NCBI GenBank assembly: GCA_035268685.1
Contig: DATFKK010000104.1
Coordinates: 1-52,589, forward strand
Direction: 5' to 3'
Source: Candidatus Krumholzibacteriia bacterium
Lineage (GTDB): Bacteria; Krumholzibacteriota; Krumholzibacteriia; JAJRXK01
DNA length: 52,589 bases
Below, piece after piece: positions 1 through 52,589 of this stretch (its first letter is position 1; each line of letters opens with the position of its first letter). Position numbers and translations under genes: made by a program. The notes under the pieces were generated by a model that was given only the letters and a program-made list of their open reading frames with translations, was not told the DNA's origin and made no database searches.

Positions 1-590
1 CGCGTGGTGTCGAAGTTGCCGTCGCCGTTGTGCAGGAACAACTCGATCCGCGTGGTCTCGGTGCGATGCCGCACGTCGACCCCGAAGTCGCGACCGCGGG
101 ATCCGATGGTGATCTCCGACCATCGCTCCGCGATCGCGGCCCGGTCGATGGCATCGACGCGCGTGTGGCTGGTCGGGATGTACGAGCGCGGTTGCGCACC
201 GGCGAGGTACCCGACGCGGACCCTCCACGCGTCGGCGAAGCGGTAGAAGCCGTACAGGTCGACGCTGCTCGAGCTGCCGCCGCGGAGGTCGACGTCGTAG
301 TGGACGCCGACGCGGTTGTCGAAGGTCACAGTCGTGCGCAAGCGAGCGCGGCGCAGACCGAACCCGAGCCGATCCTCGGCATCGCGCGTGTCGGTCTCGG
401 CCGACCGCCCCCAGGAGAAGCGTGGCTGCAGGGTCCCGGTGAGCCGGATCTCGACGTCGCCGGCGCTGGTCCGGACGAAGTTCGGGCCGTCGTCTCCCGA
501 CGCGGGAGACGCCGCGAGCAGGGCGACGCCGAGAAACATGACGAAGCGGCGGAACGGTGCACACCGTCCGCACGGGATGGTCGGACGCAT
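1..590 (-). CDS. Phosphate-selective-porin-like outer-membrane protein, N-terminal part (3' end off the left edge)
   Basis: The first 196 codons of a minus-strand gene are present and the rest lies beyond the left edge. The ATG at 590 is preceded by GAGGTG with 7-nt spacing; an in-frame ATG at 539 is a poorer alternative. The N-terminus reads as a signal peptide (basic start, hydrophobic stretch, then ASPASG). After it come alternating beta-strand-like segments with many Arg, Asp and aromatic residues, for example RLTGTLQPRFSWGR and VGVHYDVDLRGG, and the segment SYIPTSHTRVDAIDRA. This is the look of the OprO/OprP porin family, where the pore is a 16-strand outer-membrane barrel. Substrate cannot be read from this part. 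A strong hairpin separates it from the carbonic anhydrase gene upstream. Confidence 0.7.
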   Translation of the reverse strand, partial: MRPTIPCGRCAPFRRFVMFLGVALLAASPASGDDGPNFVRTSAGDVEIRLTGTLQPRFSWGRSAETDTRDAEDRLGFGLRRARLRTTVTFDNRVGVHYDVDLRGGSSSSVDLYGFYRFADAWRVRVGYLAGAQPRSYIPTSHTRVDAIDRAAIAERWSEITIGSRGRDFGVDVRHRTETTRIELFLHNGDGNFDTT

Positions 591-640
591 GGATCACCTC
601 GTGTGTCGTGGAGTCGCAGGAGTCGGAGCGCGAAGGTGTG

Positions 641-669
641 CGGAGCCGGTCCGCGCGGGACCGGCTCCG
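641..669 (-). terminator. Hairpin terminator after the carbonic anhydrase gene
   Basis: A perfect 12-bp stem (CGGAGCCGGTCC pairing with GGACCGGCTCCG) closes a 5-nt loop, 23 bases past the carbonic anhydrase stop codon. No clear U-tract follows on the minus strand, so it may stop polymerase poorly without other factors. Confidence 0.6.
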
Positions 670-691
670 GGGATCGACCGAAAGCACTCGC

Positions 692-1426
692 TCAGTGCGA
701 AGCGCCGCGACCGTGCTCGTACCAGGTGACCTCGCCCGTCTCGACGTCGTGCATCGCGCCGACGACCAGCAGCTTGCCCTGGTCCACCAGGTCCTTCATG
801 ACCGGGCTGCGGTCGAGGATGTTCTGGACGGTGTGGTGCACGTTGGCCTCGGCCACGGCCTGCACGAATTCGGCGTTCTTCGAGTTGCGCTCGCCCTCGA
901 AGCCCTCGACCGAGTACATCGCGGGAGCGATGTTGCTGAGCGTGTGCGTCAGGTTGCCCAGCTCGACCTGGTCGGTGGTGCCCTTCACCGCGCCACACGA
1001 GGTGTGGCCGAGCACCACGACGACCTTGCTCCCGGCGACGGCCGTCGCGAATTCCATGCTGCCGAGGATGTCGGCGTTGACGAAGTTACCGGCCACGCGG
1101 GGCGCGAAGATGTCGCCGATGCCCTGATCGAAGACGATCTCGGGCGGCACACGCGAGTCGATGCAACCGAGGACGACGCCGAAGGGATACTGGCCGGTCG
1201 CGGTGGCCTCGACCTGATCGATCAGGTCGCGCTCGAGCATCTCTTCGTCCACGAAGCGCTGATTGCCGTCGTGCAGCATCTGCAGCGCCTCGGCCGGACT
1301 CATGTCGGCCTGCGTGGACTTCGTCTGGGTGATCGCCTCCGCGGCGATGGCGGCCGCCGGCAGCAGTAGGGCCACGGCGAGGAAACTTGCGATGGCGCAA
1401 CGGGGTGCTCGGGGGAAACCCGACAT
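692..1426 (-). CDS. Secreted beta-carbonic anhydrase
   Basis: Interconverts CO2 and bicarbonate using a zinc ion. The 244-residue product has the beta-class ligands Cys88-x-Asp90-x-Arg92 (CIDSRV) and His141-x2-Cys144 (GHTSCGAVKG). A cleavable signal peptide (about residues 1-29, hydrophobic FLAVALLLPAAAIA) places it in the periplasm, a less common location for beta enzymes. The ATG at 1426 follows AGGAGG with ideal spacing. It has its own promoter upstream and a terminator downstream, so it is probably a single-gene unit despite lying between the hydrogenase operon and a porin gene. A role in inorganic-carbon supply is inference. Confidence 0.93.
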   Translation of the reverse strand: MSGFPRAPRCAIASFLAVALLLPAAAIAAEAITQTKSTQADMSPAEALQMLHDGNQRFVDEEMLERDLIDQVEATATGQYPFGVVLGCIDSRVPPEIVFDQGIGDIFAPRVAGNFVNADILGSMEFATAVAGSKVVVVLGHTSCGAVKGTTDQVELGNLTHTLSNIAPAMYSVEGFEGERNSKNAEFVQAVAEANVHHTVQNILDRSPVMKDLVDQGKLLVVGAMHDVETGEVTWYEHGRGASH

Positions 1427-1571
1427 GCGGTCCTCCTGGATGAAGTGGTCGCGACGACCACGATGGGCCGAGAATCGAGAAGGTCGCGCTCCAGCCGGAA
1501 CCGCGCGTCCGTACAGGACGGGGCTCGGAGGCTCGGGCACGACCGTGACCAGGTGGCGCAGTCACACCGGA

Positions 1572-1599
1572 AATGTATTTCCCGATTTTCGTTTCGCAA
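1572..1599 (-). promoter_or_regulatory. Candidate housekeeping promoter for the carbonic anhydrase gene
   Basis: On the minus strand TTGCGA (1599-1594) and TACATT (1577-1572) are separated by 16 bp inside a locally AT-rich patch. This would give a leader of about 140 nt. Pattern match only. Confidence 0.45.
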
Positions 1600-1627
1600 G
1601 TGTGATGTCGCGGACCCCGGCGCCGGC

Positions 1628-2416
1628 TCATCCGATCACGTCACGCAGCGCGATCGCGAAGTCCTCCGGACGATCGACGAACGGCCAGTGGCCGCTCGGC
1701 TCGACCGCCGTCCACGGGACGCCGTGGATCCCGAGCAACTCCCGCGAGCGCGGGCTCGCGCCCCGCGGTACGCCCGCGACGTAGTGGGCCGGGACCTCGA
1801 GAGCGACCATGCGCGCCCCCAACTGCTCGTCGGCCGAGATCGCGACGAGTTCAGCGCTGTTTCGATGGTACTGGCGTGGATCGGCCATCCTTAGGCCGGC
1901 GTAGTAGCCGCGTTGCGCCCGCTCACGGACCCCCTGCCGGTAGACGGTGTCGCGGAGCCGGTCGAAGCCGCCGTTCTCGAACTCGTGCGGCGACCACTCC
2001 ACGGCGCGTCCGCTGAAGACGCAGTCGCCGGGGGACAGGTTGCCGTCGACGTTCACCAGCAGGTCCAGGGCCTCCGGATGGCGCTCGGCCAGCAGGACCC
2101 CGAGCACACCGCCCATGCTGTGACCCACGATCACTAACGGACCGGTCGGTCCGCGCTCGCGCAACCAACCCGCGAGCAGATCGGCCTGGTCCTCGAGCGA
2201 CATGGTCACCGAGCGCCAGGCGCTCCGACCGTAGCCGGGCAGGTCGCAGACCAGGAGGTTCCAGTCAGCGAGCAGGTCGAGTTCGAAGAGACCCTCGAAG
2301 CACAGCCCGGACTCGCCCAGACCGTGAATGCACACCAGCGTGCCCCGACGACGACCGCCGCGCGCCCGCACGAACATGCCGGCCTCGACGGAGTGCTCGA
2401 TGTCCCGATCGCTCAT
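1628..2416 (-). CDS. Alpha/beta-hydrolase, last gene of the hydrogenase operon
   Basis: A 262-residue alpha/beta-hydrolase fold protein. It shows the oxyanion HG pair (His31-Gly32 in CIHGLGESG), the nucleophile elbow GHSMGG with Ser100, and a C-terminal SGHWPF with the likely catalytic His243. The acid residue is not obvious. No signal peptide is seen, so it should act in the cytoplasm. Its ATG overlaps the hoxW stop codon (ATGA), which suggests translational coupling. The natural ester, amide or other substrate cannot be inferred, and no role in hydrogenase assembly is known to me for such a protein. Confidence 0.8.
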   Translation of the reverse strand: MSDRDIEHSVEAGMFVRARGGRRRGTLVCIHGLGESGLCFEGLFELDLLADWNLLVCDLPGYGRSAWRSVTMSLEDQADLLAGWLRERGPTGPLVIVGHSMGGVLGVLLAERHPEALDLLVNVDGNLSPGDCVFSGRAVEWSPHEFENGGFDRLRDTVYRQGVRERAQRGYYAGLRMADPRQYHRNSAELVAISADEQLGARMVALEVPAHYVAGVPRGASPRSRELLGIHGVPWTAVEPSGHWPFVDRPEDFAIALRDVIG

Positions 2417-2877
2417 GAAGGATTCTTCGCACCCTGCTCGATACGATCCAGCAGACAGCGTTTCGCCGCATCCAGACGGCGGCGGGCCGGGCGCGACAGG
2501 CGGGTCTCGAACACGTCGAAGCGGTCGCCCGCCACGCTCAGCAACCAGGCCTCGGGGCGCGCCCCGTACAGGTCCTGCGCCAGAGCCAGGACTCGCGCCG
2601 GCGAGAGGGAGTGACTGGTGAAGTCCAGCCCCGGTTCCGGCGACAACGGCTGCAGGGCGAAGGGATCGCACGTGGCGTCGACCGTGGCGTCGAGAAAGTA
2701 CACCGTGGAGCAGTCGGCGACCATCGCCGCGTGCTCGACCACCAGTTGGTAGTCGACCTCCACGGTCACGTCCGGCCGCCGCTCCCGTTCGATCTCCTCG
2801 GCCAGGGCCGGGCCGAGGCCGTCGTCGCCCCGGCCCGGGTTGCCGAACCCCACGATCAGCACCTTCGGTGTGGTCAT
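2413..2877 (-). CDS. hoxW: Hydrogenase maturation endopeptidase (HoxW/HyaD family)
   Basis: Removes the C-terminal peptide of the hydrogenase large subunit after Ni insertion. The family signature is visible: GFGNPGRGDDGLG near the N-terminus (the Asp binds Ni), FLDATVDA in the middle and a His in TSHSLSP. Length, about 154 residues, is normal. The ATG at 2877 gives the usual MTTPKVLIVG start; a GTG at 2889 would add four residues and sits closer to the hoxH stop at 2894. Neither start has a strong Shine-Dalgarno sequence. It directly follows hoxH, whose product ends in a matching cleavable tail. Confidence 0.9.
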   Translation of the reverse strand: MTTPKVLIVGFGNPGRGDDGLGPALAEEIERERRPDVTVEVDYQLVVEHAAMVADCSTVYFLDATVDATCDPFALQPLSPEPGLDFTSHSLSPARVLALAQDLYGARPEAWLLSVAGDRFDVFETRLSRPARRRLDAAKRCLLDRIEQGAKNPS

Positions 2878-2893
2878 CGTACACGCCACGCGC

Positions 2894-4354
2894 TCAGCTG
2901 CGCGCCCGCTCGGCGATCACCTCCCCCCGGGAGTCGTGCAGCTGCACGACCAGCGGCATGCGACCCATGGCGTGGGTCGCACACGACAGGCACGGATCAT
3001 AGGCGCGGATGGCCACCTCCACGTGGTTCAGGAGACCCTCGGTGATCTCCACCCCCTGGAGGTCCTCCTCGGCCACCCGCAGGACCGAACGATTCATGGC
3101 CTCGTTGTTGTGCGTGGTCGAGACGATCAGGTTCGCCCGCACCACCTGGTCGCGCTCGTCGACCTCGTAGTGGTGCAACAGGGTGCCGCGCGGGGCCTCG
3201 ATCGCCCCGACGGCTTCGGTACGACGCTCACCCCGGGCACGGAAGTCCCGGCCGACGATCTCGGGATCGTCGAGCAGGTCGCGCACGACCTCGGCCGCGT
3301 GCAACAACTCGATCATACGCGCCCAGTGGTAGGCCATGGTCATCCGCGACAGCTCCGGACCGAGCTCCTCCTGCAGCATGCGACGAGCGATCTCTGCCTG
3401 TCGGCTCGGCACGAAGTCACAGGTGTTCATGCGCGCGAGCGGCCCCACCCGGTACCAGCCGTCACGGGGCCCGAGTGCGCGTACGAAGGGGAACTTCATG
3501 TACGACCAGGAACGGACCTCTTCGCCGAGCACGTCGGCATAGGTGTCGACCGGCACGTCGTCGAGACGCGGCGTCCCGTCGGCCTCCAGGCATCGCAGGT
3601 CCCCGTCGTACAGGTCGAGCGCCCCGTCGTGGCGGACCAACGACATGTGCGCCGACTCGAAGTCGGCGAAGGCCGCGAGCGTGTCCCGATGGGCCAGCGT
3701 GTAGTCGCGTGCCACGTTCACCGCGCGCTCCGCGCCCGTGAGGATCTCGTCGATCTGACCGCGCAGGTGCTCACGATCGCCCCGGTCCACGGGCTTGTTC
3801 ACACCACCGGGAATGGCACCGGTGCCGTGGATCTTCTTGCCCGCCGTGGCCTCGATGACCTCCTGTCCGAAACGGCGCATGGTCACGCCCATCACGGCCA
3901 GGTCGGGATGGGCGCGCGCCACGCCGACCACGTTGCGCGTCTCGACCGGGGCATCGAAGCCGAACAGCAGGTCGGGCGACGACAGATGGAAGAAGTGCAG
4001 GGCGTGCGACTGCAGGATCTGACCGTAGTGCATCAGGCGACGCACCTTCTCGGCCGTCGGCGGCAGTCGATCCACCCCCACGATCCGGTCCATGGCCTTG
4101 GCGGCGGCCAGGTGATGGCTCACGGGACAGATCCCGCACAGCCTCTGCACCAGCACCGGAACCTCCCAGTAGGGGCGCCCCTGCACGAAGCGTTCGAAGC
4201 CTCGGAACTCGACGATGTGCAACCGCGCCTGCTCCACCTTCCCCTGGTCGTCGAGCCGGATGGTCACTTTCCCGTGACCCTCGACCCGGCTCAGCGGATC
4301 GATCACGACGCGTCGGGCGCGTCCCTTCGGAATCGTCTGCGTCTCTGCAGCCAT
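2894..4354 (-). CDS. hoxH: [NiFe] hydrogenase large subunit HoxH
   Basis: Carries the Ni-Fe active site of a bidirectional NAD-linked hydrogenase. The two ligand motifs are intact: Arg71-x-Cys73-Gly-x-Cys76 followed by His80 (RLCGICPVSH), and Asp453-Pro-Cys455-x2-Cys458-x2-His461 (DPCLSCATH). A tail of 25 residues follows His461 and should be cut by the neighbouring HoxW protease. The 486-residue length fits group 3 large subunits. No Tat signal exists on the partner small subunit, so the enzyme is cytoplasmic. It lies between hoxY and hoxW in a tightly packed operon. Confidence 0.95.
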   Translation of the reverse strand: MAAETQTIPKGRARRVVIDPLSRVEGHGKVTIRLDDQGKVEQARLHIVEFRGFERFVQGRPYWEVPVLVQRLCGICPVSHHLAAAKAMDRIVGVDRLPPTAEKVRRLMHYGQILQSHALHFFHLSSPDLLFGFDAPVETRNVVGVARAHPDLAVMGVTMRRFGQEVIEATAGKKIHGTGAIPGGVNKPVDRGDREHLRGQIDEILTGAERAVNVARDYTLAHRDTLAAFADFESAHMSLVRHDGALDLYDGDLRCLEADGTPRLDDVPVDTYADVLGEEVRSWSYMKFPFVRALGPRDGWYRVGPLARMNTCDFVPSRQAEIARRMLQEELGPELSRMTMAYHWARMIELLHAAEVVRDLLDDPEIVGRDFRARGERRTEAVGAIEAPRGTLLHHYEVDERDQVVRANLIVSTTHNNEAMNRSVLRVAEEDLQGVEITEGLLNHVEVAIRAYDPCLSCATHAMGRMPLVVQLHDSRGEVIAERARS

Positions 4355-4364
4355 GACGGTCCTC

Positions 4365-4910
4365 TCAGTCGTAGCGGAGATGGCGAACCGGAAGGGCGAC
4401 CTCTTCGCCCTCGATCAACTGCGACAGGATCGTCCACAGGGCATCGGCCGACGGCGGACAACCGGGAACGTAGTGGTCGATCTCGACCACCTCGTGGCAC
4501 GGGACCACGTGCTCCAGCAACAGCGGCAATTCCGGATCGTCGGGCACCCGGTCGTCGGGATTGTGCAGGGTTGGTCCGCGCCGGTAGGACTCCTCGAGGC
4601 ATTCGTCGAGACCCACGGTGTTGCGAACGCCGCTGATGCCGGCCATGACGGCGCAGTCACCGACGGAGACGAGGACGTCGCACATGGCCCGGAAACGGCG
4701 CAGGACGTGCACGTTCTCCTCGGTGGCACAGGCTCCCTCGATCAGCCCCACGTCGCAGCGCCCGGTGAAGTCCTTCAGATCGTTGATCGGCGACCGGTCG
4801 AAATCGACGAGGTCGATCAGACTCAGGATCCGCTCGTCGATGTCGAGCAGGGACATGTGGCAGCCGAAACAGCCGGCCAGCGCCGCCGTCGCCACGCGTA
4901 CCTTCTTCAC
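4365..4910 (-). CDS. hoxY: [NiFe] hydrogenase small subunit HoxY
   Basis: Holds the Fe-S cluster next to the Ni-Fe site. The 181-residue protein is short, like group 3d small subunits, with cysteines at 14 and 17 (AGCFGCHMS), 61 (EGACATEEN), 86 (VGDCAVMAG) and 151 (VPGCPPSADAL). It has no Tat signal peptide and no C-terminal cluster domain. The GTG at 4910 is preceded by GGGAGGG and overlaps the hoxU stop by 4 bases (GTGA), which decides this start. Confidence 0.93.
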   Translation of the reverse strand: MKKVRVATAALAGCFGCHMSLLDIDERILSLIDLVDFDRSPINDLKDFTGRCDVGLIEGACATEENVHVLRRFRAMCDVLVSVGDCAVMAGISGVRNTVGLDECLEESYRRGPTLHNPDDRVPDDPELPLLLEHVVPCHEVVEIDHYVPGCPPSADALWTILSQLIEGEEVALPVRHLRYD

Positions 4911-5641
4911 GACCGGCCCTCCCCGTTGTTCGAGACCTGGCGCAGGCTCTCGACCTCCGAGCCGATCGGAGCATCGTCGTAGCGGCGACGCCCGATGGGG
5001 ACCGAGTAGCCCTCGTGCTTGGGCAGCAGCGCACCCGTCGGACACGCGTGCGTGGCGGCATCGTCGACCGCGGCGTCGGTACCCACCAGCCCCTCGGCTG
5101 CGTTCACCGCGACCCGCTGTCGGAGCCCGCGCTCGGTGAACTGGTAGGTGTTCTTGCCGTCGATCTCCTGCGAGACCCGGACACAGCGCCCGCACTGGAC
5201 GCAACGATTGCGATCGATCCAGATCTCCGGGTGTGTCGCGTCGACATCACGATCGGGCCAGAGTTGCCGGTAGCGGGCATGGGTCACCCCGAAGCGGTAG
5301 GCCAGAGCCTGCAGCTCGCAGTGACCGCTCTCCTCGCAGAACATGCAGAAGTGATTGCCCTCGACCAACAGCATCTCGATCACGTGCCGCCGCAGTTCGT
5401 TCGAGCGCGGCGTGTCGTTCTCGACCTCGATGCCCTCGGTCACCGGGAAGGTGCAGGTCGACTGCGGGCGGCCGTCCACGAAACAGGTGCACAACCGGCA
5501 GGCGCCGTGGGGGGTCACACCCTCGACGTGACACAGCCTCGGGATCCACACCCCCGCCTCCTCGGCCGCCTCGAGCACCGTCTGCCCCGGCCGGCCACGG
5601 ACCTCCTGTCCGTCGATGGTGAAGAGAATGCGGTCGGTCAT
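4907..5641 (-). CDS. hoxU: Diaphorase iron-sulfur subunit HoxU (NuoG N-terminal type)
   Basis: Wires electrons between the flavin subunit and the hydrogenase module. Domains in order: a plant-type [2Fe-2S] ferredoxin (Cys37, Cys48, Cys51, Cys63), a His/Cys3 segment (GNHFCMFCEESGHCEL, about 95-110), and a 4Fe-4S site built from CVQCGRC (147-153) plus a later ACPTGAL cysteine. The position after CVQCGRCVRV is Ser rather than Cys; this matches NuoG-type proteins that keep only one cluster here, so it is not a defect. 244 residues, normal for HoxU. The ATG overlaps the hoxF stop (ATGA) and follows a GAGG. Confidence 0.93.
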   Translation of the reverse strand: MTDRILFTIDGQEVRGRPGQTVLEAAEEAGVWIPRLCHVEGVTPHGACRLCTCFVDGRPQSTCTFPVTEGIEVENDTPRSNELRRHVIEMLLVEGNHFCMFCEESGHCELQALAYRFGVTHARYRQLWPDRDVDATHPEIWIDRNRCVQCGRCVRVSQEIDGKNTYQFTERGLRQRVAVNAAEGLVGTDAAVDDAATHACPTGALLPKHEGYSVPIGRRRYDDAPIGSEVESLRQVSNNGEGRS

Positions 5642-7500
5642 CGGCGGACCTCCTCGGACTCGGAGCGGTGCGTGGAGTCCCGCCCGGTGATCACCCGCGA
5701 CGTCTCCAGCATGGCGGAGAGGTCGTAGGACGGGCGGTGGCGGTCGTCGGCGCTCACACAGCGTCGTGTGTACGCCTCGCGGAAGTGTTCGAGTGTGCTG
5801 AGCACCGGGCGGGCCGAGGTCTGCCCGAGCCCGCACCGGCTCATGGTCGAGATCGTTCCGCCCAGCTCCTGCAGTTCGTCGAGCACCCTCAGGGTCGCGC
5901 GGCGGTCCATGACGTCCTGCAGGCGATCACGCAGGAGCACGTTGCCCACGCGGCAGGGCGTGCAGGTGCCGCAGCTCTCGTCGATGAAGAAATCCAGTTG
6001 CTCGGCCGCGATCTCGAGCGGGTCGCGGGTCGCGTCGAAGCAGATCACCGCGCCACCGGTCGAGAGGTCCCCGTAACCGAGACGCCGGTCGAAGTCCGCC
6101 GGGGCGACCATGGATCCCGACGGTCCCCCCACACACACGGCCGCGCTCCCGGTCGCACCGACCTTCTCGAGGAGTTCCCGCAGCGGCGTCCCGAAGGGCA
6201 GTTCGTACACTCCCGGTCGCTCGCAGTCGCCGCACACGCTGTAGAGCTTGGTCCCGGCCATGTCGCCCAGGCCCTGGTCCGCGAACCACTCCGCGCCGCA
6301 TTCGAGGACCCGTGCTGCGCAGCTGAACGTCTCGACGTTGTTCACGGGCGTGGGATTCCCCATGAAGCCCTTCTGCACCGGGAAGGGCGGCCGGTCCTTC
6401 GGGTCGCCGCGCAGTCCCTCGCAGGACGAGATCAACGAGGTCTCCTCGCCGCACACGTAGGCACCGGCACCCATCTGGATCCGCACGTCGAAATCGAAGT
6501 CCTCGACGCCCATCACGGCACGGCCGAGGAGCCCGCGCCGACGGCGCCGCCGCAGCACGTCCTCGAGGTACGGACGCAGGTACGCGTACTCGGCGCGCAG
6601 GTAGACGATGCCCTCGCTCGCCCCCAGGGCCCACGCGGCGATGGTCATCCCCTCGATCACCTGATCGGGTCGCTCGGTCAGGAGCACCCGGTCCTTGAAG
6701 GTCCCCGGCTCGCCTTCGTCGGCGTTGCAGAACACGTAGCGCTGCCCCCCCCCGGCGTTGCGTGCCAGACGCCACTTGGTGCCGGTCGGGAATCCGGCTC
6801 CGCCCCGCCCGCGCAGGCCGGAGCGCTCGACCTCGTCGATCACGTCGAGGGGGTCGCGGGCCAGTGCCATGCGCAGACCCGATTCCGCCTCGCGGCGGTC
6901 GGTGAAGTGCACGGTCCCGGCTTCGCGCAGGTTGTTGCGCACCATCGAGCAGACCAGTGGATTGGCGTTGTTCCCGTCGCCGAGCTCGCGCACCAGACGT
7001 CTCGGATCACCGTGACGTCGCAGTTCCCGAACGATCCAACGCGCCTTCCACGGGGTGACGTTCGTCATGGGTACGTCGTCCACCAGGACGCCCGGGGCCT
7101 GGTCGCTGAGGCCGATGCAGGCCGTCCAGTCGAGATGGAAGTCGCCGTCGGGTGTCGTTTGCCCCATCGCGACGCCCAGCTCGTCCTCGAAGGCGGCGGC
7201 CACCGCGTCGCCGCCCTGGTGGCGGTCGACGACGTCGTCGCACACGCGGATCGTGCGCGCGCCCGCCGGCTCGTGGCGCAGGAACGTGTAGAAGGTGACC
7301 AGGCTCTTCACGTCGACCCGCGGGATGTCCAGCGCGCGCGCGACGAGGTCGACCGTGTCGTCGTCGAGATGCCCGAGTCGGCGCTGCACCTCGAGGGCGA
7401 TGTCCATCAGACGGGTACGATCGCGCCCGAAGTGGTCGCAGATCGCCTCCACCGCACGGGCTGGATCGTTGCCGTGCAGCGGCTGCTGCCGTGAATGCAT
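5638..7500 (-). CDS. hoxF: HoxF: NAD/FMN diaphorase subunit with fused HoxE/NuoE-like N-terminal domain
   Basis: NAD(H)-binding flavoprotein of the hydrogenase. Residues 1-150 are NuoE-like with a thioredoxin-fold ferredoxin. Residues from about 180 are NuoF-like, with GRGGAGFPTGTKW (FMN/NADH), CNADEGEPGTFKDR, GAGAYVCGEETS and the 4Fe-4S motif ESCGTCTPCRVG plus a distal Cys in SRCGLGQ. In the NuoE-like part only Cys87 and Cys128 of the four usual cluster ligands remain; Asp92 and Ser132 occupy the other positions. The 620-residue product starts at ATG 7500 after GGGAG. It is the first gene of the operon, and no separate hoxE is present. The FUYH order matches known four-subunit NAD-reducing hydrogenases. 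Confidence 0.93.
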   Translation of the reverse strand: MHSRQQPLHGNDPARAVEAICDHFGRDRTRLMDIALEVQRRLGHLDDDTVDLVARALDIPRVDVKSLVTFYTFLRHEPAGARTIRVCDDVVDRHQGGDAVAAAFEDELGVAMGQTTPDGDFHLDWTACIGLSDQAPGVLVDDVPMTNVTPWKARWIVRELRRHGDPRRLVRELGDGNNANPLVCSMVRNNLREAGTVHFTDRREAESGLRMALARDPLDVIDEVERSGLRGRGGAGFPTGTKWRLARNAGGGQRYVFCNADEGEPGTFKDRVLLTERPDQVIEGMTIAAWALGASEGIVYLRAEYAYLRPYLEDVLRRRRRRGLLGRAVMGVEDFDFDVRIQMGAGAYVCGEETSLISSCEGLRGDPKDRPPFPVQKGFMGNPTPVNNVETFSCAARVLECGAEWFADQGLGDMAGTKLYSVCGDCERPGVYELPFGTPLRELLEKVGATGSAAVCVGGPSGSMVAPADFDRRLGYGDLSTGGAVICFDATRDPLEIAAEQLDFFIDESCGTCTPCRVGNVLLRDRLQDVMDRRATLRVLDELQELGGTISTMSRCGLGQTSARPVLSTLEHFREAYTRRCVSADDRHRPSYDLSAMLETSRVITGRDSTHRSESEEVRR

Positions 7501-7938
7501 GGTGGCTCCCGGAGAGGAGCCGTCCCACGCGGCGCGGCGGTCGTGAGGGGCAGGCTGACGGCCGTCGGGTCGAGTGGAACGGCCGCTGTGTTCCACGGTC
7601 CGGGACCGGCATTCCTCAGGAATCGCGCGATCCCGGCGACGACTCGCCCGACAGGCAACACGGAGGACTGCATGCGCGCGACTCCAAAGCTGTGACTCCG
7701 TACACAATGATTCAGGTACACCACTTGCGCGCGTGGCCACGACCGGGCGTGTGCCGACACGTCCGGTCGTGTGTTCCCAGTCGATGGGGGCGGCACCGTT
7801 CCGGACGTGGCCGCGCCCCATGGCCCTGTGGCACAATCGAGGGGCGCCGGACCCGCGCCGCCCACTGCCACGAGCACCGTCCGACGCTTCGCCCGAACCC
7901 GCTCTCCTCGTCCGGAGGACACCCGGAGGATCCCGATC
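7501..7938. other. Divergent intergenic region, hydrogenase operon versus barrel/lipoprotein genes
   Basis: No convincing gene is seen in these 438 bases. They must contain the promoter for hoxF (leftward) and one for the gene at 7939 (rightward). Visible signals are a direct repeat of GTACAC at 7700-7705 and 7716-7721, and a -24/-12-like element overlapping the second copy. No clear sigma-70-type promoter was found for hoxF. Confidence 0.6.
7714..7728 (+). promoter_or_regulatory. Possible -24/-12 (sigma-54) promoter
   Basis: AGGTAC then TTGC gives GG at 7715-7716 and GC at 7727-7728 with exactly 10 bases between, and matches most of the TGGCAC-N5-TTGC consensus. It would start a transcript near 7740, about 200 nt before the gene at 7939. 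GG-N10-GC is common by chance in GC-rich DNA, so this is weak alone. Confidence 0.3.
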
Positions 7939-8829
7939 ATGTCGATCCGTTCGACGGCCGCGCTCGCGGCCGCGCTGCTGATGCTGCCGGTGGCGGCGTC
8001 GGCCCAACTCGAGGAGAACCTCTCCTCGTACACCGAGAACAACGCCACGGGCTATCTCGAGCCCTTCCGCGACACCATCAGCGCCGGGCTCGGCAGCGGT
8101 CTGTTCACCACCGCCGAGATCCCCAGATCGCGCCCCTACTTCCAGCTCGGAATGCGCGCCATGCTCGTGCAGTTCAGCGACGACGACCGCACCTTCGAGG
8201 CGACGGCCGAGGACTACTTCCCCGGGACCGGCACGTACGACGCGCCGACCGTCATCGGTGACACCGACCCGGACCCCGTGGCCGGGCCGGGCGGCACCAG
8301 CTTCCAGTTCCCCGGCGGCCTCGACATCGACCGGCTGCCGATCGCCGCCCCTCAGCTGTCCGTGGGTGGCTTCCTCGGCACCGAAGCCATGGTCCGGTTC
8401 TTCACCGGCGAGTTCGGTGACGACGACATCGGAGACATCTCGCTCTTCGGCATCGGATTGCGCCACAGCGTGTCGCAGTACGTGCCGGCCTCCCCCGTCT
8501 CGATCGCCGCATCGGTCATGTACCAGACCTTCGAGATCGGCGACGGACTCGTCGACTTCTCGCAGACCTCGCTCGGTGTCCAGGCCAGCCGCCGATTCCC
8601 GGTGGTGGAGCCCTACGCCGGCCTCGCGCTGCACATGTCGTCGATGAGCAGCGAGTACGAATTCGACGCCACCGGCGACCCCGAGACCCTCGAGGTCGAC
8701 TTCGACGACGAGACGAACGTGCAACTCACACTGGGCGCGACGCTGCATCTGCTCGTGTTCAGACTCAACGGCGAGCTCGGCGTGGGCGACCAGACGACGT
8801 ACACGCTCGGCCTCTCCCTCGGAATCTAG
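7939..8829 (+). CDS. Predicted outer-membrane beta-barrel protein (DUF6588-like)
   Basis: 296 residues with a clear signal peptide (LAAALLMLPVAASAQ, cleavage after about residue 23). The mature part alternates polar and hydrophobic residues as in a beta-barrel and ends in repeated strand-like stretches (TTYTLGLSLGI). Acidic loops are rich in Asp. The overall plan recalls the DUF6588 family of uncharacterised outer-membrane proteins, from memory and not tested. A GGAGG lies 10 bases before the ATG. The lipoprotein gene follows after 12 bases, so the two are probably co-transcribed and end at the terminator near 9,550. Function unknown. Confidence 0.7.
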   Translation: MSIRSTAALAAALLMLPVAASAQLEENLSSYTENNATGYLEPFRDTISAGLGSGLFTTAEIPRSRPYFQLGMRAMLVQFSDDDRTFEATAEDYFPGTGTYDAPTVIGDTDPDPVAGPGGTSFQFPGGLDIDRLPIAAPQLSVGGFLGTEAMVRFFTGEFGDDDIGDISLFGIGLRHSVSQYVPASPVSIAASVMYQTFEIGDGLVDFSQTSLGVQASRRFPVVEPYAGLALHMSSMSSEYEFDATGDPETLEVDFDDETNVQLTLGATLHLLVFRLNGELGVGDQTTYTLGLSLGI

Positions 8830-8841
8830 GAGGACCCGGAC

Positions 8842-9522
8842 ATGAACACCCTTCGTACGATGCTGCTCCCCCGCTCCGTCACCCTCCTCGGCGTCGTGGT
8901 CGCCGGCCTGCTCCTCCCCGGTTGTCTGACCGAGGAGACCCAGGTCAACGGCAGCGTGCCGATCACGCTGAGCGCCGACTGGACCACCCAGGGCTTCACC
9001 GACTCCGACGGCACGCTCGGCGGACTCACGAACGCACAGATCGATCGGATCTTCGAGGATCTCGACGACGCCGATCTCCAGTCGGTCCGCGACGCGCTCG
9101 AAGCCGGCCAGGAAGTGCAGGTCGCCGGTCTGCGCGCCTTCGTGACCCGCAACGAGGGCCACGTCGCCCAGCGCCAGGGTGTCCTGCAGATCGACACCGG
9201 CTCGGGCTTCGAGGACGCCGCAGAAGTGAACGTCCCGAGCAACGAAGCCGGAACCGAGGCCACGGCCGCCAACGGCCGGATCGTGATCGAGGAATCGTTC
9301 ACCGGTCTGGGCGACCTGCGCGGGGTGATGCAGGACTTCCTGTCCGCATACCTGGGCGGGAACCGCGACGCGGCCCGTCAGATCCTCCTGGGCCTCGGCT
9401 GGAGCGCCACCTGGAGTTCGACCCCGCCACCGACGCCGCAGGACCCCGACGACTTCGACTGGACCAGCGAGATCGTGGTGATGGTCCCGTCGCAGTACAC
9501 GATCGACGTGCCGAACCTGTAG
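8842..9522 (+). CDS. Lipoprotein of unknown function
   Basis: 226 residues. A signal sequence ends in the lipobox LLPGC (Cys28), so the protein should be lipid-anchored at the inner or outer membrane. The mature part contains a Ser/Thr- and Asp-rich region, a segment resembling a small helical domain (LTNAQIDRIFEDLDDADLQS) and a Pro-rich patch (STPPPTPQDPDDF) before a final strand-like end. I do not recognise the family. It follows the barrel gene closely and is followed by a strong hairpin terminator, so the pair probably forms one envelope unit. Confidence 0.8.
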   Translation: MNTLRTMLLPRSVTLLGVVVAGLLLPGCLTEETQVNGSVPITLSADWTTQGFTDSDGTLGGLTNAQIDRIFEDLDDADLQSVRDALEAGQEVQVAGLRAFVTRNEGHVAQRQGVLQIDTGSGFEDAAEVNVPSNEAGTEATAANGRIVIEESFTGLGDLRGVMQDFLSAYLGGNRDAARQILLGLGWSATWSSTPPPTPQDPDDFDWTSEIVVMVPSQYTIDVPNL

Positions 9523-9547
9523 AAGGACCGAACGCGTAGGGTTCCCG

Positions 9548-9574
9548 GGCCCGCTTCCGCCTCGGAAGCGGGCC
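9548..9574 (+). terminator. Terminator of the barrel/lipoprotein unit
   Basis: GGCCCGCTTCCG pairs perfectly with CGGAAGCGGGCC (12 bp) around a 3-nt loop, 25 bases past the lipoprotein stop. Only two T residues follow at once, so efficiency is uncertain. Confidence 0.75.
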
Positions 9575-9600
9575 TTCGCGTGCCGTCCGGTCCGACCGGC

Positions 9601-9629
9601 TTGAACGTTCCGCGGGCATGGCCTACGGT
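9601..9629 (+). promoter_or_regulatory. Candidate promoter for carAB
   Basis: TTGAAC (9601-9606) and TACGGT (9624-9629) with a 17-bp spacer sit just after the preceding terminator and about 70 bp before carA. The TTGnnn-N17-TAnnnT pattern recurs at other gene starts here (kamA, the DUF1684 gene). Confidence 0.5.
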
Positions 9630-9697
9630 TCGCTCGATCTGCCCTCCGCTCTCTCCACCGCGTCGCGAGGATCGTCGTCTCCGCGGCGGAGGTCCGC

Positions 9698-10902
9698 ATG
9701 CCCCGAGACGAGGCCGGACGGACGCCGTCCAGCTCCCGCCCCGACACCGCCGCCCCCCTGCTCGCTCTCGAAACGGGCCACTCCTTTCGCGGCCGCTGGT
9801 TCGGAGGCGCGTGGAGTCGTCCCGGTCCGGCCGACGTCACGCACGTGGCCTCCGGTGGCGAGGTCGTGTTCCAGACCGGAATGACCGGCTACCAGGAGAT
9901 CCTCACGGACCCGAGCTACGCCGGGCAGATCGTGGTCTTCACCGCGGCGCACATCGGCAACTACGGGATCCACGCGGGCGAGGACGAGTCCGAAGCGGTG
10001 CGGCCGGCGGGCCTGGTCGTCCGCGACCACTGCACACGGACCTACCACCAGCGCGCCGATCGGGATCTCGACGACGTGCTCCGCGGCGCGCGTGTCCCGG
10101 CGATCAGCGACGTCGACACCCGGACGATCACGACGATTCTCCGTGAACGGGGATCGTGTCGCGGTGTCCTGGGGATCGGCCGGGCCGAGGAGCTGGTCGA
10201 GGCGGCGCGCGCGGTCCCTCCGATCGCCGCCACGAACTGGGTGGAGCGCGTGACCTGCTCCGGACCCTGGACCCTGCCGGCGGCGCCGCGGAGCGCCGAC
10301 ATGCCGCGATTCGCCGTCACCGCCATCGACTACGGGGTGAAGCGGAGCATCCTCGAGCGTCTGCGCGAGGAGGGGTGCGATCTGACGGTGGTCCCGGCCA
10401 CCTCGAGCGCCGACGACGTCCTGAGCGGACGCCTCGGTCCGGTGCCCGACGGAATCTTCCTGAGCAACGGCCCCGGCGATCCGGCGATCCTCGATCCGCA
10501 GGTCACGACGATCCGCGAGCTCATGGCATCGGGGATTCCCGTGTTCGGCATCTGCCTCGGACACCAGCTGCTCGGGCGGGCCCTCGGTGGGACCACGTTC
10601 AAGCTCCCCTTCGGCCACCACGGAGCGAACCATCCGGTTCGGCGCGAGCACGACCATCGTGTCGAGATCACGAGCCACAACCACAACTACGCCCTGCGTC
10701 CCGACTCGGTCGATTCCGAGCACGTGCACATCACGCACCGCAGCCTCAACGACGACTGCGTCGAGGGCCTCGAACTGCTGGGGCGTCCGGTGTACTCGGT
10801 GCAGTACCACCCGGAGGCCGCTCCCGGTCCGCGCGATGGCCAGTACCTCTTCGGTCGATTCGTCGCCGACATGACCGCCCACCGCGCCAGGAGGAAGGCC
10901 TG

Positions 10903-10903
<1 letters not shown>
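9698..10903 (+). CDS. carA: Carbamoyl-phosphate synthase small (glutaminase) subunit
   Basis: Hydrolyses glutamine and passes ammonia to CarB for carbamoyl phosphate synthesis, which feeds arginine and pyrimidines. The 401-residue protein has the CarA-specific N-terminal domain ([17 protein letters not shown]) and a class I glutaminase domain with the triad Cys286 (GICLGHQ), His371 and Glu373 (YHPEAAPGP). The first 20 residues are a low-complexity extension compared with typical CarA. GGAGG sits 6 bases before the ATG. The stop codon overlaps the carB start (TGATG). Confidence 0.97.
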
Positions 10904-14160
<3,257 letters not shown>

Positions 14161-14211
14161 TAGGCTGACCGCTCGCCACCGCGCGACCCGGACTCCCGAA
14201 GGATCCACGCC

Positions 14212-15426
14212 ATGACCCGCGACCGGATCGGTCCCCATCCCCGCTCCGTCCGTGCTCCCGAACGGCTGCTCGCGGAGTGGACGGACTGGTGCCGGCGGCA
14301 CCGCGGATCACCGGAACCGGACGCTGCCTTCCGCTCGCAGTGGATCTGGTGGGACTCGCCGGACGGCCGGCTGCACCGCGAGAACACGCAACTGGTCGAG
14401 CGCCGGTCGTCCGGACAGCCGTCACGGATCGAACTGCACCGCGGTCTCTCGCGTCGGACGCTGGACGAGGACACCGTCGCCACCTGGCTCGCACGAGGCC
14501 GCACGATCGTCCCGTTGCTGTGGACCTCCTCGTACCGACGGATCTGGCTGACACCGGGTGGGGGTCAGTTCGAGTGGCAGGAGTGGACACTGGTCGGTGG
14601 CGGCCCCGCACGGATGGTCGCTGTCGTGGAACCAGGCCCCGAACTGATGCAGTGGTGGACCGCGGCGCGGGCGGACGGGACCCTCGGCCGCCGGACCGCT
14701 CCGCCCACCTGGTCCGACCACGCGGTCGCCGCCGTGAACGGCTGGCTCGGCGACAGGGCCGGAACCGAGGTGTTCGAGCTGATCTCGGGCCTGGCCCTGG
14801 GGCGTGCACTCGCCGCCGACGACAGTCCGCTCGCCCCCGTCCTGCTCGACCGGGTCCACCGTGATCTGGAGCAGCGCCTGGCCGCGCCCAGTGGCGCGGT
14901 GGCACCCGGGCACCCGGCCTGGCGGGCCGGCCTGCGCGCCGCCCTCGACGCCCGGATCCGCTCCCGCCCGGGCCTCCTGGCCGCGCTGGCCCGCTCACTC
15001 GCCCACGGCCCGCTCGACGCGTCGGTCCCCGCGACGCATTCCGACGAAGCGGCCCACCGATCGCGAACGTTGCACACCGCCCTGCGCGCCATGCGTCCCC
15101 ACCTCGACGTGCCCACGCGGAAGCTCCGGCGCCGGATCGCGGCGCTGGCCGCGGCCCAGGAGCACCGCGCGCGTCTGGTGTGCACCGATCGATGGTTGGC
15201 GCGCCTGGGGGCTTCGGACGATCATCCCCTCGACGCGGACGCGAGGATGGAGGCCGGCGCGCGCCGCCGGCGCCTGGTCCCGAGGATCGAGGAGAGCGAC
15301 CAGCACGTCCGGCTCGCCGCGGCCGCCGTCCCCCGGCGCCGACTCCGGCGGCTCGTGCGTTCGCTCCCCGACCCGGCGGCTGGACCCCGTCTCGATGCCG
15401 TCCTGACGGCAGAGGGAGAAGCCTGA
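14212..15426 (+). CDS. Degenerate CYTH-CHAD-like protein next to sixA and ppx
   Basis: 404 residues without a clean family signature. Residues about 45-75 (WWDSPDGRLHRENTQLVERR) resemble the DTPDxxL...LRxR part of CYTH (triphosphate-tunnel) domains. Residues about 280-335 (AHRSRTLHTALRAM, then TRKLRRRIAALAA) resemble the HxxRVxxRRLR and following helix of CHAD domains, which bind polyphosphate through basic residues. Most canonical CYTH Glu/Lys/Arg positions are not evident, so catalysis is doubtful. The stop overlaps the sixA start (TGATG) and a Ppx/GppA gene follows, which supports a polyphosphate link. The assignment is by motif resemblance plus context only. Confidence 0.5.
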   Translation: MTRDRIGPHPRSVRAPERLLAEWTDWCRRHRGSPEPDAAFRSQWIWWDSPDGRLHRENTQLVERRSSGQPSRIELHRGLSRRTLDEDTVATWLARGRTIVPLLWTSSYRRIWLTPGGGQFEWQEWTLVGGGPARMVAVVEPGPELMQWWTAARADGTLGRRTAPPTWSDHAVAAVNGWLGDRAGTEVFELISGLALGRALAADDSPLAPVLLDRVHRDLEQRLAAPSGAVAPGHPAWRAGLRAALDARIRSRPGLLAALARSLAHGPLDASVPATHSDEAAHRSRTLHTALRAMRPHLDVPTRKLRRRIAALAAAQEHRARLVCTDRWLARLGASDDHPLDADARMEAGARRRRLVPRIEESDQHVRLAAAAVPRRRLRRLVRSLPDPAAGPRLDAVLTAEGEA

Positions 15427-15926
15427 TGCGTATCGTCGTGATGCGGCACGGAATCGCGATCGACCGCGATCACCCCGACTGTCCGCCCGATGCCGACCGT
15501 CCGCTGACCGACGAGGGCCGGCAGCGCACCCTGCGCGCGGTTCGTGGTCTGAAACGGCTGAACGTGCGCCCGGATCGCGTGATCAGCAGCCCCTGGTTGC
15601 GGGCGATCGAAACGGCGGAGATCTGCGCCGACGTGCTGGGACTCGATCCCGAGGACCTCGGTCGGCGCGACGAGCTCCTGCCCGGCACGGATCCGCGCAT
15701 GCTCGTCGACCATCTCCGGGGCCTCGACACCGAGTGCTCCGTGGTGGTCGGACACGCCCCCCACGTCGACCGGCTCATCGGCAGCCTGCTGGGCGTCGAC
15801 GACCGGACCATGTCGTCGTTGAAGAAATCGGGCGCGGCGAGCATCGTGCTCCCGACGGCGAGCTCCGACGCATGGTTGGAGTGGCTCGCCACCCCGAAGA
15901 TGCTGCGCCGACTCGGCCGGACCTGA
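15426..15926 (+). CDS. sixA: SixA-type phosphohistidine phosphatase
   Basis: 166-residue member of the histidine phosphatase (phosphoglycerate-mutase-like) superfamily. It has the catalytic RHG (Arg7-His8-Gly9), a conserved Arg in SSPWLRAIETAE, and a second His in VVGHAPHVD. The small size without insertions is typical of SixA, which in E. coli removes phosphate from a histidine of a signalling protein. CHAD and Ppx genes on either side recall the common grouping of SixA with polyphosphate proteins. Start is the ATG overlapping the upstream stop. Confidence 0.87.
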   Translation: MRIVVMRHGIAIDRDHPDCPPDADRPLTDEGRQRTLRAVRGLKRLNVRPDRVISSPWLRAIETAEICADVLGLDPEDLGRRDELLPGTDPRMLVDHLRGLDTECSVVVGHAPHVDRLIGSLLGVDDRTMSSLKKSGAASIVLPTASSDAWLEWLATPKMLRRLGRT

Positions 15927-15953
15927 CCCGAGCAAGACCTGCCCGAGAATCCC

Positions 15954-17492
15954 GTGCACGCCACCTACCACTCCTCCGGATCCCCTCGTGACCACGTCGC
16001 CGCGGTCGATCTGGGCTCGAACAGCTTCCATCTCGTGATCGCGCGGCAGGGCGAGCACGACCTGCGGATCCTCGACCGCCGGCGCGAGCCCGTGCGGTTG
16101 GCCGAGGGGCTCGGTCCCGGGGGCGAGATCCGGCCCGAGGTCCAGGAGCGTGCGATCGCCTGCCTCGAGCGCTTCGGCGAACGCCTGCAGGGCATTCCCC
16201 GCCATCGTGTCCGCGCCGTCGGAACCAACACCCTCCGCCTGGCCAAACGGTCGCCCACCTTCCGCGACGCGGCCCGCGAGGCCCTGGGCCACACGATCGA
16301 GGTGATCAGCGGAGTCGAGGAAGCGCGCCTGATCTACCTGGGCGTGGCCCACACGATCCCCGCGCACCGTGAGCGACGTCTGGTCATCGACATCGGAGGG
16401 GGCTCCACCGAACTCATCCGCGGTCGTGGCTTCGAGGTCGAGCTCGGCGCGAGCCTCTTCATGGGGTGCGTGAACTACTCCCGCCGCTTCTTCGGTGACG
16501 GCAGGATCGAGCGGGAATCGTTCCGCGAGGCGCAGACCGCGGCCCAGCTCGAGGTGCGTGCGATCGAGGAACAGATGCGCGAGGGAGGGTGGGATCGCTG
16601 TATCGGCGCTTCGGGAACGGTCCTGGCGATCTCCGAGATCCTCCGTCAGTCGGGATGGACCCACGGCGAGATCACGCAGGCGGGCATGAAGAAGCTGCGC
16701 AAGGCGTTGGTGAGCGCCGGGCACGTCGAAGCGATCGACCTGCCGGGACTCAAGGCGGACCGTCGGCCGGTGATCGCCGGTGGCCTGTCGATCCTGCTGG
16801 CGATCTTCAAGCGCCTGAAGGTCGAACGCATGGACCCCAGTCCGGGCGCTCTGCGTGAAGGTGTGCTGTACGACCTGCTCGGCCGGATCCAGCACGAGGA
16901 CGTGCGCGACCGTACGATCCGTCGCATGGTCGAGCAGTACCGCGTGGATCTCGCCCAGAGCAATCGGGTGCTCACCACCGCGCAGCACCTGCTGGGCCAG
17001 GCCGAACCCTGCGGGCTGCTGGACGGCGAGTCGGCGCGCCGCACACTGAACTGGGCCGCGCAGCTGCACGAGATCGGCCTGGCCGTGGCGCACACCGGCT
17101 ACCACAAGCACGGGGCCTATCTCCTGGCCGAGTCCGACATGCCGGGCTTCAGCCGGGACGACCAGCAGGTGCTGTCGGCCATCGTGCGGGGGCACCGGCG
17201 CAAACTGCGCGAGGAGTACTTCACCGCCGTGGCCGACGACAGCCGCACCGCCACGGTGTTCCTGTGTCTCCTGCTCCGCCTGGCCGTGTTGCTCAACCGC
17301 AGTCGGCGACCCGGCCCGGAACCCTCGCTGGAGATCGACACGAAGACCCGCGGCATCGATCTGCGCTTCGGGGACGGTTGGCTCCACGAGCACCCCTTGA
17401 CCATCGCCGACCTCGATACGGAGGCACGCCAGTGGAAGTCCGTGGGCTGGAACCTGACCTTCGGCCACGACGAGGCGGATTCGCCGCGATGA
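15954..17492 (+). CDS. ppx: Exopolyphosphatase / guanosine-pentaphosphatase (Ppx/GppA family)
   Basis: Hydrolyses terminal phosphate from polyphosphate and/or pppGpp. The N-terminal ASKHA half has AVDLGSNSFHLVI (phosphate 1 loop), GTNTLRLAK and DIGGGSTELI (phosphate 2 loop). From about residue 310 follows an HD-like helical domain as in long Ppx proteins, with HEIGLAVAHTGYHKHGAYL. Length, 512 residues, is normal for that long form. Start is a GTG at 15954 with only a weak GAG upstream. The last bases overlap the methyltransferase start (ATGA). Family data cannot separate Ppx from GppA; neighbours favour polyphosphate. Confidence 0.9.
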   Translation: MHATYHSSGSPRDHVAAVDLGSNSFHLVIARQGEHDLRILDRRREPVRLAEGLGPGGEIRPEVQERAIACLERFGERLQGIPRHRVRAVGTNTLRLAKRSPTFRDAAREALGHTIEVISGVEEARLIYLGVAHTIPAHRERRLVIDIGGGSTELIRGRGFEVELGASLFMGCVNYSRRFFGDGRIERESFREAQTAAQLEVRAIEEQMREGGWDRCIGASGTVLAISEILRQSGWTHGEITQAGMKKLRKALVSAGHVEAIDLPGLKADRRPVIAGGLSILLAIFKRLKVERMDPSPGALREGVLYDLLGRIQHEDVRDRTIRRMVEQYRVDLAQSNRVLTTAQHLLGQAEPCGLLDGESARRTLNWAAQLHEIGLAVAHTGYHKHGAYLLAESDMPGFSRDDQQVLSAIVRGHRRKLREEYFTAVADDSRTATVFLCLLLRLAVLLNRSRRPGPEPSLEIDTKTRGIDLRFGDGWLHEHPLTIADLDTEARQWKSVGWNLTFGHDEADSPR

Positions 17493-18280
17493 CCACGACT
17501 CCCGCGCTCACCGACCCCTACGCCGTACCGGCGGTCTACGACATCCTGCACACCCCGGGCACCGCCGGCGAAGTCGATCTACTGGAACGCCTGGCCGAGC
17601 GCTTTGGAGCCCCCGGAGGGAAGCGTCGCCGCTGGCTCGAACCGGCGTGCGGCACCGGACGCTACCTCCGGGTGCTCGCCGGCCGCGGTCGGCGGGCCGC
17701 GGGGTTCGACCTCGACGAGGGCATGCTGGACTACGCACACCGTTCGCTGCGCCGCCGCCGCACGAACCGCCGCGTACGGCTGGTGCGCACCGACATGACC
17801 GCCTTCGCCGATCACTTCGAACCCGCGTCCTTCGACGTGGCCTTCGTCCTCGTGAACAGCTTCCGTCACCTGCTGCGCCCATCCGACGTCGAGACGCACC
17901 TGGGCGAGATGGCGGCTGTCCTTCGACCGGGCGGTCTCTACGTGGTCGGGATCAGTCTGTCACTGTACGGCGAGGAGGATCCGAGCGAGGACGAATGGAT
18001 CGGGCGTCGGGGATCGTGCACGGTGCGGCAGCTCGTCCAGTACCTCCCCCCCGGCCGTGGGACCCGCCGGGAGACGGTGATCAGCCACGTCGAGATCGAA
18101 CGTCCCCGGGGGATCGAAGTGCTCGACTCGACCTACGCGCTGCGCAGCTACGACGAGACGCAGTGGCGCGCGGCACTCCGGGGAACCGACTTCGAACGCG
18201 CCGCGTCGGTCGACGACCGCGGCCGCACGCTCGGTGACCACCCGCTGGACTATCAGCTCGAGATCCTGCGGCGAACCTGA
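17489..18280 (+). CDS. Class I SAM-dependent methyltransferase
   Basis: 263 residues with a Rossmann-type SAM site: motif I WLEPACGTGRYLRVLA, an acidic end of strand 2 (GFDLDEGML), and motif IV-like DVAFVLVNSFRHL, followed by LRPGGLYVVGISL. Basic residues (RSLRRRRTNRR) might contact RNA or another acidic substrate, but no substrate can be named. Translation is probably coupled to ppx through the ATGA overlap. It ends 4 bases before the convergent yhbY gene ends. Confidence 0.82.
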   Translation: MTTTPALTDPYAVPAVYDILHTPGTAGEVDLLERLAERFGAPGGKRRRWLEPACGTGRYLRVLAGRGRRAAGFDLDEGMLDYAHRSLRRRRTNRRVRLVRTDMTAFADHFEPASFDVAFVLVNSFRHLLRPSDVETHLGEMAAVLRPGGLYVVGISLSLYGEEDPSEDEWIGRRGSCTVRQLVQYLPPGRGTRRETVISHVEIERPRGIEVLDSTYALRSYDETQWRAALRGTDFERAASVDDRGRTLGDHPLDYQLEILRRT

Positions 18281-18284
18281 GTCC

Positions 18285-18599
18285 TCAGCCCTCGCGCCGC
18301 GGGAGTTCCACGCGGCGTTTCTCGGGCTCGGCGTGGGGGCGGTAGAGGATCGCCACGTGCCCGACCACCCCCGCCACGGCCGCGTCGAGTCGTTCGGCCA
18401 GACGAGCGGCCATTTCCTTGCGCTCGTCCTTGTGGTCGACGAATCGGACCTTGATCAGCTCGTGCGCGGCGAGGGCTTCGTCCACGGAACGCAGGAACGT
18501 CTCACTCAGGCCGTCCTTCCCGACGTGGGCCACGGGCTGCAGGTCGTGGGCGGCCGCGCGCAGCGCGCGGCGTTGATAGCCGGCCAGGTCGAGGCTCAT
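18285..18599 (-). CDS. yhbY: YhbY-family (CRM domain) RNA-binding protein
   Basis: 104 residues forming one CRM domain: YQRRALRAAAHDLQPVAHVGK, then GLSETFLRSVDEAL, HELIKVRFVDHKDERKEMA and AILYRPH. The family signature GKxGLs is present (VGKDGLSE). In E. coli YhbY binds pre-50S ribosomal particles. The ATG overlaps the truD stop (ATGA), which makes it the third gene of a fRMsr-truD-yhbY unit. A Glu/Arg-rich tail follows the domain. Confidence 0.88.
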   Translation of the reverse strand: MSLDLAGYQRRALRAAAHDLQPVAHVGKDGLSETFLRSVDEALAAHELIKVRFVDHKDERKEMAARLAERLDAAVAGVVGHVAILYRPHAEPEKRRVELPRREG

Positions 18600-19693
18600 A
18601 CGATGTCCTCCGGTCCGTTCTGCAGCTCGCGCAGGAGTTGGGTGGCGAAGCTGCCCGCCGGCAGCGTGAACTCGAGACGGATTCCCTCGCGGAGTTCGGC
18701 CACCGCCGGCTCCTCGGAGATCTCGAGCCCGAGCTGATCGATCGGTACGGTGCACGAACGGCGGCTTCCCGGCAGCCGCTTTCCGTGACGTTCGAGATCT
18801 GCGTAGTCCAGCCCGACCTCGGCCAGGATCGCGTCCTCGAAGGCGGCCGACGGCGTGCCCTCGGGGGGACGGCGCGTCTTGGCACCCGGCATGGGGCCGG
18901 TCAGCTGCAGATCCCCGGCGTCGAGCCGCTGCTGGTCGCCCCCCGGATCCTCGGTGGTGAACATCCCACCCGATTCGGTCTTGCGCAGGACGTCGCCGGG
19001 AAGCACGCGGCGCAGACCGCCGCCTTCCCGACGGCGGAAGACGTAGAGATTGAACACCCCCGACTGCGCGGCGCTGGCCACGAAGGTGAACCGACGGTCG
19101 AGGCGGGGCGCGGCGATCGCCCCGAATCCGCGCTCGAGATTGGTGCCGTCCAGGCCGAAACGCTGCGGTCCGTACAGGTTCTCCAGGCCTCCGCCAGCGC
19201 GAAGACGGTCGAGCTTCGCGTGGCACCGTTCCGGCGCCGCGTCGACTTCCAGGTCACGCACCACCACCGAGAAGCGGTTCGCCTTCAGGTGACCGGTTCG
19301 CAGCTTCTGACCGTGGGGGTGCACGTCCAGCACGCGTACGCGCGGATCCCGGAGAGTCGAGATGGACTCCCGCGCCGCCCACGGCAGACTGATCCACTGG
19401 CGCGTGACCGCGTCGGCATCCTTGCGACCGGCCATTCCGGCTTCGCCCCGATCGACACCCGTGTGCTCGCACAGCAGGGCCACGGCCTCGTGCGAGGGCA
19501 GACCCCGCTTCTCGATACGGACCAGCAGGTGGCGTTCCTCCCGGCCGTCGGCTTCGTAGGCCGGGATCTCGTCGACCACGAAGTCCTCGGGCCGTTGACG
19601 TACGGCCCCACCCATGCCGGGCAGATCACTCGTCGCGATCGGGGGATCGGTCATGGCGGCGCGCAGCGCCGGATCGAAGTCGAGGCGATTCAC
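18596..19693 (-). CDS. truD: tRNA pseudouridine(13) synthase TruD
   Basis: Converts U13 of tRNA(Glu) to pseudouridine. The family motif AGRKDADAVTRQWIS contains the catalytic Asp. N-terminal QRPEDFVVDEIP and C-terminal GSRRSCTVP with LPAGSFATQLLRELQ are also typical. The GTG at 19693 overlaps the preceding stop by 4 bases (GTGA), a pattern seen at many junctions here, so I prefer it; an ATG at 19654 would lose 13 residues and has no better Shine-Dalgarno. Length 365. Confidence 0.9.
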   Translation of the reverse strand: MNRLDFDPALRAAMTDPPIATSDLPGMGGAVRQRPEDFVVDEIPAYEADGREERHLLVRIEKRGLPSHEAVALLCEHTGVDRGEAGMAGRKDADAVTRQWISLPWAARESISTLRDPRVRVLDVHPHGQKLRTGHLKANRFSVVVRDLEVDAAPERCHAKLDRLRAGGGLENLYGPQRFGLDGTNLERGFGAIAAPRLDRRFTFVASAAQSGVFNLYVFRRREGGGLRRVLPGDVLRKTESGGMFTTEDPGGDQQRLDAGDLQLTGPMPGAKTRRPPEGTPSAAFEDAILAEVGLDYADLERHGKRLPGSRRSCTVPIDQLGLEISEEPAVAELREGIRLEFTLPAGSFATQLLRELQNGPEDIV

Positions 19694-20187
19694 GAGGTCG
19701 GTCGATCCAGGTCGGCGAGACGGGTGTGCTTCATCCAGACGGCGGCGAGGCGTTCGATCCCCTCGCGGTCGTCGTCGTCGAAGCGGTCCAGATGGGGGCT
19801 GTCGAGATCGAGCACGCCGAGGCAGACCCCGTCGTGGAGCAGGGGCACGACCAGCTCGGCGTTCGACGCCGCGTCGCAGGCGATGTGACCCTCGAAGCGG
19901 TGCACGTTGTCGACCACGATCGAGCGCCTCTCGGCCACGGCCGTTCCGCAGACTCCCCGGCCCACGGGGATGCGCACGCAGGCGACCCGGCCCTGGAAGG
20001 GTCCGAGCACCAGCTCGGCGCCACGGGCGAAGTAGAAGCCGACCCAGTTGAGGTCGGGCACACTGCCGTAGATCACGGCCGAGGTGTTGGCCGCGTTGGC
20101 CACCGGATCGGGCTCGCCCTCCAGCAGGGCATCGAGCCGCCGTTCGATCTCCTGGTAGCGCTCTCGAGTCGTGGCGAACCGCTGCAA
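19690..20187 (-). CDS. msrC: Free methionine-(R)-sulfoxide reductase (GAF-domain, fRMsr)
   Basis: Reduces free methionine-R-sulfoxide, an oxidative-stress repair. The single GAF domain carries the three family cysteines Cys70 (VACVRIPVG), Cys80 (GRGVCGTA) and Cys104 (GHIACDAASNAELVVPL). No GMP/cAMP-binding features are needed for this role. 165 residues. The start is a TTG at 20187, supported by GGGAGGAAG seven bases upstream and the lack of a nearby ATG. Downstream truD overlaps its stop. Confidence 0.92.
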   Translation of the reverse strand: MQRFATTRERYQEIERRLDALLEGEPDPVANAANTSAVIYGSVPDLNWVGFYFARGAELVLGPFQGRVACVRIPVGRGVCGTAVAERRSIVVDNVHRFEGHIACDAASNAELVVPLLHDGVCLGVLDLDSPHLDRFDDDDREGIERLAAVWMKHTRLADLDRPTS

Positions 20188-20220
20188 ACGGACTTCCTCC
20201 CGCGCCGGGGCGTGGCCTGG

Positions 20221-20247
20221 GCCCCACCCCCGGATCCGGGGCGGGGC
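20221..20247 (-). terminator. Terminator directly after the KamA-family gene
   Basis: GCCCC, a mismatch, then the palindrome CCCCGGATCCGGGG, and GGGGC form a long GC stem that begins at the last base of the KamA-family stop codon. No U-tract follows. It separates that gene from the fRMsr operon. Confidence 0.6.
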
Positions 20248-21632
20248 TACAGGCTACGCGAACCCTCGTCGGTGGCGCCAGAGGCGCGTTGCAGTTCTTC
20301 GTCGACGAGCTCGCGCTGCATCCCCAGGACCTTCTCCTCGAAGAAGAAACGCTCTTCGCCGAAGGCTGGTTGCAGCTCGTCGAGCCAGGTCGCGCGCGGA
20401 TCGTATTCCGCGAAGAAGATCCGCTCGATCCAACGCGGATCGCGGCCCTGGAGGAACTTGAGCACGAAGACGTCCTGACCGGCGACGTCGGCCGTCCCGT
20501 CGACGAGCACCTTGCCCGGCGTAGCCGACATGCTGGGGCCGCGCACCGTCCGCGCGAGGCCCGACACGTTCTGGTAGGCACGCTGGAAGATCTGCAGCGC
20601 CCGCGCCAGCGGCACCTCGAAGTAGTTGCGCGGTCCGGTGTCGCGCTCCACGAACATGTAGTAGGGAACCGCCCCCAGAGCGACCTGCTTCTTCCACATA
20701 TCGGCCCAGGCATCGGCGTCGTCGTTCACGTGACGGATCAGGGGTGCCTGGCATCGAACGACGGCGCCGGTCCCGATGATCCGTCGCACGGCCTCCTGTG
20801 CGATCGGCGGCTCGAGCTCGACCGGATGCGAGTAGTGCGACATGAGGGCCAGGTGGCGACCGCTGTCGACCACTTCCTCGAACAGACGCAGCAGGTCGTC
20901 GGCGTCCTTGTCGGTGACGAAGCGATGGGGCCAGTACGCGGTGGCCTTCGTCCCGAAACGGATCGTGCGCAACGACTCGATCTCGAGCAACGGCTCCACG
21001 TACTTCCGGATCATCGGCGTCTTCATGATCAGAGGATCACCGCCGGTGAAGAGCACGTCCGTCACTTCGGGGTGCCGCTTCAGGTACTCCACGAGCACGT
21101 CGACGTCGCGGGACGCGAACTTCATGTCCTCGAGTCCGACGAACTGGGCCCACCGGAAGCAGTACGTGCAGTAGGCGTGACAGGTCTGCCCCGCGCTGGG
21201 AAAGAACAGGACCGTCTCGCGGTACTTGTGCTGCACACCCGGAACGGGCTCGTCGTCGAGACGCGGCACGTTCAACTGCAACTGTCCGGCCGGATGCGGA
21301 TTCATGCGGTGCTGGATCGCGCGAGCCGCCGTCTTCAGTGTGGCCTTGTCGGCTCCACGGTGCAGGAGGTCACGCATGACACGCAGGTCGCGCCCCTTCA
21401 GCATACCCTCCTGCGGGAAGGTCAGCTGGAACACGGGGTCGTGCGGAACACGTTCCCAGTCGATCAGTTCCTCGACCACGTAGTTGTTCACGCGGAAGGG
21501 AAGAACCTGCGAAACGGCTTCGATGTCGAGCCGGGTGTCGGCATCGAGTCGCTCGAGGCCTTCGATCTGGTCGAGCTGAGCCGTACTGAACGCGCGGAAC
21601 GTACGTGGGGACAGACTGGTTTCGGTCGCCAT
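20247..21632 (-). CDS. KamA-family radical SAM / PLP aminomutase-like enzyme
   Basis: 461 residues. The radical SAM cluster motif is Cys151-x3-Cys155-x2-Cys158 (CHAYCTYCFRW), followed by a SAM-binding GGDPL. A likely PLP-binding Lys374 sits in TPGKVLVDG. This is the architecture of lysine 2,3-aminomutases, but the CHAYCTYCFRW variant and about 50 extra N- and C-terminal residues mark a side branch whose substrate I cannot name. EpmB-type modification of EF-P is unlikely because EpmB lacks the long extensions and no efp is nearby. The ATG follows GGGAGGA. It is transcribed alone, with its own promoter candidate and terminator. Confidence 0.8.
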   Translation of the reverse strand: MATETSLSPRTFRAFSTAQLDQIEGLERLDADTRLDIEAVSQVLPFRVNNYVVEELIDWERVPHDPVFQLTFPQEGMLKGRDLRVMRDLLHRGADKATLKTAARAIQHRMNPHPAGQLQLNVPRLDDEPVPGVQHKYRETVLFFPSAGQTCHAYCTYCFRWAQFVGLEDMKFASRDVDVLVEYLKRHPEVTDVLFTGGDPLIMKTPMIRKYVEPLLEIESLRTIRFGTKATAYWPHRFVTDKDADDLLRLFEEVVDSGRHLALMSHYSHPVELEPPIAQEAVRRIIGTGAVVRCQAPLIRHVNDDADAWADMWKKQVALGAVPYYMFVERDTGPRNYFEVPLARALQIFQRAYQNVSGLARTVRGPSMSATPGKVLVDGTADVAGQDVFVLKFLQGRDPRWIERIFFAEYDPRATWLDELQPAFGEERFFFEEKVLGMQRELVDEELQRASGATDEGSRSL

Positions 21633-21819
21633 GGGTCCTCCCTCGGACGGAGTCGGGGCTCATGGTCCCTGATGCTTTCATCAGGCTACGTGCGGTTCGG
21701 GCGGTGCACTCGGGACGTCACCGGGAGTGACGAATGGACCGTTCGTGATCCATGAGCGCAAGCGCCGAGCGGCCGAAGCCGTCGTCGGATCCGCGTCGAG
21801 CTTCGTTCGTGACGCGGAC

Positions 21820-21848
21820 AGCTTAGACCACCCCGCCCGGAGCGGCAA
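21820..21848 (-). promoter_or_regulatory. Candidate promoter for the KamA-family gene
   Basis: On the minus strand TTGCCG (21848-21843) and TAAGCT (21825-21820) are 17 bp apart. The same TAAGCT -10 box and spacing occur at 31,209. The leader would be about 180 nt and contains a small hairpin (CCTGATG/CATCAGG near 21,675). Confidence 0.35.
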
Positions 21849-21869
21849 GGAGGGGGCGATGCATCCGCA

Positions 21870-22454
21870 TCAATCGTCCTTGACAACCCCGGATCGCCGG
21901 TTGCGGTGGTAGGCGGACGGCGTCGGTCCACGTTGTCCCTGGTACTTGCTGCGCAGCGCGCGGCTCCCGTAGGGGTTCTCCGCCGGCGACGAGAGATGTT
22001 GGAAACTGATCTGTCCGATCAGCATGCCCGGGTCGATCGCGATGGGCAGATTCGCCACGTTGCTCAGCTCGAGCGTCACGTGTCCCTCGAAGCCGGGATC
22101 GATGAAGCCCGCCGTGGAGTGGATCAGCAGCCCCAGGCGTCCCAACGAGCTCTTGCCCTCCAACCGTGCGACCAGATCGTCGGAGAGCCGGATCCGTTCC
22201 AACGTACTCCCCAGCGCAAACTCTCCGGGATGCAGGATGAATCGTTCCCCCGCCCCGATGACGATGCTCTCGGTGAGATCGTCCATGGGTTCGCGCGGAT
22301 CGATGAAGGTCCGACGCGCGTTGTGGAAGACCAGGAACTCGCGGTCCACGCGCAGGTCCACGCTGCTGGGTTGCACGTGGTCGGGTTCGTAGGGTTCGAT
22401 CCCGATGCGTCCGGCGTCGATCGCCGCGCGGACGTCACGATCGGACAGGACCAT
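21870..22454 (-). CDS. dcd: dCTP deaminase
   Basis: Deaminates dCTP to dUTP (or directly to dUMP in bifunctional members) for thymidylate synthesis. The 194-residue protein shows [30 protein letters not shown], cited here as [11 protein letters not shown] (about 125-135) and [12 protein letters not shown], and the C-terminal [10 protein letters not shown]. The sequence resembles bifunctional forms at the C-terminus, but that cannot be settled by eye. The ATG at 22454 has GGAGGAGAG upstream and lies inside the 3' end of the RidA remnant. Confidence 0.93.
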
Positions 22455-22675
22455 CAGCACTCTCCTCCGTCGGACCCGTTTCATCGACGGGAATCCTCGC
22501 CGTGAGTTCGACCTCGACGAGCAGGCGGGGATCGATCGGCCGTCGCACTTCGACCATCGTCGCCACGGGCCGCACATCGGCGAGGAACTCTGCGTGCACG
22601 CGGCCGATTTCCTCGCAACACTCGATGTCGGTGACGAAGTCCTCGCACGCGGCGCCGGTACCGACGCGCCGACGA

Positions 22676-22692
<17 letters not shown>
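22435..22692 (-). pseudogene. RidA (YjgF/UK114) remnant, C-terminal half only
   Basis: An 85-codon frame whose residues about 15-70 match the C-terminal half of RidA enamine/imine deaminases: [20 protein letters not shown], then [15 protein letters not shown] and [11 protein letters not shown]. RidA is normally about 130 residues; the first half is absent, since the frame meets a TGA at 22717-22719 inside the upstream symporter gene. It overlaps the symporter 3' end by 17 bases and the dcd start by 20. Most simply this is a 5'-deleted relic; a functional short form cannot be excluded. Confidence 0.6.
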
Positions 22693-23928
<1,236 letters not shown>

Positions 23929-23932
<4 letters not shown>

Positions 23933-24285
23933 TCCGGCAGCTCCCCTTCGACGACCTCGACGCCGAGCCGGGCGGCGGCCGCGGAGGCGGTCGAGAAGAC
24001 CTCCGCCTGCAGGTGATGGGCCATCCGGCGCGCCCACATCGGGGCGAAGGCCGTGAGCCGCTGGTCGGTGACCAGCAATGCGACCCGGCAGCCCGGCACG
24101 TCCTCCGACGACACGTCGCTCTCGAAACGGTCGGGGTCGTCGCGGATCTCGACGTCGTTCGGCACGGCGGACGATGCCCTCGGTCGTGGGCGCTCGGGAT
24201 GTGGCCGGACGAGGCGAATCCGGACGCGGAACGGAGAAGTCTGCACGAACCACCGCACGTGGGGCAACCACCAGTCTCCGATCAC
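23929..24285 (-). CDS. Small protein of unknown function upstream of the symporter (STAS/SpoIIAA-like end)
   Basis: 118 residues from a GTG at 24285; a TTG at 24339 is possible but would place the terminator hairpin of the upstream gene inside the coding region. The N-terminal third is basic ([18 protein letters not shown]). The C-terminal part ([21 protein letters not shown], then [17 protein letters not shown]) has the rhythm of STAS/SpoIIAA-like proteins, which typically read VALV...YGMARMF...VRVFRDxxEALAWL. That is a weak resemblance. Stop/start overlap with the symporter gene suggests co-expression and perhaps a regulatory role. Confidence 0.45.
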
Positions 24286-24294
24286 GACGAACGA

Positions 24295-24318
24295 CGCCGC
24301 GGGATCACTCCCGCGGCG
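24295..24318 (-). terminator. Terminator after the TPR-protein gene
   Basis: CGCCGCGGGA and TCCCGCGGCG form a perfect 10-bp stem with a 4-nt loop, 63 bases past the TPR stop codon. The minus strand continues TCGTTCGTCG, moderately T-rich. Confidence 0.6.
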
Positions 24319-24380
24319 CCGTCGATCGGTGAGGACCAACCCGCCAGTTCTACACCCTCACCGAACTCCTCTCCGTGGCC

Positions 24381-25487
24381 CTAGCGACGATTCGGCCGCA
24401 TCTCGTCGAAGGCGACCGGCAGGTCCTCGAGTCCCGGCCCCTCGTCGTCCGGCAGCCGGATCTCTTCGGCCGCGACCTCGACGTCGAACGCGGTGTCGAG
24501 CCGGGCCAGCACCGCGGCCGCGTCGAGCGTCTCGGCCTCGTCGAAACCGGGGACGGTGTCGCCCCGGGCGACGAGGATCGGCGTGATCCGCTCGTGGCTG
24601 TGCATGGCGTCCTCGTGGCCGAGCACCGCCGCCCGGGCGTAGGCCAGCGCGGCCAGGACCGGACGCTCGGTCCGCTCGAGGGCCACCCCGAGGTTGTTGT
24701 AGAACACGGCCTGTTCCGCCCCGAGCTCGAGCGCGCGGCGCAGCGGTTGGATCGCCGCGGCGAAGTCCTCCCGCTGGATCCGCACGTAGCCCAGGTTGTT
24801 CAGCGCCCAGGCGTGGTCGGGGTCGCGCTCGGTGGCCTTGCGGAAGGCGGTCTCGGCCTCCTCGAGGTTGCCACTCGTGAGTTCGACCCGCCCGAGCACG
24901 TGCCAGGTGTCTCCGTACTCCAGGTCGACGTCCAGGGCGCGGTCCACGGCCATGCGGGCACTCTCCACGTCGCCGAGATCGAGATGCACACGACCCAGAT
25001 TGACCAGGGTGCGCACCGCGTCCGGCGCCAGTTCCAGACTCCGTTCCAGCTCCACCACGGCGCCCTCGACCTCGCCCAGACGACGGTAGGTCAGCCCGAG
25101 CAGGTAGTGACGGTACGGCGAGGTCTCCTTCTCCTCGACGGCGACCTCGAGCGCGGCGGCCGCGACCTCGTAGTCGCCGGATTCGAAGGCCTCCACGCCG
25201 GCCGGCCAGGACTCGCCCTCGAAGAGCGGCGCGGGCTCGGGCGGCGTGGCGTCCGACAGGTCGGACACCTCGGCGGCGGGAAGGGTTGCAGACGAAGCGA
25301 CGACCGAGTCGACGACGGGCTCGGCGTCGCGGACGAACTCCACCTCATGCTCCACGACCACGTCGTCGACGGGAGCGTCCTGCGCGGCCCGGGCGTCGAT
25401 CTCGTGCTGGGTCTGGGCGATGAAGATCACGGCGTAGGTCAGGCTTCCCAAAACGGCCATGGCGATCAGACTCCACTTGGCGTTCAC
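24381..25487 (-). CDS. Membrane-anchored TPR protein
   Basis: 368 residues. One N-terminal transmembrane segment (SLIAMAVLGSLTYAVIFIA) is followed by an acidic linker and about six tetratricopeptide repeats between residues 110 and 270, with patterns such as LLGLTYRRLGEVEGAVVELE, ALNNLGYVRIQREDFAAAI and FYNNLGVALERT. The C-terminal 60 residues are acidic and not TPR-like. The GTG at 25487 follows GGAGGAAT with 5-base spacing, which decides the start. TPR proteins are protein-interaction scaffolds; the partner is unknown. It appears to be transcribed alone. Confidence 0.85.
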   Translation of the reverse strand: MNAKWSLIAMAVLGSLTYAVIFIAQTQHEIDARAAQDAPVDDVVVEHEVEFVRDAEPVVDSVVASSATLPAAEVSDLSDATPPEPAPLFEGESWPAGVEAFESGDYEVAAAALEVAVEEKETSPYRHYLLGLTYRRLGEVEGAVVELERSLELAPDAVRTLVNLGRVHLDLGDVESARMAVDRALDVDLEYGDTWHVLGRVELTSGNLEEAETAFRKATERDPDHAWALNNLGYVRIQREDFAAAIQPLRRALELGAEQAVFYNNLGVALERTERPVLAALAYARAAVLGHEDAMHSHERITPILVARGDTVPGFDEAETLDAAAVLARLDTAFDVEVAAEEIRLPDDEGPGLEDLPVAFDEMRPNRR

Positions 25488-25624
25488 GGTGATTCCTCCG
25501 GTCGGGGGTTCGATCAGGGTCGACCGGGACCCTCGCAACGGCGGGGCCGCCGAACGCAGAATCTCCAAGTTCAATTATTGCAATGACTTGAGAACCTGCC
25601 GCCCCGCCCGCCGATCCACGGATC

Positions 25625-25642
25625 CGTGTCCCTCGGGACACG
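25625..25642 (-). terminator. Hairpin between the response-regulator gene and the TPR gene
   Basis: CGTGTCCC and GGGACACG pair around a 2-nt loop, overlapping a second palindrome (CACGGATCCGTG, 25617-25628). Position 76 bases past the response-regulator stop suits a terminator, but no U-tract follows. Confidence 0.35.
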
Positions 25643-25717
25643 CTCCGAGGTCGCGATCGGCCAAGTGGTGTGACGGTCGTGGTTTGACGGCGCGTCCGCG
25701 GTGACACACCTGTCGGC

Positions 25718-27067
25718 TCAGAGGTCCCGCAGGGACACGCCCAGGGCACGGGCCTTCTTGTAGAGATGGGCGCGCTCCAGACCCAGGCGCCGCGCCGCCT
25801 CGGCGACGTTGCCACCCGCGCCGGTGACGGCGCGCTCGATCGCGCGGCGCTCGGCCTCGGCGACGATCTCGCGCAGCGTGACCGGCTCGTTGCTCTCGAC
25901 GGGTCGGCCGCCGGGCAGCTCGGCTTCGACCTGGTCCTGGTCGATGGTCTCGTGCGGGCTGACGATCGCCAGGCGCTCGACCAGGTTCTTCAGTTCACGC
26001 ACGTTACCCGGCCAACCGTAGCGACCGAGGCGCTGGCGGGCCGTGCTCGAGAGTCGCCGGGGCCCGAGACCCTGACGCGCGATCGCCCGCTCGAGGAACA
26101 GGTCGGCGAGCCCGGGAACGTCCTCCACCCGATCGCGCAGGGCAGGGACCTCGATCGGCACCACGTTGAGCCGGTGGTAGAGATCCTCGCGGAAGCCCCC
26201 CTCCCGCGCCTGGTCGAGGAGGTCCCGGTGCGTGGCCGCGACCACGCGCACGTCCACGGACTTCGTTTCGTTGCTCCCCACGCGGGACACCTCGCGCGTC
26301 TCCAGCACGCGCAGGAGCTTCGCCTGCGCCGGTGGTGGCATGTCGCCGATCTCGTCGAGGAACAGCGTGCCCCCGTGGGCGGCTTCGAACTTTCCCGCCC
26401 GCGCGCCGACCGCCCCGGTGAACGCCCCGCGCACGTGTCCGAAGAGTTCGCTCTCGATCAACGACTCGGGAATCGCCGCGCAGTTCACGGCCACGAAGGC
26501 GCGGTCACGGCGATGGCTGCCGCGGTGCACGGCGTTGGCCACGAGCTCCTTGCCACTGCCACTCTCGCCGAGCACGAGCACCGTGGCCTCGGTCGGCGCG
26601 ACCTGTGCGATGCGCTCGCGAAGGTCGTGCATGGCTTTCGAGTCGCCCACCAGGTCGCCCTGGCCAACGGCCACCCGCAGTCTGCGGTTCTCCACGGTGA
26701 GCGCGCGGACGCGCAGCGCGTTCTCGAGGGTCACGAGCGTGGTGTCGCGCCCCAGCGGTTTCTCGAGGAAGTCGTGGGCCCCTTCGCGTACGGCACGCAC
26801 GGCTGTCTCGATCGTTCCGTGCCCGCTCATCATGACCACGGCCAGATCCGGGCGTGCGGCGAACGCGCGGCGCAGGACCTCGAGTCCGTCGATCCCCGGC
26901 AGGCGCACGTCGACGAGGGCGGCGTCGAAGTCCTCGGACTCGAGCTGCTGCAGCGCCTCCTCTCCCGTCTCGACCGTTCGCACCTCGTGTCCGGCCAGCC
27001 CGAGCATCTGCTCGAGCATCAACCGGATGTTGCGCTCGTCGTCGACCACCAGGATCCGTGCACTCAT
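25718..27067 (-). CDS. NtrC-family sigma-54 response regulator (NtrX-like)
   Basis: Activates RpoN-dependent promoters when phosphorylated. Domains: receiver 1-120 with phosphoacceptor Asp53 (LVDVRLPG) and Lys103 (EKPLG); AAA+ domain from about 140 with Walker A GESGSGKE (167-174), the sigma-54 contact loop GAFTGA (214-219) and Walker B LFLDEIGD; C-terminal Fis-type helix-turn-helix (NVAEAARRLGLERAHLYKK). 449 residues, complete. The Tyr-Lys-Lys in the recognition helix and the paired kinase resemble NtrX. The start overlaps the kinase stop (ATGA). Two strong -24/-12 elements elsewhere in the window are possible targets. Confidence 0.93.
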   Translation of the reverse strand: MSARILVVDDERNIRLMLEQMLGLAGHEVRTVETGEEALQQLESEDFDAALVDVRLPGIDGLEVLRRAFAARPDLAVVMMSGHGTIETAVRAVREGAHDFLEKPLGRDTTLVTLENALRVRALTVENRRLRVAVGQGDLVGDSKAMHDLRERIAQVAPTEATVLVLGESGSGKELVANAVHRGSHRRDRAFVAVNCAAIPESLIESELFGHVRGAFTGAVGARAGKFEAAHGGTLFLDEIGDMPPPAQAKLLRVLETREVSRVGSNETKSVDVRVVAATHRDLLDQAREGGFREDLYHRLNVVPIEVPALRDRVEDVPGLADLFLERAIARQGLGPRRLSSTARQRLGRYGWPGNVRELKNLVERLAIVSPHETIDQDQVEAELPGGRPVESNEPVTLREIVAEAERRAIERAVTGAGGNVAEAARRLGLERAHLYKKARALGVSLRDL

Positions 27068-28737
27068 GGGCGCTCCTCGTCGGGACTCGGGTCGGGGGCG
27101 AGGCGTGGGAGATCCAGGCGGGCCACCAGACCTCCTCCGTCGCGCGGAAGGGCCCGGAACCGTCCTCCGTGCGCCTCGACGATCCTAAGGGTGACGGGAA
27201 GACCCAGTCCGGTCCCCGCGGCCTTCGTGGTCACGTAGGGATCTCCGAGACGCGACTCGACCTCGCGGGCCAGGCCCGGACCACGGTCACGGACCTCGAT
27301 CCACCAGTGATCGGCGTCGTCGCCCGGACCGCAGGCCAGTTCCACCGGCGCGTGCGGTGCGGCCTCGGCCGCATTCTTCAGCAGGTTGTGCAACGCGCGG
27401 CGCAACTGCTCGGCATCGCCGCGGACCGAGTCGGGCGCGCCGGCGGCATCGGCGTCGAAGCGGACGTCGGGATGGGCGGCGCGGGCCGTCCCGAGCGCGG
27501 CGTCGAGGAGATCGCCCACGTCGACCGGTGCGACGGCGAGCTGCGGCTGGCGGGCGAAGTCGCGGAACTCCTCGACCAGCCGCTGCAGGCTCTGCAGCTG
27601 ATCGCGCGCCGTGCGGAGACTGGCCGGCAGCGCCGCCCGAGCAGCCGGATCGTCCCGGGTGGCGGCCGTCTCCACGTTGTCGACCGCCAATGACAGCGGG
27701 CTCAGTGCGTTGCGGATCTCGTGCGCGATGCGGCGGGCGATCTCGCGCCAGGCTGCCCGCCGCTCGGCGCTGCGGATCCGCGCCTCGGCAGCTTCGAGAT
27801 CGCGTGTGAGCCCCCGAAGGGCCGTTCCGAGCTGCTGCACCTCGCGCGGTCCGCCCTCGGGAAGATCCGGGTGCCGCGCTCCCCGCCCGATGGCACCGAC
27901 CGCACCGGCCATCTGTTCCAACGGCCGGCCGAGTCCGGCCGCGACCCATGGCGCCGCCACGGCCGCCACCACCAGTCCGCCCACACCGGCCACGAGGATC
28001 CAGACCCGGAGCCCTTCGAGGGCGCGAGCCGCGGCGGGACGCCCGGGGTCCCACGTGAGGAAGGCGCCTCGGCCCGGCTGCCAGCCCGCCGGCAGCTCGA
28101 ACCGGGACTCGCCGCGGGCGGGCGAGGGCGCGCCCCAGCGCAGGGCGTCGAGTTCCAGCGCCTCGCGCCAACCCGCCAGCACCCCGGCTCCGAGACCGAG
28201 CCCGACGACGAGGCGCAGGTCTCCACCCGGGCCCGCCGTGCGCGCGATGGCGCCCACCGTCCAGTCGGGTGCCCCCGCACCCGGCGGGGACGCATCGAAG
28301 ACCAGCCGCGCGCTCGGCAGGGCTCCCAGCAGGTCGTCCGCGTGGGGATGGATCGTCCCCGCTCCGGCCCGCCAGTGGGCACTCGAGAGGATCCGACCTT
28401 CGGGATCGAGCAGGATGACCTCGTCGACTTCGAGCCTCGAGGCGGTGGCGCCGGCCCAGTCCGCCAGCGCGCGGCGGATTCCTGCCCCGTCACGGGAGAA
28501 GTCGGCGGCGACGGACTGGAACTCGCCGCTGTCGACCAACTGCCGCAGGGCCGCTCGCGCCGCACGTCCGCGGTCGCGGAGCGCGGCCACCGTCAGGGTT
28601 CGGCGTTCCTGCTCCCAGGTCCGGTGGGCATCGCGGCTCGCCTGCTGCCGGGCGACCTCCAGACCGCCCGTGACGATCGACACCAGGGACAGTGCGACCG
28701 CCATCAGGGCCACGGTCCAGCGCGCCCGCAGTCCCAC
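27064..28737 (-). CDS. NtrY-like sensor histidine kinase
   Basis: 557 residues. Two transmembrane segments (about 8-28 and 244-266) flank a periplasmic sensor region, then a HAMP-like segment (267-320). The H-box is RRIAHEIRNALSPLSLAVDN with phosphoacceptor His339. The ATPase follows with N-box LHNLLKNAAEAA, G1 DRGPGLA and G2 GTGLGL. It should phosphorylate the adjacent NtrC-type regulator. The GTG at 28737 is the best start after the upstream stop at 28743; no good Shine-Dalgarno is seen, so coupling to the upstream gene is likely. Confidence 0.9.
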   Translation of the reverse strand: MGLRARWTVALMAVALSLVSIVTGGLEVARQQASRDAHRTWEQERRTLTVAALRDRGRAARAALRQLVDSGEFQSVAADFSRDGAGIRRALADWAGATASRLEVDEVILLDPEGRILSSAHWRAGAGTIHPHADDLLGALPSARLVFDASPPGAGAPDWTVGAIARTAGPGGDLRLVVGLGLGAGVLAGWREALELDALRWGAPSPARGESRFELPAGWQPGRGAFLTWDPGRPAAARALEGLRVWILVAGVGGLVVAAVAAPWVAAGLGRPLEQMAGAVGAIGRGARHPDLPEGGPREVQQLGTALRGLTRDLEAAEARIRSAERRAAWREIARRIAHEIRNALSPLSLAVDNVETAATRDDPAARAALPASLRTARDQLQSLQRLVEEFRDFARQPQLAVAPVDVGDLLDAALGTARAAHPDVRFDADAAGAPDSVRGDAEQLRRALHNLLKNAAEAAPHAPVELACGPGDDADHWWIEVRDRGPGLAREVESRLGDPYVTTKAAGTGLGLPVTLRIVEAHGGRFRALPRDGGGLVARLDLPRLAPDPSPDEERP

Positions 28738-28742
28738 GGCGA

Positions 28743-30218
28743 TCAGTCGACCCGGCCGCGACGGGTCTCGAAGCGAGGCTCGTCGCCGCTCGCGGGTGGA
28801 TCGGGCACCGGCGCGTCGGGGCGGGACCACTGCGGATCGTCGCGATGGGCAGCCCACCAGTCGAGCCAGAACGAGGCCTGCGCGCCCGGGTCGAGAGAAC
28901 TCACACCGGGCGGCTCCTGCGCCCCGGTCAACTGCTCCAGTACACGCCGCACGAACGCCCGGGCGTCGTCCCAGTCGACGGACACGAGCTGCGAACGCCC
29001 GTCGATCGACTGGGTCCGGTACGCCATGGCGAATCCGGCGCGGTGGGCCTCCGCGCGCGGCATCGGGAGCAGAGAGATCAACTCGCCCACGACAGGTCGG
29101 TGCCGCGGACCCAGCCGATCGACCACGAGGTCCCGGACGGCGCGTTCCAGGTAGATCGACCGCACCCATCGGGCGGCGGGCACGGGCGGACCGTCCTCGG
29201 GTTCCAGGCCGTCGAGGAAGCGCGCGAGATCCGGAGCCCGGGTCGGATCGCGCCAGTAGCGGGCCTGCCACTGCGCTGCCTCCCACCAGCCCAGGGCCGC
29301 GAGGCGCCGCCGCGTGAGATCCGGTCCGCTGAACGGACGCCCCACGGCGCGCTCCAGCGCTTCCAGCGACAGCTCCCACAGGTCGTCGACGGCGTGTCCG
29401 ACCGTGGTTCCGCGATCGGGGTCCCACCGACGGGGACCGATCCCGACCGCGGCGAAGCCCTCGGGCAGCGTTCGCAACACCTCGACGAGCCCCGATGCGA
29501 GGAAGGTGTGGCGATCGGGATCGAGACGGCCGAGCACACGGATCCTCAGCACCGGATCGGCGTCGAGCGACGCGATCCAGTGCGGCGCCGTGCGCGCGGC
29601 GCGATCGCGCGACGGCAGGCCGAGCGATTCCACCCAGGCATCGACGTCGGGGATACGCGCGGGATCGTGCGTGAACCGCGGATCCTCTCCACGTTCGGCC
29701 CACCACCGTGTCACGATCCGGACGATCCCCGCGACCGTGGCCGCCGCGCGCCGATCGGTCGACGCCATGGCCCGCTCGAGGTCGCCGGCGAAGCGGACGT
29801 CACGCCCGACCCCGGGTTCGGGGGCAACCGCGCCCAGCAGCCGCAACCCCTGCCACTGCACGTCGGGCCACGAGGGCGGCTGGTCTCCGGGATCCGGCCC
29901 TCGGTCCCGCGGGACGTACAGGGAGTCGAGTTCGGCGGCGGCGACGGGACGGGACTGCCGCAGGAAGGACACCAGGGTATCGGTCAGTGCTGCGGCATCC
30001 GGGTCGACCCTCTCGAGCACTCCCCGGGCGAAGGGCTCCGAGCCGGCCATGCGCCAGAGCAGCTCGCCGAGTTCGTCGACCCTTCCGTCGGCCGCGGACT
30101 CGGGGCGCGGCGCCAGACCGTGCACCAGCAACTCGAGCGGACTCGCAGCCGCCGATGCCGACGCCGATGCCGACGCCGACACCGACGCGACGAGCAGGAT
30201 CATCAGGACCGATTTCAA
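28743..30218 (-). CDS. Exported protein of unknown function upstream of the NtrYX-like pair
   Basis: 491 residues starting at a TTG (30218) with GGAGTG seven bases upstream. The N-terminus KSVLMILLVASVSASASASA is a signal peptide whose end is coded by a hexanucleotide repeat. The mature protein is rich in Trp, Arg and Asp and looks alpha-helical, with several short repeats of the form RVLxRLDPDRH or LELSLEALERAVG. I do not recognise a family. It lies between a GT2 gene and the sensor kinase on one strand, so it may contribute to what that kinase senses; this is inference from position. Confidence 0.7.
   Translation of the reverse strand: MKSVLMILLVASVSASASASASAAASPLELLVHGLAPRPESAADGRVDELGELLWRMAGSEPFARGVLERVDPDAAALTDTLVSFLRQSRPVAAAELDSLYVPRDRGPDPGDQPPSWPDVQWQGLRLLGAVAPEPGVGRDVRFAGDLERAMASTDRRAAATVAGIVRIVTRWWAERGEDPRFTHDPARIPDVDAWVESLGLPSRDRAARTAPHWIASLDADPVLRIRVLGRLDPDRHTFLASGLVEVLRTLPEGFAAVGIGPRRWDPDRGTTVGHAVDDLWELSLEALERAVGRPFSGPDLTRRRLAALGWWEAAQWQARYWRDPTRAPDLARFLDGLEPEDGPPVPAARWVRSIYLERAVRDLVVDRLGPRHRPVVGELISLLPMPRAEAHRAGFAMAYRTQSIDGRSQLVSVDWDDARAFVRRVLEQLTGAQEPPGVSSLDPGAQASFWLDWWAAHRDDPQWSRPDAPVPDPPASGDEPRFETRRGRVD
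30151..30186. repeat. Hexanucleotide repeat in a signal-peptide region
   Basis: Six tandem units of GCCGAY (one unit ACCGAC) encode alternating Ser-Ala on the minus strand at the end of the signal peptide of the gene at 28743-30218. Gain or loss of units keeps the frame but changes signal-peptide length. Confidence 0.8.
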
Positions 30219-30249
30219 CCGACACTCCAGGGTTCGCGGCGCATCGCGT

Positions 30250-31170
30250 TCACAGGTCGCCCGGCGCAGGACCGGTGGCGTGTCTACGGTAGTCCGCCCA
30301 CGCCCGGGCCAGCGCCCGCCAACCGCGCCAGCCGTCACCTCCGAGCAGGGCCGGCCTCCACAGCCGGAGCCACAGGATCGCCACCGACCACGGGGACGGC
30401 GAGCCGGGTGGTCCGTGCCGTCGCACCAGTGTGAGCCGACTGCGCAGGTTGTAGTAGAGGAACGCCGGGCTGGCCACGCGCGTGGTCGCCGAGACCTTGT
30501 GCACGAGCCTCGACTCCGGCGCGACCCCGACGCGATAGCCTGCTTCCTCCGCCCGCAGGCAGAGATCGACGTCCTCGCAGAAGTGGAAGTAGCTCGTGTC
30601 GAGCCTCCCCACGCGCTCGAGGACCTCGCGCCGCAGCAACATGGTGCACCCGGTGATGTAGTAGTGGCGGGTGCCGTGGGTTCCGAGCGTCTCCGGATCG
30701 ACCGGACGCTGGACGTGCCGCACCCAACCCGTGGCCACGTCGAACCGACCGCCCCCGAACGCCCAGAGGCGCTGGGGATCGTGTGCGTAGGCGATCGCCG
30801 CCCCGACCACACCCAGTGACGGATCCGCCTCGGCACGCTCGACCATGGGCTCGACGAACCCGGGCTCGACCTCGGTGTCGTTGTTCAGCAGGAGGACGTA
30901 GTCCGCACCGTGGTCCAGGGCGCGGTCGATCCCCGCGTTGTTGCCGCCGGCGAACCCCAGGTTCGCGCCCGTCTGCAGGATCTCCACGGCGGGGAAGGTT
31001 TCCCGGATCGCGGCCTCCGACCCGTCTTCGCTGCCGTTGTCGACCACGAGCAGTTCGAGTTCGGGGTAGGTACACACCGAGAGCGATCGGAGGCAGGCGA
31101 GGGTGTCGTCGCGTCCGTTCCAGTTGAGGACCACGACGACGACCCGGGGTGACGGAGCATCTGTCGGCAT
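30250..31170 (-). CDS. Family 2 glycosyltransferase
   Basis: 306 residues with a GT-A fold: VVVVLNWNGRDDTLACLRSL at the start, VVDNGSEDGSE, NLGFAGGNNAGI, the DxD-type NNDTEVEP metal site, and FHFCEDVDLCLRAEEAGYRV with the likely catalytic acid (ED). This is the pattern of rhamnosyltransferase-like GT2 enzymes that build surface polysaccharides. No transmembrane segment is clear. An AGGA lies before the ATG at 31170. It heads the operon that continues into the unknown exported protein and the two-component system. Confidence 0.92.
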   Translation of the reverse strand: MPTDAPSPRVVVVVLNWNGRDDTLACLRSLSVCTYPELELLVVDNGSEDGSEAAIRETFPAVEILQTGANLGFAGGNNAGIDRALDHGADYVLLLNNDTEVEPGFVEPMVERAEADPSLGVVGAAIAYAHDPQRLWAFGGGRFDVATGWVRHVQRPVDPETLGTHGTRHYYITGCTMLLRREVLERVGRLDTSYFHFCEDVDLCLRAEEAGYRVGVAPESRLVHKVSATTRVASPAFLYYNLRSRLTLVRRHGPPGSPSPWSVAILWLRLWRPALLGGDGWRGWRALARAWADYRRHATGPAPGDL

Positions 31171-31185
31171 GCACGTCCTGTCGCG

Positions 31186-31214
31186 TTGCGCGGGGCGTTG
31201 GGACGACGTAAGCT
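31186..31214 (+). promoter_or_regulatory. Promoter candidate giving a leaderless DUF1684 mRNA
   Basis: TTGCGC (31186-31191) and TAAGCT (31209-31214) are 17 bp apart, and the ATG begins only 8 bases after the -10 box. Transcription would start at or next to the start codon. Confidence 0.5.
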
Positions 31215-31221
31215 ACGCCGC

Positions 31222-31887
31222 ATGAACACCTTCCAGCAAGCATGCAGACGAAGCGCCGGGATCCTCCTCCTGTTCCTGCTGACCGCTTGTGGAGACGGGA
31301 TGCCTCCCGACCTGTGTCAGGTGGCGCCGCTCGACGATCGCGACGCCTACGTGCAGGAGATCGAGCGGGCGCGGGCCGAACGGGAACGGAGTTTCCGGAC
31401 ACAGTCCTGGAGTCCGGTTCCCGAGGCACTGCGCGCCGACTGGCAGGGTCTGCAGTACTACCCCGTCGACCCCTCGCTCCGGGTGCAGGGTCCCTTGATC
31501 CGGGTGGTCAACGGGCGGCGCTTCGACATCGTCACCACGTCGGGAGAGCTCCGCCCCTGCCACGAGATCGGCTACTTCCTGGTCGACCTCGGTGCCGGTC
31601 CCGAGAAACTGCCGGTGTACGAGTTGCTCGACCAGCGGTCGCGCGAGGAGAACATGTTCGTTCCCTTCGCCGACGCCACCACCGGGACGGAGACCTATCC
31701 GGCCGGACGCTACCTCGAGGTCGAGCCCGTCGAACGCGGCCTGTACCTGCTGGACTTCAACACGGTCTACAATCCGTCGTGTGCCTACGGAGGCTCGTTC
31801 CAGTGCCCGGTGGCTCCCGACGAGAGTCACCTGCGCGCGGCGGTTCGTGTCGGCGAACGGGGCTGGTCGGAAGCGGCTGCGGAGTAG
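31222..31887 (+). CDS. DUF1684 lipoprotein
   Basis: 221 residues with a lipobox (FLLTACGDG, Cys23), so membrane-anchored outside the cytoplasm. The body carries the DUF1684 hallmarks: PVYELLDQRS, MFVPFADATTGTETYPAGRY, LLDFNTVYNPSCAYGGSFQCP and a closing LRAAVRVGER. The biochemical role of DUF1684 is not known to me. There is no Shine-Dalgarno sequence before the ATG, which fits a leaderless transcript. It converges with the next gene; only 2 bases separate the two stop codons. Confidence 0.88.
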   Translation: MNTFQQACRRSAGILLLFLLTACGDGMPPDLCQVAPLDDRDAYVQEIERARAERERSFRTQSWSPVPEALRADWQGLQYYPVDPSLRVQGPLIRVVNGRRFDIVTTSGELRPCHEIGYFLVDLGAGPEKLPVYELLDQRSREENMFVPFADATTGTETYPAGRYLEVEPVERGLYLLDFNTVYNPSCAYGGSFQCPVAPDESHLRAAVRVGERGWSEAAAE

Positions 31888-31889
31888 CT

Positions 31890-33767
31890 TCAGGCCGAGC
31901 CCAGGCTCCGCACGTCGCGGCGGGGGAAGTGCGCGCGCAGGCTCGCTGCCGCCGGACCGTCGATCTCCAGACGGACGCGCTCGCCGTCGGGCTGTGCCCG
32001 GAGTTCGACGTGACTCGTCGTGGTCGCCTCGTCGTCCGACGGTTGTGCGATCAGACGGGCCATGAGCCGGAGAGCGACTCCACGCGGCACGGCCTGGGCC
32101 GCGAGCGACGCGGGGAAGTGCACCGACGCCTCCATCCGGTTGTTCCGCCGCAGGGTCTCGAGCGCGAGCAGGTCGCGCCCGAAGGCCATCTCGTCCTCGA
32201 GAGCCACCTGGCGCGAGCGGTCCGCCTTCACGTGCGCCGCCGCGCGGTCGAGGGTCCGGAGGATCCGAGCCCCCGCCTCGGCGTCGCGTTCGCCGACGCG
32301 GGCCGCGGCGGTGAGCACCTCGGACTGCCAACCGCTCGAGAGTGTATCGACGGGATCGGGCCAACTGCGTCGCGGTCGCGATCCACCGGCCGGTCGCGTT
32401 CGTCCGACGGCGACCGGCGGCACCGGGGGCGTCTCGGACGCGGCGGCCTGCCCACTCCCGGAGGCCTCGATCGGGCGTGCGTCGGTCCGGCGGAACGCGG
32501 CGATGGCACCCGCCAGCAACGGAGCGATCGACCGGAGCAGACGACGCTCACCGTCGAAGTAGGGCAACAGATCGCGACGGTCGCCCAGCAGCAGGGTGCC
32601 CTGCCGTTCGCCGCCCACCAGCAACGGCACCCGCACCTGCACCGGCTCCTGACCTTCACCGGCGTGGCCCACGGCCACCCGCACCCCGCGCGCCCGCAGC
32701 GCCTGGGCGACGTCGGCGCAGGTCGCCTCGACCAACTCGGCCAGACCTCGGCCCTCGGCCATGCGCGTGGCGAAGCGGTCGCGCAGCTCGACCGCGCTCG
32801 TCCGCCGCGCGAAGAGAACCCGTTCGGCGGCCGCGGAAACCGATCGTGCCGCCCACGGCGCGACAGCCACCGCGCCCATGAGGATCGAGATGCGCAGCAC
32901 GCTCAGACCCAGGCCACCGAGCTCGGGCATCAGCAGCGCCACGCGGTGGAACGTCCAGTAGGCTGCCAGCACGACGGCGAGCCATGTGCTCACTCTGAGC
33001 ACGCCCAGGACGAATCGATCCATGAACGAGAACTCGTAGCGGACGAGCGCCAGGAACACGACCACGGGAACGCTGTGGAGGTGGACCAACGGAAGCAGGA
33101 CTTCCTGGGTCACGCGTGGACGTCCGTCGTGCCAGAGAGCGATCAGCCCGAGCGTCAACCCGAGACTGGTCAGGAGGACAGCCCGACCTCCCACCGGAAC
33201 GGCGAGGTGCTCCTGCCCGGGACGCGCCGGGAAGAGCACGAAGCAGAGGACCCACAGGAAGGTCCCGAACAGGTAGGGCGAGATCGGTCCGATCGAGGAC
33301 CGCAGGCCCTCGACGACCGCGGACACGCCGCCGGCGTCGACCAGGTAGACCAGCCCCCCGGCGATCACCAGGACATAGGCGGCCGGCACCATCGTCTGCG
33401 CGTTGGCGTGGAGCTGATGCGTGATCCAGGCCCGCAATCCCCTGCGTTCGCGCCGGAAGCGGCGCTCGAAGGTCGCGAGCATCTGGAAGAAGATGGCCAG
33501 GACCAGCAGGTTTGCCGCGAGCTGCGCAGCGGGGATCGCGACCTGCGTCCGCGTGTCGAAATGGAAGTGATCGATGGCGATTCCGAACTCGACGGCCTGG
33601 ATCGCGAGCGAAACGGCCAGCAGACCGTTCGCCGCCGCGAAGATCTGCGCTTCGCGACCGCGCTCACGCACCAGGGTCCAGAAACCCAGGACGACGTGCA
33701 GAACGATCGCGAAGAGGAAGACGAGCGCCATTCCCAGGTGGAGATCGCGCGTCAGGTCCGAAATCAT
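31890..33767 (-). CDS. Degenerate LytS-like membrane sensor (probable pseudo-histidine-kinase)
   Basis: 625 residues. The N-terminal half has about nine transmembrane segments, as in 7TM-type sensors. A GAF-like region follows (about 365-450: VRVAVGHAGEGQEPVQVRVPLLVGGERQ, of which VQVRVPLLVGGERQ is the core). The last 160 residues align in outline with LytS/HisKA-type kinases: a dimerisation helix (SEVLTAAARVGERDAEAGAR) and DEMAFGRDLLALETLRRNNR. The phosphoacceptor motif NPHFLFN is missing, there is no N-box Asn and no G-box. It therefore should not autophosphorylate. No Shine-Dalgarno precedes the ATG, but a TAGACT box sits 6 bases before it. Confidence 0.7.
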   Translation of the reverse strand: MISDLTRDLHLGMALVFLFAIVLHVVLGFWTLVRERGREAQIFAAANGLLAVSLAIQAVEFGIAIDHFHFDTRTQVAIPAAQLAANLLVLAIFFQMLATFERRFRRERRGLRAWITHQLHANAQTMVPAAYVLVIAGGLVYLVDAGGVSAVVEGLRSSIGPISPYLFGTFLWVLCFVLFPARPGQEHLAVPVGGRAVLLTSLGLTLGLIALWHDGRPRVTQEVLLPLVHLHSVPVVVFLALVRYEFSFMDRFVLGVLRVSTWLAVVLAAYWTFHRVALLMPELGGLGLSVLRISILMGAVAVAPWAARSVSAAAERVLFARRTSAVELRDRFATRMAEGRGLAELVEATCADVAQALRARGVRVAVGHAGEGQEPVQVRVPLLVGGERQGTLLLGDRRDLLPYFDGERRLLRSIAPLLAGAIAAFRRTDARPIEASGSGQAAASETPPVPPVAVGRTRPAGGSRPRRSWPDPVDTLSSGWQSEVLTAAARVGERDAEAGARILRTLDRAAAHVKADRSRQVALEDEMAFGRDLLALETLRRNNRMEASVHFPASLAAQAVPRGVALRLMARLIAQPSDDEATTTSHVELRAQPDGERVRLEIDGPAAASLRAHFPRRDVRSLGSA

Positions 33768-33773
33768 GCCGGT

Positions 33774-33779
33774 AGTCTA
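33774..33779 (-). promoter_or_regulatory. -10 box for a probable leaderless transcript
   Basis: TAGACT on the minus strand ends 6 bases before the ATG at 33767. No good -35 hexamer is visible at 16-18 bp. The distance and the lack of a ribosome binding site suggest transcription starts at the ATG. Confidence 0.35.
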
Positions 33780-33841
33780 GCACAGGACGACGGCGAGCCG
33801 GAGGATGGCTCGTGACTCCGCGAGAAGTCGACCGTACCGGG

Positions 33842-34333
33842 TCAGGCCTCCGCGGCGCGGCGCCGGCGCGAGGTCATGCGCTGTTCCTCGGCCCGGAGCG
33901 TCTCGAGCACCACCGATAGACTCTCGGTCAGGTTCATGAGCCGCTCGTCGTCGAGGGTCTCGACCTGCCGCTCGAAGAACTCGCGCCCCTCGGGCTCGAG
34001 CTGCTGCACGGTGCGGTGTCCCTCGGGCGTGGCCATGACCCGGAACGAGCGACGGTCCTGCGGTTCGGGCTGTCGGGTGACGAGCCCCTTCTTCTCGAGG
34101 CGCAGGATCATGCCGGTCATGTTCTGCTTGCTGACGCAGAGCTGACGGCAGAGTTCGGTGGGAGTCAGCCCGCGCTCACCGACCTGCGACAACAGGCCGA
34201 GCGTGAGCCATTGGGCCGACGTGATGTCCGCCTGGCGCGCGAGTGCCCCCCCGCGACGGTCGAGAAGGTTCGCCACGCGCAGGGTGTCGAGCAGGGCCCG
34301 GCGGGCCAGGGTCGCACGGTCGAGGTTCTGCAT
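33842..34333 (-). CDS. MarR-family transcriptional regulator
   Basis: 163-residue winged-helix regulator. It shows the MarR order: N-terminal dimerisation helix, ITSAQWLTLGLLSQVGERG, the recognition helix LTPTELCRQLCVSKQNMTGMI, and the wing RLEKKGLVTRQPEPQDRRSFRV (core LVTRQPEPQDRRSF). Such proteins usually repress their own gene and a neighbour on binding a small phenolic or oxidant. Two Cys (LCRQLCVS) near the recognition helix could be redox-sensitive, which is speculation. The ATG at 34333 follows GGAGG. Transcribed alone from a promoter candidate just upstream. Confidence 0.92.
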   Translation of the reverse strand: MQNLDRATLARRALLDTLRVANLLDRRGGALARQADITSAQWLTLGLLSQVGERGLTPTELCRQLCVSKQNMTGMILRLEKKGLVTRQPEPQDRRSFRVMATPEGHRTVQQLEPEGREFFERQVETLDDERLMNLTESLSVVLETLRAEEQRMTSRRRRAAEA

Positions 34334-34379
34334 TGTGGGTCCTCCGCTCACGGACGATCAACGCCTTGCTGCGGCCGTC

Positions 34380-34408
34380 AAAATAGGGATGATCTTGGGG
34401 GACAGCAA
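34380..34408 (-). promoter_or_regulatory. Candidate promoter of the marR gene
   Basis: On the minus strand TTGCTG (34408-34403) and TATTTT (34385-34380) are 17 bp apart in a locally AT-rich stretch, 46 bp before the start codon. Confidence 0.45.
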
Positions 34409-34455
34409 CAGGAACGGGGGCCCCGGATCGGGAGCGACGCGAAAGCCCGGTGAAC

Positions 34456-34821
34456 TCACGTCTCCTCGTCGCCGAAATAGCTCGCCTCGACCGTCGTCTC
34501 GATCCCGCCGCGCACGAAGAACTCGGCCTCGATGGTCATCTCGCGCGGATGCACCGCCCCCACCAGGTCGTCGAGGATCCGGTTCGTCACGTCCTCGTGG
34601 AACGCCCCGACGTCCCGGTAGCTCCACACGTACAGCTTCAGCGACTTCAGTTCGACGCACTTCGCATCGGGCACGTAGCGGATGTGCAGGTTCGCGAAGT
34701 CGGGCTGTCCGGTCTTCGGGCACAGACACGTGAACTCGGGAATCTCGAAGCGGATCTCGTAGTCGCGCCCCGGACGGGGGTTGTCGAAGGTCTCGAGCGT
34801 GCGACCCGGCGTGGTGGACAT
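34456..34821 (-). CDS. queF: NADPH-dependent preQ0 reductase QueF
   Basis: Reduces 7-cyano-7-deazaguanine to preQ1 in queuosine synthesis. The 121-residue short (unimodular) form has the nucleophile Cys34 in [14 protein letters not shown], Asp41, the QueF motif [14 protein letters not shown], and His75-Glu76 (AFHED). This matches the B. subtilis type enzyme. No preQ1 riboswitch was recognised upstream. GAGGAA lies 10 bases before the ATG. No other queuosine gene is in the window. Confidence 0.96.
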
Positions 34822-34920
34822 CGACGGTGTTCCTCGGACAAGGAGGGGGATCCCGCAGTGCCGCGGAAGAGTACGCCCGACTCCGCCGGGCGGCAAACCG
34901 GGGAGCACCCCATGACCCCG

Positions 34921-34962
34921 GACGCGAAACGGGAGCTCCCCGGTGGGAGCTCCCGTCGCGTC
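34921..34962 (-). terminator. Strong terminator after the porin-like gene at 34995
   Basis: ACGGGAGCTCCC pairs with GGGAGCTCCCGT (12 bp, 4-nt loop), and a further 6 bp (GACGCG/CGCGTC) extends the stem past a two-A bulge. It lies 32 bases beyond the porin-like stop codon. Confidence 0.75.
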
Positions 34963-34994
34963 GGTCCGGAGACCGTTGTCGTGCGTTCGTCGGA

Positions 34995-36209
34995 CTAGTT
35001 CAGGCCGACGGTGGCGCCGAGGTACCAGACCAGCGGGTCGTTGTTCCCGAGCGACAGCGTCTTGCCCAGGTTCTCCTTCACGAGCTGGAAGTCGATCCGG
35101 ACGTTCTCCGTCGGCTGAGCGAACAGACCGGCCGACCAGTCGTAGTCGAAGTCACCGCTGGAGGAGTCGACCGGCTCCCCGTCGTTGGTCTGGCCGTCGA
35201 GATCCTCGGTGCTGCTCCGCTCGTACTGACCGGTGACCGCACCCATGATCCCGAAGTGGTCGGAGATCTTCTCCCACGCGGCGACGCGCACACCGGGGAT
35301 CATGAACGTGGTGTTCGTGACCTCGGAGTCACCGGGCTCGGTCTTCAGGTTGAAGTACGACCCGACGAACTCGACCGACGTCTGACCGTCGACCTCGTTC
35401 TTCAGGAAGCGACCGGCGTTGGCCAGGAAGCCGAAGGCGCTCTCGTCGGTGTTGTCGTTCGGGCCACCGCTACCGAACACGAAGCTACCCTGGTAGATGT
35501 ACAATTCGGTGTCGTAGCGGGCGTTCAGGCTGAAGTTCAGGAAGTCGCCCTCGACCGACTGCACTTCACCACCGGCGAGACTCTCGTCGGTCTCGCTCTG
35601 CAGGGTCAGCTCGGTCGAGACATGCAGACCGTTGCCATTGCCCCAGCTCGCCTGCAGACCGTAACCGTAAGCGCTATCTTCGACCGTCTGGTCGTTGTCC
35701 GCGCCTGCGGCATCGTTCGTGTTGGTCTCCGCGGCCCACAGGACGTTGACCGCCCAGGCACCGCTCGTCAGCGGCTTGGCGATACCGACGTTGATCCAGG
35801 GGTTGTCCAGCGCGTTCAGGTTGTCCGCAGCATCCCCGAACATGCTCGGCATGAAGAAATCGCCCGCGCGATTCCCACCCCAAAGGAAGTTGGCAGCCTG
35901 ACCACCGAGGTCGGTCCGACCGACCTGCATGTTCAGCCAGAGTTCGTCGTAGGCTTCCCACCAGACGCGGGCACGGCCACCGTCGTCTGCATCACCCACG
36001 AGCGACTGCGAAACGAGTTCGGCGCCGGAGCCGTTGTACACGGCCAGGTGCGGCCAGGCGTTCAGGAGAGCCGTGGTGTTGTTGAGCGTGGTCCCGCGCA
36101 TGCTCGAGTGCGCGGCTTCCGACCCGATGGTCGCGTCGTTGGCGTTGGCCAGGGTCGGCATCGCGACGATGGCCACGATGGCCAGCGTGCGCCAGAAAGC
36201 GGACTTCAT
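34995..36209 (-). CDS. Outer-membrane beta-barrel protein (porin-like)
   Basis: 404 residues with a signal peptide ([17 protein letters not shown]). The mature protein is acidic, low in Lys, and made of alternating strand-like segments such as [45 protein letters not shown] (core) and [12 protein letters not shown] at the C-terminus. Base composition is slightly less GC-rich than the neighbours, with many Asn codons, which suggests high expression or different history. The promoter (TTGACA) and strong terminator also point to an abundant protein. Family and substrate not identified. Confidence 0.75.
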
Positions 36210-36360
36210 TGAGCCTGCTCCTTGGTTGATCACCTCGATGCGTCACCGGGTCCGACGGGCGGTCGCTTCCCTCGTTCCGACCGCTTCTTCGCCGGCGACA
36301 TGACCAGGTCGGGACAACGCGCCGAGCGCCGAGAGCCCTTTCCGGTCGTTCAAGCGCGAC

Positions 36361-36388
36361 ACGGTAGTACGAGTGGGGTGGGTGTCAA
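36361..36388 (-). promoter_or_regulatory. Promoter candidate for the porin-like gene
   Basis: A perfect TTGACA (36388-36383 on the minus strand) is followed after 16 bp by TACCGT (36366-36361). The leader would be about 145 nt. Confidence 0.55.
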
Positions 36389-36429
36389 TGCGTTTTCGGA
36401 TCGTCTCCCCAGGAATCTGCACAAAATCG

Positions 36430-36458
36430 TTGATCAGATCCTTACCAACACCGATTAT
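36430..36458 (+). promoter_or_regulatory. Promoter candidate for the GT-C/TPR gene
   Basis: TTGATC (36430-36435) and GATTAT (36453-36458) with a 17-bp spacer lie about 100 bp before the start at 36557. The intergenic region 36210-36556 holds this promoter and the divergent porin promoter, and nothing else that I can see. Confidence 0.4.
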
Positions 36459-36556
36459 GGGAGATTGTTGCGAGAAACCGTCCGCCTCTTCCCGAGCCCG
36501 GTCCGCGACGACTCCCCCCGTCCGGTCGACCCCCGCCGGGTCCCGTTCGCCCGACC

Positions 36557-38680
36557 ATGACGCCCAAGGGACGGCCTTCACGCACCGAAGTGATCGGGGT
36601 CCTGGCCCTGGCCACCGCCGCATTGGCCCTGCGTTTCGTGCATCTGGATTGGAGCCTCCCGGCGATCGAGGAGGAGGCCCTTCCCACGAAGAAGGCCTTC
36701 GGAATGTGGGGCTGGGAGACGGGAACCTTCCAGCTGGACCCCGAGACCGCGGGCTGGCCCTCCCTCTCGTTCTACGTCCACCTCCTGTGGCAATTCGTCT
36801 ATTACGGGTGGGGGCGACTGACCGGCGACTTCGCCGGCCCGCTCGATTTCTGGGTCTCGCAACAGCTGGATCCCACGCCCCTGATGCTGTGGTCGCGCGG
36901 CCTGAGTGCCGTCGTGTCGACGGTGCCGGTGGTCGTGGCCTGGTTCTGGGCACGGCGCTTCGGGCTGAGCGCACCGGGCGCGGCGCTGGCCGCTCTGCTC
37001 GTGGGCATCAGCCCCGTCATGGTTCGCCACGCGCAGATGATCGAGCCCGACGCGCTGGTCACCATGCTCGCCGCCCTGGCGATGCTCGCGTTGCCACGTG
37101 TGCTCACCCGCGGCTCCACGCGCGACTACGTGGTGGTCGCGATCCTGGCCGGACTCGGTGCCGCGAGCAAGTACACGCCCGTTCTGCTGTGCGTGAGCAT
37201 CTACGTCCTGCATCTCGTGCGCCTGCGACGTGAAGGGCGATCGCTCGCCGCCCTCGGCCTCGACGACGCGCGGCTGGGATGGGCGGCCCTGGCCAGCGTG
37301 CTCACCTTCTGCGTGGCCAGCCCCTACACCTTCGCGAACCTCGAGGTGCTTCGGCGCGATCTCGCCTATCAGCTCATGCACATGAGCGCCGGCCACTTCG
37401 GTCACGCCGAGCAGGGGGTGGGCTACATCCACTACCTCACGCGCGTCCTCCCACGCGCGCTGGGCTGGCCGGCGTTCGCGTTGTCGATCGCCGGACTCGT
37501 CGTCATGACCCGACGTCGCGGCACCGAAGACATCGCGTGGCTGGCGGCCTTCGTGCCGTACTTCCTGGTGATGGGATCGCTGAGCACGCAGTTCGATCGT
37601 TACATGCTGCCGTTGGTGCTGCCGTTGGCGGTGTCGGCGGCGGTCGCGCTCCGTGCTGCCGTCGAACGCTGGCCCCGGACCACCGAACACCCCGTGCCGG
37701 CGATCGCAGTCGTCGCCGTGCTCCTCCTCGCGTGGCCGGCGCAGGGTGTCGGACGTTTCCTCGAGGCCCAGGGGCGGACCAGTACCCAACAGGCAGCGGC
37801 CGACTGGTTCGCGGCCCAGGCCGGACCCGACACCACCACCGTCGTCACCGAACGATACGGCCCGCATCTGCTCGAAGATCCCAGAACGACCGACGACTAC
37901 CAGCCGATCTTCGAACGACTCGACGAGGACCAGGCGCAACGCCTCTTCGACCGTCCCTTCTTCGTCTACCAGCTCCTGCCCATGTACTCGGCGCGGGTAC
38001 ACCTGACCGCCTACTACTACGACCTGCGTCACTTCCTGGCCTACGACTACGTGGTCACCTCGGGTGCGGTCCGGCGGCGCTACGAGGGCGAGCCCGAACG
38101 CTTCCCGCGGCAGGTCGAGTTCTACCGTGACCTGAGGAAGTACATGGAGGTGGCGGCCGACTTCGCGCCCGGCGACGACCATCGCGGTCCCCGCGTCACC
38201 CTGCACCGCTGGACGGAGCAGGGCCGGCGCCAGCTGATCCGTGAACACGGTCGGCCGGACGCCTCGCACTACCGCGCGTGGACCGAGCGCGTGCACGCGC
38301 CCGACTTCCTGGCGTTCGCCGAACAGGTGGCGGTGCACGCCGAGCGCGAGGAACGTCATCGGCAGGCGATGACCTACTACCGCATCCTCGGCGAGACGTC
38401 CGAGCCCGACCTGCGTCCGTACTGGATCGAGCGTGCGGGGATCGCCGCCGTGAATGCCGACGACCTCCGCCGAGCCACGACCCTCTTCCGGGCGCTGCTC
38501 GAACGCGATCCCGGCAACGTGGTCGCCCTGGGCAATCTCGGCTTCGTGGCCGAACGCACGGGCCGGTCGGACGAGGCCCGTACCTGGTACCGCCGCTGCA
38601 TCGAGGCCGACACCGAGGGAACGGCTTCGCGCTGGGCCCGTCGTCGTCTGGAGGCGATGGACGGCGGAGATCGCCGCTGA
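36557..38680 (+). CDS. GT-C-type membrane glycosyltransferase (GT39/PMT-like) with C-terminal TPR
   Basis: 707 residues. About ten transmembrane segments fill residues 10-410. Acidic residues in the first periplasmic loop (IEEEALPTKKAFGMWGWETG) sit where GT-C enzymes hold catalytic acids, and HAQMIEPDALVTMLA and SKYTPVLLCVSIYVLHL match the helical core of dolichyl-phosphate-mannose-mannosyltransferase relatives. Residues about 610-690 form one or two TPR units (IERAGIAAVNADDLRRATTL, GNLGFVAERTGRSDEARTWY), an uncommon addition. It probably moves a sugar from a polyprenyl-phosphate carrier to a periplasmic acceptor. Start ATG 36557 lacks a strong Shine-Dalgarno. Confidence 0.75.
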   Translation: MTPKGRPSRTEVIGVLALATAALALRFVHLDWSLPAIEEEALPTKKAFGMWGWETGTFQLDPETAGWPSLSFYVHLLWQFVYYGWGRLTGDFAGPLDFWVSQQLDPTPLMLWSRGLSAVVSTVPVVVAWFWARRFGLSAPGAALAALLVGISPVMVRHAQMIEPDALVTMLAALAMLALPRVLTRGSTRDYVVVAILAGLGAASKYTPVLLCVSIYVLHLVRLRREGRSLAALGLDDARLGWAALASVLTFCVASPYTFANLEVLRRDLAYQLMHMSAGHFGHAEQGVGYIHYLTRVLPRALGWPAFALSIAGLVVMTRRRGTEDIAWLAAFVPYFLVMGSLSTQFDRYMLPLVLPLAVSAAVALRAAVERWPRTTEHPVPAIAVVAVLLLAWPAQGVGRFLEAQGRTSTQQAAADWFAAQAGPDTTTVVTERYGPHLLEDPRTTDDYQPIFERLDEDQAQRLFDRPFFVYQLLPMYSARVHLTAYYYDLRHFLAYDYVVTSGAVRRRYEGEPERFPRQVEFYRDLRKYMEVAADFAPGDDHRGPRVTLHRWTEQGRRQLIREHGRPDASHYRAWTERVHAPDFLAFAEQVAVHAEREERHRQAMTYYRILGETSEPDLRPYWIERAGIAAVNADDLRRATTLFRALLERDPGNVVALGNLGFVAERTGRSDEARTWYRRCIEADTEGTASRWARRRLEAMDGGDRR

Positions 38681-38696
38681 GCTCCGACCTCGTCGC

Positions 38697-39449
38697 TCAG
38701 AACTCGCTCTTGAGCGCCCCGAACGAACGCGTCTCGGTGGGAACCACCGTGTCGGCACTCAGCGGCTCGGCATCGAGCTCGATCCACCGCCACTGCGTCG
38801 CGCCCATCGACTGGTAGCCGAGCGATCCGAAGACGACCCGCCCGACGCCGAGGGTCCCCGAGCCGTTCCCCCGCGCCCGTAGGACCTCGGTACCGTCGAC
38901 CCAGACGGTGAGTGTCTCGTCGGGGTCCTCGATCCGCGAGTTCTTGCGGATCCGCAACACCCGCTCGTCGACCAGGGACGCGGGCGCCGACGCAACCCAC
39001 CGCAACTCACCCCCCGAGCGTTCGGCCACGTCCACGCGATCGTGGTGCAGCTGGACGATGAGCTCCAGTCCCGGTCGACTGACCTCGACCACCGCGCCCT
39101 GACCGCCGATGTTGCTGTGGACCTTCACCGCGGCCCGGAACTCCACGGCGTGCTCGGCCTGCAGTTGGCCAAGCATGCCCTGGAAGGCGATGAACCCGTC
39201 CCCCATGTTGTCGTTGCAGACCAGGGTACCCTCGTGCAGGAAGGCGTGCGCCGTCCCGATCCGCGACCAGGGCGAGTTCGAGGCGTCGGGGACCTGCGTC
39301 ATCTCGGTGCGGTCGCCGACCGTCACGAGGTCCTGCGCCCGAGAAGGCGCGGCTGCCGCGAGGGCGACGAACGCAGTGGCGAGGGCGAGGCGAGTGACGG
39401 CCTGTCGGTGGCGAAGCCGAGCGAGCGTCGGGAGCCGGCGCATGGACAT
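38697..39449 (-). CDS. Exported protein of unknown function
   Basis: 250 residues with a long signal peptide (AVTRLALATAFVALAAAAPSRA). The mature part of about 210 residues looks all-beta, with strands such as HAVEFRAAVKVHSNIGGQ, LELIVQLHHDRVDVAE, TLTVWVDGTEVLRAR and QWRWIELDAEPL, in the style of jelly-roll or concanavalin-like modules. I do not recognise the family. It ends 16 bases before the convergent GT-C/TPR stop. A palindromic site lies about 95-125 bases upstream of its start. Confidence 0.7.
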   Translation of the reverse strand: MSMRRLPTLARLRHRQAVTRLALATAFVALAAAAPSRAQDLVTVGDRTEMTQVPDASNSPWSRIGTAHAFLHEGTLVCNDNMGDGFIAFQGMLGQLQAEHAVEFRAAVKVHSNIGGQGAVVEVSRPGLELIVQLHHDRVDVAERSGGELRWVASAPASLVDERVLRIRKNSRIEDPDETLTVWVDGTEVLRARGNGSGTLGVGRVVFGSLGYQSMGATQWRWIELDAEPLSADTVVPTETRSFGALKSEF

Positions 39450-39541
39450 CGTTTCCGGACGCCCGGCCCCGGTGCGATCGATCGGCGGGGAGAGCCGCCG
39501 TCGAACAGATCCGGAGGTGGGCCCGTCCCGGGGGGAGCAAG

Positions 39542-39572
39542 GTGGTCAGGATGTTACCATTTTCGTGACCAC
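39542..39572. promoter_or_regulatory. Inverted repeat, possible operator
   Basis: GTGGTCA (39542-39548) and TGACCAC (39566-39572) are perfect inverted half-sites with 17 bases between them. On the minus strand a TAACAT box lies between the arms, upstream of the exported-protein gene at 39449. Binding protein unknown. Confidence 0.4.
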
Positions 39573-39757
39573 GACGGGAAGCCCCCCGGGATTGCAGAGG
39601 GTTGTGGCTCGAAGATTGTGCACTCGCCCGACACCGGGCCGATGCTTCGGACCCGCGAGCGCAAGCGTCACCGGACCGTGACGAAAAAGGCGAAAGAAAA
39701 CCGTGAACGCGAGCGCTGCTCCCCGTCCGACCGGAACGCACAATCTCGGAGGCACAG

Positions 39758-39796
39758 AAAAAAAGGAGCGGACCCGCGCGCCAGCGATGGGTCCGC
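39758..39796 (-). terminator. Canonical Rho-independent terminator
   Basis: On the minus strand GCGGACCC pairs with GGGTCCGC (8 bp, 13-nt loop) and is followed by CTCC and seven T residues. It is the only terminator in the window with a true U-tract. It could end the EAL-HDOD transcript (158 bases past that stop) or a short RNA starting near 39817. Confidence 0.8.
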
Positions 39797-39817
39797 CCCC
39801 CTTCCTGTCCTTCCACC
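39758..39817 (-). ncRNA. Candidate RpoN-dependent small RNA
   Basis: Predicted transcript of about 60 nt between a near-consensus -24/-12 element (39843-39829) and the U-tract of a terminator. The 5' 25 nt are purine-rich and Shine-Dalgarno-like (GGUGGAAGGACAGGAAGG), the rest is the terminator stem. It contains no AUG and no plausible reading frame. Regulatory RNAs transcribed by sigma-54 are known (Qrr RNAs of Vibrio), but there is no sequence similarity claimed here. The rest of the 39,450-39,953 gap shows only the palindrome at 39,542 and no gene. Confidence 0.4.
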
Positions 39818-39828
39818 CGCGACCAGGA

Positions 39829-39843
39829 GCAGCAGCCGTGCCA
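39829..39843 (-). promoter_or_regulatory. Sigma-54 -24/-12 promoter downstream of the EAL-HDOD gene
   Basis: On the minus strand TGGCACG, four bases, CTGC, then T. GG and GC are separated by exactly 10 bases, with one mismatch to TGGCACG-N4-TTGCW. Predicted start near 39817. No gene follows before the terminator at 39,758. Confidence 0.55.
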
Positions 39844-39953
39844 CCGGATCCCGGCATTGAAAACCAACGACTTACGCGATCGTCCCTCGGGTCACCGTAC
39901 GAGGAGGTACGCCAGGCGTACCGTTGCGGAACGCTCGACGGACGCGGCCGCGC

Positions 39954-41198
39954 TCAGAGACCGATCTCCCGGCCGGCCGTTGCCGACCACTCGACGGCAT
40001 CGAGGTACGCCCCTCGGATCTCTGACGACTCGAGCCGGCCGAATCCGACCTTCTCCCAGTCGCCGCGTTCGTAGGCGACCACGCACTCGAGGGCCTGTCC
40101 CATACGTCCTTCGCGATTCAGCAGGGCGGTGTTCAGATCGCTGGCCAGGGGCAACTGCTCGACGATGTCCTCCATGGACATGTCCAGGAGGGCGTCGAGG
40201 GTCGAGAAGAGTCCCGCCGTGAAGTACACGTCGGGATTCGCCACCCCGGCGCGGTCGGCGAGCTGCTCGCACATGCGCGCCCGGACCATGGCCGTGACCA
40301 TCAACTCGTCGGGCTTGTCGTCGAGAGCGCTCAGGGTGAGAAGGCTGACCCACGCGCGGATGTGGTGCAGCCCGAGCAGCACGAGCGTCTGCCGGATCGA
40401 CTCGACCTTCTGTGGCAGTCCGTAGAAGGCCGAATTGATCAGACGCAGCAGCTTGTAGCTGAGCGAGAGGTCTTCGCGGATGATCCGCTCGAGCGTGTCG
40501 ATCTCGACGTGCGGATCCTGCAGTTTGGCCAGCAGCCGCAGAGTGGCCAGGCGGTTGGCCGGGATCCGGTGCCCGCCGACCACGTTCGGCCGGCACAGGA
40601 AGTAGCCCTGGAACAGGTCGAAACCCAGGTCCTTGCAGAACTCCAGGTGCTCGGTCGTCTCGACCTTCTCGGCCAGCAGGACCACGTCGAAGGGCCGGAC
40701 CATCCGGACCTGTTCCGCGATCTCGGAGGGCGACAGGGCCAGCACGTCGATCTTGACGATGTCGGCGATCTCGAGCAGCGGATCGAAGTGCGGCTGGTAG
40801 ACGAAGTCGTCGAGAGCGATCCGGTAACCGCTCTGGGCGTAGCCGCGGATGCTCTCGATCAGCGGAGCGTCGACCACCTCGTCCTCGAGCAGTTCGAGCA
40901 CCACGCGGTCGCGCGGAAGCGGCATGTTCTGCGCCGACAGGAAGAAAGTTCGGGTCAGGTTGAGGAACGCGGGCAACTGGCCGACGAGCTGATCGAGCCC
41001 CAGATCGAGGAAACTGTCGAGCAGCACGCGGACGCTGGCCTGGTCGCGGTCGGAGAAGTGCGCGGCCTGGTCGTGCGCCTGTTGGCGGAAGAGGAGCTCG
41101 TACCCGACCACGTCGAGCTTCAGGTCGAAGATCGCCTGACGCGCGACGAAGGCGTTCGCGAGTGACGAGCCGTTCTGCGATGCGGTCGGTGCGTCCAT
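39954..41198 (-). CDS. EAL-HDOD (YuxH-type) signalling protein
   Basis: 414 residues. The N-terminal half is a degenerate EAL domain: the signature reads VVGYELLFRQQ instead of an EALLR site, with IALDDFVYQPHFDPLLEIADIVKID and LLAEKVET in place of the metal-binding set. c-di-GMP hydrolysis is therefore doubtful and binding is possible. The C-terminal half is an HDOD domain (IIREDLSLSYKLLRLINSAF, LLGLHHIRAWVSLLTLSAL, MVRARMCEQLA). Such proteins act in motility, taxis or stress control. Start ATG 41198 with AGGA upstream. A strong sigma-54 promoter sits 42 bases before the ATG. Confidence 0.88.
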   Translation of the reverse strand: MDAPTASQNGSSLANAFVARQAIFDLKLDVVGYELLFRQQAHDQAAHFSDRDQASVRVLLDSFLDLGLDQLVGQLPAFLNLTRTFFLSAQNMPLPRDRVVLELLEDEVVDAPLIESIRGYAQSGYRIALDDFVYQPHFDPLLEIADIVKIDVLALSPSEIAEQVRMVRPFDVVLLAEKVETTEHLEFCKDLGFDLFQGYFLCRPNVVGGHRIPANRLATLRLLAKLQDPHVEIDTLERIIREDLSLSYKLLRLINSAFYGLPQKVESIRQTLVLLGLHHIRAWVSLLTLSALDDKPDELMVTAMVRARMCEQLADRAGVANPDVYFTAGLFSTLDALLDMSMEDIVEQLPLASDLNTALLNREGRMGQALECVVAYERGDWEKVGFGRLESSEIRGAYLDAVEWSATAGREIGL

Positions 41199-41239
41199 CC
41201 CATGTCCTGGTTCCGGGTCGCGAGAGCCCACCCGACGCC

Positions 41240-41256
41240 TGCCATTGGCGTGCCAA
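41240..41256 (-). promoter_or_regulatory. Sigma-54 -24/-12 promoter of the EAL-HDOD gene
   Basis: On the minus strand TTGGCACG, four bases, TGGC, then A: GG (41254-41253) and GC (41242-41241) are exactly 10 bases apart and all but one consensus position match. The predicted start near 41229 gives a leader of about 30 nt, a realistic arrangement. Confidence 0.65.
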
Positions 41257-41332
41257 GCTTGCGCCGAGGGGACCCCGACCCCACACTGCAGGCGCGTTCG
41301 CCCCTGATTCGACCCCTCCCGCAGGCCCGGCG

Positions 41333-43111
41333 GTGGCTCCCGTGCAGTCCTCCCCTCCGCGTTCCCCTGCACCGGCGGTGCTCTGGCTCTTGGCCTTCGT
41401 GGCCGTCGTGAGCCATCTGCCGGCCGTGGGGTTCGACTTCGCCCAGGACGACTTCGCCGGCCTGGCGCGGGCCGCGGGCATCCTCGACGTCGAGGGCTGG
41501 CCACCCCGCCTGTGGACGAGCACGGTCACGTGGTCGGCACTCTGGCCGGCCTTCGGAAGCGACCCCGGCCCGTACCACGGGCTCTCGCTGATTCTGTTGC
41601 TGGGGATCGCGGTGTTCGCGGCCCGCCTGGCCCACCGGCTCGGCGCGGGAGACGCGGGTGCCGCCGTGACCGGCTTCCTGACCCTCCTCGGCCCCACCAC
41701 CGTCCTCCCCGTGGCGTGGGTGAGCGCCGCTGCGGAGCTGTGGGCCGTGCTCTTCGCGCTCGTCGCCCTCGACCTGTGGATCACGCCGGGTCGCGGGATC
41801 CGGCCGCTGGCGGCCGGCGTGGCGGCAGCCCTGTCGGTGCTCTCGAAGGAGCCCGCACTCGGGCTCTTCCTTCTGCTGCCACTGGCGTCGCGCTGGTTCG
41901 TCGACGAAGAGCCCGCACCCACGCGGCGAGGCCGTGCACTGGTGGTGACCGCGCTGGCCATGCTCGCCGTGATCGGCGCGCTGCAGATCCGCTCGGCCTT
42001 CGCGCACGGACCGGGCGATCCCTATGCCCTCGGGGGCGTGGCCGACGTCGCCGGAAACCTTCTGCGATCTCTGGGGTGGGCGGTGTGGCCGTGGCCGGGG
42101 TCGATTCCGCCGGGATGGCTGGCGCGGATCCTGGGAGGGATGGTTCTCGCCGTGGTCGGCGTCCTCGCCGTCCGGCGGGCCCGCCGGGACGATCCCCGGG
42201 TCCTCTTCCTCGGCCTGCTGGCCCTCGTGTCGCTCGCTCCGACGGTGGTCCTGCGCGACCACCAGTACACCTACTACGCGCTGCTCGCGAACGTGGCCGT
42301 CGCAGCGATCTTCGGCCTGGAGATCGGTCCGAGGATCGACCGCCGACTGCGGTCGACGACACCTCGTGGGGCGGCGCTGGTCGGCGCGTCGGTGCTCGTG
42401 GGCGCCGCCTCGATCGTCGGTGTCTCCGCGCGCGTCCACGCGCGGGGCGAGGACGGCCTGCTGGTCGATCCGATCCTCCGTCGTAGCTCGATCGTCGCCG
42501 ACGTACGAGCGCAGATCAGCGACCTGCGCCGGGCCCGTCCGTCGCCGACGGCAATCGGTGTCCTCCAGGCCGCGCGCACCGCCGACCCGCCCGACCCCGA
42601 GGCCTCTCGCGACCGGCTCGTGTTCATCGGCACCCCGATCTACCTGTCGCTGCAGGGCGATCGCGGTCTCGGAATCCTCTCCGGCGAACGGCTCGACGCA
42701 CGCTGGATCGGCCACATCGACGACGTCCCGGGGGGCGGATTCGTGTTCCTCGATGCCGGGGACGCCGTCCTTCGCCCGCTCGGGCCGCCGGACAACGCGC
42801 GGATCTACGCCGCGATGATCGCGGTGGCCGGCGGGCAGTTCGCGCGGGCTCGCCACGAGCTCTGGAGTGTGATCAGCGAGCAGGGAACGCGCGTTCGCTT
42901 CGCCTTCGACCCCGCGAACCTGCCGATCCGCCCCGAGGAGCTGGACGCCGAAGCTCCCGTGTTCGCCCGGGAACTGGCGGAAGCCGCCGAGGCCGATCCG
43001 ACCGACGGCCGGATCCTGCGTCTGTTCGAACAGATCTACGAGCAGGTGCGGGGACGGGAGCTGGTGCGGGATCTCGACGTGCCGCTGCGGGCACCGCGCT
43101 TCGATCAGTGA
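41333..43111 (+). CDS. Large polytopic membrane protein (GT-C-like), function unknown
   Basis: About 592 residues from a GTG at 41333 (AGG seven bases upstream); a GTG at 41342 is equally possible. Some ten transmembrane segments occupy the first 360 residues. The loop after TM1 reads FDFAQDDFAGLARAAG, with an Asp pair as in GT-C glycosyltransferases, and LSKEPALGLFLLLPLASRW follows a TM as in GT39-related proteins. The C-terminal 230 residues are soluble and unfamiliar (LVFIGTPIYLSLQGDRGLG). It overlaps the convergent lipid-kinase gene by 7 bases. A glycosyl-transfer role is inferred from fold-like features only. Confidence 0.6.
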   Translation: MAPVQSSPPRSPAPAVLWLLAFVAVVSHLPAVGFDFAQDDFAGLARAAGILDVEGWPPRLWTSTVTWSALWPAFGSDPGPYHGLSLILLLGIAVFAARLAHRLGAGDAGAAVTGFLTLLGPTTVLPVAWVSAAAELWAVLFALVALDLWITPGRGIRPLAAGVAAALSVLSKEPALGLFLLLPLASRWFVDEEPAPTRRGRALVVTALAMLAVIGALQIRSAFAHGPGDPYALGGVADVAGNLLRSLGWAVWPWPGSIPPGWLARILGGMVLAVVGVLAVRRARRDDPRVLFLGLLALVSLAPTVVLRDHQYTYYALLANVAVAAIFGLEIGPRIDRRLRSTTPRGAALVGASVLVGAASIVGVSARVHARGEDGLLVDPILRRSSIVADVRAQISDLRRARPSPTAIGVLQAARTADPPDPEASRDRLVFIGTPIYLSLQGDRGLGILSGERLDARWIGHIDDVPGGGFVFLDAGDAVLRPLGPPDNARIYAAMIAVAGGQFARARHELWSVISEQGTRVRFAFDPANLPIRPEELDAEAPVFARELAEAAEADPTDGRILRLFEQIYEQVRGRELVRDLDVPLRAPRFDQ

Positions 43112-43995
43112 TCGGACGGGACGATCACGGGTAGACTGCGCTCGCGCATCCCGCACACGACCTCGCAGTGGTCGCCGCGATCCTCCCCGTCGATCTGGAC
43201 CGCCAGGTCGTCCTCGCAGCGCACGCGGACGTGCGTCCCACGGTGCACCCGGACTCCCTTGTCGGCCTGTTCCCGCGGGAGGAGCGGACCCGCGAGGACG
43301 CTGATCGATTGCTCGAGGGTCCGGGCCTTCATCACCGCCACGTCGAGATGGCCGTCGGTCCCGTCGGCACTCTCGGGGTAGACGAAGGGGCCGATCATGG
43401 TTCCGAAGTTCGCGACCATGACCGACGCGCCGCGCTCGGAGATCGTGTGGCCGTCGACCTCGAGCTCGAAGTCGTGGTGTTGCACCGGAAGGTTCCTCGC
43501 CACCGAGACCAGGTAGGCGAGCTTGCCGACCTGCTGCTTGAGACGGCGGTCGGCTTCGCGGATCACGCGGGCATCGAGTCCCATTCCGACGCCCAGCACG
43601 AAGGGCTCGCCGCCGAGCGTCCCGACGTCGACGCGCCGTACCTCGCCGTGGCGCAAGGTGGCCAGGGCTCGATCGAGTCGCGGGGACAGCGACATCCGCT
43701 GGGCCAGGACGTTCCCGCTGCCCCGCGGGACCACCAGGAGTGGCCGGTACCCGCCGACGAGTTCGCGGGCGGCCGATTGCACCGTTCCGTCGCCCCCGAT
43801 CACGACGACCGGCTCGTCGCCGGGATGTTCGGCGATGATGCGATCGGCCCCGCGCTCGGGCGTGGTCTCGTGCCAGACGGGTTCGAGCCCCGCGCGCTCC
43901 AGGGCGCGGCGGAGTCGGTCCCGTTCCAGCACGCGCTGCGCATGGGCTCCGGCCACCGGATTGATCACCACCAGGGCCGAGGTGGTCGCGGTCAT
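43105..43995 (-). CDS. Diacylglycerol/lipid kinase-family protein (YegS/LCB5-like)
   Basis: 296 residues with the DAGK catalytic fold. The nucleotide-binding GGDGT is at 67-71 (VVVIGGDGTVQSAA), preceded by LVVINPVAGAHAQ and followed by VVPRGSGNVLAQRM and a C-terminal VQIDGED. Typical substrates are diacylglycerol or related lipids at the inner face of the cytoplasmic membrane, but family members vary. A GGGGGAAG precedes the ATG at 43995. It stands alone on the minus strand inside a plus-strand envelope cluster. Confidence 0.9.
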   Translation of the reverse strand: MTATTSALVVINPVAGAHAQRVLERDRLRRALERAGLEPVWHETTPERGADRIIAEHPGDEPVVVIGGDGTVQSAARELVGGYRPLLVVPRGSGNVLAQRMSLSPRLDRALATLRHGEVRRVDVGTLGGEPFVLGVGMGLDARVIREADRRLKQQVGKLAYLVSVARNLPVQHHDFELEVDGHTISERGASVMVANFGTMIGPFVYPESADGTDGHLDVAVMKARTLEQSISVLAGPLLPREQADKGVRVHRGTHVRVRCEDDLAVQIDGEDRGDHCEVVCGMRERSLPVIVPSDH

Positions 43996-44136
43996 GGGCT
44001 TCCCCCGTCGAGTGACGGAGATACGATCGACTCGGGAACGGTCCGGGGCAACGCCGGATCGCATCTGGTCGCTGCTCGGGCGGCGGGGTCTTAGGTTGTC
44101 GGCTCCGTCCGTACCTCCTCGCGACCCGCGAGCCGC

Positions 44137-45264
44137 GTGCCGGCACGCTCTTCGATCTTGGGCCCGATCCTCCATCTCGACGACGCCACCAGCTGGCGCG
44201 GTGGCCAGCAGCAGGTCCTCTACCTGCACCAGGGCCTGCGCGCGGCCGACGTCGACTCGCGTGTGGTGTGCCGCCAGGGCTCGGCCCTGCACGAGCGCCT
44301 GCTAGAGGAGAGACTCCCCCACTACGCGCTCGAGCACATGAGCGCGCACGACCTCGTGGTGGCCCGGACCCTGGCCCGCATCGTCGGCGACCATCCGCAG
44401 TCCATTCTCCACGCCCACACCTCGCACGCCCACGAGCTCGCATTGTGGGCCCATCGTCTCGGCGCGCGGAGTCCCGTCGTGGTGTCGCGCCGCGTCGACT
44501 TCCCCGTGGCGCGGACGTGGTGGAGCGGCCGCAAGTACCGCAGCCGACGGGTCAGCCGCTACCTGGCGATCAGCAGTGCCGTCGAGCAGGAACTGCGTCG
44601 CGCCGGGATCGAAGACGCTCGGATCCGGCGCGTGCCGAGCGGCATCGATCTCACACGCTTCGAGAACCTCGAGCCCGACCACGACTGGAAGCGTTCGCTG
44701 GGGCTGGAACCCGGCGAACTCCTGTTCGGCAGCATCGCGGCCCTGGCCGACCACAAGGACCAGTCCACACTGCTGCGTGCCTTCGCACGGTTCCGCGATC
44801 GCGGGGGGTCGGGACGACTCGTCGTGATCGGCGAAGGCGAGCTGCGAGGACCCCTGGAGGCCCAGCGACGCGAACTCGGCCTGGACGACGTGGTCTCGTT
44901 CCCTGGCTTCACCCACGACGTGTTGCCCCGCCTGGCCGCATTCGACATCTTCGTGCTCACCTCCAAGAAGGAAGGGCTGGGGACGAGCATCCTCGACGCC
45001 ATGGCCGCCGGCCGGCCCGTGCTTGCCACCCGCGCCGGAGGCATCGTCGACGCCGTGGTCGACGGGGAGAGCGGCCGGCTGTGTCCGGTGGGCGCCGTCG
45101 ATGCGATCGCCGACACCATGGTCGAGCTGCAGGCGAGCGCCGCCCTGCGCCAACGCCTGGCACACGGAGCGCGGCAACGGGTGAAGGACTTCGACGTGCG
45201 GTCGACCGTCGAGCGCACCCGCGCGGCCTACGCCGAGATCCTCGAGGATCCCGCCGGATCATGA
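44137..45264 (+). CDS. Family 4 (GT-B) glycosyltransferase
   Basis: 375 residues. N-terminal acceptor domain with LHLDDATSWRGGQQQVLYLHQ, HAHTSHAHELALWAHRLG; C-terminal donor domain with GSIAALADHKDQSTLLRAFA, VVIGEGELRGPLE, FPGFTHDVLP and the EGLGTSILDAMAAGRPVLAT motif whose Glu contacts the sugar nucleotide. Likely adds a sugar to a lipid or saccharide acceptor at the inner membrane. Start is a GTG at 44137. The stop overlaps the next gene (ATGA), which links it to the PH-like and polytopic proteins that follow. Confidence 0.92.
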   Translation: MPARSSILGPILHLDDATSWRGGQQQVLYLHQGLRAADVDSRVVCRQGSALHERLLEERLPHYALEHMSAHDLVVARTLARIVGDHPQSILHAHTSHAHELALWAHRLGARSPVVVSRRVDFPVARTWWSGRKYRSRRVSRYLAISSAVEQELRRAGIEDARIRRVPSGIDLTRFENLEPDHDWKRSLGLEPGELLFGSIAALADHKDQSTLLRAFARFRDRGGSGRLVVIGEGELRGPLEAQRRELGLDDVVSFPGFTHDVLPRLAAFDIFVLTSKKEGLGTSILDAMAAGRPVLATRAGGIVDAVVDGESGRLCPVGAVDAIADTMVELQASAALRQRLAHGARQRVKDFDVRSTVERTRAAYAEILEDPAGS

Positions 45265-45737
45265 ACACGGACGACCGCCCCTACCGGCAGGTGGCTGCCG
45301 CACACGGATGGGTGCTGGCCGCGCTCCTGGTCCTGGCCGTGTGCACCTTCGCGTTGCTCACCGACCGCGCCTCCGACGCCGCCTTCGTCGTCGCGCTGCT
45401 GGTGGCGTTCTCCCTGTTGCTCACCCACAGCGTCGAGATCCGGGTGGAGGTCCGCGACGTCGAGATCCGCATGGGCAATGGCTGGCGGCGGATCCGGCTG
45501 GCACTCGACGACGTCGAGGACTGGCGCGTGGACGCGGACGCCCGCGTGTGGGGAGCCGGGCGACGTGACCCCACCGGAGGTCGCCGTTTCGGCCTGGGTG
45601 CGCCGGAGACGCTGCTGCTGCACACCCGCGGCGGCGACGTGTACGTGGGCCTGGTCGACGCGGGCGAGGCGGCCGCGGCGATCGACCGTCGACGACGGGC
45701 CCTGGGCGAGGACGATCCCGACGCCGAGGTCCCGTGA
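45261..45737 (+). CDS. Small membrane protein with PH-like domain
   Basis: 158 residues: two adjacent N-terminal transmembrane helices (WVLAALLVLAVCTFALL and AAFVVALLVAFSLLL) then a beta-rich domain ending in a helix (IRLALDDVEDWRVDAD, TLLLHTRGGDVYVGLVDAGEAAAAID), the layout of bacterial PH-like proteins. No enzymatic residue pattern is visible. Both ends overlap neighbours (ATGA and TGATG), so it is translated with the GT4 enzyme and the large polytopic protein. A scaffold or accessory role in the same envelope pathway is inferred. Confidence 0.65.
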   Translation: MNTDDRPYRQVAAAHGWVLAALLVLAVCTFALLTDRASDAAFVVALLVAFSLLLTHSVEIRVEVRDVEIRMGNGWRRIRLALDDVEDWRVDADARVWGAGRRDPTGGRRFGLGAPETLLLHTRGGDVYVGLVDAGEAAAAIDRRRRALGEDDPDAEVP

Positions 45738-47749
45738 TGAACGAGAGACACGCCGGAGGCCGGACGACCTTCCTCACCGCCGCGGGCGCCGCGGTGCTGG
45801 GTTTCGTCGTGGCACTCGGCTTCCTGCGCCAGGGTCTGGACCTGCAGGGCGAGGGCTTGTGGCTGCTGGGCACACGGATCCTGCTCGATGGCGAGGACCT
45901 GCACTCGAACCTGCGGACCGGCGACCCTTCCTTGCGCTATCACGTACTCGCCGCCTGGATGCGCGTCTTCGGCGAGTCGGCCTTCGCCCTGGCCACGCTG
46001 CGCGCGACCGCCCACGGTCTTGCCGTCGCGGCGGCCGTGGGCATCGCCGTCCGCCGACTGGGCGTCACCGCCGGCGGCGCAGTCTTCGTGGCGATGATCG
46101 CCGCTTTGGCGCTTCCAACCCCCGCTCTGGTGGGGTGGATCGTGGCCGGAACCGTAACCTTGGCCCACCCCCGATGGCCCACGATCGCCGCGGCGGTGGC
46201 CGGAATCGGCGTGGGAGCGCTGTTCCTGATCGACCCGCGCTGGAGTCCGGTGGCGCTGACGGTCGTCCTGACTGCCTGGACCGCATCGGGCATCGGTCGG
46301 GACCGCCGACCCGCGGGCTTCGCCCTGGGTGTCGTCGCGGTGCTCGGACTCGCCCTCGTGTCGACGGCCCTGGCTGCGGAGCCGGGCATCGCGCTGCGAC
46401 AGAGCTTCTCGGTGCCGCTCGCCACGATGGGTGAGACCGTCGACCCCTTGCGCTTCGCGCGGAACGCCTGGAACGCCACCTGGCTGGACCTGCCCTTCGC
46501 CGGTCTGCGAGCGACCGGCGAGGCCCTGGGTCCGGCGTGGCCGGGTCACGAGACGACCCGTGCCCTCGCTCTGCGGGGTATCGTACTCGCCGTCGTCGCC
46601 TCGACCGTCCTGGCGATGGCACGCCTCGTCAGCCATCGATCGGTCCCACGGGTCCGGTGGGGCGCGGGCTTCGTGCTGGCGGCCGTGCTGGTCCTTCTCC
46701 TGCGCGGCGACGTGCCCAGCTTCCGTGCAGCCGCACCGATGGTGGTCCTCGGCGCGCTCGCCGTCGTGCCCGGTGGCCGCGTCCGGGTGCTCGCTGTGGT
46801 CGGCGCGCTCCTGCTCGCCCCGCTGGCCCTCGAACCCGTCTGGATGGCCGCGAATCGCGACCGTGAAGGGCTGCGCACCTACCACGAGAACGCGCGGGCG
46901 GGCGTGGACCTCGACGCAGCGCGCATCCACCGTCTGGCATCGATGGGCCAGGTCCTCGATCCCGGAACCCGCGAGAGCCTGCTCGTTTGGCCTGCCCTGC
47001 CCGGAGTCCACTGGCTGCTCGGGACCGAACCGGCCACGCCCTTCGTCGACGTGCCCGAGGGTGCGACCGCCGACGCCGTCGCCGTCCGGTCGCTCCGTGA
47101 TCGTCCGCCCCGTTACGTTCTGTTCGGGTTCTCCCGTCCGCTGCTCGGGCACAACATGATCGAGGCGATTCCCGACACCTGGAATCATCTCCGCGAGGAC
47201 TACCGCCTGATCGGACGCGTGCTCGCCGGCGACGAGAACCTCCGGGTGCTCGGCCCGGCCCGCAGAGTCCGGCCCGGCAACGACCGTATGGCGAACCAGC
47301 TCCCGATGGTCGAGCTGACGGTGTCGAACGACCGCAGCCCCGCCCTGCGCGAGGAGTTCACCGTGGGTCAGGGATTCCGCACCCACGGTCGTGACGTCGA
47401 AGGCTTCGCCTTCCGCGCGCGAACCAATGCGAACGGGGTCGCCCTCCGGCTCCGGGTCAACGTCTGGGAAAGGGTGGGCGGCGAGTACGACACCCTGCTC
47501 GAGTCCGAGGACGTCGAGACGGTGATCGAGCAGGACGGCGAGGTCGTCTTCGTCGAGTACCCCGTCCCCGACAGCGCGGATCGTGACCTCGCGATCCTGA
47601 TCGAGGCGCTCGAGACCCCGAGCGACGAAGTCCGCCTGGACTGGCGCAGCGACGACGATCCCCGTGAGCCCGGTGATCTCTACCCCGAGGGAGACGCGAT
47701 CCTCGGCCTCACCCCCGTCGACGCCGATCTGTACTTCCTCGTCTACTGA
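45737..47749 (+). CDS. Large polytopic membrane protein, GT39-like N-terminal region
   Basis: 670 residues. About ten transmembrane segments in the first 370 residues. The first external loop (RQGLDLQGEGLWLLGTRILLDGEDLHSN) carries acids where GT-C enzymes have catalytic Asp or Glu. The last 300 residues are soluble, with a beta-sandwich-like end (VALRLRVNVWERVGGEYDTLL). The family is not certain and activity is unproven. The ATG at 45737 overlaps the preceding stop (TGATG); an in-frame GTG is 3 bases upstream. The 3' end overlaps speE by 7 bases, and a 7-bp hairpin (47760-47779) inside speE could serve as its terminator. Confidence 0.6.
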   Translation: MNERHAGGRTTFLTAAGAAVLGFVVALGFLRQGLDLQGEGLWLLGTRILLDGEDLHSNLRTGDPSLRYHVLAAWMRVFGESAFALATLRATAHGLAVAAAVGIAVRRLGVTAGGAVFVAMIAALALPTPALVGWIVAGTVTLAHPRWPTIAAAVAGIGVGALFLIDPRWSPVALTVVLTAWTASGIGRDRRPAGFALGVVAVLGLALVSTALAAEPGIALRQSFSVPLATMGETVDPLRFARNAWNATWLDLPFAGLRATGEALGPAWPGHETTRALALRGIVLAVVASTVLAMARLVSHRSVPRVRWGAGFVLAAVLVLLLRGDVPSFRAAAPMVVLGALAVVPGGRVRVLAVVGALLLAPLALEPVWMAANRDREGLRTYHENARAGVDLDAARIHRLASMGQVLDPGTRESLLVWPALPGVHWLLGTEPATPFVDVPEGATADAVAVRSLRDRPPRYVLFGFSRPLLGHNMIEAIPDTWNHLREDYRLIGRVLAGDENLRVLGPARRVRPGNDRMANQLPMVELTVSNDRSPALREEFTVGQGFRTHGRDVEGFAFRARTNANGVALRLRVNVWERVGGEYDTLLESEDVETVIEQDGEVVFVEYPVPDSADRDLAILIEALETPSDEVRLDWRSDDDPREPGDLYPEGDAILGLTPVDADLYFLVY

Positions 47750-48687
47750 TCCACGCCGTCGCCCGCGGAGAAGCGGGCGAAGGGATCGGTTCCCTCGATG
47801 GCTCTGCGCAGGAAACTCGGCAGCGCGAAGCACGCGGTCTGGATCCGGCGATTCCAGTACCGCGTGCTCGACTCCAGGGCGCTCGCGCGCACGTCGTCCA
47901 CCGGAGGACCGGGACGTCGGTCCCCACTGGCCCAGGTCCAGCTCCAGGTACCCGCCGGATAGGTCGGGATGCTGCCCCAGTACAGCTCCGTGACGTCGAA
48001 GACCGCGCGGATCTGCGACTCGATCGCCCCGATCACCTTCGCGTTGGCGAAGGGCGACTCGGTCTGCGCGCACATCACGCCGCCGGGACGCAGTGACCGG
48101 CGAACCTTCGCGTAGAAGTCCTCCTGGAACAGACCCACCGCCGGACCGATGGGGTCGGTCGAGTCGACGATGACCAGGTCGAAGGAGTCGGCGTGGTCCT
48201 CCACGTAGGCGACGCCGTCGTCGAAGACGAGTTCCACGCGCGGATCGGCCACCACCGCGGGCACCCAGTCGAAGAAGCGCTCGCTGACTCGGGTGACGCG
48301 CTCGTCGATCTCGCACTGCACCACCCGCTCGACGCTCGGGTGCCGTAGCACCTCGCGCACGCAGCCGCAGTCGCCCCCACCGATCACGAGGACCGAGCGC
48401 GGCGACTGCATCGTGCTGAGCGGCACGTGCGTGAGCATCTCGTGGTACACGAACTCGTCGCGCTCGGTGACCATCATCAGGTCGTCGAGCGTGAGGAAGA
48501 CGCCGTGGAAGCCCGACCGGTACACGTCGATCTTCTGGTACGGACTGCGCTCCGAGTGCAGGTGCTCGTCGACCCGCAACGACAAGCGTGTCGAGCCCTG
48601 GTCCTCTTCCACGAACCAACCGTCGCGCAGACCGCCGGTGTTCGGGGTCATGCGGACGTCGTCGTCGCGCGACGATCCGTCGTTCAC
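47743..48687 (-). CDS. speE: Spermidine synthase
   Basis: Transfers aminopropyl from decarboxylated SAM to putrescine. The 314-residue protein has the core VLVIGGGDCGCVREVLRHPS, QCEIDERV, an acidic DDGVAYVE and the catalytic VIVDSTDPIGPA. It begins at a GTG (48687) that overlaps the speD stop (GTGA), with AGGGTG upstream; an ATG at 48651 would drop 12 residues not usual in SpeE. About 40 extra C-terminal residues lie beyond the usual end (LPSFLRRAIEGTDPFARF). Pairing with speD strongly supports the function. Confidence 0.94.
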   Translation of the reverse strand: MNDGSSRDDDVRMTPNTGGLRDGWFVEEDQGSTRLSLRVDEHLHSERSPYQKIDVYRSGFHGVFLTLDDLMMVTERDEFVYHEMLTHVPLSTMQSPRSVLVIGGGDCGCVREVLRHPSVERVVQCEIDERVTRVSERFFDWVPAVVADPRVELVFDDGVAYVEDHADSFDLVIVDSTDPIGPAVGLFQEDFYAKVRRSLRPGGVMCAQTESPFANAKVIGAIESQIRAVFDVTELYWGSIPTYPAGTWSWTWASGDRRPGPPVDDVRASALESSTRYWNRRIQTACFALPSFLRRAIEGTDPFARFSAGDGVDQ

Positions 48688-49169
48688 GCCGCCGCACCCT
48701 GACGCCGGGCGGTGCTCCCGGGCGTCACCGTCTCGGTCTTCGCCGGCACGTACTCGTGCAGCGGTGCGGTGCGGGTGATCACCTGCACGTCGTCGGCGGC
48801 GATGGTCTGTTCGGCGTCGAAGTCCTCGGGCAGGCCCCGCAGGATCTCCTGCACCCGACTGCTGCCGGCCCGCAACCGTTGCGCCAGGAGCTCGAAGCCC
48901 CGGCGCGGATCGAGACCACCACAGGTGTAGATGTCGACCGCCACGTAGCCGTTCTCCGGCCAGGTGTGGATCGACAGGTGCGACTCGGCGATCACGACCG
49001 TGCCGCTCAGACCCTGCGGCTCGAAACGGTGGAAGGCCTCGCCGATGACGGTCGCACCGACGGCGGTGGCGGCGTCGAGCATGGCGCGGCGCACCGTGTC
49101 GACGTCGTCGAGAACGTGGAAATCGCAGTCGTAGTACTCGGCGATCAGATGGCGCCCGATGGTCTTCAA
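48684..49169 (-). CDS. speD: S-adenosylmethionine decarboxylase proenzyme
   Basis: Makes decarboxylated SAM for SpeE. The 161-residue protein is the short bacterial type; the self-cleavage site is Glu62-Ser63 (VVIAESHLSIHTWPE), where Ser63 becomes the pyruvoyl group. His68 and Cys83 (YTCGG) are the other conserved residues. An extra C-terminal 35-residue tail follows the core. Start is a TTG at 49169 supported by GGGGAGAG upstream. It is the first gene of a speD-speE unit. Confidence 0.95.
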   Translation of the reverse strand: MKTIGRHLIAEYYDCDFHVLDDVDTVRRAMLDAATAVGATVIGEAFHRFEPQGLSGTVVIAESHLSIHTWPENGYVAVDIYTCGGLDPRRGFELLAQRLRAGSSRVQEILRGLPEDFDAEQTIAADDVQVITRTAPLHEYVPAKTETVTPGSTARRQGAAA

Positions 49170-49585
49170 CTATCACTCTCCCCGACGGCCCGCACCTGCG
49201 TGCGAGCGCAATGCCGGATCGCTCCGGCGAGGCTCGAGGCGACCGGAGCGTCATTTCCGGCCGCGGGGACGCGTGAGGAATCGCCAGTCGACTCCCCTTC
49301 CGTGTGACCGCCGGCGACGCCGGCGGCGATTCCGTTGTTCACGGAGTGCGATTCAGGACTGGCGAGAGCTCCGGTGCGCGGGGCACGCGGAGGGGCGGAC
49401 CAGTCCCCCCTGTCGAGGTAGCGCCCGGGTCGGACCCCGGAGGAAGACCGGCTACGACGGCAGGGTGGAGCCGATCGGACGACCGGCCTGGAAACGAACC
49501 TCCCGGACCGTCGAGCGCTTCCGCAGAAGCGCAGCGGACCCGCCGTTCTGCAGCAGCACAGGGTAGGAACGTCGATCCGGCGTTG
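49170..49585. other. Intergenic region between the aminotransferase gene and speD
   Basis: No convincing coding frame or known RNA was found in these 416 bases. I looked for tRNA, SRP, RNase P and tmRNA landmarks without success. It contains several GC hairpins (for example CCGCCGGC/GCCGGCGG near 49,315) and must hold the speD promoter, which I could not identify. Confidence 0.5.
49515..49532 (-). terminator. Hairpin after the aminotransferase gene
   Basis: GCGCTTC and GAAGCGC pair perfectly around CGCA, 53 bases past the stop codon. No U-tract, so the call is tentative. Confidence 0.35.
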
Positions 49586-50674
49586 TCAAGACGACGCGGG
49601 CACCGAACACGCATCGAGATCGTGAAGTGCGTCCTCGAGCGTGGCCTCGTCGATCTCGCCGAGGTGGCCGATCCGCAGGTACCGATCCCGGGTCTGACCG
49701 TATCCGGCCCCGATCCACCAACCGCGCTCGCGCATGGCGGCGAGCGTGGCCGCCACGTCGAAACCATCGTAGCGGACCACACTCACGATCGGGCTGCGGA
49801 ATCCCGCGCGGGGCAGGAAGTCGAAGCGGCCGGCGGCCCACTCCTCGACCCGGGCCTGCAGCCGTTGGTGCCGCTCGTAGCGCGCGTCCGGAGTCTCGGT
49901 GTCGATACGGTCGAGCTCGGCTCGTAGCTGGTAGAGCAAGGAGAGAGGCGGCGTGGCCGGGGTCTCGTCGCGACCCAGGGCTTCCGTATGGCGCACGAAG
50001 TCGAAGTAGAAGCCGCGACCCGCGGCGGTCCGGGCCCGTTCGACCGCTCGTTCGGACACCGAGCAGAGTGTCAGCCCGGGCGGGAGCGCCAGGGCCTTCT
50101 GCGATCCCGCGAAGCACACGTCGACGCCCCACGCGTCGAGACACAGTTCGACGGCGGCCATCGAGGTGACCGCGTCCACGAGGAACAGCGTGTCGTCGTG
50201 ACGACGAACCACTTCGGCCAGCGTGGGCAGGGGATTGAGCACCCCTGTCGAGGTCTCGCTGTGCACCACCGTGACCGCCGTGTAACGGCGGCGGTTCAGG
50301 GCCCCGTCGAGCGCCGCGGGTGTGATCGGCTCTCCCCACTCGACCTCGAGATGGTCCCCCTCGAGCCCGCAGGCCTCCCGGACCGCCGACCAGCGCGCGG
50401 AGAAGGCGCCGTTCACGCAGTGGAGCACCGGACCGGTACCGAGATTGCGCATGGTCGCTTCCATGGCGCCCGTGGCCGAGCACCCGAGCGGCAGGACCGC
50501 CGCCCTGGTACCGATCATGCGCCCGACGCGTGTGCTCACGTCGCGGATCAGGGCACGGCTCGCCGCACCCCGATGGCCGATCATCGGACTGGTCGCAGCG
50601 GCCGCGACGTCGGCGTGCACCTCGGTCGGACCGGGAATCAAGAGGACGGGATGCGACGGTGTGGGTGGGCGCAC
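49586..50674 (-). CDS. Class V (alanine-glyoxylate/serine-pyruvate type) aminotransferase
   Basis: 362 residues, PLP-dependent fold type I. It starts with LLIPGPTEVH as in alanine-glyoxylate and serine-pyruvate aminotransferases, has the cofactor Asp167 (FLVDAVTS) and Schiff-base Lys193 (GSQKALALPPGL), and ends with YLRIGHLGEID. Substrate among serine, alanine, phosphonate or related amines is not decided by the sequence. Start is a GTG at 50674 with no clear Shine-Dalgarno; it lies 6 bases past the upstream crotonase stop, so coupled translation is plausible. Likely one operon with the two crotonases. Confidence 0.88.
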   Translation of the reverse strand: MRPPTPSHPVLLIPGPTEVHADVAAAATSPMIGHRGAASRALIRDVSTRVGRMIGTRAAVLPLGCSATGAMEATMRNLGTGPVLHCVNGAFSARWSAVREACGLEGDHLEVEWGEPITPAALDGALNRRRYTAVTVVHSETSTGVLNPLPTLAEVVRRHDDTLFLVDAVTSMAAVELCLDAWGVDVCFAGSQKALALPPGLTLCSVSERAVERARTAAGRGFYFDFVRHTEALGRDETPATPPLSLLYQLRAELDRIDTETPDARYERHQRLQARVEEWAAGRFDFLPRAGFRSPIVSVVRYDGFDVAATLAAMRERGWWIGAGYGQTRDRYLRIGHLGEIDEATLEDALHDLDACSVPASS

Positions 50675-50680
50675 GATGAT

Positions 50681-51436
50681 TCAACCGCCGCGTGGAGCCC
50701 GCAACTTCTCGATCGCGGCGCCGATCGCCGCCTGCGTCGTTTCGTCGAACCAGCGGTCGACGAAATCGGCGTCGTCGGGCCTCGCCCGTTCCATGGCCTC
50801 GAGCGTCGGGGCGTGCAGGCGCCGTTTGATGTCGGCGAAGGCGGCCTCGCTCGGCGTCCACGTCACGATCTCCTCGAGACACTGGTCCAAGAGCTCCTCG
50901 GGCTCGACCACCGTGTCGACCAGTCCCATGTCCTGCGCCTTGAACGTCGGGTAGAGGGCGCCTCCGTACACGACCTTCTCGAGCACCGGACGCGGCAACG
51001 GATACCGCAGCATCTCGATGTTCGACGGCGGCACGATCAATCCGAGCTGGCTCTCGGTCAGGCCGATCTTGCCCTTGCCCTCGGCCATGATCCGCTGGTC
51101 GCAGGCCAGCGCGAGCAGAGCGCCTCCGGCCACGGCGTGACCGTTGATCGCAGCGATGGTCGGACGCGGGTGGTCGAAGAGGGCCACCAGTGCATCGCCG
51201 AGCGCCTGCACCAACCGTGCGATCTCCTCGCGGTCGGCGTTCTCCAGCGCCAACAGGTCGAGGCCCGCGCTGAACATCGAGCCATGGCCGGTGAGGATCA
51301 GACCTCGGTGTGGCTGGGCGGCTTCCTCGCCGAGTGTGGCGACCAGCGCGCCGAGCAGATCGGTGTCGAGGGCGTTCGCCGGACCGTGGCGAAGGGTCAG
51401 GACACGGGCGTCGCCATGGGTGGTGCGTTCGATCAT
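50681..51436 (-). CDS. Enoyl-CoA hydratase/isomerase (crotonase) family protein, copy 1
   Basis: 251 residues. Crotonase landmarks are the oxyanion-hole segments FSAGLDLLAL and GHAVAGGALLALACDQRI. The usual hydratase Glu pair is not clear: the second position region reads TESQLGLIVPPSN, with Glu as possible catalyst. It could be hydratase, isomerase or thioesterase-like. GAGGAGAAC precedes the ATG. It shares operon and domain plan with the next gene, a likely ancient duplicate. Confidence 0.85.
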   Translation of the reverse strand: MIERTTHGDARVLTLRHGPANALDTDLLGALVATLGEEAAQPHRGLILTGHGSMFSAGLDLLALENADREEIARLVQALGDALVALFDHPRPTIAAINGHAVAGGALLALACDQRIMAEGKGKIGLTESQLGLIVPPSNIEMLRYPLPRPVLEKVVYGGALYPTFKAQDMGLVDTVVEPEELLDQCLEEIVTWTPSEAAFADIKRRLHAPTLEAMERARPDDADFVDRWFDETTQAAIGAAIEKLRAPRGG

Positions 51437-51446
51437 CGAGTTCTCC

Positions 51447-52247
51447 TCAATCCTCGTGGTGGGCCGGATTCTCGCCCGGCCGGGTTCCTCGTCGTTCGCG
51501 CAGTGCGATCAGGGCTTCTTCACGCCGCGCCACCGTATCGGGCGCGAACCAGCGATCGAGCCAGCGATCCATGCCGCCGGTGTCGATCGAGCGCAGTCGC
51601 TCGATCGCGGGTCGCCGGAGCCTGGCCTTGGTCGCTGCGAAGGCGCCGGCCGACGGCGCGTTCAGCGCACCTGCACGCTCCCGGGCGCGCTCGACCAGCC
51701 GGTCGGACTCGACGAGTTCGTCGATCCAACCGAGTTCGTAGGCGCCCGCGTCGGTGTGGAGCCGTCCTTCGTACAGCAGGCTCTGCCGGGGCCGTGGCGC
51801 CAGCTGGTGGCGCAGAACCTCCACCGCCGCGTCGGGATAGGCAACTCCCAGCTGCACCCCGTGCACACCGAAACGCCCGGCTCCGTGGGCCATCAGCCGC
51901 ACGTCGGCACAGAAGGCCAGAAGTGCCCCGCCGGCGAGAGCGTGTCCACCGATCGCCGCGATCGTGGGTGCCGGATGCGCGAAGGCAGCGGCCAGAGCAC
52001 GGTGGAAGGCGATCATGAGTTCACGCATTCCCCCCCGATCGTGACGAGCAGCGTCCTCCAGGTCGAGTCCGGTGCAGAACGACGTCCCCTCGGCTCGGAT
52101 CACCACCGGCGGCGCAGCGTCGCCATCGAGATCGTCGAAGACACGCTCGAGCTCGCGGAGCAACACACCGTCCAGCGCGTTGCCACGACCGCGGACGAGA
52201 ATCAGTTCGACGACGCCGTCGCGTCGGACCCATTCGAGGTTGCGCAT
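51447..52247 (-). CDS. Enoyl-CoA hydratase/isomerase (crotonase) family protein, copy 2
   Basis: 266 residues. Shows FCTGLDLEDAAR and GHALAGGALLAFCADVRLM, and an acidic-poor active-site segment VHGVQLGVAYPDAA where hydratases keep a catalytic Glu, so the exact reaction is uncertain. The C-terminal regions of the two neighbours end alike (DRWFxxDT or FDETT), which supports duplication. The start at 52247 has AGG ten bases upstream. It is the first gene of the run down to the aminotransferase. Confidence 0.82.
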   Translation of the reverse strand: MRNLEWVRRDGVVELILVRGRGNALDGVLLRELERVFDDLDGDAAPPVVIRAEGTSFCTGLDLEDAARHDRGGMRELMIAFHRALAAAFAHPAPTIAAIGGHALAGGALLAFCADVRLMAHGAGRFGVHGVQLGVAYPDAAVEVLRHQLAPRPRQSLLYEGRLHTDAGAYELGWIDELVESDRLVERARERAGALNAPSAGAFAATKARLRRPAIERLRSIDTGGMDRWLDRWFAPDTVARREEALIALRERRGTRPGENPAHHED

Positions 52248-52340
52248 GCGGGGACCTGGGGTGGGGGGGTGTGCGGGCGATCCGTTCAGGCTACCGTCGA
52301 CACCCCTCCGAATCCAGTTGGTTGTGCCTCGATGATTGTT

Positions 52341-52374
52341 CATGGCCCCGGATTCGCAAGGATCCGGGGTCATG
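52341..52374 (+). promoter_or_regulatory. RBS- and start-codon-sequestering hairpin
   Basis: Bases 52341-52353 pair with 52362-52374: thirteen pairs including one G-U, with an 8-nt loop. The 3' arm contains the GGGG ribosome-binding region and the whole ATG at 52372. Translation should be strongly reduced when the hairpin forms. Confidence 0.6.
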
Positions 52375-52589
52375 CGTACCAATCGACCGACGAACGGTTG
52401 GACGCCTCCCCACTGCCCCAACCGTAACTGCAAGTACCACAATCATTCCGGCGGCCCGTGGCCCTTCCATCGCCGTGGCTCCTATGTCCGCCCCGGTGAC
52501 GGTCGACGTGTCCCGCGTGCGGTATGCAGGACATGTGGCCGGTGTTTCTCCGCGCAGACATTCTCCACCACCTACTGGCTCAAGCGCCC
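52372..52589 (+). CDS. Transposase-like zinc-ribbon protein, N-terminal part (runs off the right edge)
   Basis: 72 codons are present. The product has a zinc ribbon with Cys15-x4-Cys20 (HCPNRNCKYH) and Cys52-x2-Cys55-x2-Cys58 (VCRTCGRCFS), then AQTFSTTYWLKR. This recalls the N-terminal zinc-ribbon of IS1/IS1595-type transposases and related single-copy proteins, where a helix-turn-helix and catalytic domain follow. Those parts are outside the window. The start codon lies in a perfect hairpin. No terminal inverted repeat or target duplication could be defined, so I do not call an insertion sequence. Confidence 0.6.
   Translation, partial: MRTNRPTNGWTPPHCPNRNCKYHNHSGGPWPFHRRGSYVRPGDGRRVPRAVCRTCGRCFSAQTFSTTYWLKR

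Follow-up and report, generated by a model that had tools for sequence, protein, structure and literature searches.

Sigma-54-dependent small RNAs have been described as Qrr in Vibrio (PMC10162802) and as GlmY/GlmZ in Enterobacteria (PMC6075780, PMC3844500). These RNAs act in trans, are encoded between genes and are transcribed from a -24/-12 promoter served by activator sites further upstream; the locus presented here, on the minus strand of the window (the whole stretch of 52,589 nt that was analysed, from an assembly of 4.6 Mb in 202 contigs), resembles them in its intergenic position and its promoter-type box and also has a candidate for the upstream site. Unlike Qrr and GlmY/GlmZ, the predicted RNA is only ~60 nt long, has one stem, belongs to a different phylum and occurs where Hfq was not found; the Rfam search gave no match to Qrr, GlmY/GlmZ or any other sRNA family at the gathering score, and the matches below threshold were at chance level. 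With CsrB/CsrC and RsmX/Y/Z it shares GGA motifs and the presence of CsrA in the same genomes, whereas it carries two to three close GGAs in a single-stranded tail on one hairpin in place of multiple GGA hairpin loops, has FliW beside csrA, and likewise matches none of their Rfam models. Small RNAs located in 3' UTRs with a promoter of their own are similar in lying behind a gene whose terminator is shared, but the promoter here is of the sigma-54 type. We present the locus as a putative sRNA gene with a conserved sigma-54-type promoter, which would add a new family to a class of RNAs already known.

An open-access literature search returned no paper naming both small RNAs and Krumholzibacteriota; this candidate, detected in raw sequence and supported by covariation, would thus count among the earliest regulatory RNAs proposed for the phylum. 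Were it expressed, a bacterium in which Hfq was not detected would possess a sigma-54-dependent regulator of very small size. It would then provide a clean system in which to ask by what means sRNAs function in the absence of Hfq, and whether CsrA can be under the control of an RNA where FliW is present too.

The best explanation of the locus is an sRNA gene of its own, of ~60 nt, placed within the 3' region of an EAL-HDOD protein gene (39954-41198, minus strand; Pfam HDOD 3.7e-21, EAL 2.2e-12), for which comparison with its orthologues makes ATG 41198 the likely start within a long ORF reaching 41504. Sigma-54 RNA polymerase would initiate near 39817 from the -24/-12 box TGGCACGGCTGCTGC (39829-39843, minus strand), which reads TGGCACG-GCTG-CTGC from 39843 to 39829 with exact GG-N10-GC spacing. 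The predicted start at 39817 lies 12 nt past the -12 C, and the transcript would open with GGTGGAAGGACAGGAAGG, in which the 11-nt segment GGAAGGACAGG occupies 39804-39814. Transcription is expected to end at a hairpin with U tract (39799-39758), the predicted RNA thus spanning 39758-39817 on the minus strand up to the last T. The hairpin (39765-39799) is formed by the arms GGGGCGGACCC (39799-39789) and GGGTCCGCTCC (39775-39765), which pair over 11 bp including one G-U, with a nested 3-bp stem at the tip, and is followed by T7 (39758-39764); on folding, the purine arm and the U tract are able to lengthen the 11-bp stem. Folding stability exceeded that of shuffled sequences with z of -3.6 to -4.0 in the window (-3.6 to -4.3 overall), while about 11 nt at the 5' end were left unpaired. 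The RNA would accordingly consist of an exposed purine-rich 5' end (GGAAGGACAGG, predicted to be unpaired or nearly so) carried on a stable terminator hairpin. The initial annotation had described, within 39758-39843, the GG-N10-GC box, a start near 39817, the purine-rich 5' part and the seven T residues, all of which were found in the sequence at the stated coordinates, whereas its stem of 8 bp is in fact the 11-bp stem with the nested tip. It had also stated that no reading frame fits in the interval. Long spurious ORFs of this G+C-rich DNA do overlap the element, but in two of the three genomes bearing it, the window and G001, GGAAGGACAGG has no start codon behind it, and a conserved small ORF is therefore absent.

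Conservation was examined within the family, where two further genomes carry the element: G001, of the same genus (Candidatus Krumholzibacteriota MAG, contig JAJRXK010000053.1), and G003, of another genus. In both, it stands directly behind the EAL-HDOD orthologue with its parts in the same order, namely TGGCACCGAGGATGC, 12 nt, GGAAGGACAGG and hairpin in G001, and TGGCATGCCGCGTGC, 14 nt, GGAAGGACAGG, hairpin and the U tract TTATTTTTTT in G003; the distance from box to GGAAGGACAGG is 14 nt in the window, and the U tract of G001 is weak (TATGATT). The predicted start falls 1-3 nt ahead of GGAAGGACAGG in each of the three genomes, and the 11-mer can therefore be taken as the predicted 5' end of the RNA. 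In the neighbouring gene, identity at four-fold degenerate positions was 0.40-0.41, against 0.35-0.36 expected from composition at saturation; neutral DNA would therefore not have remained alike, yet all three genomes share the 11-mer without a single change. The stem follows the opposite pattern, its sequence changing and its pairing being retained: 8 of 14 pairs were altered on both sides with pairing kept, and all 42 cells of the three-sequence alignment were paired (42/42), compared with 36-50% in slid controls. Because the structure guided the fitting of this alignment, it is biased towards pairing; the stems are nonetheless plain in single folds. Comparison of these three sequences, all from one family, indicates that box, 11-mer and hairpin are maintained by selection. 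The interpretation as a sigma-54-dependent sRNA, for which the initial annotation had proposed a conservation check in related genomes, thus gains support from the -24/-12 box, the GGAAGGACAGG end and the covarying hairpin being kept at the same place in G001 and G003, and from the RpoN genes described below. A conserved sigma-54 sRNA gene is in our judgement highly probable, and the gene together with an active 5' end is probable, with somewhat less assurance.

The box by itself would not have carried this conclusion. TGGCACN6TGC is expected 0.5 times per window at the window's composition and was observed once, which is chance level, and the -12 part reads CTGC, ATGC or GTGC among the three genomes instead of TTGC. 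A chance occurrence is rejected on the strength of conservation, though the box alone lacks significance: box and GGAAGGACAGG in order arose in 0 of 200,000 shuffles for each of the two orthologous intergenic regions, and the weight of the element thus derives from its retention across genomes. For the whole genome, the strict consensus TGGCACN5TTGCW gave 2 matches against 6 control matches, hence no enrichment. As a separate observation, a perfect sigma-54 site, TTGGCACACCCGTTGCT, occurs elsewhere in the source genome near L060 1501-1516 on the minus strand (G000:C173:61493-61508), a short distance ahead of a potential ATG start codon (MTTTKFGADYGKIYIG...), and is likely to be a genuine sigma-54 promoter of that genome.

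With regard to the machinery, one RpoN DNA-binding domain per genome was found in all four family genomes. Activation of the promoter would fall to an enhancer-binding protein, for which a dyad, CGTAC-CTCCTC-GTACG (39896-39911, minus strand), is the candidate site; it precedes the -24 box by 53-68 bp. When the DNA upstream of the box was compared among the three genomes without supervision, this CGTAC-N6-GTACG element emerged as the best conserved 16-mer, with 10 identical positions, its counterparts being TGTACCTCAGGGTACG in G001 and TGTTCCTCAGGGTGCG in G003. Conservation of this order was reached in 3/800 shuffles at the best of three widths and in 72/800 and 60/800 at the other two, and an enhancer-binding-protein site at 39896-39911 is thus suggestive only. 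Upstream activator sites ordinarily lie ~70-150 bp upstream (PMC3844500), and the position of the dyad is considered usual for an enhancer site. The window also contains a perfect palindrome, GGTACGCCTGGCGTACC, at 39906-39922, which overlaps the dyad and is not retained as such in G001 or G003.

The position of the element relative to its neighbours bears on whether it is a gene in its own right. Gene order over 34995-41504 (a protein without Pfam match at 34995-36233, a PMT_2/TPR protein at 36557-38680, a conserved secreted protein without Pfam match at 38697-39449, and the EAL-HDOD protein) is kept in G001 and mostly in G003, where two genes are inserted, and the element is linked to the EAL-HDOD gene in all three genomes. 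Upstream of 38697-39449, at window ~39550-39570 on the minus strand, stands AAAATGGTAACAT (G001: AAAATGTTAGAAT), a possible -10 promoter of that gene's own. One rival would see in the element no more than the EAL-HDOD gene's intrinsic terminator together with a piece of 3' UTR, and regard the box and purine stretch as coincidental. In all three genomes a hairpin with T-rich tract does stand ~100-150 nt past the EAL-HDOD stop on the same strand, no other terminator-like site was seen between them by eye, and the box alone is at chance level. Such a terminator leaves unexplained, at saturated divergence, an invariant 11-mer and a GG-N10-GC box at near-fixed spacing, and the stem's own sequence is what has not been kept; we consider this rival quite improbable. 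Since no second terminator was seen between stop and hairpin in the three genomes, the same hairpin would probably end the EAL-HDOD mRNA too and so serve both transcripts. Alternatively, the element could be promoter and leader or attenuator of the downstream gene 38697-39449, which in the window and in G001 alike is syntenic and shares the element's strand. In G003, however, the next gene is convergent, its stop codon lying at the U tract, and two genes separate the element from the orthologue of the downstream gene; the element is thus associated with the EAL-HDOD gene, not the downstream one, and is not a leader. G003 already comes close to excluding a leader; the window hairpin is moreover predicted to be a strong terminator, and -10-like elements lie nearer the downstream gene in the window and G001 (TAACAT, TAGAAT).

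Granting an independent sRNA, its conserved 5' end would most likely act as a seed that pairs with C/U-rich sites of mRNAs independently of Hfq, for which no Pfam match was obtained in the four family genomes (95-99% complete). A CsrA site requires chiefly GGA, so that invariance across the full 11 nt is more in keeping with a base-pairing seed, and we advance seed pairing tentatively as the mode of action. An exact 10-mer search for antisense targets returned little above its reversed-pattern control, mostly inside coding sequence (Leu-Ser-Phe codons); no target shared among the genomes was found by this search of exact sites, and where the 5' end was matched to the beginnings of nearby genes, pairing stayed at chance level. 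A real sigma-54-driven RNA could instead be a minimal CsrA decoy, its GGA-rich 5' end being tied to motility control with no base pairing involved. CsrA is present in exactly the three RNA-bearing genomes and absent from G002, the fourth of the family, and csrA adjoins fliW inside a flagellar gene cluster (L156 7709-8482, G000:C26; CsrA alone is a Pfam match there, the other names being read from translations). Two GGA motifs of the tail are invariant, one of them in the form AAGGA, and two genomes have a third; the lack of a detected Hfq was also counted in favour of a decoy. This co-occurrence nevertheless concerns four genomes and may merely track flagella, and the GGAs lie 4-5 nt apart and outside hairpin loops, unlike strong CsrA sites, which are found in hairpin loops at a spacing of ~18 nt (PMC4894983). 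That all 11 nt are invariant goes beyond what CsrA requires, and FliW and CsrB/C-type sRNAs tend toward mutual exclusion (PMC4894983), which counts against a decoy as well. We hold the decoy to be unlikely. Its fuller form is more doubtful still: a new, Hfq-independent family of ~60-nt sigma-54 sRNAs would, by way of a minimal 5'-tail CsrA decoy, couple the flagellar control exerted by CsrA and FliW to enhancer-controlled transcription beside an EAL-HDOD gene of c-di-GMP type, and were this true, the RNA would be an antagonist of CsrA in a FliW-containing phylum. Finally, the Shine-Dalgarno-like end might bind the 16S anti-SD and act on ribosomes, given that in each of the three genomes GGAAGGA can form a 7-bp duplex with UCCUUUC, at about -10 kcal/mol. 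Such pairing is much weaker than that of a full Shine-Dalgarno sequence, similar to any ordinary one and so not distinctive, a start codon is absent downstream in two of the three genomes, and the conserved CAGG contributes little; action on ribosomes appears very improbable. Seed pairing is the tentatively preferred reading of the 5' end.

Wider searches were made for further members. G002 has neither the element nor an EAL-HDOD gene, and the remaining matches of a DNA similarity search within the family were unrelated. When 80 genomes of the phylum were searched with a covariance model, no members beyond the known ones came up; G001 was missed by the strict filters of this search, while the locus itself scores E 2.5e-9, and the weaker matches (G078, G030, G004 and others), being without box or 11-mer, look like chance. 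A scan of 84,980 species with a pattern that demanded TGGCAC, and was thus blind to boxes of the G003 type, returned 15 matches, of which G001 alone was convincing, the other 14 being without hairpin or in unrelated settings and mostly coding-like. Viral contigs yielded one match, with no hairpin visible in the sequence inspected. In a Gammaproteobacteria MAG (contig JAJRUF010000115.1, L047 5827-5868, minus strand), GGAAGGACAGG comes after a good sigma-54 box, TTTGGCACGAGCTATGCA, but there is no terminator hairpin. This MAG stems from the same dive metagenome as G001, and the gene whose leader contains the two motifs encodes a PEP-CTERM-like protein; we judge the match to be a coincidence, an mRNA leader or a shared leader motif. 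The RNA family is so far known from three genomes.
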